A stretch of 64,000 nt of DNA from an uncultured Modestobacter sp. (GTDB lineage Bacteria; Actinomycetota; Actinomycetes; Mycobacteriales; Geodermatophilaceae): assembly GCF_947486615.1 (NCBI RefSeq), contig NZ_CANKUD010000001.1, forward strand, positions 496,001-560,000, written 5' to 3'. A program made the position numbers and the translations under genes. How positions within the stretch are numbered: position 1 is the first letter of the stretch; every line of letters starts with the position of its first letter. Under the pieces are notes generated by a model. It saw nothing but the letters and a program-made list of their open reading frames with translations. It was not told the origin of the DNA and made no database searches. This document shows positions 1-64,000 of the stretch, piece after piece.

Positions 1-1
1 G

Positions 2-880
2 GGCGTGGTCATGTTCTTCGCGCTGTCCGGTCACCTGATCACCGGCCTGCTGACCGAGGAGCACACCCGGACGGGTCGGGTCGACCTCCGCCGGTTCTAC
101 GCACGGCGGGCGTGGCGGCTCGTGCCCCCGCTGCTGGTGGTCCTGGCCGCGGTCACCGTGGTGACCTGGTGGCTGGACCCGCTCGGCGATCGGGCGACCC
201 TGCCGCGCGACCTGCTGGTCGCCCTCACCTGGACCGGCAACCTGCCGCACCTCACCCCGAACGGGGCGACGTTCCACCTGTGGACGCTGGCCACGGAGGA
301 ACAGTTCTACCTGCTCTGGCCGGTGCTGCTGGTGCTCTGCATCGGTCGGGCGCGGCCGGGCCGGGCGGTCGGCGCCGCGGCCGCGGGAACGGGGGCGGTG
401 CTGCTGGCCACCGTCGTGTGGTCGGCGGACGCACCCGAGGTGGCCTACGCGCTGCCGACCTCCTGGGCGGTGTGCTTCGTCATCGGCGCGGCGTCCCGGC
501 TGTACGGACACCGGCTGCGCATCCCGCGGGCAGCGGTACCGGCCGCGTTGCTCGCCCTGGGCGCGCTGTCCGTGATCCCCTTACGCGGGCACTCGCTCAC
601 CTACCTGGTGGGTGGGCCGGTGATCGCCGGGCTGACCGTCGTGCTGCTGCTGGCCTGGACGTCGTGGACGGAGGTGCGACCGGTGCCGCTGACCTGGCTG
701 GTGCGCCTGGGCACCGTCTCCTACAGCGCCTACCTCTGGAACTACCCGCTGACGCTGTGGCTGCGCCCGGTCCCGTGGGGCGAGACGCTCGCGGCGGTGC
801 TGACGGTGCTCGCCGCGGCAGCCAGCTGGCGGTGGGTCGAGCGCCCCCTGGGCCGGCTGCGCAGCAGGGTCATCGGGTGA
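2..880 (+). CDS. Acyltransferase 3 family membrane protein, 5' end outside window
   Basis: About 292 residues are visible; the true start lies upstream of base 1. The first visible segment (GVVMFFALSGHLITGLL) matches the early membrane segment of acyltransferase-3 (OafA/YrhL) proteins. WTLATEEQFYLLWP, about 90 residues further on, is the family's conserved TLxxEEQFYLLWP block. Many hydrophobic helices follow and the end is a short Arg-rich tail. Family members O-acylate surface polysaccharides, peptidoglycan or secondary metabolites in the membrane; the substrate cannot be read here. The stop overlaps the start of the histidine kinase gene (GTGA), so the two are probably co-transcribed. Confidence 0.9.
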   Translation, partial: GVVMFFALSGHLITGLLTEEHTRTGRVDLRRFYARRAWRLVPPLLVVLAAVTVVTWWLDPLGDRATLPRDLLVALTWTGNLPHLTPNGATFHLWTLATEEQFYLLWPVLLVLCIGRARPGRAVGAAAAGTGAVLLATVVWSADAPEVAYALPTSWAVCFVIGAASRLYGHRLRIPRAAVPAALLALGALSVIPLRGHSLTYLVGGPVIAGLTVVLLLAWTSWTEVRPVPLTWLVRLGTVSYSAYLWNYPLTLWLRPVPWGETLAAVLTVLAAAASWRWVERPLGRLRSRVIG

Positions 881-2154
881 GCACGTCGGCATCTGCCCGG
901 CTGCGGGAGGTCGGCCCCGAGGGGGCGGTCGGCCTGGTGGTCGCCGTCTTCGGCCTGCTGGAGGTCGCCCGGTCGGACACCGCACTGCCCGGCTTCGGCC
1001 CGGAGCTGGCCGTCCTGGCCCTGGTCACTGCGGCGGCCGTGGCACTCTCCCGGCGGGCGCCGGCCGCAGCTCTGGCCCTGGTCTGGCTGATCGGCACGTG
1101 GCAGCTGCTGGCCGGTCTCCCTCCGCTGCTGGTCCAGCTGGCGCTGGCGCTGGTGTTCTACGGCGGCGCCCGGTGGGGGCGCACCCCGACCGTGCTGATC
1201 AGCGGCGCCTCGGTCCCGCTGGGCATCCTGATCGGCTTCCTCGCCCTGTACGGCGGGCGCTACGTACCGGCCATCGGCGACCGGCTGGGGGTGCTGCTGG
1301 ACCCGCTGGCCGGAGTGCTGGACGCTCTGCGGCTCGGCGTCCTCGGCCTCGGGTTCCTCCTGCTCGGCGCACCGTGGCTGGCCGGTCTGGCGGTGCGGTA
1401 CCAGACCCGGGCGCGTGCCTCCCGGGCCGCTCAGCTGGCGGCGGAGGAACGCGAGGCGCAGACCGCGGAGATCGCCCGGCTGCGCAGCGAGCAGGCCCGG
1501 CTGGCCGCCGACGTGCACGACGTCGTCGGGCACTCGCTGGCGGTCGTCCTGGCGCAGGCCGAGTCGGGCCAGTACCTCCCGGACGACGACCCGGCGCGGC
1601 TCAAGCAGACCCTGGCGACCATCGCCACGTCCGCCCGGTCCTCGCTGCAGGACGTGCGCGCGGTGCTGGCCCCGGCAGACGCCACCGGGGCGACGGCCTA
1701 CCGCTCCCGCTCGCTGGAGGAGCTGCTGGAGGGGGCCCGCCGCAGCGGCCAGCAGGTCGTCGCGACCGAGTCCGGCCGGCCGCAACCGCTGCCTCCTGAA
1801 CTGGCCCAGGTCGCCTACCGGGTGCTGCAGGAGATGCTGACCAACGCCATCCGGCACGGACGGCGGGACACCCCCGTCGTCGTGGACCGGGCATGGGGCG
1901 AGGAGCTGAGGATCCAGGTGGTGAACGAGGTGGTCGGGACGACGTCGCCCGCGGAGCAGGACGGCGCCACGCAGGACGGCGCCACGCAGGACGGCGCCAC
2001 GCAGGACGGCGCCAGGGAGCATGGCGCCAGGGAGCACGGGGGGCGGGGCCTGCCCGGGATGCGCGACCGGCTGACGTCGGTCGGCGGGCGGCTGCACGTG
2101 GTCGTCGCGCCCACCTCGTTCACCGCCACGGCGTGGCTGCCGGTCCGCCGATGA
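877..2154 (+). CDS. Sensor histidine kinase, NarL-type (HisKA_3)
   Basis: This 425-residue protein has about five N-terminal membrane segments, a short coiled linker, a HisKA_3 dimerisation box with phospho-acceptor His214 (DVHDVVGHSLAVV) and a HATPase domain (N-box near residue 320, LQEMLTNAIRHG; G-box GRGLPGMRDR). GTG start overlaps the upstream stop, and its own stop overlaps the response regulator start (ATGA), so kinase and regulator are a translationally coupled pair. Odd feature: six in-frame 15-bp units (QDGAT x4, EHGAR x2) sit inside the ATPase domain between N-box and G-box. The small periplasmic portion suggests an intramembrane or cell-envelope signal (inference). Confidence 0.93.
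   Translation: MSTSASARLREVGPEGAVGLVVAVFGLLEVARSDTALPGFGPELAVLALVTAAAVALSRRAPAAALALVWLIGTWQLLAGLPPLLVQLALALVFYGGARWGRTPTVLISGASVPLGILIGFLALYGGRYVPAIGDRLGVLLDPLAGVLDALRLGVLGLGFLLLGAPWLAGLAVRYQTRARASRAAQLAAEEREAQTAEIARLRSEQARLAADVHDVVGHSLAVVLAQAESGQYLPDDDPARLKQTLATIATSARSSLQDVRAVLAPADATGATAYRSRSLEELLEGARRSGQQVVATESGRPQPLPPELAQVAYRVLQEMLTNAIRHGRRDTPVVVDRAWGEELRIQVVNEVVGTTSPAEQDGATQDGATQDGATQDGAREHGAREHGGRGLPGMRDRLTSVGGRLHVVVAPTSFTATAWLPVRR
1957..2031 (+). repeat. In-frame 15-bp tandem repeat inside kinase gene
   Basis: Six consecutive 15-nt units: CAGGACGGCGCCACG three times, then variants ending in AGG. They encode QDGAT-type and EHGAR pentapeptides. The unit length is a multiple of three, so copy-number changes keep the reading frame. 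The block lies in the loop region of the HATPase domain. Confidence 0.95.
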
Positions 2155-2831
2155 CCGCGGCCGTCGACGGAGCCGGCAGCATCCGGGTGCTGCTGGCGGA
2201 CGACCAGGAGCTCTTCCGCGAGGGCGTCCGGGTGATCGTGGACGCCCAGGAGGGCATGCACGTCGTCGGCGTCGCCGGGGACGGGCACGAGGCGGTCCGG
2301 CTGGTCGACGAACTCGAACCCGACGTCGTGCTGATGGACATCCGGATGCCGGAGCTGGACGGGGTGGAGGCGACCCGCCGCCTCTTCGACCCCGAGCGGG
2401 TGGTCCGGCGTGCCCGGCCGGTGCGCGTGGTGGTGCTGACGACCTTCGACCTCGACGACCGCGCCGCCACGGCGATCCGCCACGGCGCCAGCGGGTTCCT
2501 GCTCAAGGACACCACCCCGGCCCGGCTGCGGGATGCGATCCGCACCGTGCACACCGGCAACGCCGTCCTTGCCCCGGCTGACCTCGGCACGCTGCTGAAC
2601 AGCCACCTCACGGCCCGGTCGCCGGCGCCGGCCGCCTACCTCGGCCTCACCGACAAGGAGCGGGAGGTGTTCGCCGCCGTCGCCCACGGGCTGTCCAACG
2701 CCGAGATCGCCGGCCAGGTCTTCCTCTCGGAGTCCACCGTCAAGACCCACGTCGGGGCGATCCTGCGCAAGCTCGCCCTCCGGGACCGGGTGCAGATCGT
2801 CGTCTTCGCCCACGCGCACGACCTCGTCTGA
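2151..2831 (+). CDS. NarL/FixJ-family response regulator
   Basis: A 226-residue regulator with an N-terminal receiver domain (acidic pair in LLADDQE, phospho-acceptor Asp63 in LMDIRMPELDG, Thr in VVLTTFD, Lys in FLLKD) and a C-terminal LuxR-type helix-turn-helix (about residues 160-215, LTDKEREVFAAVAHGLSNAE). It overlaps the kinase stop by ATGA and is almost certainly its cognate output regulator. The next gene starts 170 bp downstream on the same strand, with no obvious terminator between. Targets are unknown; neighbouring membrane genes are candidates. Confidence 0.95.
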   Translation: MTAAVDGAGSIRVLLADDQELFREGVRVIVDAQEGMHVVGVAGDGHEAVRLVDELEPDVVLMDIRMPELDGVEATRRLFDPERVVRRARPVRVVVLTTFDLDDRAATAIRHGASGFLLKDTTPARLRDAIRTVHTGNAVLAPADLGTLLNSHLTARSPAPAAYLGLTDKEREVFAAVAHGLSNAEIAGQVFLSESTVKTHVGAILRKLALRDRVQIVVFAHAHDLV

Positions 2832-3002
2832 GCCGTCCACGCGAGCCCGCGCACGACGTCGCGCGACCCGCGGGGCAGCCGAGCACCGGCTCGTCCGCTG
2901 GCTCGACCACTCCTGTCGACACCCGCCCCACAGCCGCCGCCCGCAGGGCGTGTCCCGCACATGCGGGGCCCCACGAGGGCGGCAGCTCACTACGTTCGCC
3001 TC

Positions 3003-3626
3003 ATGCAGGCGCTGACTCATCCCGGGAGTTACTCGTTGCAACGACGACGCCGCCTCGGTCCGGTGCTCCTCGCCCTCGGCCTGGGAGTCGTCGTCGGTGT
3101 GCTCACGTCGCTGCTGCAGGCACACCTGGACTACCCGTGGCTGGCGCTGGTCAACGCCGCGAGCCCGTGGGTGACGACCGCCTTCGTCGCGGGCGCCCTG
3201 CAGGCGCGGCTCTCGACCGCGGTGCTGGCGGGGGTCGCCGCGACCGCGCTCGAGGTCGTCGCCTACTACGTCACCGCAGACCTGCGCGGCTTCGGCGTCT
3301 CGATGACCTACGTCGTCTTCTGGTCGCTGTGCGCGGTCGTGGGTGGCCCGGTCTTCGGGGCAGCGGGCCACGCCTGGCGGCGCGCGGCGCCGGCCGGTCT
3401 GGGTGCGGCGCTGCTGGTCGCGGCGTATGCGAGTGAGGCCGTGGTCGCGTACCACTTCCGGCTGGGCTACACCTCGTCAGCGTGGCTGTTCGGCACCATC
3501 GCCCTGCTCCTGGCGGTCGGCCTCGGGTGGCACCGGCGCCAGTACCCCGCTCTCGCGCGGTGGCTGGTGCCGGCCCTCGTCGCCGGGGCAGCCGGACATG
3601 CGGTCGTGGGGCTGCTCCTCGAGTGA
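3003..3626 (+). CDS. DUF6518-like integral membrane protein
   Basis: A 207-residue, very hydrophobic protein with about six predicted membrane helices and no catalytic motif. The N-terminal block (GVLTSLLQAHL, then an alternating Trp/Asn/Pro helix and TTAFVAGALQAR) resembles actinobacterial DUF6518 proteins; the family name is from memory. A second protein of the same type lies at 45977-46612. The ATG at 3003 is preferred over an in-frame ATG at 2961 because hydrophobic coding character begins after it. Function unknown. Confidence 0.78.
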   Translation: MQALTHPGSYSLQRRRRLGPVLLALGLGVVVGVLTSLLQAHLDYPWLALVNAASPWVTTAFVAGALQARLSTAVLAGVAATALEVVAYYVTADLRGFGVSMTYVVFWSLCAVVGGPVFGAAGHAWRRAAPAGLGAALLVAAYASEAVVAYHFRLGYTSSAWLFGTIALLLAVGLGWHRRQYPALARWLVPALVAGAAGHAVVGLLLE

Positions 3627-3688
3627 CCCGCCCCTGACGCGCCGGGCACCGGGGGTCGACCGGCCCCTGGGCGGTCCCGAGCAACGAC

Positions 3689-5002
3689 TCAGCCGGCGTC
3701 CCGCAGGAGTTCCTCGACCAGCAGGTCGAGCCGCACGCTGCGGGACGCCTTGACCAGGACCGTGTCGGTGGACCCGACGTGCTGCAGCCGGGCCGTCGCG
3801 CCGTCCTGGTCGGCCACCCACTCACCGCCGTAGCCGTCGGCTCCGGCGCCGACGCCGAGGACGGCCACCCCCAGCGAGCGCGCGGCGCGCCCGACCGCGG
3901 CGTGGGCGGCCGCCGAGCTGGGCCCCAGCTCGTGCATGGGGCCCAGCACCGCCACCGCCCGTCCACCTCGCTGCCGGGCCACGTGGGCCAGCGCCTGCAG
4001 CGCGACGAGAGCGGCCTCGGGGTTGGCGTTGTACGTGTCGTCCAGGACGAGCAGCCCGTCGGCACGGCGGCGCGGCTGCAGGCGGTGCGCCGCCCCGGGC
4101 CGGGCGTCGGTCAGCCGATGGGCGACGTCCTCCAGCGCCTGCCCCGCGGCGAGGGCGCAGGCCGCGGCGGCCAGGGCGCTGTGCACCGCGTGGACGCCGA
4201 CGAGGGCGAGCCGCACCGGGGCGGTCCGTCCGTCGTGGCGTAGCAGGAAGGCCGGGCGGGCCAGGTCGTCGAGGGTGACCTCACCGGCCGACACCTCGCC
4301 CCGGTCGCGGCCGAAGGTCAGCACGTCGGCCTGGGTGCGTGCCGCCATCGCCGCTGCGCGGGGCTCCTCTGCCGGCAGGACCGCCACCCCGCCGGCGGGC
4401 AGTGCCTCGACCAGTTCCCCCTTGGCCTCGGCGAGCAGGGCAGCTGAGCCGAAGGCCCCCAGGTGCGCCGACCCCAGACCGGTGACGCACGCGATGTGCG
4501 GACGGGCCAGGTCGGCGAGGTAGGACAGGTGCCCCACGCCCCGGGCTCCCGCCTCCAGCACCAGGTCACGGTCCCCCCGGTGCAGGCGCAGGCAGGTCAG
4601 CGGCACCCCCAGCTCGTTGTTCAGGTTGCCCTCGGTGGCCACCGCGCCGGGCAGCAGGCCCGCGAGCAGGTCCTTGGTCGTCGTCTTGCCGTGCGAGCCG
4701 GTCACCACCGCGACCCGCGGCCGCACCGTCGCGACGACGTGCCGCGCCAGCCGGCCCAGCGCGACCACGGCGTCGGTGACCAGCACCGCGGGCCGGCCGG
4801 TGGGCCGCGTGCCGAGCACGGCGTGCGCTGCGGAGGCGTGGTCGTGCCCGTCCACCCGGGCACCGGTGAGGGCGACGAAGAGCCCGCCGTCCACCGGTCG
4901 GCGGCTGTCCAGGTAGGCGGGGCCGGTCACCAGGACGGCGGGGTCGCCGTCGATCCGCCCACCCACGGTCGCGGCGATCTCGGCGAGGGTCATCGGCAGC
5001 AT
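3689..5002 (-). CDS. murF: MurF-type UDP-MurNAc-tripeptide--D-Ala-D-Ala ligase
   Basis: This 437-residue protein is a Mur ligase. The N-terminal domain (residues 1-95) has the MurF-type LDSRRPVDGGLFVAL segment. The central ATPase has the P-loop TGSHGKTTTKD (102-111), then TEGNLNNELGVPLT, and the C-terminal domain has LDDTYNANPEA. MurF adds D-Ala-D-Ala to the UDP-muramyl tripeptide, the last cytoplasmic step in making the peptidoglycan monomer. The ATG at 5002 follows a GGGGGAG ribosome-binding site; a second ATG at 4993 is less well spaced. It stands apart from any dcw cluster, so it may be an accessory copy rather than the housekeeping murF. Confidence 0.85.
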   Translation of the reverse strand: MLPMTLAEIAATVGGRIDGDPAVLVTGPAYLDSRRPVDGGLFVALTGARVDGHDHASAAHAVLGTRPTGRPAVLVTDAVVALGRLARHVVATVRPRVAVVTGSHGKTTTKDLLAGLLPGAVATEGNLNNELGVPLTCLRLHRGDRDLVLEAGARGVGHLSYLADLARPHIACVTGLGSAHLGAFGSAALLAEAKGELVEALPAGGVAVLPAEEPRAAAMAARTQADVLTFGRDRGEVSAGEVTLDDLARPAFLLRHDGRTAPVRLALVGVHAVHSALAAAACALAAGQALEDVAHRLTDARPGAAHRLQPRRRADGLLVLDDTYNANPEAALVALQALAHVARQRGGRAVAVLGPMHELGPSSAAAHAAVGRAARSLGVAVLGVGAGADGYGGEWVADQDGATARLQHVGSTDTVLVKASRSVRLDLLVEELLRDAG

Positions 5003-5174
5003 GGCAGCAGCTTCTCCCCCGCGACCGGCCTCAGGGATCCACCGCAGGTGGCGCAGGACGAGCCGGACGGACAGGCGCCCGGTACCCCAGGTGGACCCCC
5101 GGTGCACCGGCCGCAACCGGGGCTGCTCCCGTGACCCGGCGCAGCGACCCCGCGCCGCCGCCGTCCCCCTGGGG

Positions 5175-5221
5175 GACATGAGTGAGGCCCCACCCGAATC
5201 GGGCGGAGCCTCACTCATGTC
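5175..5221. terminator. 47-nt inverted repeat between murF-like and transglycosylase genes
   Basis: The arms GACATGAGTGAGGC and GCCTCACTCATGTC are perfect complements. Pairing continues inwards through CCCGA/CGGG with one or two mismatches, giving a stem near 22 bp with almost no loop. It lies 3' of the transglycosylase gene (stop at 5255) and upstream of murF, so an intrinsic terminator without a U-tract is the simplest reading. A repeated palindromic element is the alternative. Confidence 0.7.
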
Positions 5222-5254
5222 GTCGTGACCTGGGCTCTCACCCAGGTGACCGCC

Positions 5255-6160
5255 CTAGTACCAGCCGGTGGACTGCGAGTGCGACCAGGCGCCGCACGGC
5301 GAGCCGTAGCGGTTGTCGATGTAGATCAGCCCGGCGTCGATCTGCCGGTAGCCGTCGGAGGTCTTGGCGATCCCGGTGCCGGCCCACGTGGAGTCCAGGA
5401 ACTGCGGGATGCCGTAGGCGGTGCTGCGGGGGTTCTGCGCGTCGGGGTTCCAGCCGCTCTCCTTGCCCCACAGGCTCTCCAGGCAGGAGAACTCGCTGGT
5501 GTCCCCACCGAGCTTGCCCAGCGCGTAGTCCTGGAAGGAGCCACTGCCCGATGACGCCGCGGCGGCGGGCTTGGGTGCGGCGGGCTCGGGTGCGGCGGGC
5601 TTTGCGGCGGCCGCTGCAGCCGCGGCGGCGGCCTGCTCGGCGGCGCGCGCTTCCTCGGCGGCCTTTGCCTCGGCAGCGAGCCGGGCCTCCTCGGCGGCCT
5701 TCGCCTCGGCGGCCAGCCGCGCCTCCTCGGCGGCCTTCGCCTCGAGCGCGGCCTGGTCGGCGGCGGCCTGGGCCTGGGCGGCGGCGACCTGCTCGGCCTC
5801 CCGCTGGCTGCGGTTGGCAGCCATCTCGCCCAGCCGCTCGGTGAGCGCGCCGTCGGCGACCGCGGTCTCGGTCTGCTGCGAGCTCAGCCCGAGCCGGTCG
5901 GCGATGACCACCGACTGCGCGGCGGGCTCGGCCTGGGCGTCCGGCCCACCGCCGAGGACGACGTTGACCGCGATCGCGCCGGCCGCGGCGACCGACAGGT
6001 ACAGGGTCGGACGACGCAGCCCGCCCGGGGTCAGCCGGCGGCGGGGTGCGCTGCCCGACGGGACCGCCAGGACCTCGGTCGGCAGCTCGGCGGCCGGTGC
6101 GAGGACCTCGGTGACCGGTTCCGGCGAGGACGACGTGTGCGCGGTGGTGCGACGGGACAT
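5255..6160 (-). CDS. Membrane-anchored lytic transglycosylase-like wall hydrolase with SLT C-terminus
   Basis: A 301-residue protein with a cytoplasmic N-terminus, one membrane segment (about 52-70), an extracellular Ala/Glu-rich coiled coil (about 110-185) and a C-terminal transglycosylase SLT-like domain (about 205-301) with probable catalytic Glu in WGKESGWNPDAQN (E234) and AYGIPQF. Such proteins cleave or remodel peptidoglycan outside the membrane. Three exact or near-exact 12-residue repeats (EAKAAEEARLAA) begin near residue 140 and act as a helical spacer. The gene is preceded by a c-di-AMP riboswitch and promoter, tying wall hydrolysis to c-di-AMP level. Confidence 0.9.
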   Translation of the reverse strand: MSRRTTAHTSSSPEPVTEVLAPAAELPTEVLAVPSGSAPRRRLTPGGLRRPTLYLSVAAAGAIAVNVVLGGGPDAQAEPAAQSVVIADRLGLSSQQTETAVADGALTERLGEMAANRSQREAEQVAAAQAQAAADQAALEAKAAEEARLAAEAKAAEEARLAAEAKAAEEARAAEQAAAAAAAAAAKPAAPEPAAPKPAAAASSGSGSFQDYALGKLGGDTSEFSCLESLWGKESGWNPDAQNPRSTAYGIPQFLDSTWAGTGIAKTSDGYRQIDAGLIYIDNRYGSPCGAWSHSQSTGWY

Positions 6161-6189
6161 TGAGAGAAGGGCTCCGTGGGTCTTCCGTG

Positions 6190-6340
6190 GCCGCCTACCG
6201 GGTCAGCTGACGGGTTCGGGCGGGAAGTCGCCCTACCCGGCCGGGCACGTGCCCGGACGGGATTCACCCCAGTGGTGCGGTGGGTCCCCGGCTCACTGCG
6301 GGCAGCGACTCCTGCACGCAACGACTCGGCGGCATCCGGT
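6190..6340 (-). promoter_or_regulatory. c-di-AMP riboswitch (ydaO-yuaA type)
   Basis: Read on the minus strand, the leader holds the conserved blocks of the ydaO-yuaA class in order: CCGGGGACCCAC, GGGGTGAATCC, then GGGCGACTTCCCG, CCGAACCCGTCAGCTGACC and GGTAGGCGG just before the start. The blocks come from memory of the actinobacterial version of this RNA. Known members bind cyclic di-AMP and usually switch off wall hydrolase or resuscitation-factor genes. Boundaries are approximate. A covariance-model search (Rfam RF00379) would settle the call. Confidence 0.9.
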
Positions 6341-6384
6341 GCGGGCTCCCCGGCTGGGGACCTGACGTCCGACCGGACCTGGCC

Positions 6385-6414
6385 AACGTAGAGGCCGTTA
6401 CCGGGGCGTGACAA
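6385..6414 (-). promoter_or_regulatory. Candidate sigma-70 type promoter for riboswitch leader
   Basis: On the minus strand TTGTCA (6414-6409) is followed, after an 18-nt spacer, by TACGTT (6390-6385). It lies about 45 nt upstream of the first conserved riboswitch block, a sensible distance for the transcript start. The -10 hexamer is a weak match; assigned by spacing and position only. The rest of 6415-6513 shows nothing recognisable. Confidence 0.45.
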
Positions 6415-6513
6415 TGCTCGGGGCCGGATTTCGTCGTGACCTGACACGCGTTGCCCAGGACGGCGAGGTGTGGAACGCCTCGTGTGACCCGTGTGACGGG
6501 TGGGTCGGCCGGC

Positions 6514-7167
6514 TCAGGGCAGGCGCCACACCGTCGTCCGGCGCACCTGGCCGCCGTCCGCGTCCGGGACGTCGTACTCGGCCTGGGCGAGCAGGCCCTC
6601 CTTGGGCACGTAGGCCCGGCCCGGGTCGCCGAGCAGCACGGTCGCCCCGCGCAGCCAGGCCGCACCGAGGAAGGGCAGCACCCGGGCGGTCATCTCGCGG
6701 TCGTAGCAGACGTCCCCGGCCAGGACGACGTCCACGGCGGGCTCCTCGTCCAGCACGTCACCGGCGATCTCGATGCCGGAGACCCCGTTCACCTCGGCGT
6801 TCAGCGCGACCGCGGCGTGCGAGTACGGATCGACGTCGCTGGCCAGCACCGAGGCGGCGCCGGCCAGCAGTGCGGCGACCGCGACCAGCCCGCTGCCGGC
6901 GCCCAGGTCGAGCACCCGCCGGCCGGCGACCAGCACGGGGTGGTCGAGGACGTGCCGGGCCAGCGCCTGCCCGCCGGGCCAGGCCGCGGCCCAGAACGGC
7001 GGGTCCTGCCCCGCTCCCCCGCCCTCGGTCTCCATCGCCTCCCACAGCGCGACGACGTCGTCGGCGACGTGCAGCTGCACCTCGGGCACGAGCGTCGGCC
7101 GGGCGAGCCGGGTGTGCGCCCGGAGGAAGTCCGAGGTGATCCGGGTGGGCTGGTCCGGCACCGGCAC
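6514..7167 (-). CDS. Class I SAM-dependent methyltransferase (METTL/nicotinamide-N-methyltransferase-like)
   Basis: A 217-residue protein. Motif I is RVLDLGAGSGLVAVAAL (about 84-100), followed by the acidic SAM-binding loop ASDVDPYSHAAV and the post-motif VLAGDVCYDREM. PPFWAAAWPGGQALA upstream of motif I is typical of the METTL20-type protein-lysine methyltransferase/NNMT-like group, so a protein or small-molecule N-methylation role is plausible. Starts at GTG 4 nt after the universal stress protein stop, so the two are probably one transcript. Substrate not determinable. Confidence 0.85.
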   Translation of the reverse strand: MPVPDQPTRITSDFLRAHTRLARPTLVPEVQLHVADDVVALWEAMETEGGGAGQDPPFWAAAWPGGQALARHVLDHPVLVAGRRVLDLGAGSGLVAVAALLAGAASVLASDVDPYSHAAVALNAEVNGVSGIEIAGDVLDEEPAVDVVLAGDVCYDREMTARVLPFLGAAWLRGATVLLGDPGRAYVPKEGLLAQAEYDVPDADGGQVRRTTVWRLP

Positions 7168-7171
7168 CGGC

Positions 7172-7714
7172 TCAGTGCTCGCGGTCGGTGCGCACCACGG
7201 TCACCGGGCAGGGCGCGTGGTGGGTGACCTGGTCGCTGACCGACCCGAGCAGCAGGCCGGCGAAGCCGCCGCGGCCGCGGGCCCCCACGACCAGGACGTC
7301 GGCGCCCTCGGCCGCCTCGATCAGGGTGCGCACCGGCGCGGCGTGCACCACGTGACAGGTGGCGGAGGCGGCCCGGTCGGCGCCGAGCGCATGACGCACG
7401 TCGGCCTCCAGGTCGGCCTGCACCGCCTGCTCGTACTCCCGCATCGGCGGCACGTAGCCGGGCTCCCAGCTGGCCGGCTGGGGGGCGGTGGCGATCCGCC
7501 AGGCACGGACGACGTGCAGCGGCCACGAAGCGCGCTCGGCCAGCGCGGCGGCCCACTGCAGCGCCTGCTGGGCGCAGTCGGAACCGTCGTGGCCGACGAC
7601 CACGCCGCCCCGGACGACCGCGCGGGTGGACACGTCGCCGTCCGCGGCGGTCAGCTCCGCCGCCGCCTCGTCCAGATCACCCGAGTGCACCGCTCCGCCT
7701 GGCTGGTCCGTCAA
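7172..7714 (-). CDS. Universal stress protein (UspA family)
   Basis: A 180-residue single-domain Usp. It has a hydrophobic strand with the ATP-site residue (GGVVVGHDGSDCAQQAL), and the C-terminal nucleotide loop GARGRGGFAGLLLGSVS (GxxGxxG...GS) with the terminal strand CPVTVVRT. ATP-binding Usps accumulate in starvation and stress. The TTG at 7714 is chosen because AGGAGA lies six bases upstream and the preceding frame has no domain character. About 35 unstructured residues precede the Usp fold. Lies directly upstream of the methyltransferase gene. Confidence 0.9.
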   Translation of the reverse strand: MTDQPGGAVHSGDLDEAAAELTAADGDVSTRAVVRGGVVVGHDGSDCAQQALQWAAALAERASWPLHVVRAWRIATAPQPASWEPGYVPPMREYEQAVQADLEADVRHALGADRAASATCHVVHAAPVRTLIEAAEGADVLVVGARGRGGFAGLLLGSVSDQVTHHAPCPVTVVRTDREH

Positions 7715-7826
7715 CGCCGTCTCCTGTTCCTCGGTCCCGGTGGCACCAGGACGCCGTCTGCTCCGCACAGCCTGTCCTACTGCCGTGGCGAACGGCGCGA
7801 CCGGACCGGCGGTTCCCCTGACCGGG

Positions 7827-8249
7827 TCAGTCCCGGACGACGTGGACGGCGGCCTCCTCGGCCGACGCCGCACCGCCGTCCACCCCCTCGTCCTCGGCGT
7901 ACAGCTCCGCCTCGCGGTCGGTCAGGCCCCCGTCGTCGGAGGTGTTCCCGTCGGCCAGCCGGCCGGCCCGGTCGTCGCCGACCTCGTCGTCGAGCAGCTC
8001 GCCGTCGGTGTCGCTGGCGTCGCCCAGCCCGTCCCCGTCGTCCCGTCTGCCGTCCGGGAGCTCGCGGGCCAGCCGGCCGGACAGGCTCTCGCCGGCCTCC
8101 TCCTCGCGCTCGGTGGTGCCCCAGTCGTCCGAGGCCCAGGGGCGGTCGGCCGGTGAGAAGCCGGCCGCGTCGTCGTCGGTCTCCACCTCGAGGGTGTCGG
8201 AGACCGACGCGAGGGTCTGCGGGTCGGTGCCGTCGTGCTGGCTGCGCAT
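7827..8249 (-). CDS. DUF5709 acidic protein
   Basis: A 140-residue, strongly acidic and probably disordered protein. It contains the ESLSGRLARELPD block and a C-terminal EEAAVHVVRD, both characteristic of actinobacterial DUF5709. ATG at 8249 follows a GGAGGAG ribosome-binding site. A second DUF5709 gene at 51265-51786 has the same ESLSGRLxREVP and EESAVHAVE blocks in the same order. Function is unknown. Composition and the stress-gene neighbourhood suggest a protein made under stress or desiccation (inference). Confidence 0.85.
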   Translation of the reverse strand: MRSQHDGTDPQTLASVSDTLEVETDDDAAGFSPADRPWASDDWGTTEREEEAGESLSGRLARELPDGRRDDGDGLGDASDTDGELLDDEVGDDRAGRLADGNTSDDGGLTDREAELYAEDEGVDGGAASAEEAAVHVVRD

Positions 8250-8434
8250 CTGGTGCTCCTCCGTCGTCCACGCTGCTGACCCGGGCACCCCGGTGAGCCC
8301 GCCGGCGCAGTCTGCTCCCCGCGCCACCCGGCGACCAGGGGTCTCGGATCGCGCCGTGGGCCGGTCTGGCCTTGAATGATCATGAGCCGGCACGCGCCGG
8401 CAGCGCAACGAGTGATCGAGGAGGAACGGCAGCC

Positions 8435-8827
8435 ATGGAGCACTTCACCATCGCCACCGTCGCCGAGCAGAGCGCCGACTTCCGTCGGGTGCTGTGGACC
8501 GGCGAGCACACCCAGCTGGTGATCATGACGATCCCGCCGGGCGGGGAGATCGGCGAGGAGGTGCACGAGGTCGACCAGATCCTCACCTTCGTCAGCGGGA
8601 CCGCCAAGGCCAAGGTCGGCGGCCAGGAGAAGAAGGTCGCCCAGGGCGACCTGGTCGTGGTCCCGGCCGGGAAGAAGCACAACTTCGTCAACGACGGGGT
8701 CAACCCGCTGGTGCTCTACACCGTCTACGGCCCGCCGGAGCACGCCGACAAGGCGGTGCACAAGACCAAGGAGGAGGCCGACGCCCTCGAGGAGGCCGGC
8801 AAGGACGAGCCGCCGACCTCCGACTGA
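8435..8827 (+). CDS. Small cupin-domain protein
   Basis: A 130-residue protein consisting of one cupin barrel (about residues 25-105) and a Lys/Glu-rich tail. Motif 1 is GGEIGEEVHEVDQILTFVSG and motif 2 GDLVVVPAGKKHNFVN; His and Glu residues in both could bind one metal ion. ATG at 8435 has GAGGAGG upstream. Cupins of this size are sugar isomerase-like or stress-associated and the substrate cannot be read. The DyP peroxidase gene follows 40 bp downstream on the same strand, so co-transcription is likely. Confidence 0.88.
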   Translation: MEHFTIATVAEQSADFRRVLWTGEHTQLVIMTIPPGGEIGEEVHEVDQILTFVSGTAKAKVGGQEKKVAQGDLVVVPAGKKHNFVNDGVNPLVLYTVYGPPEHADKAVHKTKEEADALEEAGKDEPPTSD

Positions 8828-8867
8828 CAGCAGCGCCACGAGGTCGACGGGCAGGGCGTCGGGCAGG

Positions 8868-9788
8868 GTGTCGGGCGTGAGCTCGCAGCCCGGCATCTAC
8901 GCCCTCGGCACCCCCGAGCACTGCTACCTGGAGCTCGACCTCGAGCCCGGCCGCACCGCGGAGGACCTCGTCCGCGGGGTGGCCGGGCTCACCGGGCCGC
9001 TGTCGTCGACCGGCGGGGTCAACCTCGTCGTCGGCTTCCGTCCCGAGCTCTGGGCCTCGGTCGCTCCCGCCGACTCCCCGGCCGACGCGGCCGGGTTCGC
9101 CGAGGACGTCGTCGGCGCCGGGCGCTACCGGATGCCCGCCACCCAGCACGACGCCTGGGTGTGGGTCGCCGGCGGCAACCGGACGGCGGTGTTCGACAAC
9201 GCCCGCGCGGTGCTGGCCGCGCTGTCCGGGACAGCCGCCGTGGCCACCGAGGTCACCGGCTGGCTGTACCGGCACGACCGCGACCTGACCGGCTTCGTCG
9301 ACGGCACGGAGAACCCCTCGCTGCTGACCGCCGCCCGCGTGGCTGCCGTGCCCGACGGGGCGCCCGGCGCCGGGGCGAGCATCGTGCTCTACCAGGTGTG
9401 GCGGCACGACAGCGCGACCTGGGAGTCGCTCGGCACGTACGGCCAGGAGATGAACATGGGCCGCACCAAGCCCGACAGCGTGGAGCTGCCCGCCGATGTG
9501 ATGCTGCCCAGCGCGCACGTCGCCCGCACCACCCTGGAGGTGGACGGCGAGGAGAAGCAGGTCTTCCGGCGCAACGTCGCCTACGGCGGCGTCACCGACC
9601 ACGGGACGGCGTTCGTCGGCTTCGCCCAGGACCGCTGGCGGCTGCACGAGATGCTCCGCCGGATGGCCGGGGCGACCGACGGCATCCGGGACGGGCTCAC
9701 CAGCTACCTCACGCCGCTGAGCGGGGCGTACTACACGTGCCCGTCGGTCGACGCGCTCGCCCGATTCGCCCCGCAGGAGGGGGACTGA
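8868..9788 (+). CDS. Dyp-type heme peroxidase (class B, YfeX-like)
   Basis: A 306-residue protein with the DyP signature GFVDGTENP (residues 142-150), whose Asp is the distal catalytic acid. The likely proximal heme ligand is His217 in PSAHVARTTLEVDG, followed by VFRRNVAYG and DHGTAFVGFAQD. DyP enzymes oxidise dyes, lignin fragments or heme with peroxide. No encapsulin gene or cargo-loading C-terminal tag is visible; the protein ends RFAPQEGD. GTG at 8868 is used, with GTG at 8877 a close alternative. Sits between a cupin and a zinc-ribbon gene. Confidence 0.93.
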   Translation: MSGVSSQPGIYALGTPEHCYLELDLEPGRTAEDLVRGVAGLTGPLSSTGGVNLVVGFRPELWASVAPADSPADAAGFAEDVVGAGRYRMPATQHDAWVWVAGGNRTAVFDNARAVLAALSGTAAVATEVTGWLYRHDRDLTGFVDGTENPSLLTAARVAAVPDGAPGAGASIVLYQVWRHDSATWESLGTYGQEMNMGRTKPDSVELPADVMLPSAHVARTTLEVDGEEKQVFRRNVAYGGVTDHGTAFVGFAQDRWRLHEMLRRMAGATDGIRDGLTSYLTPLSGAYYTCPSVDALARFAPQEGD

Positions 9789-9793
9789 CCGCG

Positions 9794-9940
9794 GTGGACC
9801 AGGAACCCGACCGCTCCCCGCCCGAGCCGGAGGGTGGCGACCCGGCGTGCTGGCTGGACCAGGTGTGCCCCGTCTGCGGCCGGCTGACCGAGCGAACGGC
9901 GGACGGCCGGTGCGCAGCGTGCGGCGAGATCTGGGACTGA
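9794..9940 (+). CDS. 48-residue zinc-ribbon protein
   Basis: A small gene starting at GTG five bases after the DyP stop, with AGGAGG inside the end of the DyP gene. The protein has an acidic Pro-rich N-terminus and two knuckles, CPVCGRL and CAACGEIWD, spaced like a rubredoxin-type or ribbon zinc site. Four cysteines in 17 residues argue for a real zinc or iron site. No homologue is recognised. Tight coupling to the DyP peroxidase suggests a partner or a redox/metal role (inference). Confidence 0.7.
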   Translation: MDQEPDRSPPEPEGGDPACWLDQVCPVCGRLTERTADGRCAACGEIWD

Positions 9941-9949
9941 GCTCCCAGG

Positions 9950-9972
9950 GTTGGGACACCTCCGTCGGGTAG
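9950..9972 (+). promoter_or_regulatory. Candidate SigB/SigF-type promoter upstream of poxB
   Basis: GTTG (9950-9953) and GGGTAG (9967-9972) are 13 bases apart, close to the general-stress consensus GTTT-N12 to 15-GGGTAT. The leader to the poxB start is 40 nt with GAGGAG at its end. A SigF-type factor is encoded at 54433-55425. The match is imperfect in both boxes. Confidence 0.4.
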
Positions 9973-10011
9973 GAGGGCAGTGAACGACCACCGCCGAGCT
10001 GAGGAGTCCCC

Positions 10012-11748
10012 ATGGCCCACCCCACCGTTGCCCGGCAGCTCGTCGAGATGCTCCGGGACGCCGGCGTCGAACGGATCTACGGGGTGGTGGGCGACAGCCT
10101 GAACCCGATCGTCGACGCCGTCCGGCACACCGACGGGATCGAGTGGGTGCACGTCGCCAACGAGGAGGGCGGCGCGTTCGCCGCCGCGGCCGAGGCGCAG
10201 GTCACCGGGAAGCTCGCTGTTTGCGCGGGCTCGTGCGGGCCGGGCAACACGCACCTGGTGCAGGGCCTGTTCGACGCGCACCGCAGCGGCGCGCCGGTGC
10301 TGGCGATCGCCTCGCACATCCAGTCCCAGGAGATCGGGATGGCGTTCTTCCAGGAGACCCATCCCGAGCGGATGTTCCAGGAGTGCTCGCACTGGTGCGA
10401 GGTGGTCACCCCGAAGCAGATGCCGCACAACCTGCGGGTGGCGATCCAGACCGCGATCGGCAGTCGCGGCGTCTCGGTCGTCGTGCTGCCCGGTGACCTG
10501 GCCGCGGAGGAGTCCGGGGGGCCGACCGTGCCCAGCGCGATGGTGTCCGCGCCCTCCCCGGTGCGGCCGCCGGCCGAGCAGGTGCAGGCGCTGGCGGACG
10601 CGATCAACGCCGCGGGCACGGTCACGCTGTTCTGCGGTGCCGGGTGCGCGGGCGCGCACGACGAGGTGATGGAGCTGGCCGGGCACGTGCTGGCGCCGGT
10701 GGGGCACGCGCTGGGCGGCAAGGAGGTCATCCAGTACGACAACCCCTACGACGTCGGGATGAGCGGGTTGCTCGGCTACGGGGCCGCGCACAAGGCGACG
10801 CACGAGGCCGACCTGCTGGTGCTGCTGGGCACGGACTTCCCCTACGTCAACTTCCTGCCGCAGGCACGGACGGTGCAGGTGGACGCCGACGCCGCACACC
10901 TGGGCCGGCGCACCCCGATCGAGGTGGCCGTGCACGGGGACGTCGGGGAGACCATCCGGGCGCTGCTGCCGCTGTTGCAGCGCAAGACCGACCGCAGCTT
11001 CCTGGACCAGATGCTGGGCGAGCACGCCGAGTCGCTGGAGAAGGTGGTGGACGCCTACACGGACCGGGTGGAGAAGATGCGCCCGATCCACCCCGAGTAC
11101 GTGGCCGCGCAGCTGGACGACCTGGCTGCGGACGACGCCGTGTTCACCGTCGACACGGGGATGTGCAACGTGTGGGCGGCGCGCTACCTGACCCCGAACG
11201 GACGGCGACGGGTGATCGGTTCGTTCCGGCACGGGTCGATGGCGAACGCGCTGCCGCACGCGGTGGGCGCGCAGTTCGCCGACCGCGGCCGGCAGGTGGT
11301 GTCGATGTCCGGGGACGGCGGGCTGGCGATGCTGCTCGGTGAGCTGATCACGGTGCGGCTGCACCGGCTGCCGGTGAAGATCGTGCTGTTCAACAACGCC
11401 TCGCTGGGCATGGTGAAGCTGGAGATGCTGGTCGACGGCATCCCGGACTTCGAGACCGACCACGAGCCGACGGACTTCGCCGCGATCGCGGCGGCGGTGG
11501 GCATCCCGTCGATGCGGGTGGAGGACCCGGCCGCGGTGCGGGACACGCTGGCCGAGGGACTCTCCCGGCCGGGGCCGGTGCTGATGGAGTTCGTGACCGA
11601 CGCGAACGCGCTGTCCATCCCGCCGGCGATCACCGGTGAGCAGATCCGCGGGTTCGCAACCTCGGCGTCGAAGATGGTGCTGGGCGGCGGCGTCGGCAAG
11701 ATGATCGACCTGGCGCGCGCCAACCTGCGCAACGTGCCCCGCCCTTGA
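10012..11748 (+). CDS. poxB: Pyruvate dehydrogenase (quinone), PoxB-type ThDP enzyme
   Basis: A 578-residue thiamine-diphosphate enzyme with the three-domain layout of pyruvate oxidases: Pyr domain with catalytic Glu in HVANEEGGAFAAAAEAQ, FAD/central domain, and PP domain with the metal/ThDP motif SMSGDGGLAMLLGE (about 431-444) and VLFNNASLG. PoxB oxidises pyruvate to acetate and CO2 and passes electrons to quinone at the membrane, mainly in stationary phase. The usual C-terminal membrane-binding tail is only weakly seen (VGKMIDLARANLRNVPRP). ATG follows GAGGAGTCCCC. A SigF-like promoter lies upstream. Confidence 0.92.
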   Translation: MAHPTVARQLVEMLRDAGVERIYGVVGDSLNPIVDAVRHTDGIEWVHVANEEGGAFAAAAEAQVTGKLAVCAGSCGPGNTHLVQGLFDAHRSGAPVLAIASHIQSQEIGMAFFQETHPERMFQECSHWCEVVTPKQMPHNLRVAIQTAIGSRGVSVVVLPGDLAAEESGGPTVPSAMVSAPSPVRPPAEQVQALADAINAAGTVTLFCGAGCAGAHDEVMELAGHVLAPVGHALGGKEVIQYDNPYDVGMSGLLGYGAAHKATHEADLLVLLGTDFPYVNFLPQARTVQVDADAAHLGRRTPIEVAVHGDVGETIRALLPLLQRKTDRSFLDQMLGEHAESLEKVVDAYTDRVEKMRPIHPEYVAAQLDDLAADDAVFTVDTGMCNVWAARYLTPNGRRRVIGSFRHGSMANALPHAVGAQFADRGRQVVSMSGDGGLAMLLGELITVRLHRLPVKIVLFNNASLGMVKLEMLVDGIPDFETDHEPTDFAAIAAAVGIPSMRVEDPAAVRDTLAEGLSRPGPVLMEFVTDANALSIPPAITGEQIRGFATSASKMVLGGGVGKMIDLARANLRNVPRP

Positions 11749-11848
11749 GACGAGCGCCCGCAGTCGGCGCCGGCTGCGGCGCCGGGTCCGGCAGCCAACA
11801 CGTAGGGCCGGCACTGACCCCGATGGCCCGGAGGCCGCCGGTGGCGAC

Positions 11849-12142
11849 TCAGGCGGCCGAGCTCCGGGCGATCGGGGTGCCGTACCAGCTGGTCAGCAGG
11901 TGCGCGCGGACCGATCCGGGCAGCGCACCCCAGCGGAGCAGCGCGGCGCGGGCCGGGAGGGCGCTCGCCGCGGCCAGCTGGCCGAGCTCACGCACCCGCT
12001 CCGGTCGCGGGCTGTGCGGACCACGGTCGTGCAGCCCGGCAGCCAGCTGACTGTCGAACGCGGCGAGGATGTCGGCCTGGTGCGCCGAGTCGAACCACTG
12101 CGGGCTCCGCGACGAGCCCTCTGCCAGGTGATGACGGGTCAC
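11849..12142 (-). CDS. Small protein of unknown function
   Basis: A 97-residue Ala/Arg-rich protein, mostly predicted helical, starting at GTG 12142 (VTRHHLAEGSSRSPQWFD). No domain is recognised. It converges with poxB, 100 bp away, and is downstream of the DUF222-HNH gene on the same strand. Coding-strand codon character is moderate and the ribosome-binding site weak, so this is a tentative gene. Confidence 0.45.
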   Translation of the reverse strand: MTRHHLAEGSSRSPQWFDSAHQADILAAFDSQLAAGLHDRGPHSPRPERVRELGQLAAASALPARAALLRWGALPGSVRAHLLTSWYGTPIARSSAA

Positions 12143-12313
12143 GCTGCTCTTATCGGCAGAGGCTGACCCCGCTGCGACTCGACGGCAGCCCCAGCCGGCC
12201 GATCGCCACACCAGTCACACCCGCATCGTTGGTCTCGACGGTGACAGGTGCTGTCGACTGCTCGGAGCCCCGACCGGGCCGAAGGACCGTGTCGGCAGCC
12301 TGCGGCGAGCCGG

Positions 12314-14101
12314 TCAGAACGGTGGCGGGTCGTCGGCGTCCGGTGGTGTCCCGGTGCCGATCAGCTGGGCGAGGGCGGGGAGTCGGAGGCCGGGTGGCCG
12401 GGTGGTGCGGGTGACACCGGAGGGCGTGGTGACGTGCAGGGTGCCGTCGGGGGTCATCCGGTACCGCCAGCCCGGGGCGTGGGTCTTGAGCCGGTGGTGG
12501 CGGCGGCACAGGCAGCACAGGTTGGTGCAGTCGGTGGCGCCGCCGTCGCGGTGGGCACACACGTGGTCCAGGTCCGTGCGGGCGGCCGGCCGGCGGCAGC
12601 CGGGATGCCGACAGGTGCGGTCGCGGGCCTGGACGAACCGGCGCTGCGCCGGCGTGGGCGTGTACCGGTCCACTGGTGGTGGACGGTCCAGCACGGCGCA
12701 CCCGCAGTCGGTGCCCGTCGCCGTTGGGCTGGCCGCGCCGACTCCAGGTCCTGGACCGAGTCTCCTGCCCCGATCGATGAGCGGATCCGTGGTCGATGGC
12801 GGCGGGTGGGCGGGGCAGCCGCGGCGGACCAGCCGTTCGAGTTCTGGGCGGCTGACGGTCGCGCGGAGTGCGCCGGTGACCGGATCGACCAGCGAGATGC
12901 CCAAGGTGCCACCGGCCGGGGCCTGCAACCCACCCGGACAGAGCGCGTCCAGCTGCTCGAGCAGTTCCCGCAGCTGGGCGGCGGTGATAGGCGCCCCATC
13001 TACCGTCGCAGCATCCGCATCGTCGTAGGCGGCCGGGCCGGCATACGCAGCCGTGCCACCGGGCGCAATCGTGCCGCCGGGCGCAATCGTGCCGCCAGGC
13101 GCAGTCGGGCCGGCGGGCGCAGTCGGGCCGGCGGGCGCAGTCGGGCCGCCAGACGCAGTCGGGCCGGTGGGGAGCCCTGGCAGGGGCGCGAGGACGGTCA
13201 GGTGCGCGGTGACCGGTTCCCGGGATGTGTCCCAGGGGCGCAGGATCAGATCCGCCATCACCTGGGTGCGCAGCTGCCCGACCGGCCGCGCGTCACCGTC
13301 GGCCTTCGCCATCCGGGCGTAGCAGTCCACCGCCTCGCGGCATGCCGCGGCCACCGGAGCCGGCAGCGTCGCGGTCAGCTCCGACATCCCGTCCGGGAGC
13401 CCGCGCACCACCACGTCGGCCAGCCGCTCGGCCTTCTTCCGCCGCCGATCCGCCGCCGCCTCATCCACCGCGATCAACGCCGCCGCCGCCCGCTCCTGCA
13501 GCCGACGCGGGGTCTCCCCCGCCCGCGCCCATCCCAGCGCCTGCGCCTCCACCTCCGCCACCACACCCGGCGCGACCACCCCACCGGCATCCACCGACTG
13601 CCCACCCAACGCCTTGACGATCGCATTCGCCCGCGGCGGGTCGATCAACGAATCGGCCAACGCAGCCCACGTCGCCGGCAGCTCGCGCACCAGCACCAGC
13701 GACCGCTCAGCCAGCACCGTCGCCGCCGTCCGCGACACCCCGCCGATCACGGCCAGCTCATCGGCAAGGAACTCGCTCACCCCCACCGGCACCCGATCCG
13801 GCACCCAGCCCGCCACCCCGTGCCCGGGCTCCTCCTCGGTCAGATCCGACTCCACCGGACGACGGCGGGCCAACTCCGCCACCACCGCCGCCTCATACGC
13901 CGCCAACTGCGCCCGCACGTCCCCGATCGAGGCCAGCTCATCAGCCAGACCAGCGTCAGAGAACCCCGCCGGCTCCAACACCTCCGACAACCGGCTCCGA
14001 CGCCGCGTCACCCCCGGCGGCAATGGTGGCAACGAAGCCGGCGCCGACCGGCGGGCACGCGACACCGTCACCCCCACCCCGAACCCACCGGCCTCGAACA
14101 C
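12314..14101 (-). CDS. DUF222 / HNH endonuclease (13E12 repeat family)
   Basis: A 595-residue protein. An N-terminal DUF222 helical domain (about 40-290) is followed by a low-complexity linker and a C-terminal HNH nuclease motif (about 505-550: [17 protein letters not shown], then NLCCLCRRHHRLKTH). This is the actinobacterial 13E12 family, usually present in several copies per genome and associated with mobile repeats in mycobacteria. The linker is an expanded hexapeptide repeat (GPTAPA/GGTIAP). GTG start, no clear ribosome-binding site. Cutting activity is likely from motifs but the biological role is not established. Confidence 0.88.
   Translation of the reverse strand: MFEAGGFGVGVTVSRARRSAPASLPPLPPGVTRRRSRLSEVLEPAGFSDAGLADELASIGDVRAQLAAYEAAVVAELARRRPVESDLTEEEPGHGVAGWVPDRVPVGVSEFLADELAVIGGVSRTAATVLAERSLVLVRELPATWAALADSLIDPPRANAIVKALGGQSVDAGGVVAPGVVAEVEAQALGWARAGETPRRLQERAAAALIAVDEAAADRRRKKAERLADVVVRGLPDGMSELTATLPAPVAAACREAVDCYARMAKADGDARPVGQLRTQVMADLILRPWDTSREPVTAHLTVLAPLPGLPTGPTASGGPTAPAGPTAPAGPTAPGGTIAPGGTIAPGGTAAYAGPAAYDDADAATVDGAPITAAQLRELLEQLDALCPGGLQAPAGGTLGISLVDPVTGALRATVSRPELERLVRRGCPAHPPPSTTDPLIDRGRRLGPGPGVGAASPTATGTDCGCAVLDRPPPVDRYTPTPAQRRFVQARDRTCRHPGCRRPAARTDLDHVCAHRDGGATDCTNLCCLCRRHHRLKTHAPGWRYRMTPDGTLHVTTPSGVTRTTRPPGLRLPALAQLIGTGTPPDADDPPPF
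13050..13165 (-). repeat. 18-bp tandem repeat in DUF222-HNH linker
   Basis: About six to eight degenerate 18-nt units, plus-strand core GCAGTCGGGCCGGCGGGC, encode PTAPAG-type hexapeptides between the DUF222 and HNH domains. Unit length is a multiple of three, so expansion changes only linker length. Confidence 0.85.
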
Positions 14102-14408
14102 ACCCCGAACCTACGACCGGGGTACGACAGTTTCCGCAGCTCATCGCGGCAGTCCGAGCTCGCGCTCCGGATGCTCCCCGCTGAGACGGCGCCGGGCATC
14201 GGCCCCTCCCGACCGACGGGAGGTTCGACCCTCCCGCAGCATCGTCGGCAGGCCGGGGACAGCAGCTCGTGAACGCGGCCCGCTGCCCAACGCCACCGCC
14301 GCATCGACGACGCCGCCGGCCACCCCGCAGGGAGCACACGCCCTTCCGGCGACGACCTCCCACTCAGGCGACGACCGTTCGGCTGGGTCGACGACCGGGC
14401 GAGCCCGT

Positions 14409-14495
14409 GTCCCGGCCAGACGGCGTCCCGGCCAGACGGCGTCCCGGCCAGACGGCGTCCCGGCCAGACGGCGTCCCGGCCAGGCGGCGTCCCGA
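14409..14495. repeat. 16-bp tandem repeat array, family 1
   Basis: Five head-to-tail copies of GTCCCGGCCAGACGGC (14409-14488; the fifth has one substitution) plus a partial sixth. The 16-bp period rules out conserved coding in any one frame. The array lies in the 712-bp region between two divergent genes. Confidence 0.95.
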
Positions 14496-14601
14496 GGGTG
14501 TGCGTGCGAATCGCCACTGACGAGGTGACCAGCCGGCGAGGACGACCGCCCAGAGTGGACAGCCGGGCTGAACGTGCAGACAGCCCAACCGGCCGACATC
14601 C

Positions 14602-14737
14602 CGACAAGACGACATCGAGACAAGACGACCTCCCGCCTTCTCGACAAGACGACTTCCCGAGAAGGCGCCCCCCGCCGTCCCGACAAGACGACCTGCCGAC
14701 AAGACGACCTCCCGACAAGGCGACATGCCGACATGTC
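14602..14737. repeat. 16-bp repeat array, family 2 (GACAAGACGACCTCCC)
   Basis: Six units: 14602-14617, 14618-14633, 14642-14657, 14681-14696, 14697-14712 and 14713-14728, most at least 13/16 identical to GACAAGACGACCTCCC. They are partly abutting and partly separated by 8- and 23-nt inserts, with a decayed partial unit at the end. Aligned in register, this unit shares 12 of 16 positions with family 1 at 14409-14495. Confidence 0.92.
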
Positions 14738-14813
14738 CACAAGGCGACCAGACGTGGGACTCCCCACCGTCGGCCGAGACGTCGCCCCCGTCGGCCTCCG
14801 ACAGACTGCAGCC

Positions 14814-15236
14814 GTGTCCTCTGCCCAGGGCTACGGCCCCGACCACGCCACCGCCTTCGGCCTCAGCCCGCACCACGTCATGCTCGCCATCCCGGCCGGC
14901 AGCGAGGACAGGTGCCGCGCGTTCTGGGTCGACCTCCTCGGCCTGGTCGAGCTGCCCAAGCCGCCGGTCCTCGCCGCGCGGGGTGGCCTCTGGGTCCGCG
15001 GCGACGCCCTCGAGCTGCACCTCGGCGTGGAGGCGGACTTCCGCCCGGCCAGGAAGGCCCATCCGGGCATCCGGGTGACCGGCCTCGACCGGCTGGCCGC
15101 GGTGCTCACCGGCGCCGGCGTCGAGGTCAGCTGGGACACCGAGGGCTTCCCCGGCCACCGCCGCTGCTACGCCGACGACCCGGTCGGCAACCGGCTGGAG
15201 TTCATCGAGCGCGACCCCACGGTGCCCACCTGGTGA
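14814..15236 (+). CDS. VOC (glyoxalase/dioxygenase fold) protein
   Basis: A 140-residue protein with one pair of beta-alpha-beta-beta-beta modules: HHVMLAIPAGSEDRCRAFW...LGL in the first and RRCYADDPVGNRLEFIE, the typical closing YxxDPxGNxxEFxE motif, in the second. His (HHVML), His (LELHLG) and Glu (LEFIE) could form the metal site. Members include glyoxalase-, fosfomycin-resistance- and dioxygenase-like enzymes; the substrate is not known. GTG at 14814 is used; upstream in-frame sequence is repeat. It converges with the SDR gene. Confidence 0.88.
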   Translation: MSSAQGYGPDHATAFGLSPHHVMLAIPAGSEDRCRAFWVDLLGLVELPKPPVLAARGGLWVRGDALELHLGVEADFRPARKAHPGIRVTGLDRLAAVLTGAGVEVSWDTEGFPGHRRCYADDPVGNRLEFIERDPTVPTW

Positions 15237-15237
15237 G

Positions 15238-16014
15238 TCAGAGCCCGCCGGCCACCCGCAGCACCGCGCCCGTGCAGTAGGCCGCCTCGTCGCCGAGCAG
15301 CCAGGCGATCGCCGGGGCGATCTCCGCCGGTTCCCCCGGGCGCCCCATCGGCACCCGGGCGGTCACCCGGTCGAGCCGGCCGGCGTCCCCGGCTCCGGCG
15401 TGGATGCCGGTGCGCACGAGGCCGGGGGCGACGGCGTTGACCCGCACCCCGTCGTCGGCGAGCTCCTTGGCCAGCCCGACGGTCAGCGCGTCCACCCCGG
15501 CCTTGGCGGCCGCGTAGTGCACGTACTCGTGCGCCGACCCGAGCGTCGCGGCGCTGGAGGAGACGGTGACGATCGCCCCGCCGGGCCCGCCGCGGCGCCG
15601 CGACATCAGCTGCGCCGCCCGCCGGACGCACAGCACGACGCCCAGCAGGTTGACGTCCAGCACCTGACGGACGACGTCGACCGGGGTGTCGGCGAGGTCG
15701 CCGAGGTGCGCGGTCAGCCCGGCGTTGGCGACCAGCCCGGTCACCGGGCCGAGGTCGGCCGCTGCGGCGAAGAGCGCGTCGACGTCCCCCGGGTCGACGA
15801 CATCGGCGCGCACGGCGACCGCCCGCACGCCGAGGTCGCGCGCGGCGGCGGCCACCTCCGTGGCCTCGACCCGGCCCGACCGGTAGCCGACGACCAGGTC
15901 GTGGCCCTGCCGGGCGAGGTGGACGGCGGTGGCCGCACCGATGCCGCGGCTGCCGCCGGTCACCACGGTGACCGGTCGGGACGGCGTGGACGGCGCGGTC
16001 TGCGGGGTGGACAC
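15238..16014 (-). CDS. Short-chain dehydrogenase/reductase
   Basis: A 258-residue classical SDR: cofactor motif TGGSRGIG (about 20-27), NAG in VANAGLT, Ser in VTVSSSAA, the catalytic YxxxK in YVHYAAAKAG, and a C-terminal CTGAVLRVAGGL. Arg residues after the first beta strand (GYRSGR) suggest NADPH preference. Looks like a FabG-type 3-oxoacyl reductase or general ketone reductase; specificity cannot be told. Convergent with the VOC gene (one-base gap) and divergent from the next gene. Confidence 0.92.
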   Translation of the reverse strand: MSTPQTAPSTPSRPVTVVTGGSRGIGAATAVHLARQGHDLVVGYRSGRVEATEVAAAARDLGVRAVAVRADVVDPGDVDALFAAAADLGPVTGLVANAGLTAHLGDLADTPVDVVRQVLDVNLLGVVLCVRRAAQLMSRRRGGPGGAIVTVSSSAATLGSAHEYVHYAAAKAGVDALTVGLAKELADDGVRVNAVAPGLVRTGIHAGAGDAGRLDRVTARVPMGRPGEPAEIAPAIAWLLGDEAAYCTGAVLRVAGGL

Positions 16015-16074
16015 GCGGTGATCCTGCCGCGCCGCGCCCCCGGACCGTCACCCCCGCCCGGCAGACTGCCCGAC

Positions 16075-16671
16075 GTGGACAACAGCCCCGAGGCCGCCTT
16101 CCGGCGACTGCAGCCGCTGCTGGTCGAGGTGCGCGACGCGCTGCTCGGCGGCCTGACCGTCAGCCGGGAGATCCACGCGACGCACGGCTGGCAGCCGGCA
16201 GCCGACCGGCACCTGGACCACCAGCTGGTCCGCCGGGAGGCGATGGAGCGGCTGCGCCCCTACGCCGAGCACGACGACCACCCGTTCGGCACGCAGCTGG
16301 AGCTGCTCGACCCGGGCAACGAGAACCTCGGGCTGCCGATGAGCGGGCTGATCCTGCGCACCCCCACCGAGGTGCTCCGGGTCTGGCACTCCGACGACGG
16401 TGAGCTGCCGGCTGCCGACACCCAGGGCCTGCGCGATTTCTACCGGCAGGCGCCGGTCGCCCAGCAGCGCCTGCAGCTGGCGATCGACGGCGCCCCCGAC
16501 CTGCGCCGGCGGGACCACCTGGCGCTGCTGTGGGCCGATGCCCGCACGCCCGGCCGGGAACCGGAACTGGTCCGGTTCGACCTCGTCCGTCCGCGCGACT
16601 GGGCCGGGCGCCGGGTGGAGGTCGACTGGCGGGTGGGCCTGCTCGACCTGCTCGGCCGGCGCGCGGCCTGA
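16075..16671 (+). CDS. Conserved hypothetical protein
   Basis: A 198-residue soluble protein with Trp-, Leu- and Asp-rich stretches and no recognised domain. The C-terminal half has WADARTPGREPELVRFDL and a Trp-containing ending. GTG at 16075 is assigned without a clear ribosome-binding site, 60 bp from the divergent SDR start. Coding character is strong throughout. Function unknown. Confidence 0.75.
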   Translation: MDNSPEAAFRRLQPLLVEVRDALLGGLTVSREIHATHGWQPAADRHLDHQLVRREAMERLRPYAEHDDHPFGTQLELLDPGNENLGLPMSGLILRTPTEVLRVWHSDDGELPAADTQGLRDFYRQAPVAQQRLQLAIDGAPDLRRRDHLALLWADARTPGREPELVRFDLVRPRDWAGRRVEVDWRVGLLDLLGRRAA

Positions 16672-16755
16672 CCGTGGCGCACCGGCCACCGCCCGCGACA
16701 CCCCGACGGGCCCCCCGGGCGGCGCGACCGTGACCCCGGACACCACAATGGCCCG

Positions 16756-17592
16756 GTGCACAGAGGACGGAACGTAGATCCCGGTATCGCGCGGTCGTGG
16801 CTACTGGTCAACGGCGCCCGCACGGAGCTCTTCGACGAGGCGATCGAGTCGCGCGCCGACCAGGTCGTGCTCGACATCGAGGACGCCGTCGACCCGGCCC
16901 GCAAGCCCGGCGCCCGGGCGGACGTCGCCCAGTACCTGGGCGACCCCGCGAAGCGGGCCTGGGTGCGGATCAACGACCGCTCGACGGAGTTCTGGTCCGA
17001 CGACGTCGACGCGCTCAAGGGGATGCCCGGCCTCGCCGGCGTCATGCTCGCCAAGACCGAGGCCGCCGAGCACGTGACCGAGACCTACGACCGGCTCGGC
17101 GGTGCCACCCCGGTGCTGGCCCTGGTCGAGTCGGCGCTCGGCATCGAGGAGGCGGTGCACATCGCGAAGGCCCGCGGTGCCTTCCGGCTGGCCTTCGGTA
17201 GCGGTGACTACCGCCGCGACACCGGCACCAGCGCCGACGACCTGGCGATGGCCTACCCCCGCTCCCGCCTGGTCATCGCCAGCCGGGTCGGTGGCCTGCC
17301 GGGCCCGATCGACGGCCCGACCGTGGGCACCAGCCACCCGATCCTGCGCGAGCAGTCGGCGCTGACCGTCTCCCTGGGCCTGACCGGCAAGCTCTGTCTG
17401 CAGCTGGACCAGCTGCCGGTGATCAACGAGGTCATCAGCCCGGCCCCCTCCGACGTCGCCTGGGCCCGGGACTTCCTGGCTGACTTCGAGGCCCGCGGCC
17501 AGGTCATCCGCGACGGCAGCGACCTGCCCCGCCTCGGCCGGGCCCGCAAGATCGAGAAGCTGGCCACGGCGTTCGGCGTCCAGCCCTCCTGA
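16756..17592 (+). CDS. HpcH/HpaI aldolase / CitE-like citrate lyase beta subunit
   Basis: A 278-residue TIM-barrel enzyme. It opens with ARSWLLVNGAR, then VVLDIEDAVDP, with the metal-binding acidic residues of CitE-like proteins, WVRINDRSTEFW, VMLAKTEAAEH and LVESALGIEEA (metal Glu). CitE-like stand-alone proteins cleave or hydrolyse short CoA-thioesters such as malyl- or citramalyl-CoA; no citrate lyase alpha or gamma partner is nearby. GTG start at 16756. Followed by hairpin element A and a strong terminator. Confidence 0.88.
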   Translation: MHRGRNVDPGIARSWLLVNGARTELFDEAIESRADQVVLDIEDAVDPARKPGARADVAQYLGDPAKRAWVRINDRSTEFWSDDVDALKGMPGLAGVMLAKTEAAEHVTETYDRLGGATPVLALVESALGIEEAVHIAKARGAFRLAFGSGDYRRDTGTSADDLAMAYPRSRLVIASRVGGLPGPIDGPTVGTSHPILREQSALTVSLGLTGKLCLQLDQLPVINEVISPAPSDVAWARDFLADFEARGQVIRDGSDLPRLGRARKIEKLATAFGVQPS

Positions 17593-17596
17593 AGAA

Positions 17597-17652
17597 GGAC
17601 CCTCCTGCCCCCCACCACTCGCACGCTCGCGGCGGGCCCCTGCAGGAGGGCC
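17597..17652. repeat. Intergenic hairpin element, copy A
   Basis: A 56-nt element directly after the CitE-like stop. Its outer arms GACCCTCCTGC and GCAGGAGGGCC are complementary and its conserved core includes CCACCACTCGCACGCTCGC. It belongs to a four-member family in this window (also 44998, 52445, 55426) with the same core but different, self-complementary outer stems. Confidence 0.8.
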
Positions 17653-17660
17653 GAACTGCC

Positions 17661-17694
17661 AACGGCCCCCTCCCCGACCGGGGAGGGGGCCGTT
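17661..17694. terminator. Bidirectional terminator hairpin
   Basis: AACGGCCCCCTCCCC, loop GACC, then the exact reverse complement: a perfect 15-bp stem between the convergent CitE-like (plus) and HemK-like (minus) genes. No T-run. Confidence 0.85.
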
Positions 17695-17700
17695 CGCGTC

Positions 17701-18483
17701 TCAGGCCTCGCGGACGGCCACGACCACGGTCGCCGCGAGGTCGTCGTCGGTGACCACCCGGGCGGCCAGTCCCGCGGCGGTGCACAAGGCCAGCGTCCGG
17801 TCCGCCTGCTGCCGGCTGGTCTCGATCAGCAGCGCACCGCCCGGCGCCAGCCAGTCGGGCGCGCCCGCGGCCACCCGGCGCTGGACGTCCAGCCCGTCGG
17901 GACCGCCGTCCAGCGCTGCCCGCGCCTCGTGGTCGCGGGCCTCCGGTGGCATCAGCGCGATCGCCTCGGTGGGCACGTAGGGCGCGTTCACCACCAGCAC
18001 ATCGACCCGGCCGCGCAGCTCGTCGGGCAGCGCGTCGTACAGGTCCCCGCAGTGGACGGCGCCGGGCACGTTGCGCCGTGCGCAGCGGACGGCGACCGGG
18101 TCGACGTCGGCGGCGTGCAGCTCCACCGACCCGACGGCCACCGCGACCGCCGTCCCGACGGCCCCGACACCGCAGCACAGGTCCAGGACGACGTCGCCCG
18201 GCGCGGCGAGTGCCGCAGCCTCCCGCACCAGCAGCCGGGTGCGCTGCCGGGGCACGAACACCCCGGGCTCCACGACGAACCGCAGGCCGCAGAACTCCGC
18301 CCAGCCGAGCACCTGCTCCAGCGGCTCCCCCGCCACCCGCCGCGCGACCAGGTCGGCGAGCTCGGCCGACGACGACGACGCCGCCTCCGCCAGCAGCGCC
18401 GCCTCCTCCTCGGCGAACACGCAGCCCGCCGCCCGCAGCCGCCCGACCACCGCCGGATCCCGGACGGGCAGGTCGGCGGTCAT
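17701..18483 (-). CDS. HemK/PrmC-like protein N5-glutamine methyltransferase homologue
   Basis: A 260-residue methyltransferase of the HemK/PrmC group: N-terminal helical domain, then VLDLCCGVGAVGTAVA (SAM motif I), HAADVDPVAVRCARRN and the signature loop. Where PrmC has NPPY, this has VNAPYVPTEAIALMPPEA, a substitution at the substrate-glutamine pocket that is typical of the stand-alone 'putative' subgroup. It may methylate another Gln/Asn or a small molecule rather than release factors. ATG at 18483. Confidence 0.8.
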   Translation of the reverse strand: MTADLPVRDPAVVGRLRAAGCVFAEEEAALLAEAASSSSAELADLVARRVAGEPLEQVLGWAEFCGLRFVVEPGVFVPRQRTRLLVREAAALAAPGDVVLDLCCGVGAVGTAVAVAVGSVELHAADVDPVAVRCARRNVPGAVHCGDLYDALPDELRGRVDVLVVNAPYVPTEAIALMPPEARDHEARAALDGGPDGLDVQRRVAAGAPDWLAPGGALLIETSRQQADRTLALCTAAGLAARVVTDDDLAATVVVAVREA

Positions 18484-18567
18484 CGGGGCCAGTGTGCCGC
18501 CTGGCTGACGGAACGGGATCACACCGATACGGTGCCGCCAACGACAGTTGGACCCGAGGAGGTGGGC

Positions 18568-19419
18568 GTGGACCAGCGCGGTACGGCGTTCCCGGCGTTC
18601 GTCGCCGAGCACGAGCCGCAGCTGCGCGGCACCGCCCTGCTGCTCACCGCCGACCCGGTCGACGCCGAGGACCTGCTGGTCGCCGCGCTCGCCGGGGTGC
18701 ACCGCCGCTGGCGCCGGCTCGACTCACCGGCCGCCGCACTGGCCCACGCCCGGGACTCTCTGGTCGCCGGCGCCCTGGGCGGCGCCGGGCTCCCCGCCGG
18801 CGGGCTCGTCACCGACCAGCAGCAGCCGGACGACGACGACCGGTGGCTGCAGGCGCTGGCCGAGCTGGACCCCCGCACCCGGGCCGCAACCGTGCTCCGC
18901 CTGCACGAGGGGCAGGACGAGGACGCCACCGCCGCGCTGCTGGGCTGCTCCCCCGCCGAGGTCGGCGCCGCGCTGGCCGACGCCCTGGACGTCCTGGCGC
19001 CGCTGCTGTCGGAGGGCCCGTCCAGAGGCCTCCTCCACCACCCCGAGCCCGCCGCGCAGGCGGCCCACGAGAACGGGCACTCCCCCGGGCCCGAAACCGC
19101 AGGCCCCCTGCCCACGCCGGTCGCGCACGCCACAAGCGCGCACCCCGACGCCGCCTACCGCAGACCGGGCGCACCCACGCCCCGACCGCAGACGCCGGCC
19201 GCCCCCACCGGGGACCACGACCCCCACGCCGCCTACCGCCGACCGGGCACACCAGCAGCCCGGCCGGCGACACCCGCCGCCCCCGCCGGAGACGACGACC
19301 CCCACGCCGCGTACCGCCGGCCGGACGCACGGCCATCGCGACCGGAGTCACCGGCCGTCCCCGTCCCCGACGTCGGCCGGGACAGCGACCCCGACGCCAT
19401 CTACCGGCGGCCGACGTGA
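18568..19419 (+). CDS. Sigma-70-like (ECF/SigE-type) protein with YRRP repeats
   Basis: A 283-residue protein. Residues 1-155 resemble an actinobacterial SigE-type ECF sigma factor: region 2-like FVAEHEPQLRGTALLLTAD/DAEDLLVAAL and region 4-like LDPRTRAATVLRLHEGQDEDATAALLG. The -10/-35 contact segments look degenerate. The C-terminal third is Pro/Ala-rich with four copies of (D/H)PxAxYRRP spaced about 28 residues, the last at the very C-terminus. GTG start at 18568 has GAGGAGG upstream (GTG at 18562 possible). The gene overlaps the following membrane-protein gene (GTGA). Confidence 0.75.
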   Translation: MDQRGTAFPAFVAEHEPQLRGTALLLTADPVDAEDLLVAALAGVHRRWRRLDSPAAALAHARDSLVAGALGGAGLPAGGLVTDQQQPDDDDRWLQALAELDPRTRAATVLRLHEGQDEDATAALLGCSPAEVGAALADALDVLAPLLSEGPSRGLLHHPEPAAQAAHENGHSPGPETAGPLPTPVAHATSAHPDAAYRRPGAPTPRPQTPAAPTGDHDPHAAYRRPGTPAARPATPAAPAGDDDPHAAYRRPDARPSRPESPAVPVPDVGRDSDPDAIYRRPT

Positions 19420-20459
19420 CCGACGACGTGGCCGGGGCGGTGGCCGCCCGGCTCGAGCAGCTCGCCGCCCGGGCCGGGACCGGGGACGACACCGCCGCCC
19501 GCGCCCTCGCGGTGGACCGTCACCGGCGGCGCCGCGCCGGGCGCTGGGTGGCCGGCGCCCTGGCCGTCGTCCTGCTGGGCACCGGGGCGTCGCTCGCCCG
19601 CTCGGCCGTGGCCGAGGCCCCCACCGACCGGGCCACCGTCATCGCCACCGCCACCGCGACCTGGGCGCCGTTCGTCACGCCACCACCGACGCTGTACGAC
19701 GTGCCGACGCGGGGCTCCCTCGCCGGCGACGAGGAGTTCCTCGCAGCGATGGCGGAGACCAGCTGGACGGACCCGACCGGGCCGGACGGGCCCGTGCCGG
19801 ACTGGGGCATGCCGGCGCCGGTGCCAGGGACCCAGCGGGTGGTCTACGCCGCCGACGTGCCCGGTGACCAGCGCTGGGCCGTGGTCATCGCGCAGTCCGG
19901 CGCCGAGTGGGTCTACGCCTGGTTCACCGGGCCCCGCGGCGGAGAGCCGGCGGAGATGACCCCGCTGATCAGCTCGATGCCGGTCAGCGGACGCGATCGG
20001 CTGGCGCTGCTGGACGCTCCCGGCGAGACCGGCACGCTGGTCGTGCTGGCCGAGCCGGGCAGCACGGCCGAGTACTCCCCCAGCCTGGACCGTGCGCCCA
20101 GCGGCCAGCTGGTCCGGGACCACGACCGCCTGCCCACGGTCGACGGGGTGCCCCTGGACGTGGTGCCGGCTCCGCTCACCTGGACCGCCGGACTGGTCCG
20201 GGTGACCACGCCGGACGACGGCCAGCTGCCGCTCTTCCCGACGCTGGCCCGGCAGCCGACGGCGTGGCCGGAGTACCCGTCCGGAGAGGTCGACCCGGCC
20301 CTGGCCGCCCCCTGCCTGGAGGCCATCGGGGTCACCGTGGAGTTCTACGACGACGGCTACGGCCTGAGCTCCGGCACGGCGACGGGCGAGATGTCCAGCG
20401 CGGAGGAGTTCGCCCACGAGGAGGCCATCGCGGCCTGCTTCCGCGCCGCCGAGCGCTGA
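19416..20459 (+). CDS. Single-pass membrane protein, putative partner of sigma-like protein
   Basis: A 347-residue protein with about 40 cytoplasmic N-terminal residues (VAARLEQLAARAGTGDD, Arg-rich), one membrane helix (about 45-65, WVAGALAVVLLGTGASLA) and a 280-residue extracellular domain with no family recognised. Its start overlaps the stop of the sigma-like gene. This is the arrangement of ECF sigma/anti-sigma pairs, although no ZAS or RskA motif is seen in the short N-terminus. Role as anti-sigma or surface sensor is inference. Confidence 0.8.
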   Translation: MTDDVAGAVAARLEQLAARAGTGDDTAARALAVDRHRRRRAGRWVAGALAVVLLGTGASLARSAVAEAPTDRATVIATATATWAPFVTPPPTLYDVPTRGSLAGDEEFLAAMAETSWTDPTGPDGPVPDWGMPAPVPGTQRVVYAADVPGDQRWAVVIAQSGAEWVYAWFTGPRGGEPAEMTPLISSMPVSGRDRLALLDAPGETGTLVVLAEPGSTAEYSPSLDRAPSGQLVRDHDRLPTVDGVPLDVVPAPLTWTAGLVRVTTPDDGQLPLFPTLARQPTAWPEYPSGEVDPALAAPCLEAIGVTVEFYDDGYGLSSGTATGEMSSAEEFAHEEAIAACFRAAER

Positions 20460-20465
20460 GCCGGC

Positions 20466-21254
20466 TCAGAGCTGCCGGTACACCGCGTCCGGGACGTCGG
20501 TGACGAACATGTGCCCCGGGGCGTGGGTGATCGCGAACGGCGGGCGCGAGGCCATCAGCGCCGCCTGCGGCGTCACCCCGCAGGCCCAGAACACCGGGAC
20601 GTCGCCGTCGGCGAGCTCGACCGGGTCGCCGAAGTCGGGGCGGGCCAGGTCGGCGATCCCGAGTGCGGCCGGTGACCCGACGTGCACCGGCGCCCCGTGC
20701 ACCTGCGGCATCCGGGCGGTCACCTGCACCGCGGTGGCGACCAGGTGCCCGGGCACCGGGCGCATCGAGACCACCAGCGGCCCGGACAGCCGCCCGGCCG
20801 GCCGGCACTGCCGGTCGGTGCGGTACATCGACACGTTGCGGCCCTGCTCGATGTTGCGCACCGGCACCCCGGCGTCCAGCAGGGCGGTCTCGAAGCTGAA
20901 GCTGCAGCCGATCAGGAAGGCGACCAGGTCGTCGTGCCAGAGGTCGTTCACGTCGGTGGGCTCGCCCGCCAGCTCGCCGTCCCGCCACACCCGGTAGCGG
21001 GGCAGGTCGGTGCGCAGGTCGGCGCCGGGGGCCAGCGCGGTCTCCCACGAGCCGGCGTCGGTCACGTCGAGCAGTGGCACCGGCTGGGGGTTGCGCTGGC
21101 CGAACAGCAACATGTCCCAGGCCCACTCCCGGGGCAGGACGACGAGGTTGGCCTGGGTGTGCCCGGGTGCCCAGCCCGAGGAGGGCCCGGCCAGCCCGGC
21201 GCGGAACGCGGCACGGGCGGCGGCGGGATCGGCGGCGGGGACGATCGTGGTCAC
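20466..21254 (-). CDS. DUF1445 putative hydro-lyase (D-glutamate cyclase family)
   Basis: A 262-residue DUF1445 protein: [15 protein letters not shown] near the start, [27 protein letters not shown] and a C-terminal [12 protein letters not shown] plus [12 protein letters not shown], all typical of the family (YcsI-like). Family proteins occur with 5-oxoprolinase genes, and relatives act as D-glutamate cyclase making 5-oxo-D-proline; the role here is inferred from this context. GTG at 21254 with GAGGAG upstream. It follows the GntR gene by 2 nt and forms one operon with it. Confidence 0.88.
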
Positions 21255-21256
21255 GG

Positions 21257-21964
21257 TCAGCTCCTCGGGCGTTCGCGGTGGGCGGCCAGCAGCTCGGCCT
21301 CGGAGTCGTGCAGGTAGGCCTCGAGCTCCTTGGCCGCCTGCTCGACCTCCCCGCCGGCCAGCAGGTCCAGCAGGGCGCGGTTGCGGCTGACGTAGGGCTC
21401 GTGCAGCCGCTGCGGAACAGCGATGGCGTGGAAGGCGAGCCGGAGCTCGGCGAGCAGCCGGGCCGTGGTCTCGTCGATCCGCCGGCTGCCGGCCAGCGCC
21501 ACCAGCTGCTGGTGGAAGCGCATGTTCGCGGTGCCGGCGGCGACCCAGTCGCCGCGCCGGGCGGCGTCCTCGCCGGCGGCGACCGCGTCGTGCAGCGGCC
21601 GCAGCCGGACGGCGTCCAGGGTGTCGAGCCGGCGGACGACGTCGCACTCGATCGTCCGCCGCAGCCGGTACAGGTCGACCAGGTCGTCCTCGGCCAACTC
21701 GGGCACGAAGACGCCGCGGTGCAGCCGGTGCACCAGCAGGCCCTCGTGGGTGAGCAGCCGGAACGCCTCGCGCAGCGTGTTGCGGCTGACGTGCAGCACC
21801 TCGACCAGCTGCTCCTCCGACAGCCGGGTGCCCGGCGGCAGGTCGCCCTCGATCACCCGGGAGCGGAGCAGCTCGGCGACCCGTTCGGCGGTGCTGGACC
21901 GGTCGAAGCTGCGCACCTCGTGCGCGACGGTGCGCAGCCAGGTGGTGTCGGCGGGCTCGGGCAT
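21257..21964 (-). CDS. GntR-family (FCD/FadR subgroup) regulator
   Basis: A 235-residue regulator with an N-terminal winged helix (about 25-90: [42 protein letters not shown]) and a C-terminal FCD ligand domain with metal-binding Asp/His positions ([30 protein letters not shown]). It is divergent from the transporter-pxpABC genes and upstream of the hydro-lyase gene, so control of 5-oxoproline metabolism is likely, with 5-oxoproline or glutamate as possible effector (inference). A candidate operator is at 22029-22039. Confidence 0.92.
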
Positions 21965-22028
21965 GCCGTCATCCTGCCGTCTCCTGTTGTGTCCGCGCAG
22001 TTAAATGTTCCGCGATCCTCTTGAGGGA

Positions 22029-22039
22029 TTGTTCAACAA
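22029..22039. promoter_or_regulatory. Candidate GntR operator in pxp divergent promoter region
   Basis: TTGTTCAACAA is palindromic except for its central base, and lies in an unusually AT-rich patch of the 141-bp region between the divergent GntR and transporter genes. Position and symmetry are the only evidence. Confidence 0.5.
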
Positions 22040-22105
22040 CTCTCTAGGTTCGGTCGCCAACAGGACGCCACCGCCAGGTGGCGCCACCCCGAGCCGGGAG
22101 CAGCC

Positions 22106-23350
22106 ATGGCCGCCGAACCGCACCGCACGCCCGCCGAGCCGTCCACCGCACCCGGCGGGCGGCTGGCCTCCAGCACCCGCTCCACCCTGCTGGGCGCGAT
22201 GTTCCTGATGGCCACCTCGGCCATCGGGCCCGGCTTCATCACCCAGACCACGACCTTCACCGTGCAGCTGGGCGCCGCGTTCGCCTTCGCGATCGTCATC
22301 TCGATCCTGATCGACATCGCGCTGCAGCTGAACGTCTGGCGGGTCATCGGCGTCAGCGGCCGGCGGGCGCAGGAGCTGGGCAACCTGGTCGCCCCGGGCC
22401 TGGGCTGGGTGATGGCCGCCTTCCTGCTGATCGGCGGGCTGGTGTTCAACATCGGCAACGTCAGCGGCGCGGGCCTGGGCACCGACGCGATGCTCGGCCT
22501 GGACCCGAAGATCGGCGGCGCGCTCTCGGCGCTGATCGCCATCGGCATCTTCCTGAGCAAGCGGGCCGGGGTGGCGGTCGACCGGATCGTCGTCGTCCTC
22601 GGCCTGGTGATGATCGTGCTGACCACCTACGTCGCGATCACCTCCGGCCCCCCGGTGGGCCAGGCGCTGCGCAACGTGGTGCTTCCCGAGGACATCGACG
22701 TCCTGGCGATCACGACCCTGGTCGGCGGCACCATCGGTGGCTACATCGTCTACGCCGGCGCGCACCGGCTGCTCGACTCCGGCGTCTCCGGCCCCGGCCG
22801 GGTGCGGGACATCACCCGCGGGTCGGTCACCGGCATCCTGATCACCGCGGTCATGCGGGTGGTGCTCTTCCTGGCCATCCTCGGCGTGGTCACCGGTGGC
22901 GCCGCCCTCGATCCGACCAACCAGGCGGCCTCGGCCTTCGAGCAGGCCGCCGGCGAGGTGGGCCTGCGGGTGTTCGGCATCGTGCTGTGGGCGGCGGCGA
23001 TCACCAGCGTCATCGGCGCCTCGTACACGACGGTGTCCTTCGTGACGACCCGGGCGACGTCGGACCGCACCCGCACCTGGCTGGTCGTCGGCTTCATCGC
23101 GTTCACCTCGCTGGTCTACGTGCTGATCGGCACCGCACCGACCACGCTGCTGGTGTTCGCCGGGGCGTTCAACGGCCTGCTGCTGCCGATCGGGATCGCC
23201 GTCCTGCTGTGGGTGGCCACCCGCCGGACCGACCTGCTGAACGGCTACCGGTACCCGCGCTGGCTGCTCGCGATCGGCTGGGTCGCCTGGCTGCTGACCC
23301 TGTACCTGGCGGTGCGGTCGATCCAGCCCGTCATCGACCTGTTCTCGTGA
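22106..23350 (+). CDS. NRAMP-like transporter of the 5-oxoproline gene cluster
   Basis: A 414-residue membrane protein with about 11 helices. The N-terminal half holds [18 protein letters not shown], corresponding to the first helix of NRAMP transporters. The metal-binding DPGN is absent (here GPGF), as in the YcsG-like subgroup linked with pxp genes, so metal transport is unlikely. Context suggests uptake of 5-oxoproline or a related amino acid (inference). ATG at 22106 with GGGAGCAGCC upstream. First gene of the divergent operon. Confidence 0.85.
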
Positions 23351-23364
23351 GAGAGGCTGTCGGC

Positions 23365-24117
23365 ATGGACCTCAACTCCGACCTCGGTGAGGGCTTCGGC
23401 CAGTGGACCCTCGGTGACGACGACGCCCTGCTGGGCGTGGTCACCAGCGCGAACGTCGCCTGCGGCTTCCACGCCTCCGACGCCTCGATCATGCGGCGGG
23501 TGGCGGCGAAGGCCGTCGAGTCCGGCGTGGCGATCGGCGCGCAGGTCGGCTACCGCGACCTGCCCGGCTTCGGCCGCCGGTTCATCGACGTCGAGCCGGA
23601 AGCGCTGACCGCCGACGTGGTCTACCAGATCGGTGCGCTGGAGGGCTTCGCCCGGATCGCCGGCGACCGGGTGCGCTACGTCAAGCCGCACGGCGCCCTC
23701 TACAACGCGATCGTGCACCACGAGGAGCAGGCGGCCGCGGTGGTCGCTGCCGTCGTCGCCTACGACCGGACGCTGCCGGTGCTCGGCCTGCCGGGCTCGG
23801 TGTGGCTGCGGCTGGCCGCCGAGGCCGGGCTGACCGTGGTGCACGAGGCGTTCGCCGACCGCGCCTACACACCGGAGGGCACGCTGGTCTCCCGGCGGCT
23901 GCCCGGCGCGGTGCTGCACGACCCGGCCGAGATCGCCGCCCGCTGCGTGGCCATGGCCGCCGGCGAGCCGATCCGGGACGTCGAGGGCGGCGAGCTCACG
24001 CTGCAGCCCGGGTCGATCTGCGTGCACGGCGACACCCCGGGCGCGGTGGAGATCGCCCGGCAGGTGCGCACGGCACTGACCACGGCGGGGGTCGAGCTGG
24101 CCCCCTTCGCCGGCTGA
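23365..24117 (+). CDS. pxpA: 5-oxoprolinase subunit PxpA (LamB/YcsF)
   Basis: A 250-residue LamB/YcsF protein. It begins [14 protein letters not shown], the family's N-terminal signature, and has [24 protein letters not shown] and a C-terminal [15 protein letters not shown]. PxpA, B and C together hydrolyse 5-oxoproline to glutamate with ATP. Start ATG is 15 nt after the transporter stop, and its stop overlaps the pxpB start (TGATG). Confidence 0.95.
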
Positions 24118-24731
24118 TGCGGCTGCTCCCCAGCGGGAGCGCCGCCCTGCTGGTCGAACTCGACGGGCTGGACGACGTGCTGGCGCTCTACGCCGCGCTC
24201 AGCGCCGACCCACCGTTCGGCGTGGTCGACGTCGTCCCGGCCGCCCGCACCGTGCTGCTGGTGACCGACCCCGCCGCCACCACCCTGGCCGCGGTCGCCG
24301 ACACGGTCCGGGCGACGACCCCGCGCCCGGACGCGCAGGCCGTCGGCGACAGCGTCGAGCTGCCGGTGCACTACGACGGCGCCGACCTGGCCGACGCCGC
24401 CGAGCTGCTCGGCCTCACCCCGGCCGGGCTGGTCGAGCGGCACACCGCCGCCGAGTGGACGGTGGCCTTCTGCGGCTTCGCCCCCGGCTTCGGCTACCTC
24501 ACCGAACCCGGCGGCCAGTGGGACGTGCCCCGCCGGTCGACCCCGCGCACCAAGGTGCCGCCCGGTTCGGTGGCGCTGGCCGGGGAGTTCAGCGGCGTCT
24601 ACCCGCGCGAGTCCCCGGGCGGCTGGCAACTGATCGGCCGCACCGACGTGGCCGTGTTCGACCTCGACCGCGACCCGGCCGCACTGCTCCGGCCGGGCAC
24701 CCGGGTGCGGTTCACGGCGGTGCCCCGATGA
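24117..24731 (+). CDS. pxpB: 5-oxoprolinase subunit PxpB (KipI-like)
   Basis: A 204-residue protein of the KipI/PxpB family: N-terminal LLPSGSAALLVEL, then CGFAPGFGYL, the family's central signature, and a C-terminal YPRESPGGWQLIGRTD. It forms a complex with PxpC as the ATP-using 5-oxoproline kinase part. Overlaps pxpA upstream and pxpC downstream (ATGA), so expression is coupled. Relatives in Bacillus were first described as kinase inhibitors. Confidence 0.95.
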   Translation: MRLLPSGSAALLVELDGLDDVLALYAALSADPPFGVVDVVPAARTVLLVTDPAATTLAAVADTVRATTPRPDAQAVGDSVELPVHYDGADLADAAELLGLTPAGLVERHTAAEWTVAFCGFAPGFGYLTEPGGQWDVPRRSTPRTKVPPGSVALAGEFSGVYPRESPGGWQLIGRTDVAVFDLDRDPAALLRPGTRVRFTAVPR

Positions 24732-25564
24732 GCCTCACCGTGCTCGCCACCGGGCCGCTGACCACCGTCCAGGACCTCGGCCGGCCGGGGCAGGCCGCGC
24801 TGGGGATCGGCCGGTCCGGGGTGTGCGACCGGGCGTCGGCGGCGCTGGCCAACCGGCTGGTCGGCAACCCCGCGGACGCCGCGGTGCTGGAGGTGACCTT
24901 CGGCGGGCTCGCCGTCCGCGCCGAGGCCGACGTGCTGGTGGTCAGCACCGGCGCGCGCTGCCCCGGCGCCCCGCACGCCGCCCCGGTGGTGCTCCGCCGC
25001 GGTCAGGAGCTGCGGCTGGGCCCGCCGGCCAGCGGGCTGCGCAGCTACCTGGCCGTGCGTGGCGGCATCGCCGTCGAGCCGGTGCTCGGCTCCCGGGCCA
25101 CCGACGTGCTCGCCGGCCTCGGCCCCGCGGTGGTCGCCGCCGGGGACGTGCTGCCGGTCGGCCCGCCGGTCGACCCAGCGCCCGGGGTGGACCTCGCCCC
25201 GGTGCCCGAACCGGCCGCCGGGGAGCTCACCGTCACCGTGCTGCCCGGGCCACGCGCCGACTGGTTCGGCGACGCCGGGTGGACCGGGCTCACCGACCAG
25301 GCGTGGGCGGTCACCAGCGAGAGCAACCGGGTCGGCCTGCGGCTGGACGGCGCCCCGCTGGAGCGGCTGCGGGCCGGCGAGCTGCCCAGTGAGGGGATGG
25401 TCCGCGGGGCGCTGCAGGTGCCGCCGTCCGGGCTGCCGGTGCTCTTCCTCGCCGACCACCCGGTGACCGGCGGCTACCCGGTGATCGGCTACGTGACCGA
25501 CACCGACGTCGACCGGTGCGCCCAACTGCGGCCCGGGCAGACCCTCCGCTTCTCCAGCCGCTGA
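24728..25564 (+). CDS. pxpC: 5-oxoprolinase subunit PxpC (KipA-like)
   Basis: A 278-residue protein of the biotin-dependent-carboxylase-like/KipA family: TTVQDLGRPG near the start, RSYLAVRGGI, then SNRVGLRLDG and LADHPVTGGYPVIG at the end, all family hallmarks. With PxpB it forms the ATP-dependent part of 5-oxoprolinase. Last gene of the operon; 130 bp to the next gene shows no strong terminator. Confidence 0.95.
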   Translation: MSLTVLATGPLTTVQDLGRPGQAALGIGRSGVCDRASAALANRLVGNPADAAVLEVTFGGLAVRAEADVLVVSTGARCPGAPHAAPVVLRRGQELRLGPPASGLRSYLAVRGGIAVEPVLGSRATDVLAGLGPAVVAAGDVLPVGPPVDPAPGVDLAPVPEPAAGELTVTVLPGPRADWFGDAGWTGLTDQAWAVTSESNRVGLRLDGAPLERLRAGELPSEGMVRGALQVPPSGLPVLFLADHPVTGGYPVIGYVTDTDVDRCAQLRPGQTLRFSSR

Positions 25565-25694
25565 GCCGCCCGGGTCCGGTGGGTGCGGTGATCGCGGTCG
25601 TGGCAGAGTCGGCGCCCGCCCCGCCGCTGCGCGACCACCCGGAGGCCCCGTTGTCCGCCCGCCCCGCCCCCTCGCCCGACCGGCGCTGCGCGCG

Positions 25695-26381
25695 ATGACC
25701 GTCACCGAGCTCGGCCGGGCCAGTGGCCCGCACGGCGAGGTGGTGCTGCGCCGGCGCACCACCGAGCACGGCGCAGTGCACCTCGAGCTGGTCGTGGACG
25801 GCGTCTTCGCGATGGACGACGTGGACACCTCCACCGAGCAGGCGCTGGCCACCGAGGCGCTGGCCCGCTGCCCCGGTGACGGCTTGCGGGTGCTGGTCGG
25901 CGGGCTGGGCCTGGGCTGGACGGCGGCCACCGCGCTCGCCGACCCCCGGGTGGCCGCGGTGGACGTGGCCGAGCTGCAGGGCCCGCTGGTGGAGTGGGCC
26001 GGCCGCGGCCTGCTGCCCGCGCTGCCGCACGAGGACGCCCGGCTGGCGCTGCACGTCACCGACGTGGCCGACCACCTCACCGCCTCCCCCGGCCACTACG
26101 ACGCGGTGCTGCTCGACGTCGACAACGGCCCGGCCTTCCTGGTGCACGAGACCAACGCCGGCCTGTACTCCGACGCCGGGCTGGCCGCCGCGCTCGCCGC
26201 GCTGCGTCCCGGGGGCGTGCTGGCGATCTGGTCCAGCGACCCCGCACCCGAGCTCGCGGCCCGGCTCACCGGCCTGCCCGGCGTCGTCGGCGTCGAGCAC
26301 CTGGTGCTGCCGGTCGAGCGCGACGGCCGCCGGTACGAGTACGCGATCGTGCTCGGCCGGCGCGCACCGGCCGAGCCCTGA
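25695..26381 (+). CDS. Spermidine-synthase-like protein
   Basis: A 228-residue protein with the spermidine synthase fold: N-terminal strands (HGEVVLRRR, VDGVFAMDDVDTSTEQAL), then RVLVGGLGLGWTAATAL as the SAM/dcSAM-binding glycine motif, AAVDVAELQGPLVEW and YDAVLLDVDNGPAFLVH. The polyamine-binding Asp of true SpeE is in YDAVLLD. Actinobacterial proteins of this size are often annotated spermidine synthase, but no speD or speA is near, so methyltransferase-like or other use is possible. Confidence 0.8.
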   Translation: MTVTELGRASGPHGEVVLRRRTTEHGAVHLELVVDGVFAMDDVDTSTEQALATEALARCPGDGLRVLVGGLGLGWTAATALADPRVAAVDVAELQGPLVEWAGRGLLPALPHEDARLALHVTDVADHLTASPGHYDAVLLDVDNGPAFLVHETNAGLYSDAGLAAALAALRPGGVLAIWSSDPAPELAARLTGLPGVVGVEHLVLPVERDGRRYEYAIVLGRRAPAEP

Positions 26382-26484
26382 CGGGCCGGCCCGGGGAGAG
26401 CGCCGGGCGTCCCCGGCTCCCGCGGTGGCTCGGACCGAGCGGTCCACCCGCCGCAGGCCACCGGCGGACGGCCGGGCAGCGCGG

Positions 26485-27834
26485 TCAGTCGTCCTGGCGG
26501 GGCGTCGTCGGGTAGGCCGATCCACCGCGCAGCCGGGCGCGGGCGGCGGTCACCAGCGGGACGAGGACGACGCCGTCGCGGGCCATCCGCGCCCGCAGCT
26601 GCCGGCGGTGGCGGACCACGCCGACCAGCCCGATCGCCCAGAACACGTACTGCACGGCGAACGCGGCACGGAAGGCGTCCAGTGAGTAGTCGGTCGAGCT
26701 GCCCGGGGTCAGCGCGTCGAGCACGAAGCCGATCGCCAGGATGGTGCACAGCGAGGCGAAGAAGCCCCCGACGTTGACCACCCCGGTGGCGCTGCCGGAG
26801 CGCTCCACCGGGTTCTCGGTGCGCGCGTAGTCGAAGCCGATCATCGACCCGGGGCCGTTCGTGCCCAGCACCAGCACGAGCACCACGAGCAGCCACAGGG
26901 GCGCCCGGCCCGGCCACAGCAGCACGACCGTCCAGATGGCGGCGGTGACGGCGAGGATGCCGAACACCAGGTTGGACCGGCGCAGCGGCCAGCGGCCCAC
27001 CAGCCGGCCCAGCAGCGGGCCGAAGGCCATCCCGACCAGCACCAGCAGGGTCAGCAGCCCCGCCGCCGTCCCCGCGGACAGGCCCTGGCCCACGGTCAGG
27101 AACGGGTAGCCCCACAGCAGTGCGAAGACGGTGCCGGAGAACTGGGTGACCAGGTGGGTGTAGAGGCCGATCCGGGTGCCCGGCTCCCGCCAGGCGGCCG
27201 TCAGGTTCTCCCGGACCGCGTCCATCCCGGCCACCGACGGCGCCGGCGTGCCGGGCGGGGCGTCCCGCAGCGCGACCAGCACCAGGACGCCGACGAGCAC
27301 CCCGACCCCGGCGGCGCCGAGGAACGTCGGCGTCCAGCCGGCCGTGTGCAGCAGCGCGACCAGCGGGTAGGCGGCAACGATCTGCCCGACCTGGCCGAGG
27401 ATGCCGGTCAGCTGGGTGACGACCGGGACGGTACGGCCGGGGAACCACAGCGGCACCAGCCGGAGCACGCTGATGAAGGTCATCGCGTCGCCGGCGCCGA
27501 CGAGCACCCGGGCGGCGATCGCGGTGGGCACGCTGTCGGCCAGCGCCAGCACCAGCTGGCCCACCGCCATGGTCGCCGCACCCGCGACGATCATCTTCCG
27601 GGAGCCGAACCGGTCCAGCGCCACCCCGACCGGCACCTGCAGCCCGGCGTAGACCACCAGCTGCAGCACCAGGAACAGCGAGATCGCCGACGCCCCGGCG
27701 GAGAACCGCTCCTGCGCCTCCACCCCGGCCACGCCGAGGGAGGCGCGGTGGAAGATCGCCACGGCGTAGGCCACCAGGCCGATCAGCCAGATCACGTAGG
27801 CGCGGGACGGCGTCCGGATCGCTGGTTCGGTCAC
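26485..27834 (-). CDS. MFS transporter (nitrate/sugar-phosphate-like antiporter fold)
   Basis: A 449-residue protein with 12 predicted helices. GVALDRFGSRKMIVAGAA is the MFS loop 2-3 motif (G-x3-DR-x-G-R/K). VLVGAGDAMTFISVLRLVPLWFPGR after helix 4 fits the ACS/nitrate-type MFS subgroup. A long basic C-terminal tail (RARMARDGVVLVP, RARLRGG) is cytoplasmic. GTG start at 27834. Substrate unknown; no regulator adjacent. Convergent with the spermidine-synthase-like gene. Confidence 0.9.
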   Translation of the reverse strand: MTEPAIRTPSRAYVIWLIGLVAYAVAIFHRASLGVAGVEAQERFSAGASAISLFLVLQLVVYAGLQVPVGVALDRFGSRKMIVAGAATMAVGQLVLALADSVPTAIAARVLVGAGDAMTFISVLRLVPLWFPGRTVPVVTQLTGILGQVGQIVAAYPLVALLHTAGWTPTFLGAAGVGVLVGVLVLVALRDAPPGTPAPSVAGMDAVRENLTAAWREPGTRIGLYTHLVTQFSGTVFALLWGYPFLTVGQGLSAGTAAGLLTLLVLVGMAFGPLLGRLVGRWPLRRSNLVFGILAVTAAIWTVVLLWPGRAPLWLLVVLVLVLGTNGPGSMIGFDYARTENPVERSGSATGVVNVGGFFASLCTILAIGFVLDALTPGSSTDYSLDAFRAAFAVQYVFWAIGLVGVVRHRRQLRARMARDGVVLVPLVTAARARLRGGSAYPTTPRQDD

Positions 27835-27946
27835 GTACAGGGACGACGTCCCCCGCGCGTCAGCTCTTCCCGCAGCCGCCGGTGAGTTCCCTCACCGACG
27901 GCGCGTCCCACCCGCCACGCCGCCGGCCCCGTCCCTGATCGTCCAC

Positions 27947-27972
27947 CCGGCCATGTTGGCGAACTTGGCCGG
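27947..27972. terminator. Palindromic terminator-like element, copy 1
   Basis: CCGGCCATGTT, loop GGCG, then AACTTGGCCGG: an 11-bp stem with one mismatch. It lies 10 bp after the stop of the GH13 gene (minus strand). A closely similar perfect palindrome is at 46723-46746, also just 3' of a minus-strand gene. Confidence 0.7.
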
Positions 27973-27982
27973 CGGGAGGTGG

Positions 27983-29305
27983 TCAGCCGGCGAGGACGGC
28001 CCAGCCGTGCGGCGGCAGGACGACGGTCGCGCGGTCGGTGCCCCGGTCGCGCACCGAGCCCTCTCCGGCGAGCAGCTCGCCCGCCCCACCGGCCGGCAGA
28101 GTCGCCTCGCCGTCGGCCACGTTCAGGGCGACGACCAGCCGCTGCCCGTCACCGGCGACCGCATAGCTGAGCTGCCGGTTGTCCCGGTGCAGCGGGGTGG
28201 TGCGGGCGGTGTGCAGCCAGCGGTGCCGGCGGCGCAGCCCGATCAGCTGCTGGTGCAGCCGGTGGGTGGGCTCCCCGAAGGGGGCCAGCTCCTCCGGGGA
28301 GTCGGGGAACGCCGGCCGGACGGCGTCGTCCCCTCCGGCCCGGTCCTCCTTGACGCCGGTGAACGCCTGCTCGTCGCCGGCGTAGACCGACGGGGTGCCA
28401 CCGACGGTGAACAGCACCACCAGCGCGTGCGGCAGGTGCGCGACGTCGTCCAGCCGGCTGGCGATCCGGGTGACGTCGTGGTTGCCGACGAAGGTCAGCG
28501 GCACGAACGTGTCCAGGAAGCCGTCGTGCCGGCCGAGGGCGTGGGCGAGCTCGTGCAGGTTGCCGTCGTTGAGCGAGCTCCAGATCGCCTTCCACAGCTC
28601 GTACTGGGTGACCGCGTCCATCGTCGACTCCCGCACCACCTGCGCGTAGTCGCCGTGGATCACCTCGCCGACCAGGTAGGCGTCCGGGTGCTGCTCGCGC
28701 ACCCGGGGCAGCACGGTCGCCCAGAACGACGACGGGACGGCGTAGGCCGCGTCCAGCCGCCAGCCGTCGGCGCCGCGGTCCAGCCAGTGCGTCATCACCT
28801 CGGCCACCCAGTCCGCGACCACGGGCGCGGAGTGGTCGAGGGCGACCAGCTGGCCGTGGCCCTCGAAGGTGTCGTACTCCGGGACGACCCCGGGCTGCCA
28901 GGCCTCCGGCCAGCGCAGCCGGAACCAGGCCGCCGACGGCGCGTCGGGTCCCCGGTCGACGACCGCCTGGAACGCCGGGTGCTCGCGGCCGACGTGGTTG
29001 AACACCCCGTCCAGCAGCACCCGCAGGCCGCGCTCATGGGCGGCGTCGACCAGCTCGTCGAAGTCGTCGTCGTCGCCGAGCCGCGGGTCGATCCGGCCGT
29101 GGTCGACGGTGTCGTAGCCGTGCGTGCTGGAGGCGAACACCGGGCCCAGGGCCAGGCCGTTCGCGCCCAGCTCGACCGCGTAGTCCAGCCAGCCGGTCAA
29201 CCGGTCCAGCCGGTGCGTGACGACCTCGGTCGCCTCGCGTTCGGCGCCCACGAAGCCCAGCGGGTAGACGTGCCACCACACCGCGTCCTGCACCCAGTCC
29301 GGCAT
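27983..29305 (-). CDS. GH13 alpha-amylase family enzyme
   Basis: A 440-residue single-polypeptide GH13 enzyme. The four conserved regions are readable: LLDGVFNHVG (I), GWRLDAAYAV with the catalytic nucleophile Asp (II), AYLVGEVIHGD with the acid/base Glu (III) and TFVGNHDVTR (IV). A short C-terminal beta domain follows and no signal peptide is seen, so it acts in the cytoplasm. Specificity (glucosidase, maltogenic or trehalose-related) cannot be fixed from sequence alone. ATG at 29305. Followed by a palindromic terminator. Confidence 0.92.
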   Translation of the reverse strand: MPDWVQDAVWWHVYPLGFVGAEREATEVVTHRLDRLTGWLDYAVELGANGLALGPVFASSTHGYDTVDHGRIDPRLGDDDDFDELVDAAHERGLRVLLDGVFNHVGREHPAFQAVVDRGPDAPSAAWFRLRWPEAWQPGVVPEYDTFEGHGQLVALDHSAPVVADWVAEVMTHWLDRGADGWRLDAAYAVPSSFWATVLPRVREQHPDAYLVGEVIHGDYAQVVRESTMDAVTQYELWKAIWSSLNDGNLHELAHALGRHDGFLDTFVPLTFVGNHDVTRIASRLDDVAHLPHALVVLFTVGGTPSVYAGDEQAFTGVKEDRAGGDDAVRPAFPDSPEELAPFGEPTHRLHQQLIGLRRRHRWLHTARTTPLHRDNRQLSYAVAGDGQRLVVALNVADGEATLPAGGAGELLAGEGSVRDRGTDRATVVLPPHGWAVLAG

Positions 29306-29413
29306 CCCGCTCCCTCGTGCTCGACGTCCCCGACGACGGCGACGCTACCCACCGTCCGCTGGACGGGAGTTCCACCCCGTGGATGGTGCAGCTTGCAACT
29401 ACCGTGGGACGAC

Positions 29414-30826
29414 GTGACCACGCCTCCCCCTCCCCCGGCCCGGCCCGCGCTGGTGCCGGTGCTGCTCTTCCTGGCCATGCTGGTCGCGGTCATCAGCAGC
29501 CTGGGCGCCCCGCTGATCCCGGCGATCGCAGCGGCCAACGACGTTCCGGTGAGCAGCGCGCAGTGGTCGCTGACGGTGACCCTGCTCGTCGGCGCGGTCG
29601 CCACCCCGGTGATCGGCCGGCTCGGCGACGGCCGGCACCGGCGCACCGTCGTCCTGGTGGTCCTGGGGGTGGTGCTGCTGGGCAACCTGCTGGCCGCGCT
29701 GCCGCTGGGGCTGGGCTGGCTGGTCGCCGGCCGGGCGCTGCAGGGGCTGGGCCTGGGGCTGACCCCGCTGGCCATCGCCACCGCGCGCACCGCGCTGGCC
29801 GGTGAGCGGTCCCGCTCCACGGTGGCCGCACTGTCGGTCACCGTCGCCGCCGGGGTGGGGCTGGGCTACCCGCTCACCGGCGCGATCGCCGAGCTCGGCG
29901 GGGTGCACGCGGCGTTCTGGTTCGGCGCCGGGGCCAGCGCGGTGGCCCTGGCGGCGGCCGCGCTGGTGTACCCGCCCTCGCCCGAGGTGCCGCCCCGCCG
30001 GCTCGACGTCGCCGGCGCCGTCCTGCTGGGTACGGCCCTGGCCACCGGGCTGCTGGCTCTCGGTGAGGGCGAGACGTGGGGCTGGACGTCGGCCGGCGTG
30101 CTCGGCCTGTCCGCGGTCGCGCTGGTGAGCCTGGTCGCCTGGGCGGCGTGGCAGCTGCGCGCTGCGGCGCCGCTGGTGGACCTGCGGCTGGCCCGCGGGC
30201 GGGACGCCGCCACCGCACACGGCGCCGCCCTGCTGGTCGGGCTGGCGAACTACCTGCTGCTCTCCTCGGTGCCCCGGCTGGCCCAGGAGCCGGCGTCGAC
30301 CGGCCACGGGTTCGGCACCTCGATCGTCGTCGCCGGCCTGGTGCTGCTGCCGTTCTCGCTGGCCAGCTTCACCGCCAGCCGGGTCGCCCGCCGGCTCGAC
30401 CGGTTCGGCGGGCCACGGCTGGTGCTGCCGGTCGGCGCCGCCGTGCTCGGTGCCGGGGAGCTCCTGTTCGCCTTCGTGCGCGCGGACCTGTGGCAGCTGT
30501 TCGCGGCGATGGCGGTGGCCGGCTTCGGCGTCGGCACGGTGTTCGCCGCGCTGCCCGGGCTGATCGTCGCCGCCGTCCCGGCGGGGGAGACCGGCAGCGC
30601 GATGAGCCTGAACCAGGTGCTGCGCTACATCGGCTTCGCCCTCGGCAGCGCGCTGAGCGCCACCGTGCTGGAGGCGCAGACCCGGGCGGGCGAGGCGTTC
30701 CCGCCGAGCAGCGGCTACACCGCGATCGGCCTGATCGGCGCCGTCGCCTGCCTGGCGCTGGGGCTGCTCACCGCCCTGCTGCCCACCCGCCGCGCCTCGC
30801 GGCGGGCGCCCGTCGCCGCCGGGTGA
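29414..30826 (+). CDS. MFS drug-efflux-type transporter
   Basis: A 470-residue transporter with 12 to 14 predicted helices. GRLGDGRHRRTVVLVV is the loop 2-3 motif and GRALQGLGLGLTPLAIATAR the helix 5 'antiporter' motif C-like region, as in the EmrB/QacA or DHA group. GTG at 29414 is chosen: the preceding codons lack domain character and no ribosome-binding site is evident, so the transcript may be leaderless. The start is 109 bp from the divergent GH13 gene. Substrate unknown. Confidence 0.88.
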   Translation: MTTPPPPPARPALVPVLLFLAMLVAVISSLGAPLIPAIAAANDVPVSSAQWSLTVTLLVGAVATPVIGRLGDGRHRRTVVLVVLGVVLLGNLLAALPLGLGWLVAGRALQGLGLGLTPLAIATARTALAGERSRSTVAALSVTVAAGVGLGYPLTGAIAELGGVHAAFWFGAGASAVALAAAALVYPPSPEVPPRRLDVAGAVLLGTALATGLLALGEGETWGWTSAGVLGLSAVALVSLVAWAAWQLRAAAPLVDLRLARGRDAATAHGAALLVGLANYLLLSSVPRLAQEPASTGHGFGTSIVVAGLVLLPFSLASFTASRVARRLDRFGGPRLVLPVGAAVLGAGELLFAFVRADLWQLFAAMAVAGFGVGTVFAALPGLIVAAVPAGETGSAMSLNQVLRYIGFALGSALSATVLEAQTRAGEAFPPSSGYTAIGLIGAVACLALGLLTALLPTRRASRRAPVAAG

Positions 30827-30890
30827 GCAGTTCCGGTCGCCGACACGGGCGGACCCGCCGCACCGGACGACCGGAACTGCGCACTCGACC

Positions 30891-33800
30891 TCAGGCGGGC
30901 TGCGGCGCGACCGGACGCTGCTGCGTGCCTGCCCGCTTGGCCGCCCGGCGCTCCCGGCGGCTCTCCAGCGCGGTGTAGAGCACCGGCACCAGCAGCAGGG
31001 TGAGCACCGTGGAGCTGATCAGCCCGCCGATCACCACCAGGGCCAGCGGCTGGGAGATGAACACCCCGCCGCCGGTCAGCCCGAACGCCATCGGGGTGAG
31101 CGCCAGCACGGTGGCCGCCGCGGTCATCACGATCGGTCGCAGCCGCTTGCGGGCGCCCTCGCTGACCGCCTCGGCCAGCGGCAGGCCCTGCTCGCGGTAC
31201 TGGTTGACCAGGTCGATCAGCACGATCGCGTTGGTCACCACGATGCCGATCAGCATCAGCACGCCGATCAACGCCGGCACCCCCAGCGGGGTGCCGGTGA
31301 CCAGCAGCATCAGCAGCGCACCGGTCGCGGCGAAGGGCACCGAGACCAGCAGGATGAACGGCTGGGCCAGGCTGCGGAAGGTCGCCACCATGACCAGGTA
31401 GACGATCACGATGGCGATCACCAGGGCCAGGCCCAGGTCGGCGAAGGCCTCGCCCTGGTCGGCCGCGACGCCACCGATGGAGACCTCGGCGCCGGCCGGC
31501 AGGTCCAGCCCGTCGATCGCCGCCTGCAGCTGGGTGGTCAGCGCGCCGAGGTCGGCATCGGCCGGGGTCGCCGACACGGTGGCGCTGCGCTCGCCGTCGA
31601 CCCGGCTGATCGAGCTGGGTGCCTGCACCTGCTCCACGGTCGCCAGCGAGGTCAGCGGCACCGGCCCGGTGGCCGTCGGCAGCACCACCGCACGCAGCTG
31701 CTCGACGGTCTCCGGTGCCTGCACCGGGTCCAGGTAGACCGGCGTGCTCGCGTCGTCGACGTCGATCTCGCCCAGCGGGACGGCGCTGGTCAGCCCGGCC
31801 AGCGTCCGGGTCACCTGCGCCTCGGTCAGCCCGGCGGCCGCGGCGGCGACGGGGTCGACGTCCACCTGCACCACCGGCAGCCCGGCGGACAGGTCGTTGG
31901 TCACGTCGGTCGCGCCCTCCACCTCGGAGACGGCCTGCTGCACCTGGTCGGCGGCCTCGGCCAGCACGTCGGCGTCGGCCGCCTGCACCAGGACGTCGAC
32001 CGTCGAGCTGCCGAACCCGGAGCCGGCGGCGGCCACGGTCACCTCACCGACGTCCTCGAGCTCCTGGGCGACGTCCCGGATCTCCGCGCGGGTCTCCTCG
32101 GGGTCGCCGTCCTCGGCCAGGGTCAGCGCGAACGTCGCGGTGGGCGTGCCGCCACCGCCGTTGAACGCGGCGAACCCGCCGGCCGAGCCGACCGTGGTCT
32201 GCACGGTCGCCACCCCGGCGACCTCGCCCAGCGCGCTCTCCAGCACCCGGGCCCGCTCGTCCTGGGCAGCCAGGCTGGTGCCGGCCGGGTAGGCGGCGGT
32301 CACGGTGACGGTGTCCTCGCCGGCGTCACCGATGAAGTTGGTCTGCAGCAGCGGGGTGAGCGCCAGGGTGCCGACGAAGACCGCCAGCGCCCCGGCCACG
32401 GTCCAGCGGCGGTGGGCCAGCACGCCGCGCAGCGCAGGTACGTACAGCCGCTGCAACCAGGTGCGCCGCTCGGCGACCTCGGCCGCCTCGCGCTCGCGGG
32501 CCACCTCCGCGGTGTCCTCCCGGTCGGTGTCCGGCGCCTTCAGGAACGCCGAGGCGATCACCGGGACGATGGTCAGCGAGACGACCAGCGAGGCGAGCAG
32601 GGCGATCGCGACGGTGAGCGCGAACGGCCGGAACAGCTCGCCCACCAGGCCGCCGACCAGTGCGATCGGCAGGAACACCGCGGCGGTGGCGATGGTCGAG
32701 GAGGTGATCGCCCCGGCCACCTCGCGCACCCCGCCGAGGATCGCCTTGGTCCGCGCCTCGCCGTAGGACAGGTGCCGCTTGATGTTCTCGATGACCACGA
32801 TCGAGTCGTCGACGACGCGGCCGATCGAGACGGTGAGCGCGCCCAGGGTGAGGATGTTGAGCGAGAAGCCGGCCACCTGCAGGCCGATGAACGTGACGCA
32901 CAGCGACACCGGGATCGACACCGCCGAGATCAGCGTCGAGCGCACCGAGGCCAGGAACACCAGGATCACGATCAGCGCGAACAGCAGCCCGAGCCCGCCC
33001 TCGGTGGCCAGGCCCTCGATCGACTCCTCGATGAACGGTGCCTGGTCGAACACCACGGCCACCGTGCTGCCCTCACCCAGCAGCTCCCGCACCTGGGGCA
33101 GCAGGTCCTCCACGGCGTGCGAGATGTCGACGGTGTTGCCGTCGGGGGTCTGGGTCAGCCCGACCGACAGCGCCGGCTGGCCGTCGACCCGCGAGTAGGA
33201 CGTCGCCGGCGCCTCACCGAGCTCGACCGTGGCGACCTCGCCCAGCGTGACGGCGGCGCCGGTCAGCGGCAGGGCGCGTAGCTCCTCGACCGAGGTGAGC
33301 CGGTCACCGGCCTGCACCGGAAGGGACTGCTCGCCCTCGGTCACCGTGCCGGCGGGCAGCACGACGCCGTTCTCCTCCAGCACCGTCGAGACCGCCGCCG
33401 GCGAGACCCCGGCGGCGGCGAGCGCGGCCGGGTCGAGGGTGATCTGCACCCGGGGCTCGCTGGCGCCGGTGACCGTCACGTCGCGCACGCCCTCGACCTG
33501 CTCGAACAGCGGGACGACGGCTGAGTCGATCCGGTCGGAGAGCGCGGCGGTGTCCCCCGGCGCGGCGATCGCCAGCTGGACCACCGGGAAGTCGGCCAGC
33601 GACCCGGCGAGCACCTGCGGCTCGACGTCGGCCGGCAGCTGGGCCTGCACCCGGCTCACCGCGGTCTGCAGCGCGGCGGTGGCCCGGTCGATGTCCGAGC
33701 CGTACTCCAGCTCGACGGTGACGGTGGCCAGCCCGGTGCTCGCCGTGGAGGTGGTGGCGACCACCCCGTCCACGGTGGCGATCGCCTGTTCCAGTGGCTG

Positions 33801-33995
33801 TACGACCTGGCGCTCCACCACGTCGGGCGAGGCGCCGGGCTGGGCGGCGACCACCGCGGCCGCGGGGATCTGCAGGCTCGGGATCAGCTCCTGCTTGAGC
33901 GAACCGGCCGAGATCAGCCCGAAGACGAGCACGGCGATGGTCGCCAGCGCCACGAGCGCTCGATTGCGCAGGGACAGGACGGCGAGACGGGACAC
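30891..33995 (-). CDS. RND efflux permease (AcrB/MdtB-like, HAE1 family)
   Basis: A 1034-residue RND pump with two repeated halves: each has one helix, a large porter loop, then five or six helices. The proton-relay Asp pair is in SIGRVVDDSIVVIENIKRH (about residue 395). As in Gram-positive HAE1-like members, there is no adjacent membrane-fusion or outer-membrane gene. GTG at 33995 has GGAGGA six bases upstream. It is divergent from a MarR regulator with a perfect operator palindrome between, so drug-inducible control is likely. Confidence 0.93.
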   Translation of the reverse strand: MSRLAVLSLRNRALVALATIAVLVFGLISAGSLKQELIPSLQIPAAAVVAAQPGASPDVVERQVVQPLEQAIATVDGVVATTSTASTGLATVTVELEYGSDIDRATAALQTAVSRVQAQLPADVEPQVLAGSLADFPVVQLAIAAPGDTAALSDRIDSAVVPLFEQVEGVRDVTVTGASEPRVQITLDPAALAAAGVSPAAVSTVLEENGVVLPAGTVTEGEQSLPVQAGDRLTSVEELRALPLTGAAVTLGEVATVELGEAPATSYSRVDGQPALSVGLTQTPDGNTVDISHAVEDLLPQVRELLGEGSTVAVVFDQAPFIEESIEGLATEGGLGLLFALIVILVFLASVRSTLISAVSIPVSLCVTFIGLQVAGFSLNILTLGALTVSIGRVVDDSIVVIENIKRHLSYGEARTKAILGGVREVAGAITSSTIATAAVFLPIALVGGLVGELFRPFALTVAIALLASLVVSLTIVPVIASAFLKAPDTDREDTAEVAREREAAEVAERRTWLQRLYVPALRGVLAHRRWTVAGALAVFVGTLALTPLLQTNFIGDAGEDTVTVTAAYPAGTSLAAQDERARVLESALGEVAGVATVQTTVGSAGGFAAFNGGGGTPTATFALTLAEDGDPEETRAEIRDVAQELEDVGEVTVAAAGSGFGSSTVDVLVQAADADVLAEAADQVQQAVSEVEGATDVTNDLSAGLPVVQVDVDPVAAAAAGLTEAQVTRTLAGLTSAVPLGEIDVDDASTPVYLDPVQAPETVEQLRAVVLPTATGPVPLTSLATVEQVQAPSSISRVDGERSATVSATPADADLGALTTQLQAAIDGLDLPAGAEVSIGGVAADQGEAFADLGLALVIAIVIVYLVMVATFRSLAQPFILLVSVPFAATGALLMLLVTGTPLGVPALIGVLMLIGIVVTNAIVLIDLVNQYREQGLPLAEAVSEGARKRLRPIVMTAAATVLALTPMAFGLTGGGVFISQPLALVVIGGLISSTVLTLLLVPVLYTALESRRERRAAKRAGTQQRPVAPQPA

Positions 33996-34029
33996 GCTTC
34001 CTCCACGGCCCGGGAGCCGGTCGGGGGGA

Positions 34030-34050
34030 TAGTTTGCGTGGAGCAAACTA
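34030..34050. promoter_or_regulatory. MarR-type operator between RND pump and marR genes
   Basis: TAGTTTGC, 5-nt spacer GTGGA, GCAAACTA: a perfect 8-bp inverted repeat. It lies 34 bp upstream of the pump start and 36 bp upstream of the marR start, a position able to repress both. TAGTTTGC is typical of MarR sites. Confidence 0.85.
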
Positions 34051-34086
34051 CCGGCTGGGGTCGAGAGTTCCCCGGAGGGAGGCAGC

Positions 34087-34659
34087 ATGTCGACGGACGC
34101 CGACGACGAGGTGGGCCGGCACGGGACGTCCGGGCGAACGCCCGACGACGGTCCGATGGACGACGCTCAGGTGGGCGAGGCACCCGGGTGCATCGTCCCG
34201 GAGGAGTGGGCGGCGCACTGGCGTGACCTGCCCGCCGACGTCCTGGCCGTGCTGCGGCTGGGTGCGGAGGTGGGCGACCACGACATGCGGCGGCGGCTGG
34301 CGCCGCTGCTGGACACCCCGCTCACCCTGCAGCAGCTGCGCTGCCTGACCTTCCTGGTCGTCGAGGGCTCCGCGACGCCACTGCTGCTCAGCGAGCTGCT
34401 CGGGGTGAGCCCGGCGACCACCACCGGGCTGGTCGACCGGCTGGTGCGGGCCGGCATGGTCGACCGGGCACCGGACGCCCGGGACGGCCGCGGCAAGGTG
34501 CTCTCCCCCACTCCGGACGGCGTCCGGGTGGTGCGGCGGCTGATGGCGGCCGACGTGGAGACCGACGCCACGGTGGTGCAGTCGCTGTACCCGGAGGAGC
34601 TCGACGCGCTCCGCCGCGGGCTGACCGGCCTGCTCCGGGTGCTCCGCAGCCAGGGCTGA
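34087..34659 (+). CDS. MarR-family transcriptional regulator
   Basis: A 190-residue MarR protein with an extended acidic N-terminus (about 45 residues). The winged helix is LTLQQLRCLTFLVVEG, PLLLSELLGVSPATTTGLVDRLVRAGMVDRAPDARDGR (wing), flanked by dimerisation helices. Divergent from the RND pump with a shared operator, so it very probably represses both itself and the pump and is released by a pump substrate (inference from family). ATG at 34087 with GGAGGGAGGC upstream. Confidence 0.93.
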   Translation: MSTDADDEVGRHGTSGRTPDDGPMDDAQVGEAPGCIVPEEWAAHWRDLPADVLAVLRLGAEVGDHDMRRRLAPLLDTPLTLQQLRCLTFLVVEGSATPLLLSELLGVSPATTTGLVDRLVRAGMVDRAPDARDGRGKVLSPTPDGVRVVRRLMAADVETDATVVQSLYPEELDALRRGLTGLLRVLRSQG

Positions 34660-34676
34660 GCTGCGCAGCTCCCGGG

Positions 34677-35108
34677 TCAGCCCAGCAGCGCGGCCATCTC
34701 CGGCAGGTCGAAGAACTGGGCGGTGGCCCGCGCGCTGGGCTGCCCGGCGTCCGGGTCGGCCCCGGCGGCGACCAGCGCCTGCACGGTCTCGGCCGACTGC
34801 TTGAAGACGGCGGCGGCCAGCGGGGTCTGCCCCCGGTCGTTGATCCGGCCGTGGTCGGCGCCGCGCGCCAGCAGGGCGCCGACCGTCTCAGGGTGGCCGT
34901 GGTAGGCGGCCAGGATCAGCAGGGTGTCGCCCTTGTGGTTGGTCAGGTTGGCCGGCACCCCGGCGTCCAGGTACTCCACCAGCTCGGCGGTCGCCCCGGC
35001 GCGGGCCAGGTCGAACACCCGCGCGGCCAGGTCGAGGACGCCCTGCTCGATGGGCTCTGCCGAGCTCTGCTCGATGGGCTCGACTGGTCCCTGCTGCTGC
35101 TCGCTCAC
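34677..35108 (-). CDS. Ankyrin-repeat protein
   Basis: A 143-residue protein with three ankyrin repeats after an acidic Gln/Glu-rich N-terminus (EQQQGPVEPIEQ): TNHKGDTLLILAAYHGHPETVGALLARGADH, NDRGQTPLAAAVFKQ and a partial third. Ankyrin repeats bind other proteins; no enzyme domain is present. In streptomycetes similar small ankyrin proteins accompany catalases, but none adjoins here. GTG start at 35108, ribosome-binding site weak. Confidence 0.88.
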   Translation of the reverse strand: MSEQQQGPVEPIEQSSAEPIEQGVLDLAARVFDLARAGATAELVEYLDAGVPANLTNHKGDTLLILAAYHGHPETVGALLARGADHGRINDRGQTPLAAAVFKQSAETVQALVAAGADPDAGQPSARATAQFFDLPEMAALLG

Positions 35109-35170
35109 GACATCGAGGGTAGGTCGGCCGGTCGCGCGCGCCGCCCGGCAGTGCCCCGGAGGGGTGGGGC

Positions 35171-35923
35171 TCAGCCGGCGGCGACCCGATCGGTGAGGGC
35201 GAGCACGTGCCGCCAGGCGTCGTCGCAGGCCTGCGCCCACTCGCCGTACGCCCGGTCGAAGAAGGAGTGCGGGGCACCCTCGTAGACCACGTCGTCGACG
35301 TCCGCGCCGGCGGCCCGCATCGTGGCGGCCAGCTCCAGCTGCTCCTCCACCGGGGTCGCGCTGTCCGCGCCCGCGATGATCATCACGACCGGCTTGTGGG
35401 CCCCGGCGGCAGCGTCCCCGACCAGGCTGGGCCGGCCGTAGAAGCCGGCGCTGCCGGCGAGGTCCAGCGGCCCGGCCGACTGCCGCCAGGCGTGGCTGCC
35501 GCCGAAGCAGAAGCCCACGGTGACCACCGGCAGGTCCGGCCGGGTGCGGCTGCGCAGGTAGTCGATCGCGGCGGTGGTGTCGGCGTCCACACCGGCCGGG
35601 GTGGTCTGCGGGATGTGCGACTGCCAGTCGAAGTCCTCCTCGCGGGTGCCGGTCTCGGCGATCCCCGCCGTCCGGCCGAACCAGTCGATCGCCACCGCGG
35701 GCAGGCCGGCCTCGGCGAACCGCTCGGCCAGGGCCACGTAGTAGGGGTGCAGCCCACGGATGTCCGGCAGCAGTACCACGCCGGCCCGCGGCTCGGTGGC
35801 CGGCGCGGCGTAGGCGGCGGACAGCCGGTTGCCGTCTGGTGCGGTGAGCGTCAGCGTGCCCCGCTCGGCGACGTCCCCGGAACGCGGCGGGGCGGGCGGG
35901 CGGCTGTCGTGGTCGTGGCACAT
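35171..35923 (-). CDS. Dienelactone hydrolase family protein
   Basis: A 250-residue alpha/beta hydrolase. The catalytic triad is readable: nucleophile Cys in TVGFCFGGSHAW, Asp in IIAGADSATPVEEQ and His in YEGAPHSFFDR. Strand and oxyanion motif LLPDIRGLHPYY is typical of the DLH family. True dienelactone hydrolases open 4-carboxymethylenebutenolide in chloroaromatic breakdown, but most family members have unknown substrates. The ATG at 35923 is preferred over GTG at 35929 in the same frame. No aromatic catabolism genes are near. Confidence 0.9.
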   Translation of the reverse strand: MCHDHDSRPPAPPRSGDVAERGTLTLTAPDGNRLSAAYAAPATEPRAGVVLLPDIRGLHPYYVALAERFAEAGLPAVAIDWFGRTAGIAETGTREEDFDWQSHIPQTTPAGVDADTTAAIDYLRSRTRPDLPVVTVGFCFGGSHAWRQSAGPLDLAGSAGFYGRPSLVGDAAAGAHKPVVMIIAGADSATPVEEQLELAATMRAAGADVDDVVYEGAPHSFFDRAYGEWAQACDDAWRHVLALTDRVAAG

Positions 35924-35971
35924 GTCCACGTGTCTACCGCCGCACCGCCCGAGCCGCAGCCCCGGGCGTGC

Positions 35972-36553
35972 TCAGCCGGCGTCGCCGCCCCCGCCGTCCC
36001 CCTTGCCGTTGTCGGCGGCGAAGTCCGGCGCACCGGGGTCACCGCCGAAGACGCCGGCCGCGACGTCCCGGCGCACCTCGGTCAGCCAGTCGTGCTGCCG
36101 GTTGGCCTGCCGGATCAGCCCGTCGAGCAGGTCGGCGTCGATCCGGCCGTCCACGGTCGCGGCGATCCGCAGGGTCTCGAAGCCGCTGCGCTTGCCGCGC
36201 ACGGCCGAGGCCAGGAACTCGAACTCGACCAGGTCGCTCAGCGGTGACCGGCTGAGCAGGTGGCCGTTGAACTTGAGCCGGCTGGCCTTCTCGGCCAGCC
36301 AGACCCCGGCCTGCTTGTACTGCCGGACGGCGATGCCCAGCGCGCGCATCTGCCCGTCGAGCGCGGACTTCTCCTCGCGGAGCTCCTCGAGCAGCTGCCG
36401 CAGTCCCGCCTCGTGCGGGCCACCGCGGTGCACCCCGATCATCCGGCTGACCAGCTCGATGCCGCCGGTGGAGGAGGCCAGGTGGTCGTTGAGGTAGACG
36501 GCCAGCAGCTCGGGATGGGCGACGGCACCGGTGGGTGCCGAGGTGTCGGACAC
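35972..36553 (-). CDS. Conserved hypothetical helical protein
   Basis: A 193-residue, largely helical protein (LLEELREEKSALDGQMRALGIAV is a probable coiled coil) with the tail GDPGAPDFAADNGKGDGG, rich in Gly and Asp. Its charged helices recall DUF892/ferritin-like or toxin-antitoxin helix bundles but no match is firm. GTG at 36553 follows GAGGAGA. Followed 48 bp downstream by the dienelactone hydrolase gene on the same strand. Confidence 0.75.
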   Translation of the reverse strand: MSDTSAPTGAVAHPELLAVYLNDHLASSTGGIELVSRMIGVHRGGPHEAGLRQLLEELREEKSALDGQMRALGIAVRQYKQAGVWLAEKASRLKFNGHLLSRSPLSDLVEFEFLASAVRGKRSGFETLRIAATVDGRIDADLLDGLIRQANRQHDWLTEVRRDVAAGVFGGDPGAPDFAADNGKGDGGGGDAG

Positions 36554-36636
36554 GGGTTCTCCTCGCAGACGGGGCCGGGAACGGCCCGACCATCATGTCG
36601 GTTGTCCTCCGCACCGGCACCCGGGCGGCCCGACGA

Positions 36637-36852
36637 TCAGCTGCGGTTGCGACGGTTCCAGCTGGTCCAGGAGTTGTCCCGCACCCGGGGATCGGCGACC
36701 CGGGCATCGCGGTTGCCCTCCCGCACCTCCCGCCAGATGTCCGAGTGGTGCACCACCCGGGAGCCCCGCCGACGGACGGCGCGGTCCATCACCCAGCCGG
36801 CGACGAGCAGGCCGGCCAGCAGGAGCCCGATCGCCGCCCAGAAGATCCCCAT
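36637..36852 (-). CDS. 71-residue membrane protein
   Basis: A small protein: one N-terminal membrane helix (GIFWAAIGLLLAGLLVAGWV, residues 2-21), then an Arg/Trp-rich cytoplasmic tail (REVREGNRDARVADPRV, NSWTSWNRRNRS). The start ATG at 36852 is 75 bp upstream, in the divergent direction, of the XRE-MurA start. It lies upstream of the hypothetical gene at 35972-36553 on the same strand. Function unknown. Confidence 0.65.
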   Translation of the reverse strand: MGIFWAAIGLLLAGLLVAGWVMDRAVRRRGSRVVHHSDIWREVREGNRDARVADPRVRDNSWTSWNRRNRS

Positions 36853-36898
36853 GCCGCATGGTGGCGGGGCGTCGACCGTCCGCGCCAGTTCCGTCCGC

Positions 36899-36914
36899 AT
36901 CTCATCTGTGAGAT
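36899..36914. promoter_or_regulatory. Palindromic operator upstream of XRE-MurA gene
   Basis: ATCTCATCTGTGAGAT: perfect 6-bp arms around TCTG, 14 bp before the ATG of the XRE-MurA gene and next to a TATA-like TGAGATAACCT. XRE proteins often bind short inverted repeats like this one in their own promoters. It also lies 47 bp from the divergent small-membrane-protein start. Confidence 0.65.
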
Positions 36915-36927
36915 AACCTGCCCGGCG

Positions 36928-38472
36928 ATGACGCTCACCGAGGAAGCCACCGGCCAGTCCCTCCGCCAGATCGGCGGCCTGGTTCGCGACGCGCGCCGAC
37001 ACCACGGCCTCACCCAGACCCAGCTCGCCGAACGGCTGGGCACCAGCCAGAGTGCGATCGCCCGCATCGAGCAGGGCAACCAGAACCTGACCCTGGAGCT
37101 GCTCGGCCGGCTGTCCGCCGCGCTGGAGAGCGAGCTGATCACCGTCGGCCGCACCGGCCCCACCCACCTGCGGGTCAGCGGCGGCACCCCGCTGTCGGGC
37201 AGCGTGACCGTGAAGTCGTCGAAGAACGCCGCCGTCGCCCTGCTGTGCGCCTCGCTGCTCAACCGCGGCCGTACGACGCTGCGCAACGTCTCCCGGATCG
37301 TGGAGGTCGACCGGATCCTCGACGTCCTGACCTCGATCGGGGTCTCGGCGACCTGGGACGAGGCCGGCCGGGACCTCACCCTGCTGGTCCCCGACGAGCT
37401 GGACCTCACCGCGATCAACGCCGACGCCGCCCGGCGCACCCGCAGCATCATCATGTTCCTGGGCCCGCTGCTGCACCGGGCGGACACCTTCGAGCTGCCC
37501 TACGCCGGCGGCTGCAACCTCGGCACCCGCACCGTGCAGCCGCACATGATCGCGCTGCGCCCCTTCGGCCTGGAGATCGAGGCGCACGCCGGCGCCTACC
37601 AGGCGACCGTCACCCGGGCCGTCGGCCGCGACCGCACGATCGTGCTGACCGAGCGCGGCGACACCGTCACCGAGAACGCCCTGCTGGCCGCCGCCCGGCA
37701 CGACGGCACGACCACGATCCGCAACGCCAGCCCGAACTACATGGTCCAGGACCTGTGCCTGTACCTGGAGCTGCTCGGCGTCCGCATCGAGGGCTTCGGG
37801 ACGACGACCCTGGTGGTCACCGGGCGGCCGGTGCTCGACGCCGACGTCGACTACACGATCAGCGAGGACCCGGTCGAGGCGATGAGCCTGCTGACCGCCG
37901 GCATCGTGACCAGCTCGGAGCTGACCGTGCGCCGCGCGCCGATCGAGTTCCTGGAGATCGAGCTGGCGACCCTCACCGAGATGGGCCTGCGCTACGAGCT
38001 CTCCGCGGAGTACCCCGCCGACAACGGCCGCACCCGGCTGGTGGACATCACGATCCACCCCTCCCAGCTGCGGGCACCGATCGACAAGGTGCACCCGATG
38101 CCGTTCCCGGGGCTGAACATCGACAACCTGCCGTTCTTCGCGGTGATCGCGGCGACCGCGACCGGCGAGACGGTGATCCACGACTGGGTCTACGACAACC
38201 GGGCGATCCACCTGTCCGACCTGACCCGGCTGGGCGCCGACGTCCGGCTGCTGGACCCCCACCGCGTGCTGGTCTCCGGGCCGACCCGCTGGTCGGGCGC
38301 GGAGATCGTCTGCCCGCCCGCCCTGCGCCCGGCCGTGGTCATCCTGCTGGCCATGCTCGCGGCCAAGGGCTCCTCGGTGCTGCGCAACGTCGACATCATC
38401 GCCCGCGGCTACGAGCAGCTCTACGAGCGCCTGGTGGAGATGGGCGCCCAGATCGAGGTCTTCACCGACTGA
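36928..38472 (+). CDS. XRE helix-turn-helix fused to MurA-type enolpyruvyl transferase
   Basis: A 514-residue two-part protein. Residues 12-72 form an XRE/Cro helix-turn-helix (LVRDARRHHGLTQTQLAERLGTSQSAIARIE). Residues 78-514 form a MurA-like UDP-GlcNAc 1-carboxyvinyltransferase. Lys99 in KSSKNA and Cys196 in AGGCNLGTR match the substrate Lys and catalytic Cys of MurA, and LRPAVVILLAMLAAKG/RGYEQLYERL match its C-terminus. The FPTD acid motif is altered: HPMPFPGLNIDN has Leu where the catalytic Asp would lie. ATG at 36928 lies 14 bp after a perfect palindrome, hinting at self-regulation through a wall precursor. Enzyme activity is uncertain. Confidence 0.88.
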   Translation: MTLTEEATGQSLRQIGGLVRDARRHHGLTQTQLAERLGTSQSAIARIEQGNQNLTLELLGRLSAALESELITVGRTGPTHLRVSGGTPLSGSVTVKSSKNAAVALLCASLLNRGRTTLRNVSRIVEVDRILDVLTSIGVSATWDEAGRDLTLLVPDELDLTAINADAARRTRSIIMFLGPLLHRADTFELPYAGGCNLGTRTVQPHMIALRPFGLEIEAHAGAYQATVTRAVGRDRTIVLTERGDTVTENALLAAARHDGTTTIRNASPNYMVQDLCLYLELLGVRIEGFGTTTLVVTGRPVLDADVDYTISEDPVEAMSLLTAGIVTSSELTVRRAPIEFLEIELATLTEMGLRYELSAEYPADNGRTRLVDITIHPSQLRAPIDKVHPMPFPGLNIDNLPFFAVIAATATGETVIHDWVYDNRAIHLSDLTRLGADVRLLDPHRVLVSGPTRWSGAEIVCPPALRPAVVILLAMLAAKGSSVLRNVDIIARGYEQLYERLVEMGAQIEVFTD

Positions 38473-39112
38473 TCCCAGGTCTGCGCGGCGGCTGGGCGTG
38501 CGGGGTGCCAGTTGGCGATGGACAGCTCTCGCCAACAACGCGCGCCAGCAGTCGCGAGGCGGTCGGCAGCAGATCGCTCTCGACCTCCCACAGTCCGGCC
38601 GCCAGTCGCTGACCGACCGCCTGCCGCGATATGCCCAGTTCAGCCGCCGCCTGAGCCTGAGTTTTTCCAGCTTCGACGAGGTCAACTGCCTCCCACGCCT
38701 GGACACTGCGCCGAGAGACGAGCACGGCAAGGGCCGCGAGCACGGCCTGAGCGTCCGCGGCCGCCTCGGGGGCCGCCCCCCGGACGGCCACCCGTACGGA
38801 GCGCTTCTTCGCGGCGACCACCGCCGCACGGGCTGCCAGGAACGCGGGTCCGGAAGCCGCCCGGGTGCTCGCGGGGAGGGGCTCGTGGACCGGCCCGGCG
38901 CCCACCCCGATGCTCCAGCTCCCGTCACGGACCAACTGACGCACGACATCAACGACGACGACCGACTCGGTGACCACCCCCTGGAACTCGTCTCCGGCGG
39001 TGCGTTCGAAGCCAAGCAGCACCGGGACATCGACCAAAGCAGCGAGTGCCCGAGGAACTTGGTCTTCCCCAACCCTGCTGGCCCGCTGATCCACGGTCAG
39101 GACGAACGGCAC
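38462..39112 (-). CDS. SatD-like protein with C-terminal helix-turn-helix
   Basis: A 216-residue protein. The N-terminal half has FERTAGDEFQGVV, as in SatD-family proteins, with hydrophobic strands around it. The C-terminal half contains a sigma-region-4/transposase-like helix-turn-helix (GKTQAQAAAELGISRQAVGQRL, about 148-170). The last residues are Pro/Arg-rich and overlap the 3' end of the XRE-MurA gene by 11 bp in the opposite strand. GTG at 39112. SatD-like proteins often pair with a membrane protein; the next gene upstream (39180) is one. Function unknown. Confidence 0.78.
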   Translation of the reverse strand: MPFVLTVDQRASRVGEDQVPRALAALVDVPVLLGFERTAGDEFQGVVTESVVVVDVVRQLVRDGSWSIGVGAGPVHEPLPASTRAASGPAFLAARAAVVAAKKRSVRVAVRGAAPEAAADAQAVLAALAVLVSRRSVQAWEAVDLVEAGKTQAQAAAELGISRQAVGQRLAAGLWEVESDLLPTASRLLARVVGESCPSPTGTPHAQPPRRPGISR

Positions 39113-39179
39113 GGACGCACCTTACGGCCGCACTAGAAGCGGGTTCGCAAGCGCATCGCCTTGCTCGCTGCGGCCGGCC

Positions 39180-39740
39180 TCACGTTCTCGCCGCCCAAAA
39201 CACTCCGGCGCACGCTGCTGCCCACAGCACGCTCGCGAGCGTGCCGACCATGAACCGCTGCCCTACCTCTGAGGACTTCTTGAGGTCTTCCTGGCGCCCC
39301 CAGCTCTTGAGCAGCAGGAGTGCTGCTACTCCTTCAGGCCAGCCCAGAGCCAGGCATGCGAACGTGACCAGGCGTTCCAACAGCCCCAGCCACTCACCAC
39401 CCGGCAGGGTCGACGGGTGAGCCATTCCAGCCGAGCTCGTGGCCCATGCCGGGTCTGCGAGGCGGAGTACCGCTGTGGCCACCGGAGCACCACCCAGTGC
39501 CGCGACCACCCCGAGGCAGATGACGACCGCGAGCATCCAGTCCGACCCGAGCCCGCTCCTCAGGGCACCGGTGACGGCCAGGGCAGCGAGCGATCCACCG
39601 AGGGCGCCGAGGACGAGCACTTCCACCGCCAGCGCAGCCGTCCGGGTCGACCGACGGCTGGTGAAGCCAGCGCGCGCTCGGGGGAACAGCGTGAGTGACA
39701 GGACAACGCTGACTGCCAGGAGGACGACGACGAGCGTCAC
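39180..39740 (-). CDS. Membrane protein adjacent to SatD-like gene
   Basis: A 186-residue protein with four or five membrane helices (VTLVVVLLAVSVVLSLTLF at the N-terminus, AALAVEVLVLGALGGSLAALA, WMLAVVICLGVVAALGG, and a final one at FMVGTLASVLWAAACAGVFW). GTG start overlaps the PPOX gene stop (GTGA). Downstream is the SatD-like gene, 67 bp away. No family recognised, but the SatD/membrane pairing is a recurrent genome pattern. Confidence 0.72.
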   Translation of the reverse strand: MTLVVVLLAVSVVLSLTLFPRARAGFTSRRSTRTAALAVEVLVLGALGGSLAALAVTGALRSGLGSDWMLAVVICLGVVAALGGAPVATAVLRLADPAWATSSAGMAHPSTLPGGEWLGLLERLVTFACLALGWPEGVAALLLLKSWGRQEDLKKSSEVGQRFMVGTLASVLWAAACAGVFWAART

Positions 39741-40204
39741 TGACCGTGCGCCAGCTCCGGCGGGAACCCGCCGGTGGCGACCGGCCCCCAGCGCTCGATG
39801 GTGACGCGCACCAGCGACTTGCCCTGCCGCTGCATCGCGGCGCGGTACTCGTCCCAGTCGGGGTGCTCCCCGCTGATCGACCGGAAGTAGTCGACCAGCG
39901 GGTCCAGCGCGGCCGGCAGGTCGAGCACCTCGGCCTGGCCGTCGACCTGCACCCAGGGCCCGTCGAAGTCGTCGGAGAGCACGCACAGCGACACCCGGGG
40001 GTCCCGGCGGGCGTTGACCGCCTTCGCCCGCTGCGGGTACGTGGAGACGACGATGCGGCCCTGCTCGTCCACCCCGCAGGTCACCGGCGACAGCTGCGGG
40101 CTGCCGTCCCCCCGCCGCGTCTGCAGCAGGGCCTTGTGCCGGGGGCGGAGGAACTCGATCAGCTGGTCGCGGTCGACCCGGTCAGCGGTGGCGGTCTTCG
40201 GCAT
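39737..40204 (-). CDS. PPOX-class F420-dependent oxidoreductase (split-barrel flavin fold)
   Basis: A 155-residue split-barrel protein: LQTRRGDGSPQLSPVTCGVDE, VVSTYPQRAKAVNARRDPRVSL (cofactor phosphate binding) and VQVDGQAEVLD, ending in VRVTIERWGPV. This is the pattern of actinobacterial PPOX-class F420-dependent enzymes. They reduce varied substrates with F420H2 and their physiological partner is not known here. ATG at 40204. First gene of a probable three-gene operon with the membrane and SatD-like proteins. Confidence 0.9.
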   Translation of the reverse strand: MPKTATADRVDRDQLIEFLRPRHKALLQTRRGDGSPQLSPVTCGVDEQGRIVVSTYPQRAKAVNARRDPRVSLCVLSDDFDGPWVQVDGQAEVLDLPAALDPLVDYFRSISGEHPDWDEYRAAMQRQGKSLVRVTIERWGPVATGGFPPELAHGQ

Positions 40205-40321
40205 GCCCGAAACCTACGACGCCCCGGCGACAGGCGTCGGAGGTGAAACCGTGACACACCCGACGGCTCGCTCCCCAGCTGCCGGTCGGTGCGGGACCGC
40301 CGGGTGTGTTGGGATCACCCC

Positions 40322-41599
40322 ATGCCCGACGAACGCCCGGCCGAGACCGCCGACGACACTGCCGACGAGAGCTCCGGCGCGAGCACAGCCGTGACCGGCG
40401 GCCCCGACCCGAGCACCGGCGTCACCCACGCACCGGTGCCCGGCCCGGAGCGCGCCCAGCGGCTGCAGACCGCGAGCCGGCGGGTGGCGATCGCCTCCGC
40501 CGAGCTGATCCTGATCGTCATCGCCGTGATCATCATCGGGCGCGTTCTGGGCATCCTGTGGATGGTGCTGCTCCCGGTGGTCCTCGGGCTGCTGTTCACC
40601 ACCGTGCTGTGGCCGGTCACCCGCTTCCTGCGGCACCACTCCTGGCCGCCGGCGCTGGCCGCGCTCGTCGTCCTGCTGCTCTTCCTGGGCGCGTTCGGCG
40701 GCATCATCGCGGCCATCGCGCCGCAGGTGGTCGGCCAGGTCGAGGAGGTCGCCGACGGCGTCACGCAGGGGCTGGAGCAGGTCCAGGAGTACCTGGCGGG
40801 CCCGCCGTTCAACATCGACGACGACCAGATCGGCAGCGCCGTCGACTCGGTCATCGACTCGGTGCAGAACAACGCGCAGAACATCGCCGGCTACGCGGTG
40901 ACCACGGCGACCACGATCGGCAACCTGCTGATCAACCTCGTCCTGGCCCTGGTGCTCACCTTCTTCTTCCTCAAGGACGGCCCGAAGTGGGTGCCGTGGC
41001 TCGCGGCGCAGACCGGCCCGCAGGCCGCACCGCACGTCGCTGCGCTGTCCCAGAAGACCTGGCGGACACTGTCGGAGTTCATCCGTCAGCAGGCCATCGT
41101 CGGGTTCGTGGATGCCTTCTTCATCGGCGTCGGGCTGTTGATCCTGGGCGTGCCGCTGGTGCTGCCCCTGGCGGTGCTCACCTTCTTCGGCGCGTTCATC
41201 CCGATCATCGGCGCCTTCGTGGCCGGTGGCTTCGCCGTCCTGATCGCCCTGGTGGACAGCGGCCTGACCACGGCCCTGATCGTGCTCGGCATCATCATCG
41301 TGGTGCAGCAGATCGAGGGGAACGTGCTGCAGCCGATCCTGCAGGGGCGCGGGCTCAACCTGCACGCCGCCGTCGTCATCCTCGCGGTGACCGCCGGCGC
41401 CAGCCTGGCCGGCATCATCGGCGCCTTCCTCGCCGTGCCGGTGGCCGCGCTGATCGCGGTCGCCTACCGCTACGGCCGCGACGTGCTCGACGGCAACCAC
41501 CCCGAGGTGGACGAGGACGGGACCCGCCGCCAGCTGGCCCCGGACGGCGCGGGCACCCAGCTGGTGCGCGAGGCGGCCGGGGAGCAGCGCGCCGATTGA
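40322..41599 (+). CDS. AI-2E family transporter (TqsA/YdiK-like)
   Basis: A 425-residue integral membrane protein. After an acidic Thr/Glu-rich N-terminus (about 45 residues) come helices in the AI-2E family pattern: two near 60-110, a long periplasmic stretch, then VLALVLTFFFLKDGPKW, GVPLVLPLAVLTFFGAFIPIIGAFVAG and QQIEGNVLQPILQGRGLNLH, the last two being family signatures. Members export small solutes, and Na+/H+ exchange is known for some. ATG at 40322. Confidence 0.92.
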   Translation: MPDERPAETADDTADESSGASTAVTGGPDPSTGVTHAPVPGPERAQRLQTASRRVAIASAELILIVIAVIIIGRVLGILWMVLLPVVLGLLFTTVLWPVTRFLRHHSWPPALAALVVLLLFLGAFGGIIAAIAPQVVGQVEEVADGVTQGLEQVQEYLAGPPFNIDDDQIGSAVDSVIDSVQNNAQNIAGYAVTTATTIGNLLINLVLALVLTFFFLKDGPKWVPWLAAQTGPQAAPHVAALSQKTWRTLSEFIRQQAIVGFVDAFFIGVGLLILGVPLVLPLAVLTFFGAFIPIIGAFVAGGFAVLIALVDSGLTTALIVLGIIIVVQQIEGNVLQPILQGRGLNLHAAVVILAVTAGASLAGIIGAFLAVPVAALIAVAYRYGRDVLDGNHPEVDEDGTRRQLAPDGAGTQLVREAAGEQRAD

Positions 41600-41723
41600 G
41601 CCCCCCTGCCGGGGGACGATCGCGCCGACCGGCCTCCCCCGGCCGGGGGACGATGGGAATGCACCGGCCCCCGGCGGAGCTGGTGGTCGTGTGCAGCCCG
41701 ACCCGTCACCAGGAGGACGCCCC

Positions 41724-42677
41724 GTGCCGCAGCGACCGGAGGACCTGGTCGAGCTGCTCCCCGCAGCCGACCAGCTGCTCGCCCGCGAGGCAGCGGTCGA
41801 GTCACCGGAGGACCGCCGCGGCCTGGTGCTCGTGCACGACCTGGCCGGGGAGTTCGATGCCGCGCACGCCGGCGCCCTCACCGGTGCACACCTCTTGGAC
41901 GCCCTGCCCGGACGGCCGATCGCCCGCTTCGACGTCGACGCCCTGGTCGACTACCGGGGCCACCGGCCGCGGATGGTCTTCTCCGGCGACCGGTACGAGT
42001 CGATCAGCTCTCCCGAGATCGCCCTGCACCTGCTGGAGGACGACGCCGGCACGCCGTTCCTGCTGCTGCACGGCGCCGAGCCCGACCACGCCTGGGAGCG
42101 GTTCGTGGCCGCGGTCATCCAGCTGGTCGAGCGGCTCGGTGTCACCTCGGTGGTCGCGCTGCACGCCATCGGCATGCCGGTGCCGCACACCCGGCCGGTG
42201 ACGGTCACCGCACACGCCACGCGCCGTCAGCTGATCGAGTCCTACCCGGTCTACTGGGGCGAGATGCGCATCCCCGGCAGCGTCGGCGCCCTGCTGGAGC
42301 TGCGGCTGGGCGAGGCCGGCGTCGACGCCCTCGGCGTGGCCGCCCACGTGCCGCACTACCTGGCGCAGGCCACCTACCCGGCCGCCTCGCTGACCCTGCT
42401 GGAGCACCTGGAGCGGCTGACCGGGCTGCACGTGCCCACCGAGACGCTGCGGGAGGCCGCCGAGGCGCACCGCACCGAGGTCGACGAGCAGATCGCCCGC
42501 AGCACCGAGAACACCGCAGTCGTGGCCCGGCTGGAGGAGCAGTTCGACTCCTTCACCGCTGCGCGCGACGACACCGGCCTGCTGGGCTTCGGCGGCCAGA
42601 TGCCCAGCGGCGAGGAGCTCGGCGCGCAGATCGAGCAGTTCCTGGCCGAGCAGGACGGCGACCGCCCCACCGACTGA
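41724..42677 (+). CDS. PAC2 family protein
   Basis: A 317-residue protein with the PAC2 (proteasome assembly chaperone-like) fold: LVLVHDLAGEFDAAHAGALTG, LVDYRGHRP, FLLLHGAEPDHAW and GMPVPHTRPVTVTAHATRR near the centre. In actinobacteria PAC2 proteins are common, sometimes linked to the proteasome, with unproven function. GTG at 41724 has AGGAGG seven bases upstream. The C-terminal part is helical and Glu-rich. A terminator hairpin follows at 42733. Confidence 0.88.
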   Translation: MPQRPEDLVELLPAADQLLAREAAVESPEDRRGLVLVHDLAGEFDAAHAGALTGAHLLDALPGRPIARFDVDALVDYRGHRPRMVFSGDRYESISSPEIALHLLEDDAGTPFLLLHGAEPDHAWERFVAAVIQLVERLGVTSVVALHAIGMPVPHTRPVTVTAHATRRQLIESYPVYWGEMRIPGSVGALLELRLGEAGVDALGVAAHVPHYLAQATYPAASLTLLEHLERLTGLHVPTETLREAAEAHRTEVDEQIARSTENTAVVARLEEQFDSFTAARDDTGLLGFGGQMPSGEELGAQIEQFLAEQDGDRPTD

Positions 42678-42732
42678 CGGCTCTCGCGGGTGCGCCCCAC
42701 CGGGGTCCGCACAGAGCTGCCCCCCGGACAGC

Positions 42733-42772
42733 ACTGCGGGCCGCGACCGGTGATCCGGTCGCGGCCCGCAGT
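42733..42772. terminator. Bidirectional terminator, PAC2 and katA genes
   Basis: ACTGCGGGCCGCGACCGG, loop TGAT, then its exact complement: an 18-bp perfect stem. It sits between the convergent PAC2 (plus) and catalase (minus) stops. Confidence 0.9.
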
Positions 42773-42808
42773 TCTGACCCGCTGCGCGGCAGCAGGTCCT
42801 TACTCAGC

Positions 42809-44473
42809 TCACTTGGCGAGGACCACGTGCTCGTTGGGCACGCAGTGCGTCATGACCAGACCGGTCACGTCGCGCGGGCCGTTCTTCCCGAGGTTGGCCG
42901 CACGCTGCAGCTCGGCCTCGGTCAGCGTCTGGGTCTGCAGCGGCGGCAGGTGCCGGACGTCGTCCGCGCTCATGCCCAGGCCCTCGCCGACGCGCTGGCC
43001 CAGCTCGTCCTCGGCCATGAACAGGTGCCAGAGCATCCGCTCCTGGATCGGGCGGTCGCACTGGGACAGACCGTCGACCAGGTTGGCCACCAGGTCGTCC
43101 TTCTCCCACTGCTCCGACAGCAGGTAGCGCTGGCCGGCCTGCGTGTAGTCGTCGGTGCGGGCGATCCGCTTGCGGGTGAGCCGGCCGGTGATCTCCGGAC
43201 CCTGCTCGTCGTGCGTGGGGTACTCGGCCTCACGCAGGCCGCCGGTGATCGACGGCTCGTAGTTGACGTGCGGGTTGGTGCCCTCGGCGCGGTCCACGCC
43301 GTAGGCCATCGCACCGTCGCGCTGGTTGGTGGCGACCCGGGTCTTCGGCGCGTTCACCGGCAGCTGCAGGTAGTTCGGGCCGACCCGGTAGCGCTGGGTG
43401 TCGGAGTAGGAGAACGTCCGGCCGACCAGCATCTTGTCGTCGGAGAAGTCCAGCCCGTCGACCAGCACACCGGTGCCGAAGGCGATCTGCTCGCTCTCGG
43501 TGAAGAAGTCCTGCGGCGTGCGGTTCAGCGTCATGGTGCCGACCTTGCGCAGCGGGAAGTCGTTCTCCGGCCAGGTCTTGGTGTCGTCCAGCGGGTCGAA
43601 GTCCAGCTCCGGGTGCTCGTGGTCGTCCATCAGCTGGACGTGCAGGTCCCAGGAGGGGAACTCGCCGCGCTCGATGGCCTCGTAGAGGTCCTTGGTGTGG
43701 ACGCCCAGCTCCTTGCCCTGGGCCACCTCGGCGTCGGCCGCCGTCCAGGACTTCACGCCCTGCTTCGGGAGCCAGTGGTACTTGACCAGCTTGGTCTCAC
43801 CGGCGGCGTTGACCCACTTGTAGGTGTTCACGCCGAAGCCCTGCATGAAGCGGTAGCTGGTCGGCAGGCCGCGCGGGCCGAGGACCAGGGTGATCATGTG
43901 CATCGCCTCGGGCGACTGCGACCAGAAGTCGAACACCCGGTTGGGCACCTGGCGGTCGAAGTTGACCGGGTCGGGCTTCTGCGAGTGGATGAAGTCGGGG
44001 AACTTGATGGCGTCCCGGATGAAGAAGACGCCCAGGTTGTTGCCGACGAGGTCCCAGTTGCCGTCCTCGGTGTAGAACTTCACCGCGAAGCCGCGCGGGT
44101 CACGCGCCGCCTCGGAGGAGTCGCGCCCACCGGCGACGGTGGAGAAGCGCAGGGCGACCGGGGTCTCCTTGCCCTTCTCCTGGAACAGCTTGGCCCGGGT
44201 GTACTCCGCGATCGGCTCGTCGCCGACGGTGCCGTCGGCGACGAAGACGCCGAAGGCGGTGGCGCCGCGGGCGTGCACCACGCGCTCCGGGATGCGCTCC
44301 CGGTCGAAGTGGCTGATCTTCTCGAGGAACTGGTAGTTCTCCAGCGTGGCCGGGCCACGCGAGCCCACCGTGCGCTGGTTCTGGTTGTCGTAGACCGGGT
44401 GGCCCTGACGGTTGGTCAGGACGGGCCGGTCGGCCTCACTGGCTGCGGGGCCCTGCGATGCGACGTCGGTCAT
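42809..44473 (-). CDS. katA: Monofunctional heme catalase
   Basis: A 554-residue catalase. Distal site is [20 protein letters not shown] (catalytic His), distal Asn in [10 protein letters not shown], and the proximal heme-ligand region is [20 protein letters not shown] with the ligand Tyr. It splits hydrogen peroxide in the cytosol. ATG overlaps the upstream Fur-type gene by four bases, so the two are co-transcribed and peroxide/iron control by that regulator is likely. About 60 residues longer than small-subunit catalases, from the C-terminal extension. Confidence 0.96.
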
Positions 44474-44955
44474 GCTGTCACTCCCTCTTCGATGGCACTG
44501 TTCTCGGTGCTGCTGGTCGTTCCGTACCCGTGCGTCCTGCGCGCGACCTGGCAGTCGGCGCAGAGTCCCCAGAAGACGACCTCGGCCTCGTCCACGGCGA
44601 AGCCCGCCGTCTCCGAGGGCGACAGGCAGGGCGCCTGCCCCACGACGCAGTCGACGTCGGCGACCGCTCCGCACCCCCGGCAGACCAGGTGGTGGTGGTT
44701 GTCGCCGACCCGCAGCTCGTACAGCGCCGGCCCACCGGCCGGTTCGATGCGGCGGGCGAGACCGCCACCGACCAGCGCCTTGAGCACCCCGTAGACCGCC
44801 TGCGGCGAGATCGAGGGGTGGACGGCGCGGGCAGCGGTGGCGATGGTGTCGGCGTCGACGTGCGGGTGCTCGGCGAGCACCCCGAGCACCGACAGCCGGG
44901 GCCGCGTGACACGCAGCCCCGCCGTGCGCAGCTCGGTCTCCCAGGTCGTCTCCAT
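44470..44955 (-). CDS. furA: Fur-family regulator upstream of catalase (FurA/PerR-like)
   Basis: A 161-residue Fur protein: N-terminal winged helix ([33 protein letters not shown]), metal site [10 protein letters not shown] and a second CxxC in GLCADCQVA, giving the structural zinc. A FurA-type redox or iron regulator next to a catalase gene is standard in actinobacteria; it usually represses itself and the catalase until peroxide arrives. ATG at 44955; the 100-bp upstream region includes AT-rich TTGTTTTGATC that may be its operator. Confidence 0.93.
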
Positions 44956-44997
44956 CGCCGACCACTCAACCCCGTTGTTTTGATCCAGTCAATAGAA

Positions 44998-45051
44998 GGA
45001 CCCCGTGCCCCCCACCACTCGCACGCTCGCGGCGGGACCCTGCACGGGGCC
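44998..45051. repeat. Intergenic hairpin element, copy B
   Basis: Outer arms GACCCCGTGC and GCACGGGGCC are complementary and enclose the same core as copy A (CCACCACTCGCACGCTCGC). Between the purU stop and the furA start on the minus strand, in the opposite orientation relative to transcription compared with copies A, C and D. No perfect terminator hairpin follows. Confidence 0.8.
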
Positions 45052-45058
45052 GGACGAG

Positions 45059-45934
45059 CTACCCGAAGACGATGGTGCGGTCGCCCTCGACGACCACCCG
45101 GTCCTCCACGTGCCAGGTCACCGCCTGGGCCAGCACCTGGCGCTCGACGTAGCGGCCGATCCGGCGCATGTCCTCCACGGTGGCGCGGTGGTCGACCCGG
45201 GCCACCTCCTGCTCGATGATCGGGCCGGCGTCCAGCTCCGCGGTCACGTAGTGCGCGGTCGCCCCGATCAGCTTCACCCCCCGGTCGTGCGCGGCCTGGT
45301 AGGGGTTCGCGCCCACGAACGCCGGCAGGAAGCTGTGGTGGATGTTGATCAGCCGCTCGGGGAACCGGCTGCAGAAGTCCGGCGAGACGATCTGCATGTA
45401 GCGGGCCAGCACCACCAGGTCCACGTCGCCGATCAGCTCCAGCGCCCGGGCCTCGGCGGCGTCCTTGGTGTCCGGGGTGACCGGGACGTGGTGGAACGGC
45501 ACGCCGTGCACGGCGGCGACCTGCGCCAGGTCGGGGTGGTTGGAGACGACGGCGGCGATCTCCGCCCGCAGGTCGCCCGAGCCCACCCGGTAGAGCAGCT
45601 CCTGCAGCACGTGGTCGGTGCGCGAGACGAACACCGCCAGCCGCGGGGTGCGCGCGGCCTCGGTCAGCCGCCAGGTGAGCTGCCACTCCCCCGCCAGCGC
45701 GGCCAGCGCCGCCTCCAGCTCGGCGCGGCGCCCGGCCAGGTCGTCGAGGACGAACTCCAGCCGCAGCGTGAAGGTGCCCCCCGACGGGTCGGAGGAGTGC
45801 TGCTGGGACTCGGTGATGTTGGCCCCCACCCGGGCCATCAGCCCGGAGAGCACCGCGACGATCCCCGGCCGGTCGGGGCAGCGGACGACCAGCCGCCCCA
45901 GGTCGGCGGTGCGGGGGTCACGAGGCGCTGACAT
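45059..45934 (-). CDS. purU: Formyltetrahydrofolate deformylase
   Basis: A 291-residue PurU. An N-terminal ACT domain (about 1-90: RCPDRPGIVAVLSGLMARVGANITESQQH) is fused to a formyltransferase-like catalytic domain with the family signature INIHHSFLPAF and GANPYQAAHDRGVKLIGATAHYV, plus the active-site Asp in ELDAGPII. It hydrolyses 10-formyl-THF to formate and THF, balancing one-carbon units and feeding PurT. ATG at 45934. Confidence 0.95.
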   Translation of the reverse strand: MSAPRDPRTADLGRLVVRCPDRPGIVAVLSGLMARVGANITESQQHSSDPSGGTFTLRLEFVLDDLAGRRAELEAALAALAGEWQLTWRLTEAARTPRLAVFVSRTDHVLQELLYRVGSGDLRAEIAAVVSNHPDLAQVAAVHGVPFHHVPVTPDTKDAAEARALELIGDVDLVVLARYMQIVSPDFCSRFPERLINIHHSFLPAFVGANPYQAAHDRGVKLIGATAHYVTAELDAGPIIEQEVARVDHRATVEDMRRIGRYVERQVLAQAVTWHVEDRVVVEGDRTIVFG

Positions 45935-45976
45935 GGGCAGATCGTCCCAGAGCGGCCCGGCCCCGCCCGCGGGGTG

Positions 45977-46612
45977 TCAGTTCGCGGCCAGCGCCGCGTT
46001 GACCAGCTCGATCGCCAGCCAGCCGAGCGGGACGACGGCGACCAGCAGCCCCGCCACCAGCGCCCGCTGACGCCACGACCGGGCCAGCAGCAGCGCGAGG
46101 AGCGCGCCGGCCACGACCATGACCACCCCGGAGCTGCCCTGCCACGGGAAGCGGACCGCCCGGTAGCCGCCCTCCATGACCAGCACCCCACCGACCACCG
46201 CCACCGCGACCGCCGCCTGCCGGCCGCTGCCCTGCCGCCACCAGCGCCCGGCCGTCCCGAAGACGACGCCGGCCACCACCCCGGCCACCAGCCACTCGAC
46301 CACCGTGACCCGGTTGACCGGCAGCAGCTGCACCGCCTGCGCGGCGTAGTAGCCGCCCACCAGCAGCAGCTCGGTGGCGACCGCGGCGGCGATCGCGGTC
46401 CGCACTCCCCCGCTGATCGCCCCGACGAGGAAGGCGACCAGGCACCAGGTGGCCACCGAGTTGGCCCAGGCCCCCCACGGGTCGGGCAGCACGCCCTGCG
46501 CCCACTCGGTCAGCACGCCGCCGCCGATGCCGAGCACCAGGACGGCCAGCGGCAGCCACCAGCGGACGGGCGCAGCGGGCGCCGGGACGGGACGGGCAGC
46601 GGTGTCGATCAC
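45977..46612 (-). CDS. DUF6518-like membrane protein, second copy
   Basis: A 211-residue, about six-helix membrane protein. It shares the pattern GGGVLTEWAQ, ANSVATWCLVAFLVGAI (Trp/Asn/Ser-containing first helix and the following repeat) with the gene at 3003-3626, and ends in LAIELVNAALAAN. Function unknown. GTG at 46612, 42 bp from the divergently read palindrome region. Directly upstream of purU with a 42-bp gap. Confidence 0.78.
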   Translation of the reverse strand: MIDTAARPVPAPAAPVRWWLPLAVLVLGIGGGVLTEWAQGVLPDPWGAWANSVATWCLVAFLVGAISGGVRTAIAAAVATELLLVGGYYAAQAVQLLPVNRVTVVEWLVAGVVAGVVFGTAGRWWRQGSGRQAAVAVAVVGGVLVMEGGYRAVRFPWQGSSGVVMVVAGALLALLLARSWRQRALVAGLLVAVVPLGWLAIELVNAALAAN

Positions 46613-46722
46613 GCCGTCGATCGTGGCGGGGCGAGGTGCCCGGGCACATCGGCCCGCGGTCTGATCCCGCCGTCCGCCCCCAGGACGACCTGCTCAGCCG
46701 TGTCGGCCGACCCCACCACGTA

Positions 46723-46746
46723 CGGCCATGTTGGCCAACATGGCCG
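46723..46746. terminator. Palindromic terminator-like element, copy 2
   Basis: Perfect 24-bp palindrome starting CGGCCATGTTGG, continuing as the exact complement. It is 23 bp 3' of the LigD polymerase stop (minus strand). Similar to the hairpin at 27947-27972. Confidence 0.75.
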
Positions 46747-46769
46747 GCACGGGCAGGCCTCGGGCAGGG

Positions 46770-47687
46770 TCAGGCGTCGGGCAGGACGGCGCGGGAGCGG
46801 TCGGCGACGTCGAACAGGTCGCCGAGCTCGGCCACCCGGGCCAGGACGTCGTCGGTGCGGAACCGGACCGACTCCGGGTCGCCGCCGTCGCGCAGTTCGT
46901 CGACCTCCGCCCACTGCAACGGCGTGGAGACGGTGGCCAGTGGCCGGGCGCGCAGCGAGTAGGGCGCGACCGTCGTCTTCGCGGTGCTGTTCTGGCTCCA
47001 GTCGACCAGCACCTTGCCCGGTCGCAGCGCCTTCTCCATCCGCCAGACGACGTCCTCGGGTGTCTCCCGGGTCAGCTGCTGGGCGAGGGACTTGGCGTAG
47101 CGGCTCGGGTGGTCCTTGTCCGCGCACTCGATCGGCGCGTAGACCTGCAGCCCCTTGGAGCCCGACGTCTTGACCACCGGGTCCAGACCGTCGGCCACCA
47201 GCCGCTCCCGCAGCCGGTGCGCCACGTGCGCGCACTCGACGACCCCGGTGCCCGGGCCCGGGTCCAGGTCGAGCACCAGCAGGTCGGGCAGCTGCGCGAC
47301 ACCGGCGTCGTCCACCTGCCACTGCGGCACGTGCACCTCCAGCGCGGCCAGGTTCGCCGACCAGGCCAGGTCCGGGACGGCGGACAGCAGCACCATGTCC
47401 AGCGTCTCCCGGCCCCGCGAGGAGCCGGGCGAGGGCACGGTCACCGAACGGACCCACTCCGGGGCGTGCCGGGCGCTGTTCTTCTCGAAGAAGGCCGTGC
47501 CGTCCACGCCGGAGGGCCAGCGGGTGAAGGTGACCGGGCGCTGGGCGACGTGCGGCAGCAGCACCGGGGCGATCCGCACGTAGTAGTCGATGACCTGGGC
47601 CTTGGTGAACGCGACCTCGGGGAACAGCACCTTGTCCAGGTTGCTGACCTCCAGCTGGCGGCCCTCGATCTGCACCCGCTGCCTCAC
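46770..47687 (-). CDS. ligD: LigD-type DNA polymerase/primase domain protein
   Basis: A 305-residue stand-alone LigD polymerase (PolDom). Key features are NLDKVLFPEVAFTKAQVIDYY, FTRWPSGVDGTAFFEKN (catalytic/NHEJ motif) and the metal Asp pair in LLVLDLDPGPGTG. It fills in ends and adds nucleotides during bacterial non-homologous end joining. GTG at 47687 has GAGGAGA upstream. In most organisms this is one domain of LigD; here it is a separate gene downstream of the ligase. Last gene of the ku operon. Confidence 0.93.
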   Translation of the reverse strand: MRQRVQIEGRQLEVSNLDKVLFPEVAFTKAQVIDYYVRIAPVLLPHVAQRPVTFTRWPSGVDGTAFFEKNSARHAPEWVRSVTVPSPGSSRGRETLDMVLLSAVPDLAWSANLAALEVHVPQWQVDDAGVAQLPDLLVLDLDPGPGTGVVECAHVAHRLRERLVADGLDPVVKTSGSKGLQVYAPIECADKDHPSRYAKSLAQQLTRETPEDVVWRMEKALRPGKVLVDWSQNSTAKTTVAPYSLRARPLATVSTPLQWAEVDELRDGGDPESVRFRTDDVLARVAELGDLFDVADRSRAVLPDA

Positions 47688-47748
47688 GCGATCTCCTCGC
47701 CGGCGCTCATCGGGGACCGCCGGCAGGCCGCCTCGCCCGCACGCCGGC

Positions 47749-49233
47749 TCACGAGGGCTCCGCCACGACGTCCGCCGGCCGGACGTCATCGCGCAGGCCG
47801 CGCCAGGACGGGTGCCGCAGCCGGCCCTCGCGGGTCCACTCGCCGTAGCGCACCTCGCCGACCAGCTCGGGCTCGACCCAGTGCGCGTCCCGGGTGACCT
47901 CGCGGGGCAGCGCGCCGGCGAACGGCGAGGTGGACCGTGGGGTGAGCAGCGGCTCCAGGTCGGCCAGCGCCCGCGCGGTGAAGCCGGTGCCGACGTGCCC
48001 GGCGAAGACGAACGCCCCGTGCTCGTCGTGCACCCCGAGCAGCAGCGAGCCGATCCCGCCGGCCCGCCGGCCCTCCCCCGGCCGCCAGCCGCCGACGACG
48101 ACCGCCTGGGTGCGCAGGTTCTTCACCTTGCGCCAGTCCGGCCCGCGTCCCCCGGGGCGGTAGGGCGCGTCCAGTCGCTTGACCACGATGCCCTCCAGCC
48201 CGTTCTCCCGGCTGGCCGCCTGCACCTGTGCCCCGACGCCCGGGGCGTCGCCGGGGAACCAGGGAGTGGTGACCCAGCGGTCGGAGGCGGGGGCGACGGC
48301 GTCCAGCCGCGCCCGTCGCTCGCGGTAGGGCAGGCCGAGCAGGCTCTCCCCGTCCAGCGCGAGCAGGTCGAACAGCAGGTAGCTGACCGGTGCGGCAGAG
48401 GCCCGGCGGGCCACCTCGGGGCCGGTGCGGTGCATCCGCCCCTGCAGCAGCCCGAAGTCCGGCCGGCCGCGGGCGTCCAGCGCCACCACCTCCCCGTCGA
48501 GCACCGCATCGTGGCCGGCGAGCGCCGCGGGCAGGGCGTGCAGCTCCGGGTAGGTCGCGGTCACGTCGTTGCCGCTGCGCGCCCGCAGCCGCACCCGGCC
48601 ACCGCGCACGTGCGCCAGCACCCGGACGCCGTCCCACTTGAACTCGTAGCCCCAGCGCAGGTCGTCGTCCCGGGGCAGCTCGCCGATCGCCGCGAGCATG
48701 GGGGCGAGGTCCTCCGGCACCCCGTCGGCGACCGGGGCGTCGGTGAGCGGGTCGGCGTCGAGCTTGCGCAGCGCCCAGCTGCCGTCGGGCAGCCGGAAGA
48801 GCACGAAGCGGCCGGACAGCCGCTGCCCGTCGAAGGCGACGGTGACGTGGTCGTCGGTCCAGGTCTCGGTGGCGTACCGGCCGGCGTCCCAGATCGTCGA
48901 CACCCCGCCGCCGTACTCGCCGGCCGGGATCGTGCCGGAGAACGCGGCGTACTCCAGCGGGTGGTCCTCGGTGGGCACGGCGAGCCGGTTGACGCCGGGC
49001 TCGGTCGGCGGGCCCTTGGGCACCGCCCAGCTCTTCAGGACCCCGCCGCGTTCCAGGCGCAGGTCCCAGTGCACCCGCTCGCCGGTGCGGCCGCGGGGGG
49101 TGTGGTGCTCGTGCACGACGAAGGTGTCGTCGTCCCCGGCCGGCAGCGGCTGCCCGGCCGGTGGCACCGGCTCGACGGTGCGGGTGGAGTCCCGCTTGGC
49201 CCGGTAGGAGGCCAGCGGGTCGGTGGCGGGCAC
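47749..49233 (-). CDS. ligD: LigD-type ATP-dependent DNA ligase with 3'-phosphoesterase
   Basis: A 494-residue protein. The N-terminal 3'-phosphoesterase domain (about 30-150: FVVHEHHTPRGRTGERVHWD, LRLERGGVLKSWAVPKG) has the His/Asp metal motif; the C-terminal ATP-dependent ligase has the nucleotidyl Lys in YEFKWDGVRVLAHVRGG, GEVVALDARG and the late motif VVKRLDAPYRPG. It repairs 3' ends and seals breaks with Ku. The polymerase domain is encoded by the next gene. GTG at 49233, six bases after the Ku stop. Confidence 0.93.
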   Translation of the reverse strand: MPATDPLASYRAKRDSTRTVEPVPPAGQPLPAGDDDTFVVHEHHTPRGRTGERVHWDLRLERGGVLKSWAVPKGPPTEPGVNRLAVPTEDHPLEYAAFSGTIPAGEYGGGVSTIWDAGRYATETWTDDHVTVAFDGQRLSGRFVLFRLPDGSWALRKLDADPLTDAPVADGVPEDLAPMLAAIGELPRDDDLRWGYEFKWDGVRVLAHVRGGRVRLRARSGNDVTATYPELHALPAALAGHDAVLDGEVVALDARGRPDFGLLQGRMHRTGPEVARRASAAPVSYLLFDLLALDGESLLGLPYRERRARLDAVAPASDRWVTTPWFPGDAPGVGAQVQAASRENGLEGIVVKRLDAPYRPGGRGPDWRKVKNLRTQAVVVGGWRPGEGRRAGGIGSLLLGVHDEHGAFVFAGHVGTGFTARALADLEPLLTPRSTSPFAGALPREVTRDAHWVEPELVGEVRYGEWTREGRLRHPSWRGLRDDVRPADVVAEPS

Positions 49234-49239
49234 GCCGGG

Positions 49240-50301
49240 TCAGGCGGTCTTGCGGGGGCGGGACGCGCGCTTGGCCGGCTTCGCCGGCGCGTCGTCCTCC
49301 GCGGCCGCGGCGGCCTTCTTCGCCGGCGCCGCCTTCCGGGCCGGGGCCTTCTTCGCCGGGGCCTTGTCCGCCGGGGCCTTGTCCGCAGCGGCCTTGTCCG
49401 CCGGGGCCATGTCCGCAGCGGCCTTCTTCGCCGGCGCCTTGCGGGCCGTCCCCTTCTTCGCCGGGGCCCCGTCGTCCGCGGTGGTGTCGTCCGCGGCCCC
49501 GTCGTCGGACCCGGCGGCGGGAGCGCTGCCGCCGGCCCGCTCGACGCTGCGCCGCAGCGCGCTCATCAGGTCGACCACCGCGCCACCGCCGTCGTCCTCG
49601 GCCTCGGGCGCGGGCTGCACGTCGCCGCCGGACTGCTTGGCCTCCAGCAGCGCGGTCATCGCCTCGCGGTAGTCGTCGGTGAACTGCGCCGGGTCGAAGT
49701 CACCGGCCATCGTGGAGATCAGCGACTCGGCCATCGCCAGCTCCTGCGGCCGCACCGGCACCTCCTCGTCGAGGAAGCCGAAGGAGGGACGCCGGATCTC
49801 GTCCGGCCAGCGCATGGTGTGCAGCACCAGCACGCCGTCGCGCACCCGCAGTGCGGCCAGCGACTCCCGCTGCCGGATGGCGATCTTGGTGATCGCCACC
49901 TGGCCGGCGTTCTCCAGCGCGGTGCGCAGCAGCACGTACGGGCGGGTGGCCACCCCGTCGGGCTCCAGGTAGTAGGTCTTCTCGAAGTGGATCGGGTCGA
50001 TCTGCTCCTGGTCGACGAACTGGAGGACCTCGATCTCCCGGGTGGTCACCAGGGGCAGCTCGTCGAAGTCCGCGTCGGTCAGCACGACCAGCTGGCCGTC
50101 GGGCAGCTCGTAGCCCTTGGCGATGTCGCCGTACTCGAGCTCCTCGCCGTCCACCGAGCAGACCCGGCGGTACTTCACCCGCCCGCCGTCGGCCTTGTGC
50201 ACCTGGTGGAACCGGATGTCGTGGTCCTCGGTGGCCGAGTAGAGCTTCACCGCGATGCTGACCAGCCCGAAGGAGACCGCGCCACGCCAGATGGACCGCA
50301 C
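49240..50301 (-). CDS. ku: Ku protein (bacterial NHEJ)
   Basis: A 353-residue Ku homologue. The Ku core (about 1-260) starts RSIWRGAVSFGLVSIAVKLYSAT and contains KYRRVCSVDGEE and KTYYLEPDGVATRPY. The C-terminal ~90 residues are a Lys/Ala/Pro-rich repeat (KAPAKKA), as in mycobacterial Ku tails that bind DNA. Homodimers encircle broken ends and recruit LigD. GTG at 50301. Heads the ku-ligase-polymerase gene set, all in one direction with tiny gaps. Expression control not visible. Confidence 0.95.
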   Translation of the reverse strand: MRSIWRGAVSFGLVSIAVKLYSATEDHDIRFHQVHKADGGRVKYRRVCSVDGEELEYGDIAKGYELPDGQLVVLTDADFDELPLVTTREIEVLQFVDQEQIDPIHFEKTYYLEPDGVATRPYVLLRTALENAGQVAITKIAIRQRESLAALRVRDGVLVLHTMRWPDEIRRPSFGFLDEEVPVRPQELAMAESLISTMAGDFDPAQFTDDYREAMTALLEAKQSGGDVQPAPEAEDDGGGAVVDLMSALRRSVERAGGSAPAAGSDDGAADDTTADDGAPAKKGTARKAPAKKAAADMAPADKAAADKAPADKAPAKKAPARKAAPAKKAAAAAEDDAPAKPAKRASRPRKTA

Positions 50302-50497
50302 GACGTACCTCCTGGGCCGCAGGGCACGCGACGACCGCGTCCCGCACAAGATCGCAGGATAGGCGCTGCGACCCCTCCCCGGCAGCTCGAGACCGCCACT
50401 CCGCGTAGTCGTCCACCCCGACGGGTGACCGACCCCGCCCGCGCCGCCCGGCCACCGGACCGGTACCCAGCGACGCAGCGTCACCGCAGCGTCGCGG

Positions 50498-51085
50498 TCA
50501 GACCTCCTGGCCGGTGACACTGCCCGGCCCCTCGTCCTCCGGCCTCAGCGCGCCGTTCTGGATGGCGTCGTAGACGAACTGCAGGACGTCGGAGCCGGCC
50601 ACCATCGTCATGGTCAGCGCCGCCAGCCGGGTGGCCCGCGGGGCGGTGACGTAGCCGAAGACGAAGCCGGTGCCGACCCACTGCGCCATGCAGAACGGAC
50701 AGGTGAGCAGCTCCCCGACGGCGTGCTTCACCCCGCCGTGCTCGCGCACCTCCTCGGCGACCTCCGCCTCCCCCGACGTGCCCTGGTAGCTCACGAAGGG
50801 GGCCCGCACCGGGGCGGTGACCGGGTCCTTGGCGATCCGCCGGGCCAGCCGGAACGTGCCGACGGTCAGCAGGACGGCGTCCCCGATGGGGATGCGGCTG
50901 GGCAGCTCCCGCCCGGACGCCCGGACGGCGGCCGCCGCGGCGCCCACCAGACCGGCGTACACGCCCATCGCGCCCAGGTCCGCCCCCAGCGGACGGGCCT
51001 CTCCCCGGGTGTACTCCTGCTTCTGGGTGCGGGCCCACCGGCGGACCGGCGCACCGATCCGCTGCACGTCGTCTGCGATCGCCAT
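50498..51085 (-). CDS. DUF1360 membrane protein
   Basis: A 195-residue protein of the DUF1360 family: hydrophobic segments (GAMGVYAGLVGAAAAAV; WVGTGFVFGYV) and the family hallmark TCPFCMAQWVG, a CxxC pair. DUF1360 proteins are small membrane proteins of unknown function in Actinobacteria and Firmicutes. The C-terminus is acidic (ALRPEDEGPGSVTG). ATG at 51085. It is divergent from the second DUF5709 gene. Confidence 0.9.
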   Translation of the reverse strand: MAIADDVQRIGAPVRRWARTQKQEYTRGEARPLGADLGAMGVYAGLVGAAAAAVRASGRELPSRIPIGDAVLLTVGTFRLARRIAKDPVTAPVRAPFVSYQGTSGEAEVAEEVREHGGVKHAVGELLTCPFCMAQWVGTGFVFGYVTAPRATRLAALTMTMVAGSDVLQFVYDAIQNGALRPEDEGPGSVTGQEV

Positions 51086-51264
51086 CTGCCGCCCGTACCC
51101 CGGCCGACCGCCGCCATGCGGGCGCGGCGGCGACCGGGGTCACGCATGCCCGACAGGTGCGCGGGTAGGGCGTGCTCACGACGCCGGTCACCCGACCGGC
51201 TCCCCCCGTCCACCCGGACGGACGCGCGTGCCCGCACGGAGGCACGCAGAACGGAGGCACCACG

Positions 51265-51786
51265 ATGACCGACCCGGACCGCGCCGCCCGCGACTCCGCA
51301 CTCAACGACGCCGAGTTCCCCGACGACGAGCGTGGCCTCACCGGCACCACCGACGGCCCGCGCGGCGACGTCGGCCCGGAGGGCCAGACCGCCCGTGACG
51401 TCTTCCCCGAGGACAACGGCGTGCCCGAGGTGTCCCAGGACGACAGCCCCACGATGGCCCGCGCCGAGGACCCGGAGTTCGCCCCCGAGCCCGGCGGGCG
51501 CGACGACCACCAGACCGTCGACTTCGGCACCACCGCCTACGAGCAGTCCGAGGGCGAGTCGCTGTCGGGCCGGCTGGACCGCGAGGTCCCCGAGGACGCC
51601 CCCGACGTCCGCCCCGCCGAGGACCCGGACCGCGCCTCCGCCCAGCTGGACCAGGACGAGGACACCGACCGGCTCAGCGACTCCGGCACCAACCGCACCG
51701 GGGACGACGTGGAGGCCTTCGCCGACGCCCCGGTGGGCGGCGAAGGCCCCGAGGAGAGCGCGGTGCACGCGGTCGAGGGCACCTGA
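51265..51786 (+). CDS. DUF5709 acidic protein, second copy
   Basis: A 173-residue acidic, disordered protein with ESLSGRLDREVPEDAPD, and EESAVHAVEGT at the end, matching the DUF5709 protein at 7827-8249 in both conserved blocks. Rich in Asp, Glu, Gly and Pro. ATG at 51265 with CGGAGGCACC upstream. Function unknown. It is next to DUF1360 on the opposite strand. Confidence 0.88.
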   Translation: MTDPDRAARDSALNDAEFPDDERGLTGTTDGPRGDVGPEGQTARDVFPEDNGVPEVSQDDSPTMARAEDPEFAPEPGGRDDHQTVDFGTTAYEQSEGESLSGRLDREVPEDAPDVRPAEDPDRASAQLDQDEDTDRLSDSGTNRTGDDVEAFADAPVGGEGPEESAVHAVEGT

Positions 51787-52022
51787 GCAGCACCGGCGCC
51801 GGGCGGGCCGTGCCGCCCGGCGCTGGATTGGTGCGGCGATCATGGCGGCACTAGGTTGGACACCACGGTTGAGCAGCCAGCCGTCGCTTGCCCGGATGTC
51901 CCGGGGAGGCGTGTCCGGAACCTCGGTGTCCCGGGTCGCATGGGCCCGGACGACGTACAGCGGTACGTTGTCCGGGCGAATGCATGCCCGACGGGCACCG
52001 CCGCTGAGAGGAGCTGCAGTCC

Positions 52023-52418
52023 GTGACCTCATCCGACTCACCCGCCGGAGGCTCTGACGTGTCGGCCCCGGCCGACGCCAACGAGGCGCCCTTCGACGAC
52101 GTGATCACGCTGTCGACGTCCACCGACGACGACGGCACGGTCACCGTGACGGTCGTCGGCGAGGTCGACACCTTCACCGCCCCCGTCCTGCGGGCGTCCC
52201 TGGACACCCAGCTCGAGCAGCAGCCGACCGCGCTGGTCATCGACCTGTGCGGCGTCCAGTTCCTCGGTTCGGCCGGCCTGGCCGTGCTGGTGGAGACCCA
52301 GAAGTCGGCGCGCTCCCGCGACGTCGGGCTGCGGCTGGTGGCCAACACCCGCGCCGTGACCCGTCCGCTGGAGGTCACCGGCCTGATCGACCTCTTCACG
52401 ATCGCCGAGAAGGCCTGA
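52023..52418 (+). CDS. STAS-domain anti-sigma-factor antagonist (RsbV-like)
   Basis: A 131-residue STAS protein with an acidic N-terminal extension (about 30 residues), VTVVGEVDTFTAPVLRASL, then DLCGVQFLGSAGLAVL with the Ser (in LGSAG) at the phosphorylation position of RsbV-like antagonists, and an amphipathic end. It would bind an anti-sigma factor of RsbW type, such as the gene at 53939. GTG at 52023 with GAGAGGAG upstream. Followed by a duplicated 21-bp segment, hairpin element C and a strong terminator. Confidence 0.9.
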   Translation: MTSSDSPAGGSDVSAPADANEAPFDDVITLSTSTDDDGTVTVTVVGEVDTFTAPVLRASLDTQLEQQPTALVIDLCGVQFLGSAGLAVLVETQKSARSRDVGLRLVANTRAVTRPLEVTGLIDLFTIAEKA

Positions 52419-52451
52419 GGAAGGGCCTCGAAGGCCTGAGGAAGGGCCTCG
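52410..52451 (+). repeat. Exact 21-bp tandem duplication across STAS stop codon
   Basis: Two adjacent identical 21-nt copies (beginning AAGGCCTGAGGAAGG) at 52410-52430 and 52431-52451. The first includes the last two codons and the stop (TGA 52416-52418). The second leads into hairpin element C. It looks like a recent slippage duplication. Confidence 0.95.
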
Positions 52452-52499
52452 CTGCCCCCCACCGCTCGCGAGCCCGCGGCGGGCCACTGCAGCGAGACC
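52445..52499. repeat. Intergenic hairpin element, copy C
   Basis: Outer arms GGCCTCGCTGC and GCAGCGAGACC are complementary with one exception. The core CCACCGCTCGCGAGCCCGC diverges from copies A and B but keeps the C-rich/G-rich ends. Follows the STAS gene. Confidence 0.72.
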
Positions 52500-52511
52500 G
52501 TTCCAGCATGT

Positions 52512-52553
52512 GACGACGGCGCCCCACCTCCTCGGAGGTGGGGCGCCGTCGTC
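52512..52553. terminator. Bidirectional terminator, STAS and topoisomerase genes
   Basis: GACGACGGCGCCCCACCTCC, TC, then the exact complement: a perfect 20-bp stem between convergent STAS (plus) and topoisomerase IB (minus) genes. Confidence 0.92.
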
Positions 52554-52631
52554 GTTGGTGACGTGCCGTCAGCGGCCCCGTCGCAGGGGCCCGCGCCGAG
52601 CCTGCGAGGCGTGAGGGGCGACGGGGTCCTC

Positions 52632-53639
52632 TCAGGCGCTGAGCAGCTGGCAGACCGCCTGCTCGATGGTCCGCTGCGCCGTCCGGTCGTCGGGCGCCTT
52701 CGCGGCCTCGGCCAGCGCCTCGACGACGGTCTCGCCGTGCTCGTACCGGTCGACCACCCGCGGGTCGACGTAGCTGTTCTTGCACACCGTGGGGGTGTTG
52801 CCCAGCTGCTCGGAGACCTTGACGTAGGCCTGCCGGACCAGCTTCTGCCGCGCCGTCTTGCTCGTCGGCGGCGAGGCCTCGGCCAGGGTGGCGGCCATCA
52901 TCACCGTCGCCGTCCAGGTGCGGAAGTCCTTGGCGGTGATCTCCGCGCCGCTGACCTCCTTGAGGTAGGCGTTGATCTCGTCGCTGGTGACGTCGTGCCA
53001 GCTGCCGTCGGCGAGGCGATAGCCCAGCAGTTCGCCCCCCTCCTCGACCGGGCGCTCCAGCAGCTGCCGGACGACGGTGGCGGTGGGCCGGTCGAGCAGC
53101 TCGACCTCGCGATCGATGCCGCCCTTGGCGGTGTAGTGGAAGAACACCCGCTCGCCACGGACCGAGACGTGCTCCCGGCGCAGCGTGGCCAGGCCGTACG
53201 TGCCGTTGTCCTCGGCGTACTGCTCGCTGCCGACCCGGAAGGCGCCGAGGTCCAGCAGCCGGACGGCGCAGGCCAGCACCCGCTCCCGGTTCAGGCCGCG
53301 GGTGCGCAGCGCGGCGACCACCTCGTCGCGGACGTCGGGCAGCTGGTGGGAGATCTCCAGCACCCGCTCGTGCTTGGCCGCGTCCCGCTTGACCCGCCAC
53401 TCGTCGTGGTAGCGGTACTGCCGCCGGCCGGCCGCATCGGTGCCGACCGCCTGGATGTGGCCGTTGGGCCACGGGCAGATCCACACGTCCTTCCAGGCCG
53501 GCGGGATCGCCAGGGACCGCAGCCGGTCGAGCCGGTCGTCCTTGATCAGCACCCCGTCGCTGTCGTGGTAGGCGAAGCCGCGCCCGGCGCGGCGCCGGGT
53601 CCAGCCCGGGGAGTGCACGTCACTGCGCCGGAGTCTCAC
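52632..53639 (-). CDS. DNA topoisomerase IB (poxvirus-like type)
   Basis: A 335-residue eukaryotic/viral-type topoisomerase IB. Conserved parts: LRRSDVHSPGWTRRRAGRGF at the N-terminus, AIPPAWKDVWICPWPNGHIQ, FHYTAKGG with a catalytic Lys region, FRTWTATV and the nucleophile Tyr in CKNSYVDPRVVDRY. It relaxes supercoils through a 3'-phosphotyrosine link. GTG at 53639 is preferred, as family members begin at this LRRSD segment; TTG at 53672 is possible. Common in radiation- and desiccation-tolerant bacteria. Confidence 0.92.
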   Translation of the reverse strand: MRLRRSDVHSPGWTRRRAGRGFAYHDSDGVLIKDDRLDRLRSLAIPPAWKDVWICPWPNGHIQAVGTDAAGRRQYRYHDEWRVKRDAAKHERVLEISHQLPDVRDEVVAALRTRGLNRERVLACAVRLLDLGAFRVGSEQYAEDNGTYGLATLRREHVSVRGERVFFHYTAKGGIDREVELLDRPTATVVRQLLERPVEEGGELLGYRLADGSWHDVTSDEINAYLKEVSGAEITAKDFRTWTATVMMAATLAEASPPTSKTARQKLVRQAYVKVSEQLGNTPTVCKNSYVDPRVVDRYEHGETVVEALAEAAKAPDDRTAQRTIEQAVCQLLSA

Positions 53640-53734
53640 GGCCTTGAGATGGGCACCACCAGGTGGCCTCAAACCCGAGTACGACCCGGGTCACCAGGCA
53701 CGGTGACCGCGCCGCCGACGATTCACCGTTCCGT

Positions 53735-53760
53735 GTTTGCCCCAGCTGGGCACGGGGCAT
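53735..53760 (+). promoter_or_regulatory. Weak candidate SigF-type promoter for rsbW-sigF
   Basis: GTTT (53735-53738) is followed 15 nt later by GGGGCAT (53754-53760), resembling GTTT-N15-GGGTAT with two mismatches in the second box. It would permit autoregulation by the sigma factor encoded downstream. Speculative. Confidence 0.3.
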
Positions 53761-53938
53761 GGCACACCGGTCGGTCGGTCGTCGGGGAACCGGGCTCGGC
53801 CCGGGGCACCACCGCACACCGACCGCCTCGTCGCTCGCGCTGCCGCACGCAGCCGCACGCAGCCGCGGACGGGTGCGCGATGATGGACCACCGCGCTCCC
53901 GTCCGGGAGCGTGCGGACGACGAAGGAGCGAACGACGC

Positions 53939-54436
53939 ATGGGCGACACTTCGGCCGCCGCCACCGGCGAACGGCGCACCGAGCGGCTGGAGCTGCGGGT
54001 GCCCACCTCGCCGACCCAGCTGCCCGCGGTGCGCGCGATGGCCGCTGACCTGGCGCTGCGGATGGACTTCGACCTCGACGCGGTGGAGGACCTCCGCCTC
54101 GCGGTGGACGAGGCCTGCGCCACGCTGTCCTCCGTGGTGCTCGGCGACGCGCCCCTGACCGTGGTCTTCGAGGCCAGCCGCGACGGCCTGCGGATCGACG
54201 CCTGGGTGCCCACGGCCGCCGGCGTCGACGTGCCCCGCGACGGCTTCGGCTGGGCGGTGCTGCACACCCTGGTCGACACCGTCGAGGCCGGCCCCAGCAC
54301 CCAGGCGACCGTGCTCGCCGGCGACGGCTCCGCCGCCCCGGTGGCCTGCATCTCGCTGGTCAAGCAGCTGCGCCGGTACAGCGCGCTCGACGCCCTGACC
54401 GAGCGGCCCGACAGCGACGTGTCGGTCGCACGGTGA
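53939..54436 (+). CDS. RsbW-like anti-sigma factor (HATPase fold)
   Basis: A 165-residue protein of the RsbW/SpoIIAB ATPase fold: LELRVPTSPTQLPAVRAMAADLA, LDAVEDLRLAVDEACATLSSVVLG (N-box region), FEASRDGLRIDAWV and GFGWAVLHTLVDTVEAG (G-box). Both boxes deviate: the N-box Asn is Thr and the GRGL glycine run is GFGWA, as in mycobacterial UsfX-like proteins. It overlaps the SigF start (GTGA), so it is most likely the specific SigF anti-sigma factor, countered by STAS proteins. ATG at 53939. Confidence 0.88.
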   Translation: MGDTSAAATGERRTERLELRVPTSPTQLPAVRAMAADLALRMDFDLDAVEDLRLAVDEACATLSSVVLGDAPLTVVFEASRDGLRIDAWVPTAAGVDVPRDGFGWAVLHTLVDTVEAGPSTQATVLAGDGSAAPVACISLVKQLRRYSALDALTERPDSDVSVAR

Positions 54437-55425
54437 CCCGGTCGGCTGCCACGGACCAGCCGCCCGCCCACGACACCGTCCTGGGCGCCGGTGAGCCCAC
54501 CGGCGCCGTCGCCGGAGACACCGCCCCGGCGGGCGACGCTGCCACGGAGGTGACCCCGATGACGACCGAGTCCTCCCCGGAGACCGCACCGGCCGGGACG
54601 GCCGCGCCCGAGCCCGCCGAGCCGGCTGTCAGTGAGCCGGCCGCCGACCCGGTGCCGATGTCGGACAACCGGAAGCGGGCCGAACGGACCGCGCCGCTGT
54701 TCGCCGAGCTCGCCACCCTGGACAAGGGCGACCCGCGCCGGGAGCGGCTGCGGGAGATCCTGGTCGAGGAGCACCTGCCGCTGGTCCGGCACTTCGCGCG
54801 CCGGTTCAGCAACCGCGGCGAGCCCTTCGACGACCTGCTCCAGGTCGGCACGCTGGGGCTCATCGCGGCGATCGACCGGTTCGACCCGACCCGCGGGGTG
54901 GAGTTCCTCTCCTTCGCCGTCCCGACGATCACCGGTGAGATCAAGCGGCACTTCCGCGACCAGGGCTGGTCGGTACGGGTGCCGCGGAGGCTGCAGGAGC
55001 TGCACCTGTCGCTGAACGCCGCGGTGAGCGAGCTGTCCCAGAAGAACGGTCACGCCCCGACGCCGTCGGAGCTGGCCGAGCACCTGGGCATCCCGCGCGC
55101 CGAGGTCCTCGAGGGGCTGGCGGTGGCGAACGCCTACCGCAGCAGCTCGCTGGACGAGCGGCTGTCGGGCGAGGAGGACTCCCCCACCCTGGCGGCGACG
55201 CTGGGCGAGGAGGACGCCGCGCTGGAGGGCGTGGAGTACCGCGAGTCGCTGCAGCCGTTGCTGGCCACCATCCCGGCCCGCGAGCGGCGCATCCTGATCC
55301 TGCGGTTCTTCGGCAACATGACCCAGTCGCAGATCGCCGCGGACATCGGCATCTCCCAGATGCACGTCTCCCGGCTGCTGTCCCAGACGTTGGCCAAGCT
55401 CCGCGAGGGGCTGCTCAAGGACTAG
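54433..55425 (+). CDS. sigF: SigF/SigB-family general stress sigma factor
   Basis: A 330-residue sigma factor. After an unusually long acidic/Ala/Pro-rich N-terminal extension (about 75 residues) come region 2 (LVRHFARRFSNRGEPFDDLLQVGTLG and DRFDPTRGVEFLSFAVPTITGEIKRHFRDQGW), region 3 (RVPRRLQELH, NGHAPTPSELAEHLGI) and region 4 (ERRILILRFFGNMTQSQIAADIGISQMHVSRLLSQ). It controls general stress genes. The start overlaps the anti-sigma gene. An internal ATG at residue about 76 (MSDNRKRAER) could be an alternative start. Confidence 0.94.
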   Translation: MTRSAATDQPPAHDTVLGAGEPTGAVAGDTAPAGDAATEVTPMTTESSPETAPAGTAAPEPAEPAVSEPAADPVPMSDNRKRAERTAPLFAELATLDKGDPRRERLREILVEEHLPLVRHFARRFSNRGEPFDDLLQVGTLGLIAAIDRFDPTRGVEFLSFAVPTITGEIKRHFRDQGWSVRVPRRLQELHLSLNAAVSELSQKNGHAPTPSELAEHLGIPRAEVLEGLAVANAYRSSSLDERLSGEEDSPTLAATLGEEDAALEGVEYRESLQPLLATIPARERRILILRFFGNMTQSQIAADIGISQMHVSRLLSQTLAKLREGLLKD

Positions 55426-55479
55426 GGACCCTCTTCCCTCCACCCTTCGCACGCTCAGGGTGGGCCCCTGAAGAGGGCC
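55426..55479. repeat. Intergenic hairpin element, copy D
   Basis: Arms GGACCCTCTTC and GAAGAGGGCC are complementary. The core CCACCCTTCGCACGCTCAGGG keeps the CGCACGCTC loop of copies A and B, with a compensated inner stem (CCACCCT/AGGGTGG). Begins right after the sigF stop. Confidence 0.82.
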
Positions 55480-55482
55480 GGA

Positions 55483-55527
55483 GACGCCAGTGGCCCAGGA
55501 CCCGTCGGGTCCTGGGCCACTGGCGTC
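55483..55527. terminator. Bidirectional terminator, sigF and SPFH genes
   Basis: A perfect 21-bp stem (GACGCCAGTGGCCCAGGACC continuing) with a 3-nt loop, between convergent sigF and SPFH genes. Same arrangement as at 52512: hairpin element followed by terminator. Confidence 0.92.
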
Positions 55528-55534
55528 CCGTGGG

Positions 55535-56782
55535 TCAGCCGGCCGGCAGCTGCGGCGGGGCGTCGTCCTCGCGGCGGTTGCGCGGGTCGGCGGCCGGGCC
55601 GCTCTCCTGCACGTCCTGCTTGACCTGCGACAGCGGCGGCGGCTTCGGGATCTGCGGCCCCGTCTCCACCGCCTGGTCGGCGATGCTCGACAGTGTCATC
55701 TTCGCCTCGGGCTGCTCGGCGGCCGGAGGCAGGTTCGAGTCGAACCAGCTGCTGGTGTCCAGCGAGGACGCCGCAGGCGCGGCCGGGGCTGCCTGCTGAC
55801 CGCCGGCGGGGGCGTCGACGTCCATCCAGTTCCGCGCCCCGTCGCCGTCCTCGCCACCACCGAGCTTGGACAGCCCCTCCAGCGCCTTGCTGAACTCGCT
55901 GGGCACGATCCACATCTTGTTGGCGTCGCCCTGCGCGATCTTCGGCAGCGTCTGCAGGTACTGGTAGGCCAGCAGTCCCTGGTCGGGCTTGCCGTCGTGG
56001 ATGGCCTGGAAGACCGTCTCGATCGACTTCGCCTGGCCCTGTGCCTGGAGGAACAGCGCGGCGCGCTCACCCTCGGCGCGCAGGATCCGGCTCTGCCGCT
56101 CGGCCTCGGCGTCCAGGATGGCCGCCTGCTTCTTGCCCTCGGCCGACAGGATCGAGGCCGCCTTCTGCCCCTCGGCGGTGGTGATCGCCGCGTGGCGCTG
56201 GCCCTCGGCGGTGAGGATGACCGCGCGCTTGTCGCGGTCGGCGCGCATCTGCTTCTCCATGGAGTCCTGGATCGAGGGCGGCGGGTCGATGGCCTTGATC
56301 TCCACCCGGGCGACGCGCAGGCCCCACGGGCCGGTGGTGCCGTCGAGCACGGTGCGCAGCTGGGAGTTGATGCCGTCCCGGCCGGTCAGCGCGCCCTCGA
56401 GGTTGAGCCCACCCACGACGTTGCGCAGCGTCGTGGTCGTGAGCTGCTCCATGCCGGTGATGTAGTTCGCGATGCCGTAGACGGCCAGCCGCGGGTCGGT
56501 GACCTGGAAGTAGACGACGGTGTCGATGCCCACCTGCAGGTTGTCGGCGGTGATCACCGGCTGCGGCGGGAAGGAGATGACCTGCTCACGCAGGTCGATC
56601 GTCGCCCGCACCCGGTCGACGAAGGGGACCAGCAGGGCCAGTCCCGGGGAGAGGGTGCGGCTGTAACGACCGAGACGCTCGACGACCTTGGCCTGCGCCT
56701 GCGGGACGATCGTCACGCTCTTGGCCAACACGAAGACCACGAGGACGGCGATCACGATCAGCGCGATCAGGGCGGGTTCCAC
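55535..56782 (-). CDS. SPFH/Band 7 protein (QmcA-like)
   Basis: A 415-residue membrane protein. N-terminal helix (PALIALIVIAVLVVFVLAK), then an SPFH domain (TIVPQAQAKVVERLGRYSRT, DLREQVISFPPQ, VITADNLQVGIDTVVYF), a coiled-coil region rich in EGQ/KAA repeats (ILTAEGQRHAAITTAEGQK) and a Pro/Ala-rich C-terminal tail. SPFH proteins form membrane scaffolds, often beside NfeD partners as here (next gene, 56885). GTG at 56782 with CGTCCGAGGAA-like upstream context weak. Confidence 0.93.
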   Translation of the reverse strand: MEPALIALIVIAVLVVFVLAKSVTIVPQAQAKVVERLGRYSRTLSPGLALLVPFVDRVRATIDLREQVISFPPQPVITADNLQVGIDTVVYFQVTDPRLAVYGIANYITGMEQLTTTTLRNVVGGLNLEGALTGRDGINSQLRTVLDGTTGPWGLRVARVEIKAIDPPPSIQDSMEKQMRADRDKRAVILTAEGQRHAAITTAEGQKAASILSAEGKKQAAILDAEAERQSRILRAEGERAALFLQAQGQAKSIETVFQAIHDGKPDQGLLAYQYLQTLPKIAQGDANKMWIVPSEFSKALEGLSKLGGGEDGDGARNWMDVDAPAGGQQAAPAAPAASSLDTSSWFDSNLPPAAEQPEAKMTLSSIADQAVETGPQIPKPPPLSQVKQDVQESGPAADPRNRREDDAPPQLPAG

Positions 56783-56884
56783 GAGGGAGGTGCTCCGTTC
56801 CTAGGAGGTGGTGCGTGCCACCGATCCTGCCTCGTTCGGAACGGTGGGTCACGCCCGGCAGGTGCCCGTCACCCGATCGCGATC

Positions 56885-57316
56885 TCAGGTGTGGCTGACG
56901 TAGGCGATCGGGCCCTCGATCTGCACGATCCGCACCTCGTCGCCCACGTCGTAGGCCTCGCCGTCGAGCTGGGTGCGCGCCGTCCACTCGTCGTGCCCCA
57001 GCCGGACCCGGCCGGCGTGCTCGTCGACCCGCTCGCTGACCACCGCGGTGCGGCCCACGTAACTGGCGACCCCGTCGATCTGCTCCGGGGTCCGGTCCAG
57101 CAGTTGCCGCTTGGCGATCGGCCGGACGACGACGAGCAGCGCGGTCGAGACGACGATGAACGCCACCAGCTGCAGCCACACCTCCCCGCCGAGCAGGGCG
57201 ACGCTCATCCCGCCGAGTGCGCCGCCGGCGAACATCAGCAGCACCAGGTCCAGGCTGGCGACCTCGCCCGCGGCGAACAGGCCGGAGGCGATCAACCAGA
57301 GCAACCAGGCAGGCAC
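56885..57316 (-). CDS. NfeD-like protein (SPFH partner)
   Basis: A 143-residue NfeD1b-type protein: two or three membrane helices (PAWLLWLIASGLFAAGEVAS, LMFAGGALGGMSVALL, LVAFIVVSTALLVVVR) and a C-terminal OB fold (GRTAVVSERVDEHAGRVRLGHDEWTARTQ). NfeD-SPFH gene pairs are recurrent; the NfeD OB domain probably works with the scaffold. GTG at 57316. Runs toward the SPFH gene, 102 bp upstream of it, same strand. Confidence 0.92.
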   Translation of the reverse strand: MPAWLLWLIASGLFAAGEVASLDLVLLMFAGGALGGMSVALLGGEVWLQLVAFIVVSTALLVVVRPIAKRQLLDRTPEQIDGVASYVGRTAVVSERVDEHAGRVRLGHDEWTARTQLDGEAYDVGDEVRIVQIEGPIAYVSHT

Positions 57317-57452
57317 GCTCCGCAGTCTGGCACGGACGGGCTCCCGCGGGCGGTCTGCCCGGGCTCGCGTCCGGCACGACGGCCCGCGTCGGCGACCCCT
57401 GCGACGGTGGGTGGCGACGGTGGGTGGCGGGGCCGTCGTAGCCTCGACAACC

Positions 57453-58193
57453 GTGCACGATCTCGCCGCCGGCCGCTTCGCCGTCTGGGCCACCGCCTGG
57501 CTCTCCGGCCGCTGCTCCTACGACGACGCGCTGGACACCACGACCGGGGTCACCGCCCACCGGGTCGTCGGCATGCCCGGCACCGACGAAGCGGTGCCCC
57601 TGGGCTCGGCGCTGAGCGCCCTGCGCGGGCTCGGGGAGCAACGGCTGCGCCTGGTGCTCCCCGCGCCCGGTGACACGCGCGGGGTCCCCGCTGTCCCCGC
57701 GCTGACCGCGCTCACCCTGGAGTCGGGTCAGGTGGCCGTCGGCGCGCGTGTCGCGCTCGTGCCCGAGGAGCTGGGCACGGAGATGGTGGCCTGGACGGCG
57801 GTGCCGCTGGACGGCGTCCCGCCGGCGGCACCGGCCGTGGAGGGGACGCTGCGGGCGGCGTCCGGGGCGCTGGACCTCGCCGTCGGGGACGCGGCGCGCA
57901 CGCTGGCCTCCCTCGACCTGGCCCGCTGGCACCCCGAGGTGCCGTCGCTGCTCGCGGGGCTGGCAAAGGGCGTGCGGGCGCCCGGGCTGCCCGAGGACCA
58001 CGACCCGCTGGCCGTCTCGGTGCTCGGGCGCGCGCAGCGACTGCGCCAGGTGCTGGACCTCGCGATGGCCGACGCCCCCGGCGCTGCGGTCACCCACGCC
58101 CAGGCGGCCGCCCGGGACGAGGCGCTGCGCCCGCTGGCCACCGCCGTCCGAGAGGCGACCGTCGCCGCCTACAACTGGGTGCCGCGCGGCTGA
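57453..58193 (+). CDS. Conserved hypothetical protein
   Basis: A 246-residue Ala/Leu/Gly-rich protein without recognised domain. VHDLAAGRFAVWATAWLSGRCSYDDAL at the start and GVTAHRVVGMPGTDEAVPLGSALSALR resemble proteins seen beside actinobacterial DNA-processing genes, with no assigned function. GTG at 57453; a GC-rich leader precedes it. Divergent from the NfeD gene and 47 bp upstream of the MerR-clamp gene on the same strand, so it may be co-expressed with it. Confidence 0.72.
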   Translation: MHDLAAGRFAVWATAWLSGRCSYDDALDTTTGVTAHRVVGMPGTDEAVPLGSALSALRGLGEQRLRLVLPAPGDTRGVPAVPALTALTLESGQVAVGARVALVPEELGTEMVAWTAVPLDGVPPAAPAVEGTLRAASGALDLAVGDAARTLASLDLARWHPEVPSLLAGLAKGVRAPGLPEDHDPLAVSVLGRAQRLRQVLDLAMADAPGAAVTHAQAAARDEALRPLATAVREATVAAYNWVPRG

Positions 58194-58240
58194 GCCGAGG
58201 GGTTGACCTTCGAGCCGGTCGAGAGCCCACCATCTCCGGC

Positions 58241-59308
58241 ATGGCCTCCTCCCACCCGCTGCTGCAGATCGGCGCCTTCGCCCGGCTGACCGGGGTGACG
58301 CCCAGCATGCTGCGCTTCTACGCCGACTGCGGCCTCGTCACACCGGCCCACGTCGACCCGGTGTCCGGCTACCGCCGCTACTCCGCCGACCAGGTCGACC
58401 GGGTGCGGTTGGTACGGCGGTTGCGCGAGCTGGGGCTGCCCCTGCCCGTGGTGTCCCGAACGCTGGAGGCACCGCTCGCCGAGGCCGAAGCGGTGGTCCG
58501 GCACCGGCTCGAGCAGCTCGAGCGCGAGCTGGCCGCGGCACGGGTCAGCGCACGCGCCGTCTCCCGGCTGCTCGGGGAGCGGAGCGGATGGGTGTCGGTG
58601 ACCGGCGGTGCGCTGGCTGCCGCGCTCGAGCGGGTGGCCCCGGCGGCCGCGGGCTGTCCCCAGGCTCCCGTGCTGGCCGGTGTGCTGCTGTGCTCCTCAC
58701 CCGGCGAGCTGCAACTGGTGGCCACGGACCGTCACCGGTTGGCCGTGCACAACCTGCCGGTGACGGGCCCGGATGCGGCGATGCGGGTGGTCGTCCCGGT
58801 CGAGGACGCCGAGGCGCTCTCCGGCTGGGCAGCCGGCGCCGAGCTGGTCGGGTTGCGGACGGAGAATGGTCGGCTCACCGCCCGCCGTGACGACGGCGCG
58901 GTCCGGGGGGTGCGGTCGCTGCCCGGCCAGTACCCGGACCACCGGCTGCTGCTGGACGGGCTCGGCCGTCCGGTCACCCGGGTCACCGCCGCCCGAGATG
59001 ACCTGCTGGCGGCACTGTCGGGCTCGGCGGTCAGCCGGCTGAGCGCCGACCCCGCGGGTGGTCTCCAGATCGAGGGCACCGACACCACCGCCCGGCCGGT
59101 GGCTGCATCGGTCCAGGGCACCCCGGTGTCGATGGCATTCCAGCGGAGCACCCTGTGGCCGGCGGTGCGCGCATCGGTCGGGCCGGACGTGCTCCTGGAG
59201 CTCACCGGACCGGAGGCCCCGGCGGTGGTCCGCTCCGCCGACGACGGCACGTTCACGACGCTCGCGATGCCGGTCCGCCACCCGGCACGGGATCGGAGGG
59301 CAGCGTGA
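58241..59308 (+). CDS. MerR regulator fused to DNA sliding-clamp (DnaN)-like domain
   Basis: A 355-residue protein. Residues 8-75 are a MerR helix-turn-helix (IGAFARLTGVTPSMLRFYADCGLV, VSGYRRYSADQ). A coiled coil follows to about 115 (LEQLERELAAARVSARAVSRLL). Residues about 117-345 resemble DnaN beta-clamp domains: VTGGALAAALERVAP, PVLAGVLLCSSPGELQLVATDRHRLAV (the LVATDxHRLA of clamps) and a second module ending ATV-like LAMPVRH. Only about two thirds of a clamp is present. ATG at 58241. The stop overlaps the next gene (GTGA). Confidence 0.85.
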   Translation: MASSHPLLQIGAFARLTGVTPSMLRFYADCGLVTPAHVDPVSGYRRYSADQVDRVRLVRRLRELGLPLPVVSRTLEAPLAEAEAVVRHRLEQLERELAAARVSARAVSRLLGERSGWVSVTGGALAAALERVAPAAAGCPQAPVLAGVLLCSSPGELQLVATDRHRLAVHNLPVTGPDAAMRVVVPVEDAEALSGWAAGAELVGLRTENGRLTARRDDGAVRGVRSLPGQYPDHRLLLDGLGRPVTRVTAARDDLLAALSGSAVSRLSADPAGGLQIEGTDTTARPVAASVQGTPVSMAFQRSTLWPAVRASVGPDVLLELTGPEAPAVVRSADDGTFTTLAMPVRHPARDRRAA

Positions 59309-59793
59309 CGAGCGCGCCGGACCCGACCATGACCGCAGTGACCCAGGCGGTGACCCGAGGAAAGGCCGGGCACCCGGACGAGGCGCGGACCCAACTGGCG
59401 GCGCTGTGGGAGCGCGTCGGCCCGGCCGGGGACCCGTTGCACCGGGTGTCGATCGCCCACTTCCTGGCCGACCTGCAGGACGACGTGCGGGCGGAGCTCG
59501 CCTGGGACGAACGCGCGCTGGCCGCGGTCGGGGAGCTCACCGACCGGCGGACGGAGCAGCACACCGCCGGCCTGACGGTCCGCGGGTTCCTGCCGTCGCT
59601 GCACCTCAACCTCGCCGACTGCCACCGTCGTCTCGGTGCGGCGACCGAGGCCCGGCGTCATCTGGCCGAGGCGGTGTCGCTCCTCGACGCGCTGGCCGAC
59701 GACGCCTACGGCCGCTTGATGCGGGCCGCGGTCGACCACGTCCGCGACGCCCTCGACGCCGGGTCGACCGACCCGCTCCCCACCGCACCCTGA
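59305..59793 (+). CDS. TPR-like helical protein coupled to MerR-clamp gene
   Basis: A 162-residue helical protein with tetratricopeptide-like repeats: TQLAALWERVGPAGDPLHRVSIAHFLAD, WDERALAAVGEL and LHLNLADCHRRLGAATEARRHLAEAVSLLDAL. TPR repeats mediate protein-protein contacts. GTG overlaps the MerR-clamp stop by four bases (GGAGGG upstream), so the two proteins are made together and are probably partners (inference). No enzyme motif. 88 bp before the convergent ferrochelatase stop. Confidence 0.78.
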   Translation: MTSAPDPTMTAVTQAVTRGKAGHPDEARTQLAALWERVGPAGDPLHRVSIAHFLADLQDDVRAELAWDERALAAVGELTDRRTEQHTAGLTVRGFLPSLHLNLADCHRRLGAATEARRHLAEAVSLLDALADDAYGRLMRAAVDHVRDALDAGSTDPLPTAP

Positions 59794-59881
59794 ACGCCCC
59801 GGGCCCCGTCGACCATCGGCGGACGGTCGCCCGACACGACGGTCGGGCCAGCCGTTCCCCGACGGTCGACGTGCGCGGGCC

Positions 59882-61075
59882 TCAGCTCCTGGCGGACGCC
59901 GGGCGGGTGGGGCGCTGGACGAAGCAGCAGGAGGCCGGGCAGTTGGTGCCCAGCCGAGGCTCGCCGCCGGCGCGGCGCTCGGCGAGCACCTCGCGGAGCG
60001 AGGTCACGAACGCCGGGTGCGTGCCCGCCGTCGCCGCGCGGGCGAAGGCCAGGCCGAGCTCGCCGGCGGTCTCCTCCGCCTCGTTGTCCAGGTCCCAGAT
60101 GACCTCGAGGTGGTCGCTGATGAAGCCGACCGGGAAGACGACGACGGCCTGCTCCCCCGACTCGGCCAGCGCCCGCAGGTGGTCGTTGACGTCGGGCTCG
60201 AGCCACGGCACGGACGGCGGCCCGCTGCGGCTCTGCCAGACCAGGTCGAACGGCCGACACGGGGCGGCGGCGTCCACGACGGCCTGCGCCGCGGCCTGCA
60301 GCTCGGCCTCGTAGGCGCCGCCCTGCGGCCCGGCGACCGCGGCCATCGCGTTCGGGATGCTGTGCGCGGTCGCGACCAGCCGCGCGGAGCCGCGGACCTC
60401 CTCGGGCAGCGAGGCGATCGCGGCGGCCAGCGCGTCGGCGTTGGCCTGCACGAAGCCCGGGGCGTCGAAGTAGTGCGGCAGCTTCTCCGCGGTCGGGCCG
60501 GCCGGACCCGTGGGGTCCAGCTCCAGCGCGACCCGGGCCCGGGCGACGTCCTCGTGGTACTGCCGGCAGCCGGAGAACGACGCGTAGGCCGACGTCGCGA
60601 GCACGTAGGCGTGCTCGATGCCGTCGGTGGCCATCTGCCGCCACACGTCCTCGACGTAGGGCGCCCAGTTGCGGTTGCCCCAGTACACCGGCAGGTCGAT
60701 GCCGGCGGCGGCGAGCTCGGCCTCCAGCGCGGCCACGAGCGCCTTGTTCTGGTCGTTGATCGGGCTGACGCCGTCGAAGTGGTGGTAGTGCTCGGCGACG
60801 GCCTCCAGCCGCTCCGGCGGGATGCCGCGGCCGCGGGTGACGTTGAGCAGGAACGGCATCACGTCGTCATGACCCTCGGGGCCGCCGAAGCCCAGCACCA
60901 GCAGCGCCTCCCGGCGCCCGGCCGGTGCCGGCGCGGCCGACGGGGCGACACCGCCGTTGTTGCGGACGGCGAGCGAGGGCTCCTGGTCGGGCTGCTGGCC
61001 GGCCGGGGTGATCGAGGCACCCTCCGGCAGCGGGTACCTCGGGCGGGACAGGTCCGGCGTGGGCACCGTGGTCAC
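59882..61075 (-). CDS. hemH: Ferrochelatase (coproporphyrin-type, [2Fe-2S])
   Basis: A 397-residue ferrochelatase. LLVLGFGGPEGHDDVMPFL at the core start, YWGNRNWAPYVEDV and TAHSIPN (catalytic His) match the family, with metal-binding Glu in DLDNEAEETAGE. Cysteines SGCRQYHED and NCPASCCF form the actinobacterial Fe-S cluster. In Actinobacteria it inserts iron into coproporphyrin III in the coproporphyrin-dependent heme route. About 60 extra residues precede the core. GTG at 61075 overlaps the fabI stop, as in mycobacteria (mabA-inhA-hemZ). Confidence 0.94.
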   Translation of the reverse strand: MTTVPTPDLSRPRYPLPEGASITPAGQQPDQEPSLAVRNNGGVAPSAAPAPAGRREALLVLGFGGPEGHDDVMPFLLNVTRGRGIPPERLEAVAEHYHHFDGVSPINDQNKALVAALEAELAAAGIDLPVYWGNRNWAPYVEDVWRQMATDGIEHAYVLATSAYASFSGCRQYHEDVARARVALELDPTGPAGPTAEKLPHYFDAPGFVQANADALAAAIASLPEEVRGSARLVATAHSIPNAMAAVAGPQGGAYEAELQAAAQAVVDAAAPCRPFDLVWQSRSGPPSVPWLEPDVNDHLRALAESGEQAVVVFPVGFISDHLEVIWDLDNEAEETAGELGLAFARAATAGTHPAFVTSLREVLAERRAGGEPRLGTNCPASCCFVQRPTRPASARS

Positions 61076-61839
61076 ACGCCCACCGCGTGGAAGCCGCCGT
61101 CGACGTGCACGATCTCCCCGGTGGTGGCGGGGAACCAGTCCGACAGCAGGGCCGCGACGGCCTTGCCGGCGGGCTCGGTGTCGGTGACCGACCAGCCCAG
61201 CGGCGCCCGGCCCTCCCAGGCCTCCTCGAACTGCTGGGAGCCGGGGATCGACTTCATCGCCATCGTGCGCAGCGGGCCGGCGGCGACCAGGTTCACCCGC
61301 ACGCCCTCGGGGCCCATCTCCCGGGCCAGGTAGCGGGAGGTGGACTCCAGCGCCGCCTTGGCCGCGCCCATCCAGCCGTAGACCGGCCACGCGACGGTGG
61401 CGTCGAAGGTCAGCCCGACCACCGAGGCGGTCTCGCCGAACAGCGGGCGGCAGGCCTGGGTGAGCGAGGCCAGCGACCAGGACGACACCTGGAACGCCGT
61501 CGCCGCGTGCTCCCACGCGACCTCGGGGAAGCCCTCCCCCATCGCCTCCTGCGGGGCGAAGCCGATCGAGTGCACCACGCCGTCCAGGGAGTCGACGTGC
61601 TCGCGCAGCCGCTCGGCCAGCGTGTCCAGGTGCTCGGTGTTCGTCACGTCGAGCTCGACCACCGGCGCCTCCTGCGGCAGCCGCTTGGCGATCCGCTGGC
61701 ACAGCGAGAACGCCCGCCCGAAGTTCGACAGGACGACGGTGGCGCCCTGCTCCTGAGCGATCCGCGCCGCCGAGAAGGCGATCGAGGCCTCGGTCAGCAC
61801 ACCCGCGACGAGGATCTTCTTGCCGTCCAGAATGCCCAT
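61072..61839 (-). CDS. fabI: Enoyl-ACP reductase (FabI/InhA-like)
   Basis: A 255-residue enoyl-ACP reductase: LDGKKILVAGVLTEASIAFSAARI with the family-specific start, substrate-site Tyr and Lys in YGWMGAAKAALES (YxxMxxxK), DATVAWPVYG and a C-terminal TTGEIVHVDGGFHAVG. It reduces the enoyl-ACP double bond with NADH in fatty-acid elongation. The 1-bp gap after fabG and the overlap with hemH make an operon identical to the mycobacterial mabA-inhA-hemZ order. ATG at 61839. Confidence 0.95.
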   Translation of the reverse strand: MGILDGKKILVAGVLTEASIAFSAARIAQEQGATVVLSNFGRAFSLCQRIAKRLPQEAPVVELDVTNTEHLDTLAERLREHVDSLDGVVHSIGFAPQEAMGEGFPEVAWEHAATAFQVSSWSLASLTQACRPLFGETASVVGLTFDATVAWPVYGWMGAAKAALESTSRYLAREMGPEGVRVNLVAAGPLRTMAMKSIPGSQQFEEAWEGRAPLGWSVTDTEPAGKAVAALLSDWFPATTGEIVHVDGGFHAVGV

Positions 61840-61840
61840 G

Positions 61841-62590
<750 letters not shown>

Positions 62591-62678
62591 CTAGTCGGTG
62601 GGCTCAGGTCACACCCGGGCGAGGTGGTCACCGGGCACCGACCCGGCGGCCGGCCGGGGTCGGCGGGACACTGGCCGG

Positions 62679-62966
62679 GTGACGTCGTCCACGCCTGTCC
62701 AGCGCGGTCTGGTCCGGCTGCTCAACACCGCCGACGGGCGGGCGCTGTGCCTGGCCGGCGCAGTGGACGCCGACGCCGTCCTGGCCTTCCGGCGTCGCTA
62801 CGGCCGGGAGCCGGTGCGGGTGGACGTGATCGACGCCGGGTCGGTGACCTCGCTGTCCGGCGCCGCCCTGGAGCTGGTCCGGGACCACCTGGACGTCGCC
62901 GCGCTGGGCGGGCGGACGGTCCCGCTCCGGCGCTCCCCCGCGTTCGGCCGGCTCCTGGTCAGCTGA
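62679..62966 (+). CDS. Small STAS-like protein
   Basis: A 95-residue protein with a probable STAS fold: ALCLAGAVDADAVLAFRRRYG, then VDVIDAGSVTSLSGAALELVRDHL, where VTSLSGAAL stands at the phosphorylatable-Ser loop of anti-sigma antagonists, and VPLRRSPAFGRLL. It may feed into RsbW-like control (inference). GTG at 62679, no clear ribosome-binding site. Divergent from fabG; its end overlaps the ABC ATPase gene stop by a few bases (convergent). Confidence 0.68.
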   Translation: MTSSTPVQRGLVRLLNTADGRALCLAGAVDADAVLAFRRRYGREPVRVDVIDAGSVTSLSGAALELVRDHLDVAALGGRTVPLRRSPAFGRLLVS

Positions 62967-63894
62967 GCCGGCCCACCCCGACCTCCCGCTCCATGGCCTC
63001 GCGAGCCGGTTCCTCAGGAACCAGGTCCTCGCGAACCGGGTCCTCGCGAGCCAGGTCCTGACGCGCCAGGTCCTGACGCGCCAGGTCCTGACGCGCCAGG
63101 TCGTGGTGCCGGCCGCGGGGCACCATCAGCGGCTTGCCGGAGACGGGGTCGGTGATGATCTCGCTCGACAGCCCGAACACGGCCTGGACCGTCTGCGGGG
63201 TGAGCACCTGCTCCGGCGGGCCCGCCGCGTGCAGCCGCCCGGCGGCGAGGGCGATCAGGTGGTCGGCGTAGCGCGCGGCGAGGTTCAGGTCGTGCAGCAC
63301 CATCACGATCGTCGTGCCGCGGGTGTGGTTCAGCGTGGTCAGCAGGTCGAGCACGTCGATCTGGTGGCTGACGTCCAGGAACGTGGTCGGCTCGTCGAGC
63401 AGCAGGACGTCGGTCCGCTGGGCGAGCGCCAGGGCGATCCACACCCGCTGACGCTGGCCGCCGGACAGCTCGTCCACCGACCGGTCGGCCAGCTCCGCCG
63501 TCTGGGTGGCGGCCAGCGCCTCGGCGACCGCCTCGTCGTCCTCCCGGCTCCACCGGGCGAGCAGCTTCTGGTGCGGGTGGCGGCCGCGGCCGACGAGGTC
63601 GCTGACCGTGATGCCCTCCGGGGCGATCGGCGACTGGGGCAGCAGGCCGAGGGTGCGGGCCAGCTCCTTGGCCGGCATCCGGTGCACCGCCTTGCCGTCC
63701 AGCAGCACCTGCCCGCTGCGCGGCGCCAGCAGCCGGGACATCGACCGCAGCAGCGTGGACTTGCCGCACGCGTTGGCCCCGACGATCGCGGTGATCCGCC
63801 CGGGCGGCACGACCAGGTCCAGGCCGTCGATGACGGTGCGCTCGCCGTAGCCCAGGGTCAGGGCGTCGGCCGTCAACGCGTGGTCGAGGGTCAC
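62959..63894 (-). CDS. Iron-siderophore ABC transporter ATP-binding protein (FecE-like)
   Basis: A 311-residue ATPase of the FecE/FepC group: Walker A GANACGKSTLL, Q-loop LGLLPQSP, signature LSGGQRQRVWIALALA, Walker B VLLLDEPTTFLDVSHQ, H-loop VLHDLNLAARYAD. It powers Fe(III)-siderophore import with the FecCD permease that precedes it. Odd feature: a 40-residue acidic/Arg tail with QDLAR repeats (15-bp DNA units, 63040-63100). GTG at 63894. Follows the permease in the same direction. Confidence 0.94.
   Translation of the reverse strand: MTLDHALTADALTLGYGERTVIDGLDLVVPPGRITAIVGANACGKSTLLRSMSRLLAPRSGQVLLDGKAVHRMPAKELARTLGLLPQSPIAPEGITVSDLVGRGRHPHQKLLARWSREDDEAVAEALAATQTAELADRSVDELSGGQRQRVWIALALAQRTDVLLLDEPTTFLDVSHQIDVLDLLTTLNHTRGTTIVMVLHDLNLAARYADHLIALAAGRLHAAGPPEQVLTPQTVQAVFGLSSEIITDPVSGKPLMVPRGRHHDLARQDLARQDLARQDLAREDPVREDLVPEEPAREAMEREVGVGRLS
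63040..63102 (-). repeat. 15-bp in-frame repeat at C-terminus of ABC ATPase
   Basis: Plus-strand units CAGGTCCTGACGCGC repeat three or four times with decaying variants, encoding (R)QDLAR/EDLVP-type pentapeptides. Same size class as the kinase repeat at 1957-2031. Confidence 0.88.
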
Positions 63895-63928
63895 TGAGCT
63901 CTCCGTTCGCCGTCCGCGGGCGTGCTCG

Positions 63929-64000
63929 TCACAGTGAGCCTCCTACGCGGTTGGACCGCACGATCAGGTAGATGAGGTAGGGCGCGCCGAGCACACCGGT
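63929..64000 (-). CDS. FecCD-type iron ABC permease, 3' end only
   Basis: The last 23 codons are visible (TGVLGAPYLIYLIVRSNRVG and GSL stop), matching the C-terminal helix of FecCD/BtuC-like permeases (GxPxFLxLLRR type). The gene continues past the end of the window, upstream on the minus strand. The stop is 35 bp before the ATPase start, so both belong to one siderophore uptake operon. Confidence 0.82.
   Translation of the reverse strand, partial: TGVLGAPYLIYLIVRSNRVGGSL

Follow-up and report, generated by a model that had tools for sequence, protein, structure and literature searches.

Is a protein that joins a DNA-binding domain to an enzyme of cell wall synthesis a working enzyme, a sensor or both, and does it act on its own gene? 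To our knowledge, little is understood of how actinobacteria control the amount of their first peptidoglycan enzyme. We analysed a locus that raises this question within a 64,000-nucleotide stretch of Modestobacter DNA (the window; coordinates below refer to it unless a contig is named). A sequence-only reading had described a 514-residue fusion of an XRE helix-turn-helix (HTH) with a MurA-type enzyme, and domain profiles bore this out. The gene spans 36928-38472 on the forward strand, where all its features given here also lie. Residues 19-67 (36982-37128) form a Cro/C1-type HTH as in XRE-family DNA-binding proteins (HTH_3, 49.1 bits, cut-off 23), and residues 84-502 (37177-38433) form an EPSP_synthase domain with the MurA fold (156.9 bits, cut-off 22.8). 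The fusion missed the TIGR01072 equivalog cut-off (304.2 versus 392.7 bits) and passed that of NF006873, which is broader than TIGR01072 (316 versus 297).

Some features of the surroundings were also recorded. A protein encoded on the opposite strand (38462-39112, minus strand), with weak SatD-like and HTH matches below cut-offs, ends within the final 11 bases of the fusion gene. A MarR-type gene (34087-34659, plus strand) stands head to head with a long open reading frame (30891-34088, minus strand), an RND-type transporter by its appearance from sequence alone, and their start codons overlap at 34086-34089.

To locate the active site, we aligned the fusion with MurA, using E. coli residue numbers for the latter. 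Lys99 (37222-37224) and Cys196 (37513-37515) occupy the positions of MurA Lys22 and Cys115, as had been proposed. The same reading held that the acid aspartate appeared changed; this claim fell, since FPGLNID and PGFPTD line up so that both finish on one shared aspartate, Asp399 (38122-38124, MurA Asp305 position), which is kept. Lys99, Asn100, Cys196, Arg201, Asp399, Arg467 and Arg493 align with the MurA catalytic set, with the catalytic lysine, the cysteine (or Asp in some MurAs), the general-base aspartate and, as arginines, Arg201 and Arg493; all seven were invariant in 27 of 27 aligned relatives. The Asp369 position departs from other MurAs: TDLRA is replaced by PALRP, with Ala465 (38320-38322) in place of the aspartate, again in 27 of 27. 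Equally invariant among these fusions was a TERGDTVTEN segment, where the canonical MurA of the same genome reads FPSVG-ATEN. Asp369 and Leu370 are named as highly conserved in the available part of a review (PMC10352792), and an excerpt of another paper has them helping the fosfomycin-MurA interaction (PMC4062475).

The catalytic cysteine, present in the fusion, is replaced by aspartate (GGDAIG) in the canonical MurA of the same genome (contig C2, about 56060-57334). A change from Cys to Asp in MurA is known to accompany fosfomycin resistance. As a general correlate of the fusion this replacement was rejected: among 36 readable canonical loci of 50, one of the 36 being the own gene repeated, 25 had Asp and 11 Cys.

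We then asked in which genomes the fusion is the sole MurA. A class sample of 197 genomes contained 52 with the fusion, and TIGR01072 was run against these. A canonical MurA was found in 35 of them; the window's own genome likewise has one beside the fusion. The remaining 17 had the fusion and otherwise AroA-level matches. Five of these 17 are single-contig assemblies (G171, G202, G241, G252 and G303), and the fusion was intact in 16. The exception is G139 (locus L155, around 583-2123), where the sole MurA found is a fusion split between two frames, through either sequencing error or decay; its recognition helix is altered and it lacks an operator. Counted the other way, 20 of the 197 genomes lacked a MurA above the cut-off and 17 of these 20 carried the fusion; the three without it are among G167 (no match) and G161, G163 and G221 (weak best matches).

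In a second set of 32 fusion-bearing genomes, chosen from 80, only the fusion was found in 11: Rarobacter faecitabidus, Serinibacter arcticus, four Aeromicrobium, four Nocardioides and Mumia quercus. Paraoerskovia sediminicola (G381, C1:2515043-2516346) was left out of this count; its canonical murA consists of two overlapping pieces in different frames, and its fusion is intact. A MurB match was present in all 28 sole-fusion genomes (17 and 11, two sets that may overlap), in 27 of them above the cut-off. Since walled bacteria need MurA, the fusion should be the working MurA in these 28 genomes, which is strong indirect evidence that it supplies the MurA step there. The emphasis that the sequence-only reading had placed on a metabolite-sensing fold is thus not supported.

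Upstream of the gene lies ATCTCA-TCTG-TGAGAT (36899-36914), a predicted operator by its sequence and its recurrence in relatives. It had been taken for a perfect 16-bp palindrome 14 bp before the start. The palindrome stands, but with two perfect arms of 6 bp each and four unpaired bases between them rather than as 16 perfect bases, and the distance to the ATG is 13 nt. Its last T is also the first base of a likely −10 box, TAACCT (36914-36919), placed there by a TAnnnT hexamer at the same offset in relatives. From TAACCT to the ATG there are 8 nt, and the mRNA of the fusion gene is probably leaderless. In the window, a scan allowing two mismatches gave one match, with 0 mismatches, versus 0.30 expected (at least one in 24 of 100 shuffles), and a scan of the whole 4.7-Mb genome gave one site within one mismatch, namely that of the fusion. 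The decisive evidence that the palindrome is more than chance is its conservation across relatives.

For this comparison we collected 155 loci, the best 80 of 582 from the genome contigs collection plus loci from further genomes. Of these, 153 were counted (contig ends truncate L020 and L178); they are not independent, as one (L104) is the window itself and species may recur between collections. The score of a locus was the highest number of arm positions, out of 12, matched anywhere in the 200 bp that precede the codon for residue 12. ATCTCA-N4-TGAGAT was found at 9 or more arm positions in 152 of the 153 relatives, a sample that includes the best 80 of 582; the score was 12 in 93, 11 in 48, 10 in 10, 9 in one (L025) and 7 in one. 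Twenty scrambled palindromes scored in the same regions peaked at 6-8 and reached at least 9 in 78 of 3,060 trials. The sequence-only reading had staked itself beforehand on the palindrome and the HTH staying with orthologues, and had proposed searching genomes for the domain pair together with the site; the two co-occurred as just described, and the match reached into the HTH in 153 of 155 relatives, the other two being cut by contig ends.

The geometry was conserved as well. In 147 of 153 relatives a TAnnnT hexamer began at the last T of the site, and in 133 of 153 a gap of 6-8 nt separated the hexamer from the first ATG or GTG; in L024 the best site match lay away from the promoter. For a conservation profile, L155, L024 and L028 were left out and the other 150 windows were reduced to 98 representatives, less than 60% identical to each other in the 40 bp upstream of the site. 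In this profile two elements rose far above all surroundings, the site itself and the three defined bases (T, A, T) of the hexamer; aligning on the best site match biases the conservation of the site upwards, while the −10 was not selected for. Such an arrangement suggests that the promoter is leaderless and that an operator covers its −10. A chance palindrome was ruled out by the single genome site, the conservation in relatives, the fixed −10 geometry and the 98-representative profile, and the site is very probably the fusion protein's own operator. One Cellulomonas locus (L028) had a promoter copy at 11 of 12 positions and a second, perfect copy further upstream, hinting at two operators in some groups.

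Is this HTH the reader of the site? Relatives show almost no variation in the helix core TSQSA..RIE..QN, and equally little in the site. In Aeromicrobium strain Root495 (L052; L255 is the same sequence) the site reads ATCGCA-N4-TGCGAT, a symmetric change in both arms, and TTQSVV replaces TSQSAV in the helix; 29 other Aeromicrobium loci that we fetched had 11 or 12 of 12 positions at the site. G139 has TEQDIE in its helix, and its upstream DNA yielded no site (7 of 12 at best). These two cases of covariation support a pairing of HTH and site. As proof of pairing, covariation was weakened by L265, where a changed helix (TSQNVV) occurs with the standard site, and we retained it as support only.

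It had also been suggested that the protein controls wall genes besides its own. We saw no such regulon in scans of the own genome and of a set of 20 genomes; the one place where we saw the site come back from genome to genome was the promoter of the fusion itself. The 20 genomes had 1-8 sites each within one mismatch, the extra sites being known by count alone; the fusion promoter was among them in 18, and its site has two mismatches in G008 and G315. Perfect extra sites occurred in G211 and G268. A phylum-wide pattern scan was set aside as too broad to inform, with exact matches in 21 of 149 genomes, mostly of unexamined fusion status. On these site counts, the circuit looks autogenous.

The fusion was present in 52 of the 197 class genomes and in 15 of 91 genera. 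All 23 genomes of the window's genus had it, the own genome included (one as a contig-edge fragment), and so did one of 16 other genomes of the order. An Aeromicrobium-like genus carried it in 48 of 49 genomes, and the one lacking it is 58% complete. In four congeners listed with an inner TGA, the fusion ends two residues earlier. Its neighbours vary by group: aconitase adjoins it in Streptomyces, and a dienelactone hydrolase lies nearby in the window and in Klenkia.

Taken together, we estimate at about 0.72 the probability that the fusion is a working MurA (UDP-GlcNAc enolpyruvyl transferase) and at the same time the repressor of its own gene. Dimerised through its N-terminal XRE domain, the protein would bind ATCTCA-N4-TGAGAT. 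This site occupies the spacer preceding the −10 and includes the first base of the box; once bound, it would block RNA polymerase at the leaderless promoter, and transcription of the fusion gene would stop once the cell has enough MurA. The ligand state of the MurA domain would most likely tune this repression, for instance through the closed form with UDP-MurNAc and the PEP-Cys adduct. Such gating is plausible because MurA crystals with both ligands exist for several species, as the titles of the structures state. A bolder version, which we put forward tentatively and hold to be somewhat doubtful, is that the committed enzyme of peptidoglycan synthesis, whose class is targeted by fosfomycin, is its own ligand-gated repressor: the form locked by UDP-MurNAc and PEP would bind DNA, a surplus of precursor would stop MurA synthesis, and any change in active-site occupancy would reset transcription.

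Three other readings deserve consideration. The MurA domain could be a pseudo-enzyme that merely binds UDP-GlcNAc, PEP or UDP-MurNAc and so controls DNA binding. The alanine at the Asp369 position, the TERGDTVTEN segment, which differs from canonical MurA, and the presence of a canonical MurA in 35 of 52 carriers, the own genome included, would fit this idea, for which BzdR, as described in the available part of PMC3602430, is a precedent. It conflicts with the 28 genomes that have the fusion only, all with MurB, and with the catalytic Lys, Cys and Asp being invariant in 27 of 27 relatives. We give it very little chance overall and consider it unlikely for the family, though it could hold in lineages with both genes, such as that of the window.

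The other two readings concern the site. Repression is read from the position of the site, where an activator could bind too: a working MurA might use its XRE domain to activate its own promoter, or to change the topology of the spacer in the manner of MerR. MerR-type activators bind upstream of the −10, as this site lies, and we saw no good −35 upstream by unscored inspection. However, the base common to site and −10 in 147 of 153 relatives favours a steric block and XRE proteins are mostly repressors, so that activation seems unlikely. Still less do we expect the palindrome to be read by another regulator, with the XRE domain serving some other role. At the Streptomyces gene, excerpts of earlier studies report a BldM-WhiI footprint (PMC4125116), a SigB-dependent promoter (PMC8346170) and a predicted DmdR1 site (PMC12161575), but the BldM-WhiI motif, in the published part available, differs from our site, the site accompanies the fusion from family to family, and changes in site and helix coincide in two cases.

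If a working, self-repressing MurA is the right description, many soil actinobacteria probably have an opening step of wall synthesis that governs its own production. The wall-synthesis enzyme seems to carry its own repressor, and the site keeps its sequence and position in many actinobacterial families. One protein and one 16-bp site thereby make direct feedback at the committed step testable. Where the fusion is the sole MurA, in Nocardioidaceae and some Micrococcales, ligand-gated self-repression, if true, would be the chief control on the first step of the pathway.

The Streptomyces orthologue is almost certainly MurA2 (SCO5998; sven5810 / vnz_28735), because the fusion adjoins aconitase in S. 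coelicoflavus as SCO5998 adjoins SCO5999, with a predicted DmdR1 site between them, in the part of PMC12161575 available. Streptomyces loci were 70-71% identical to the fusion, among the best 80 of 582. In the published excerpts MurA2 figures as a UDP-GlcNAc transferase paralogue on which other regulators act: in S. venezuelae BldM-WhiI targets murA2 (PMC4125116), the promoter of SCO5998 is described as SigB-dependent (PMC8346170), and overexpression of murA2 did not reproduce the exploration phenotype (PMC11005364). In the open-licence PMC full texts searched, as far as their retrieved passages go, no mention of an HTH or operator of MurA2 was found. With a conserved site at its promoter, this supposed paralogue gains a likely regulatory role.

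How does the fusion compare with known systems? It differs from canonical MurA by its extra HTH, the alanine at the Asp369 position and a score below the equivalog cut-off. In a quick tree the MurA domains of 27 fusions formed a clade of their own (SH-aLRT 100), set off from 13 canonical MurAs by a long branch of the kind the tree program warns about. BirA is both biotin ligase and repressor of the biotin operon. Like it, the fusion would unite enzyme and repressor in one polypeptide with an N-terminal HTH, and its conserved site, the putative operator, overlaps the −10 of its own promoter. Unlike BirA, it has an XRE-type HTH and an unrelated enzyme, its own promoter is the only recurrent site, and a corepressor is speculative. 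In BzdR, too, an XRE domain is joined to a fold typical of enzymes from aromatic or wall metabolism, but the domain of the fusion is of the EPSP_synthase/MurA type instead of shikimate-kinase-like. According to the excerpt of PMC3602430, the C-terminal domain of BzdR has no detectable shikimate kinase activity, whereas the MurA domain of the fusion must work where it is the sole MurA.
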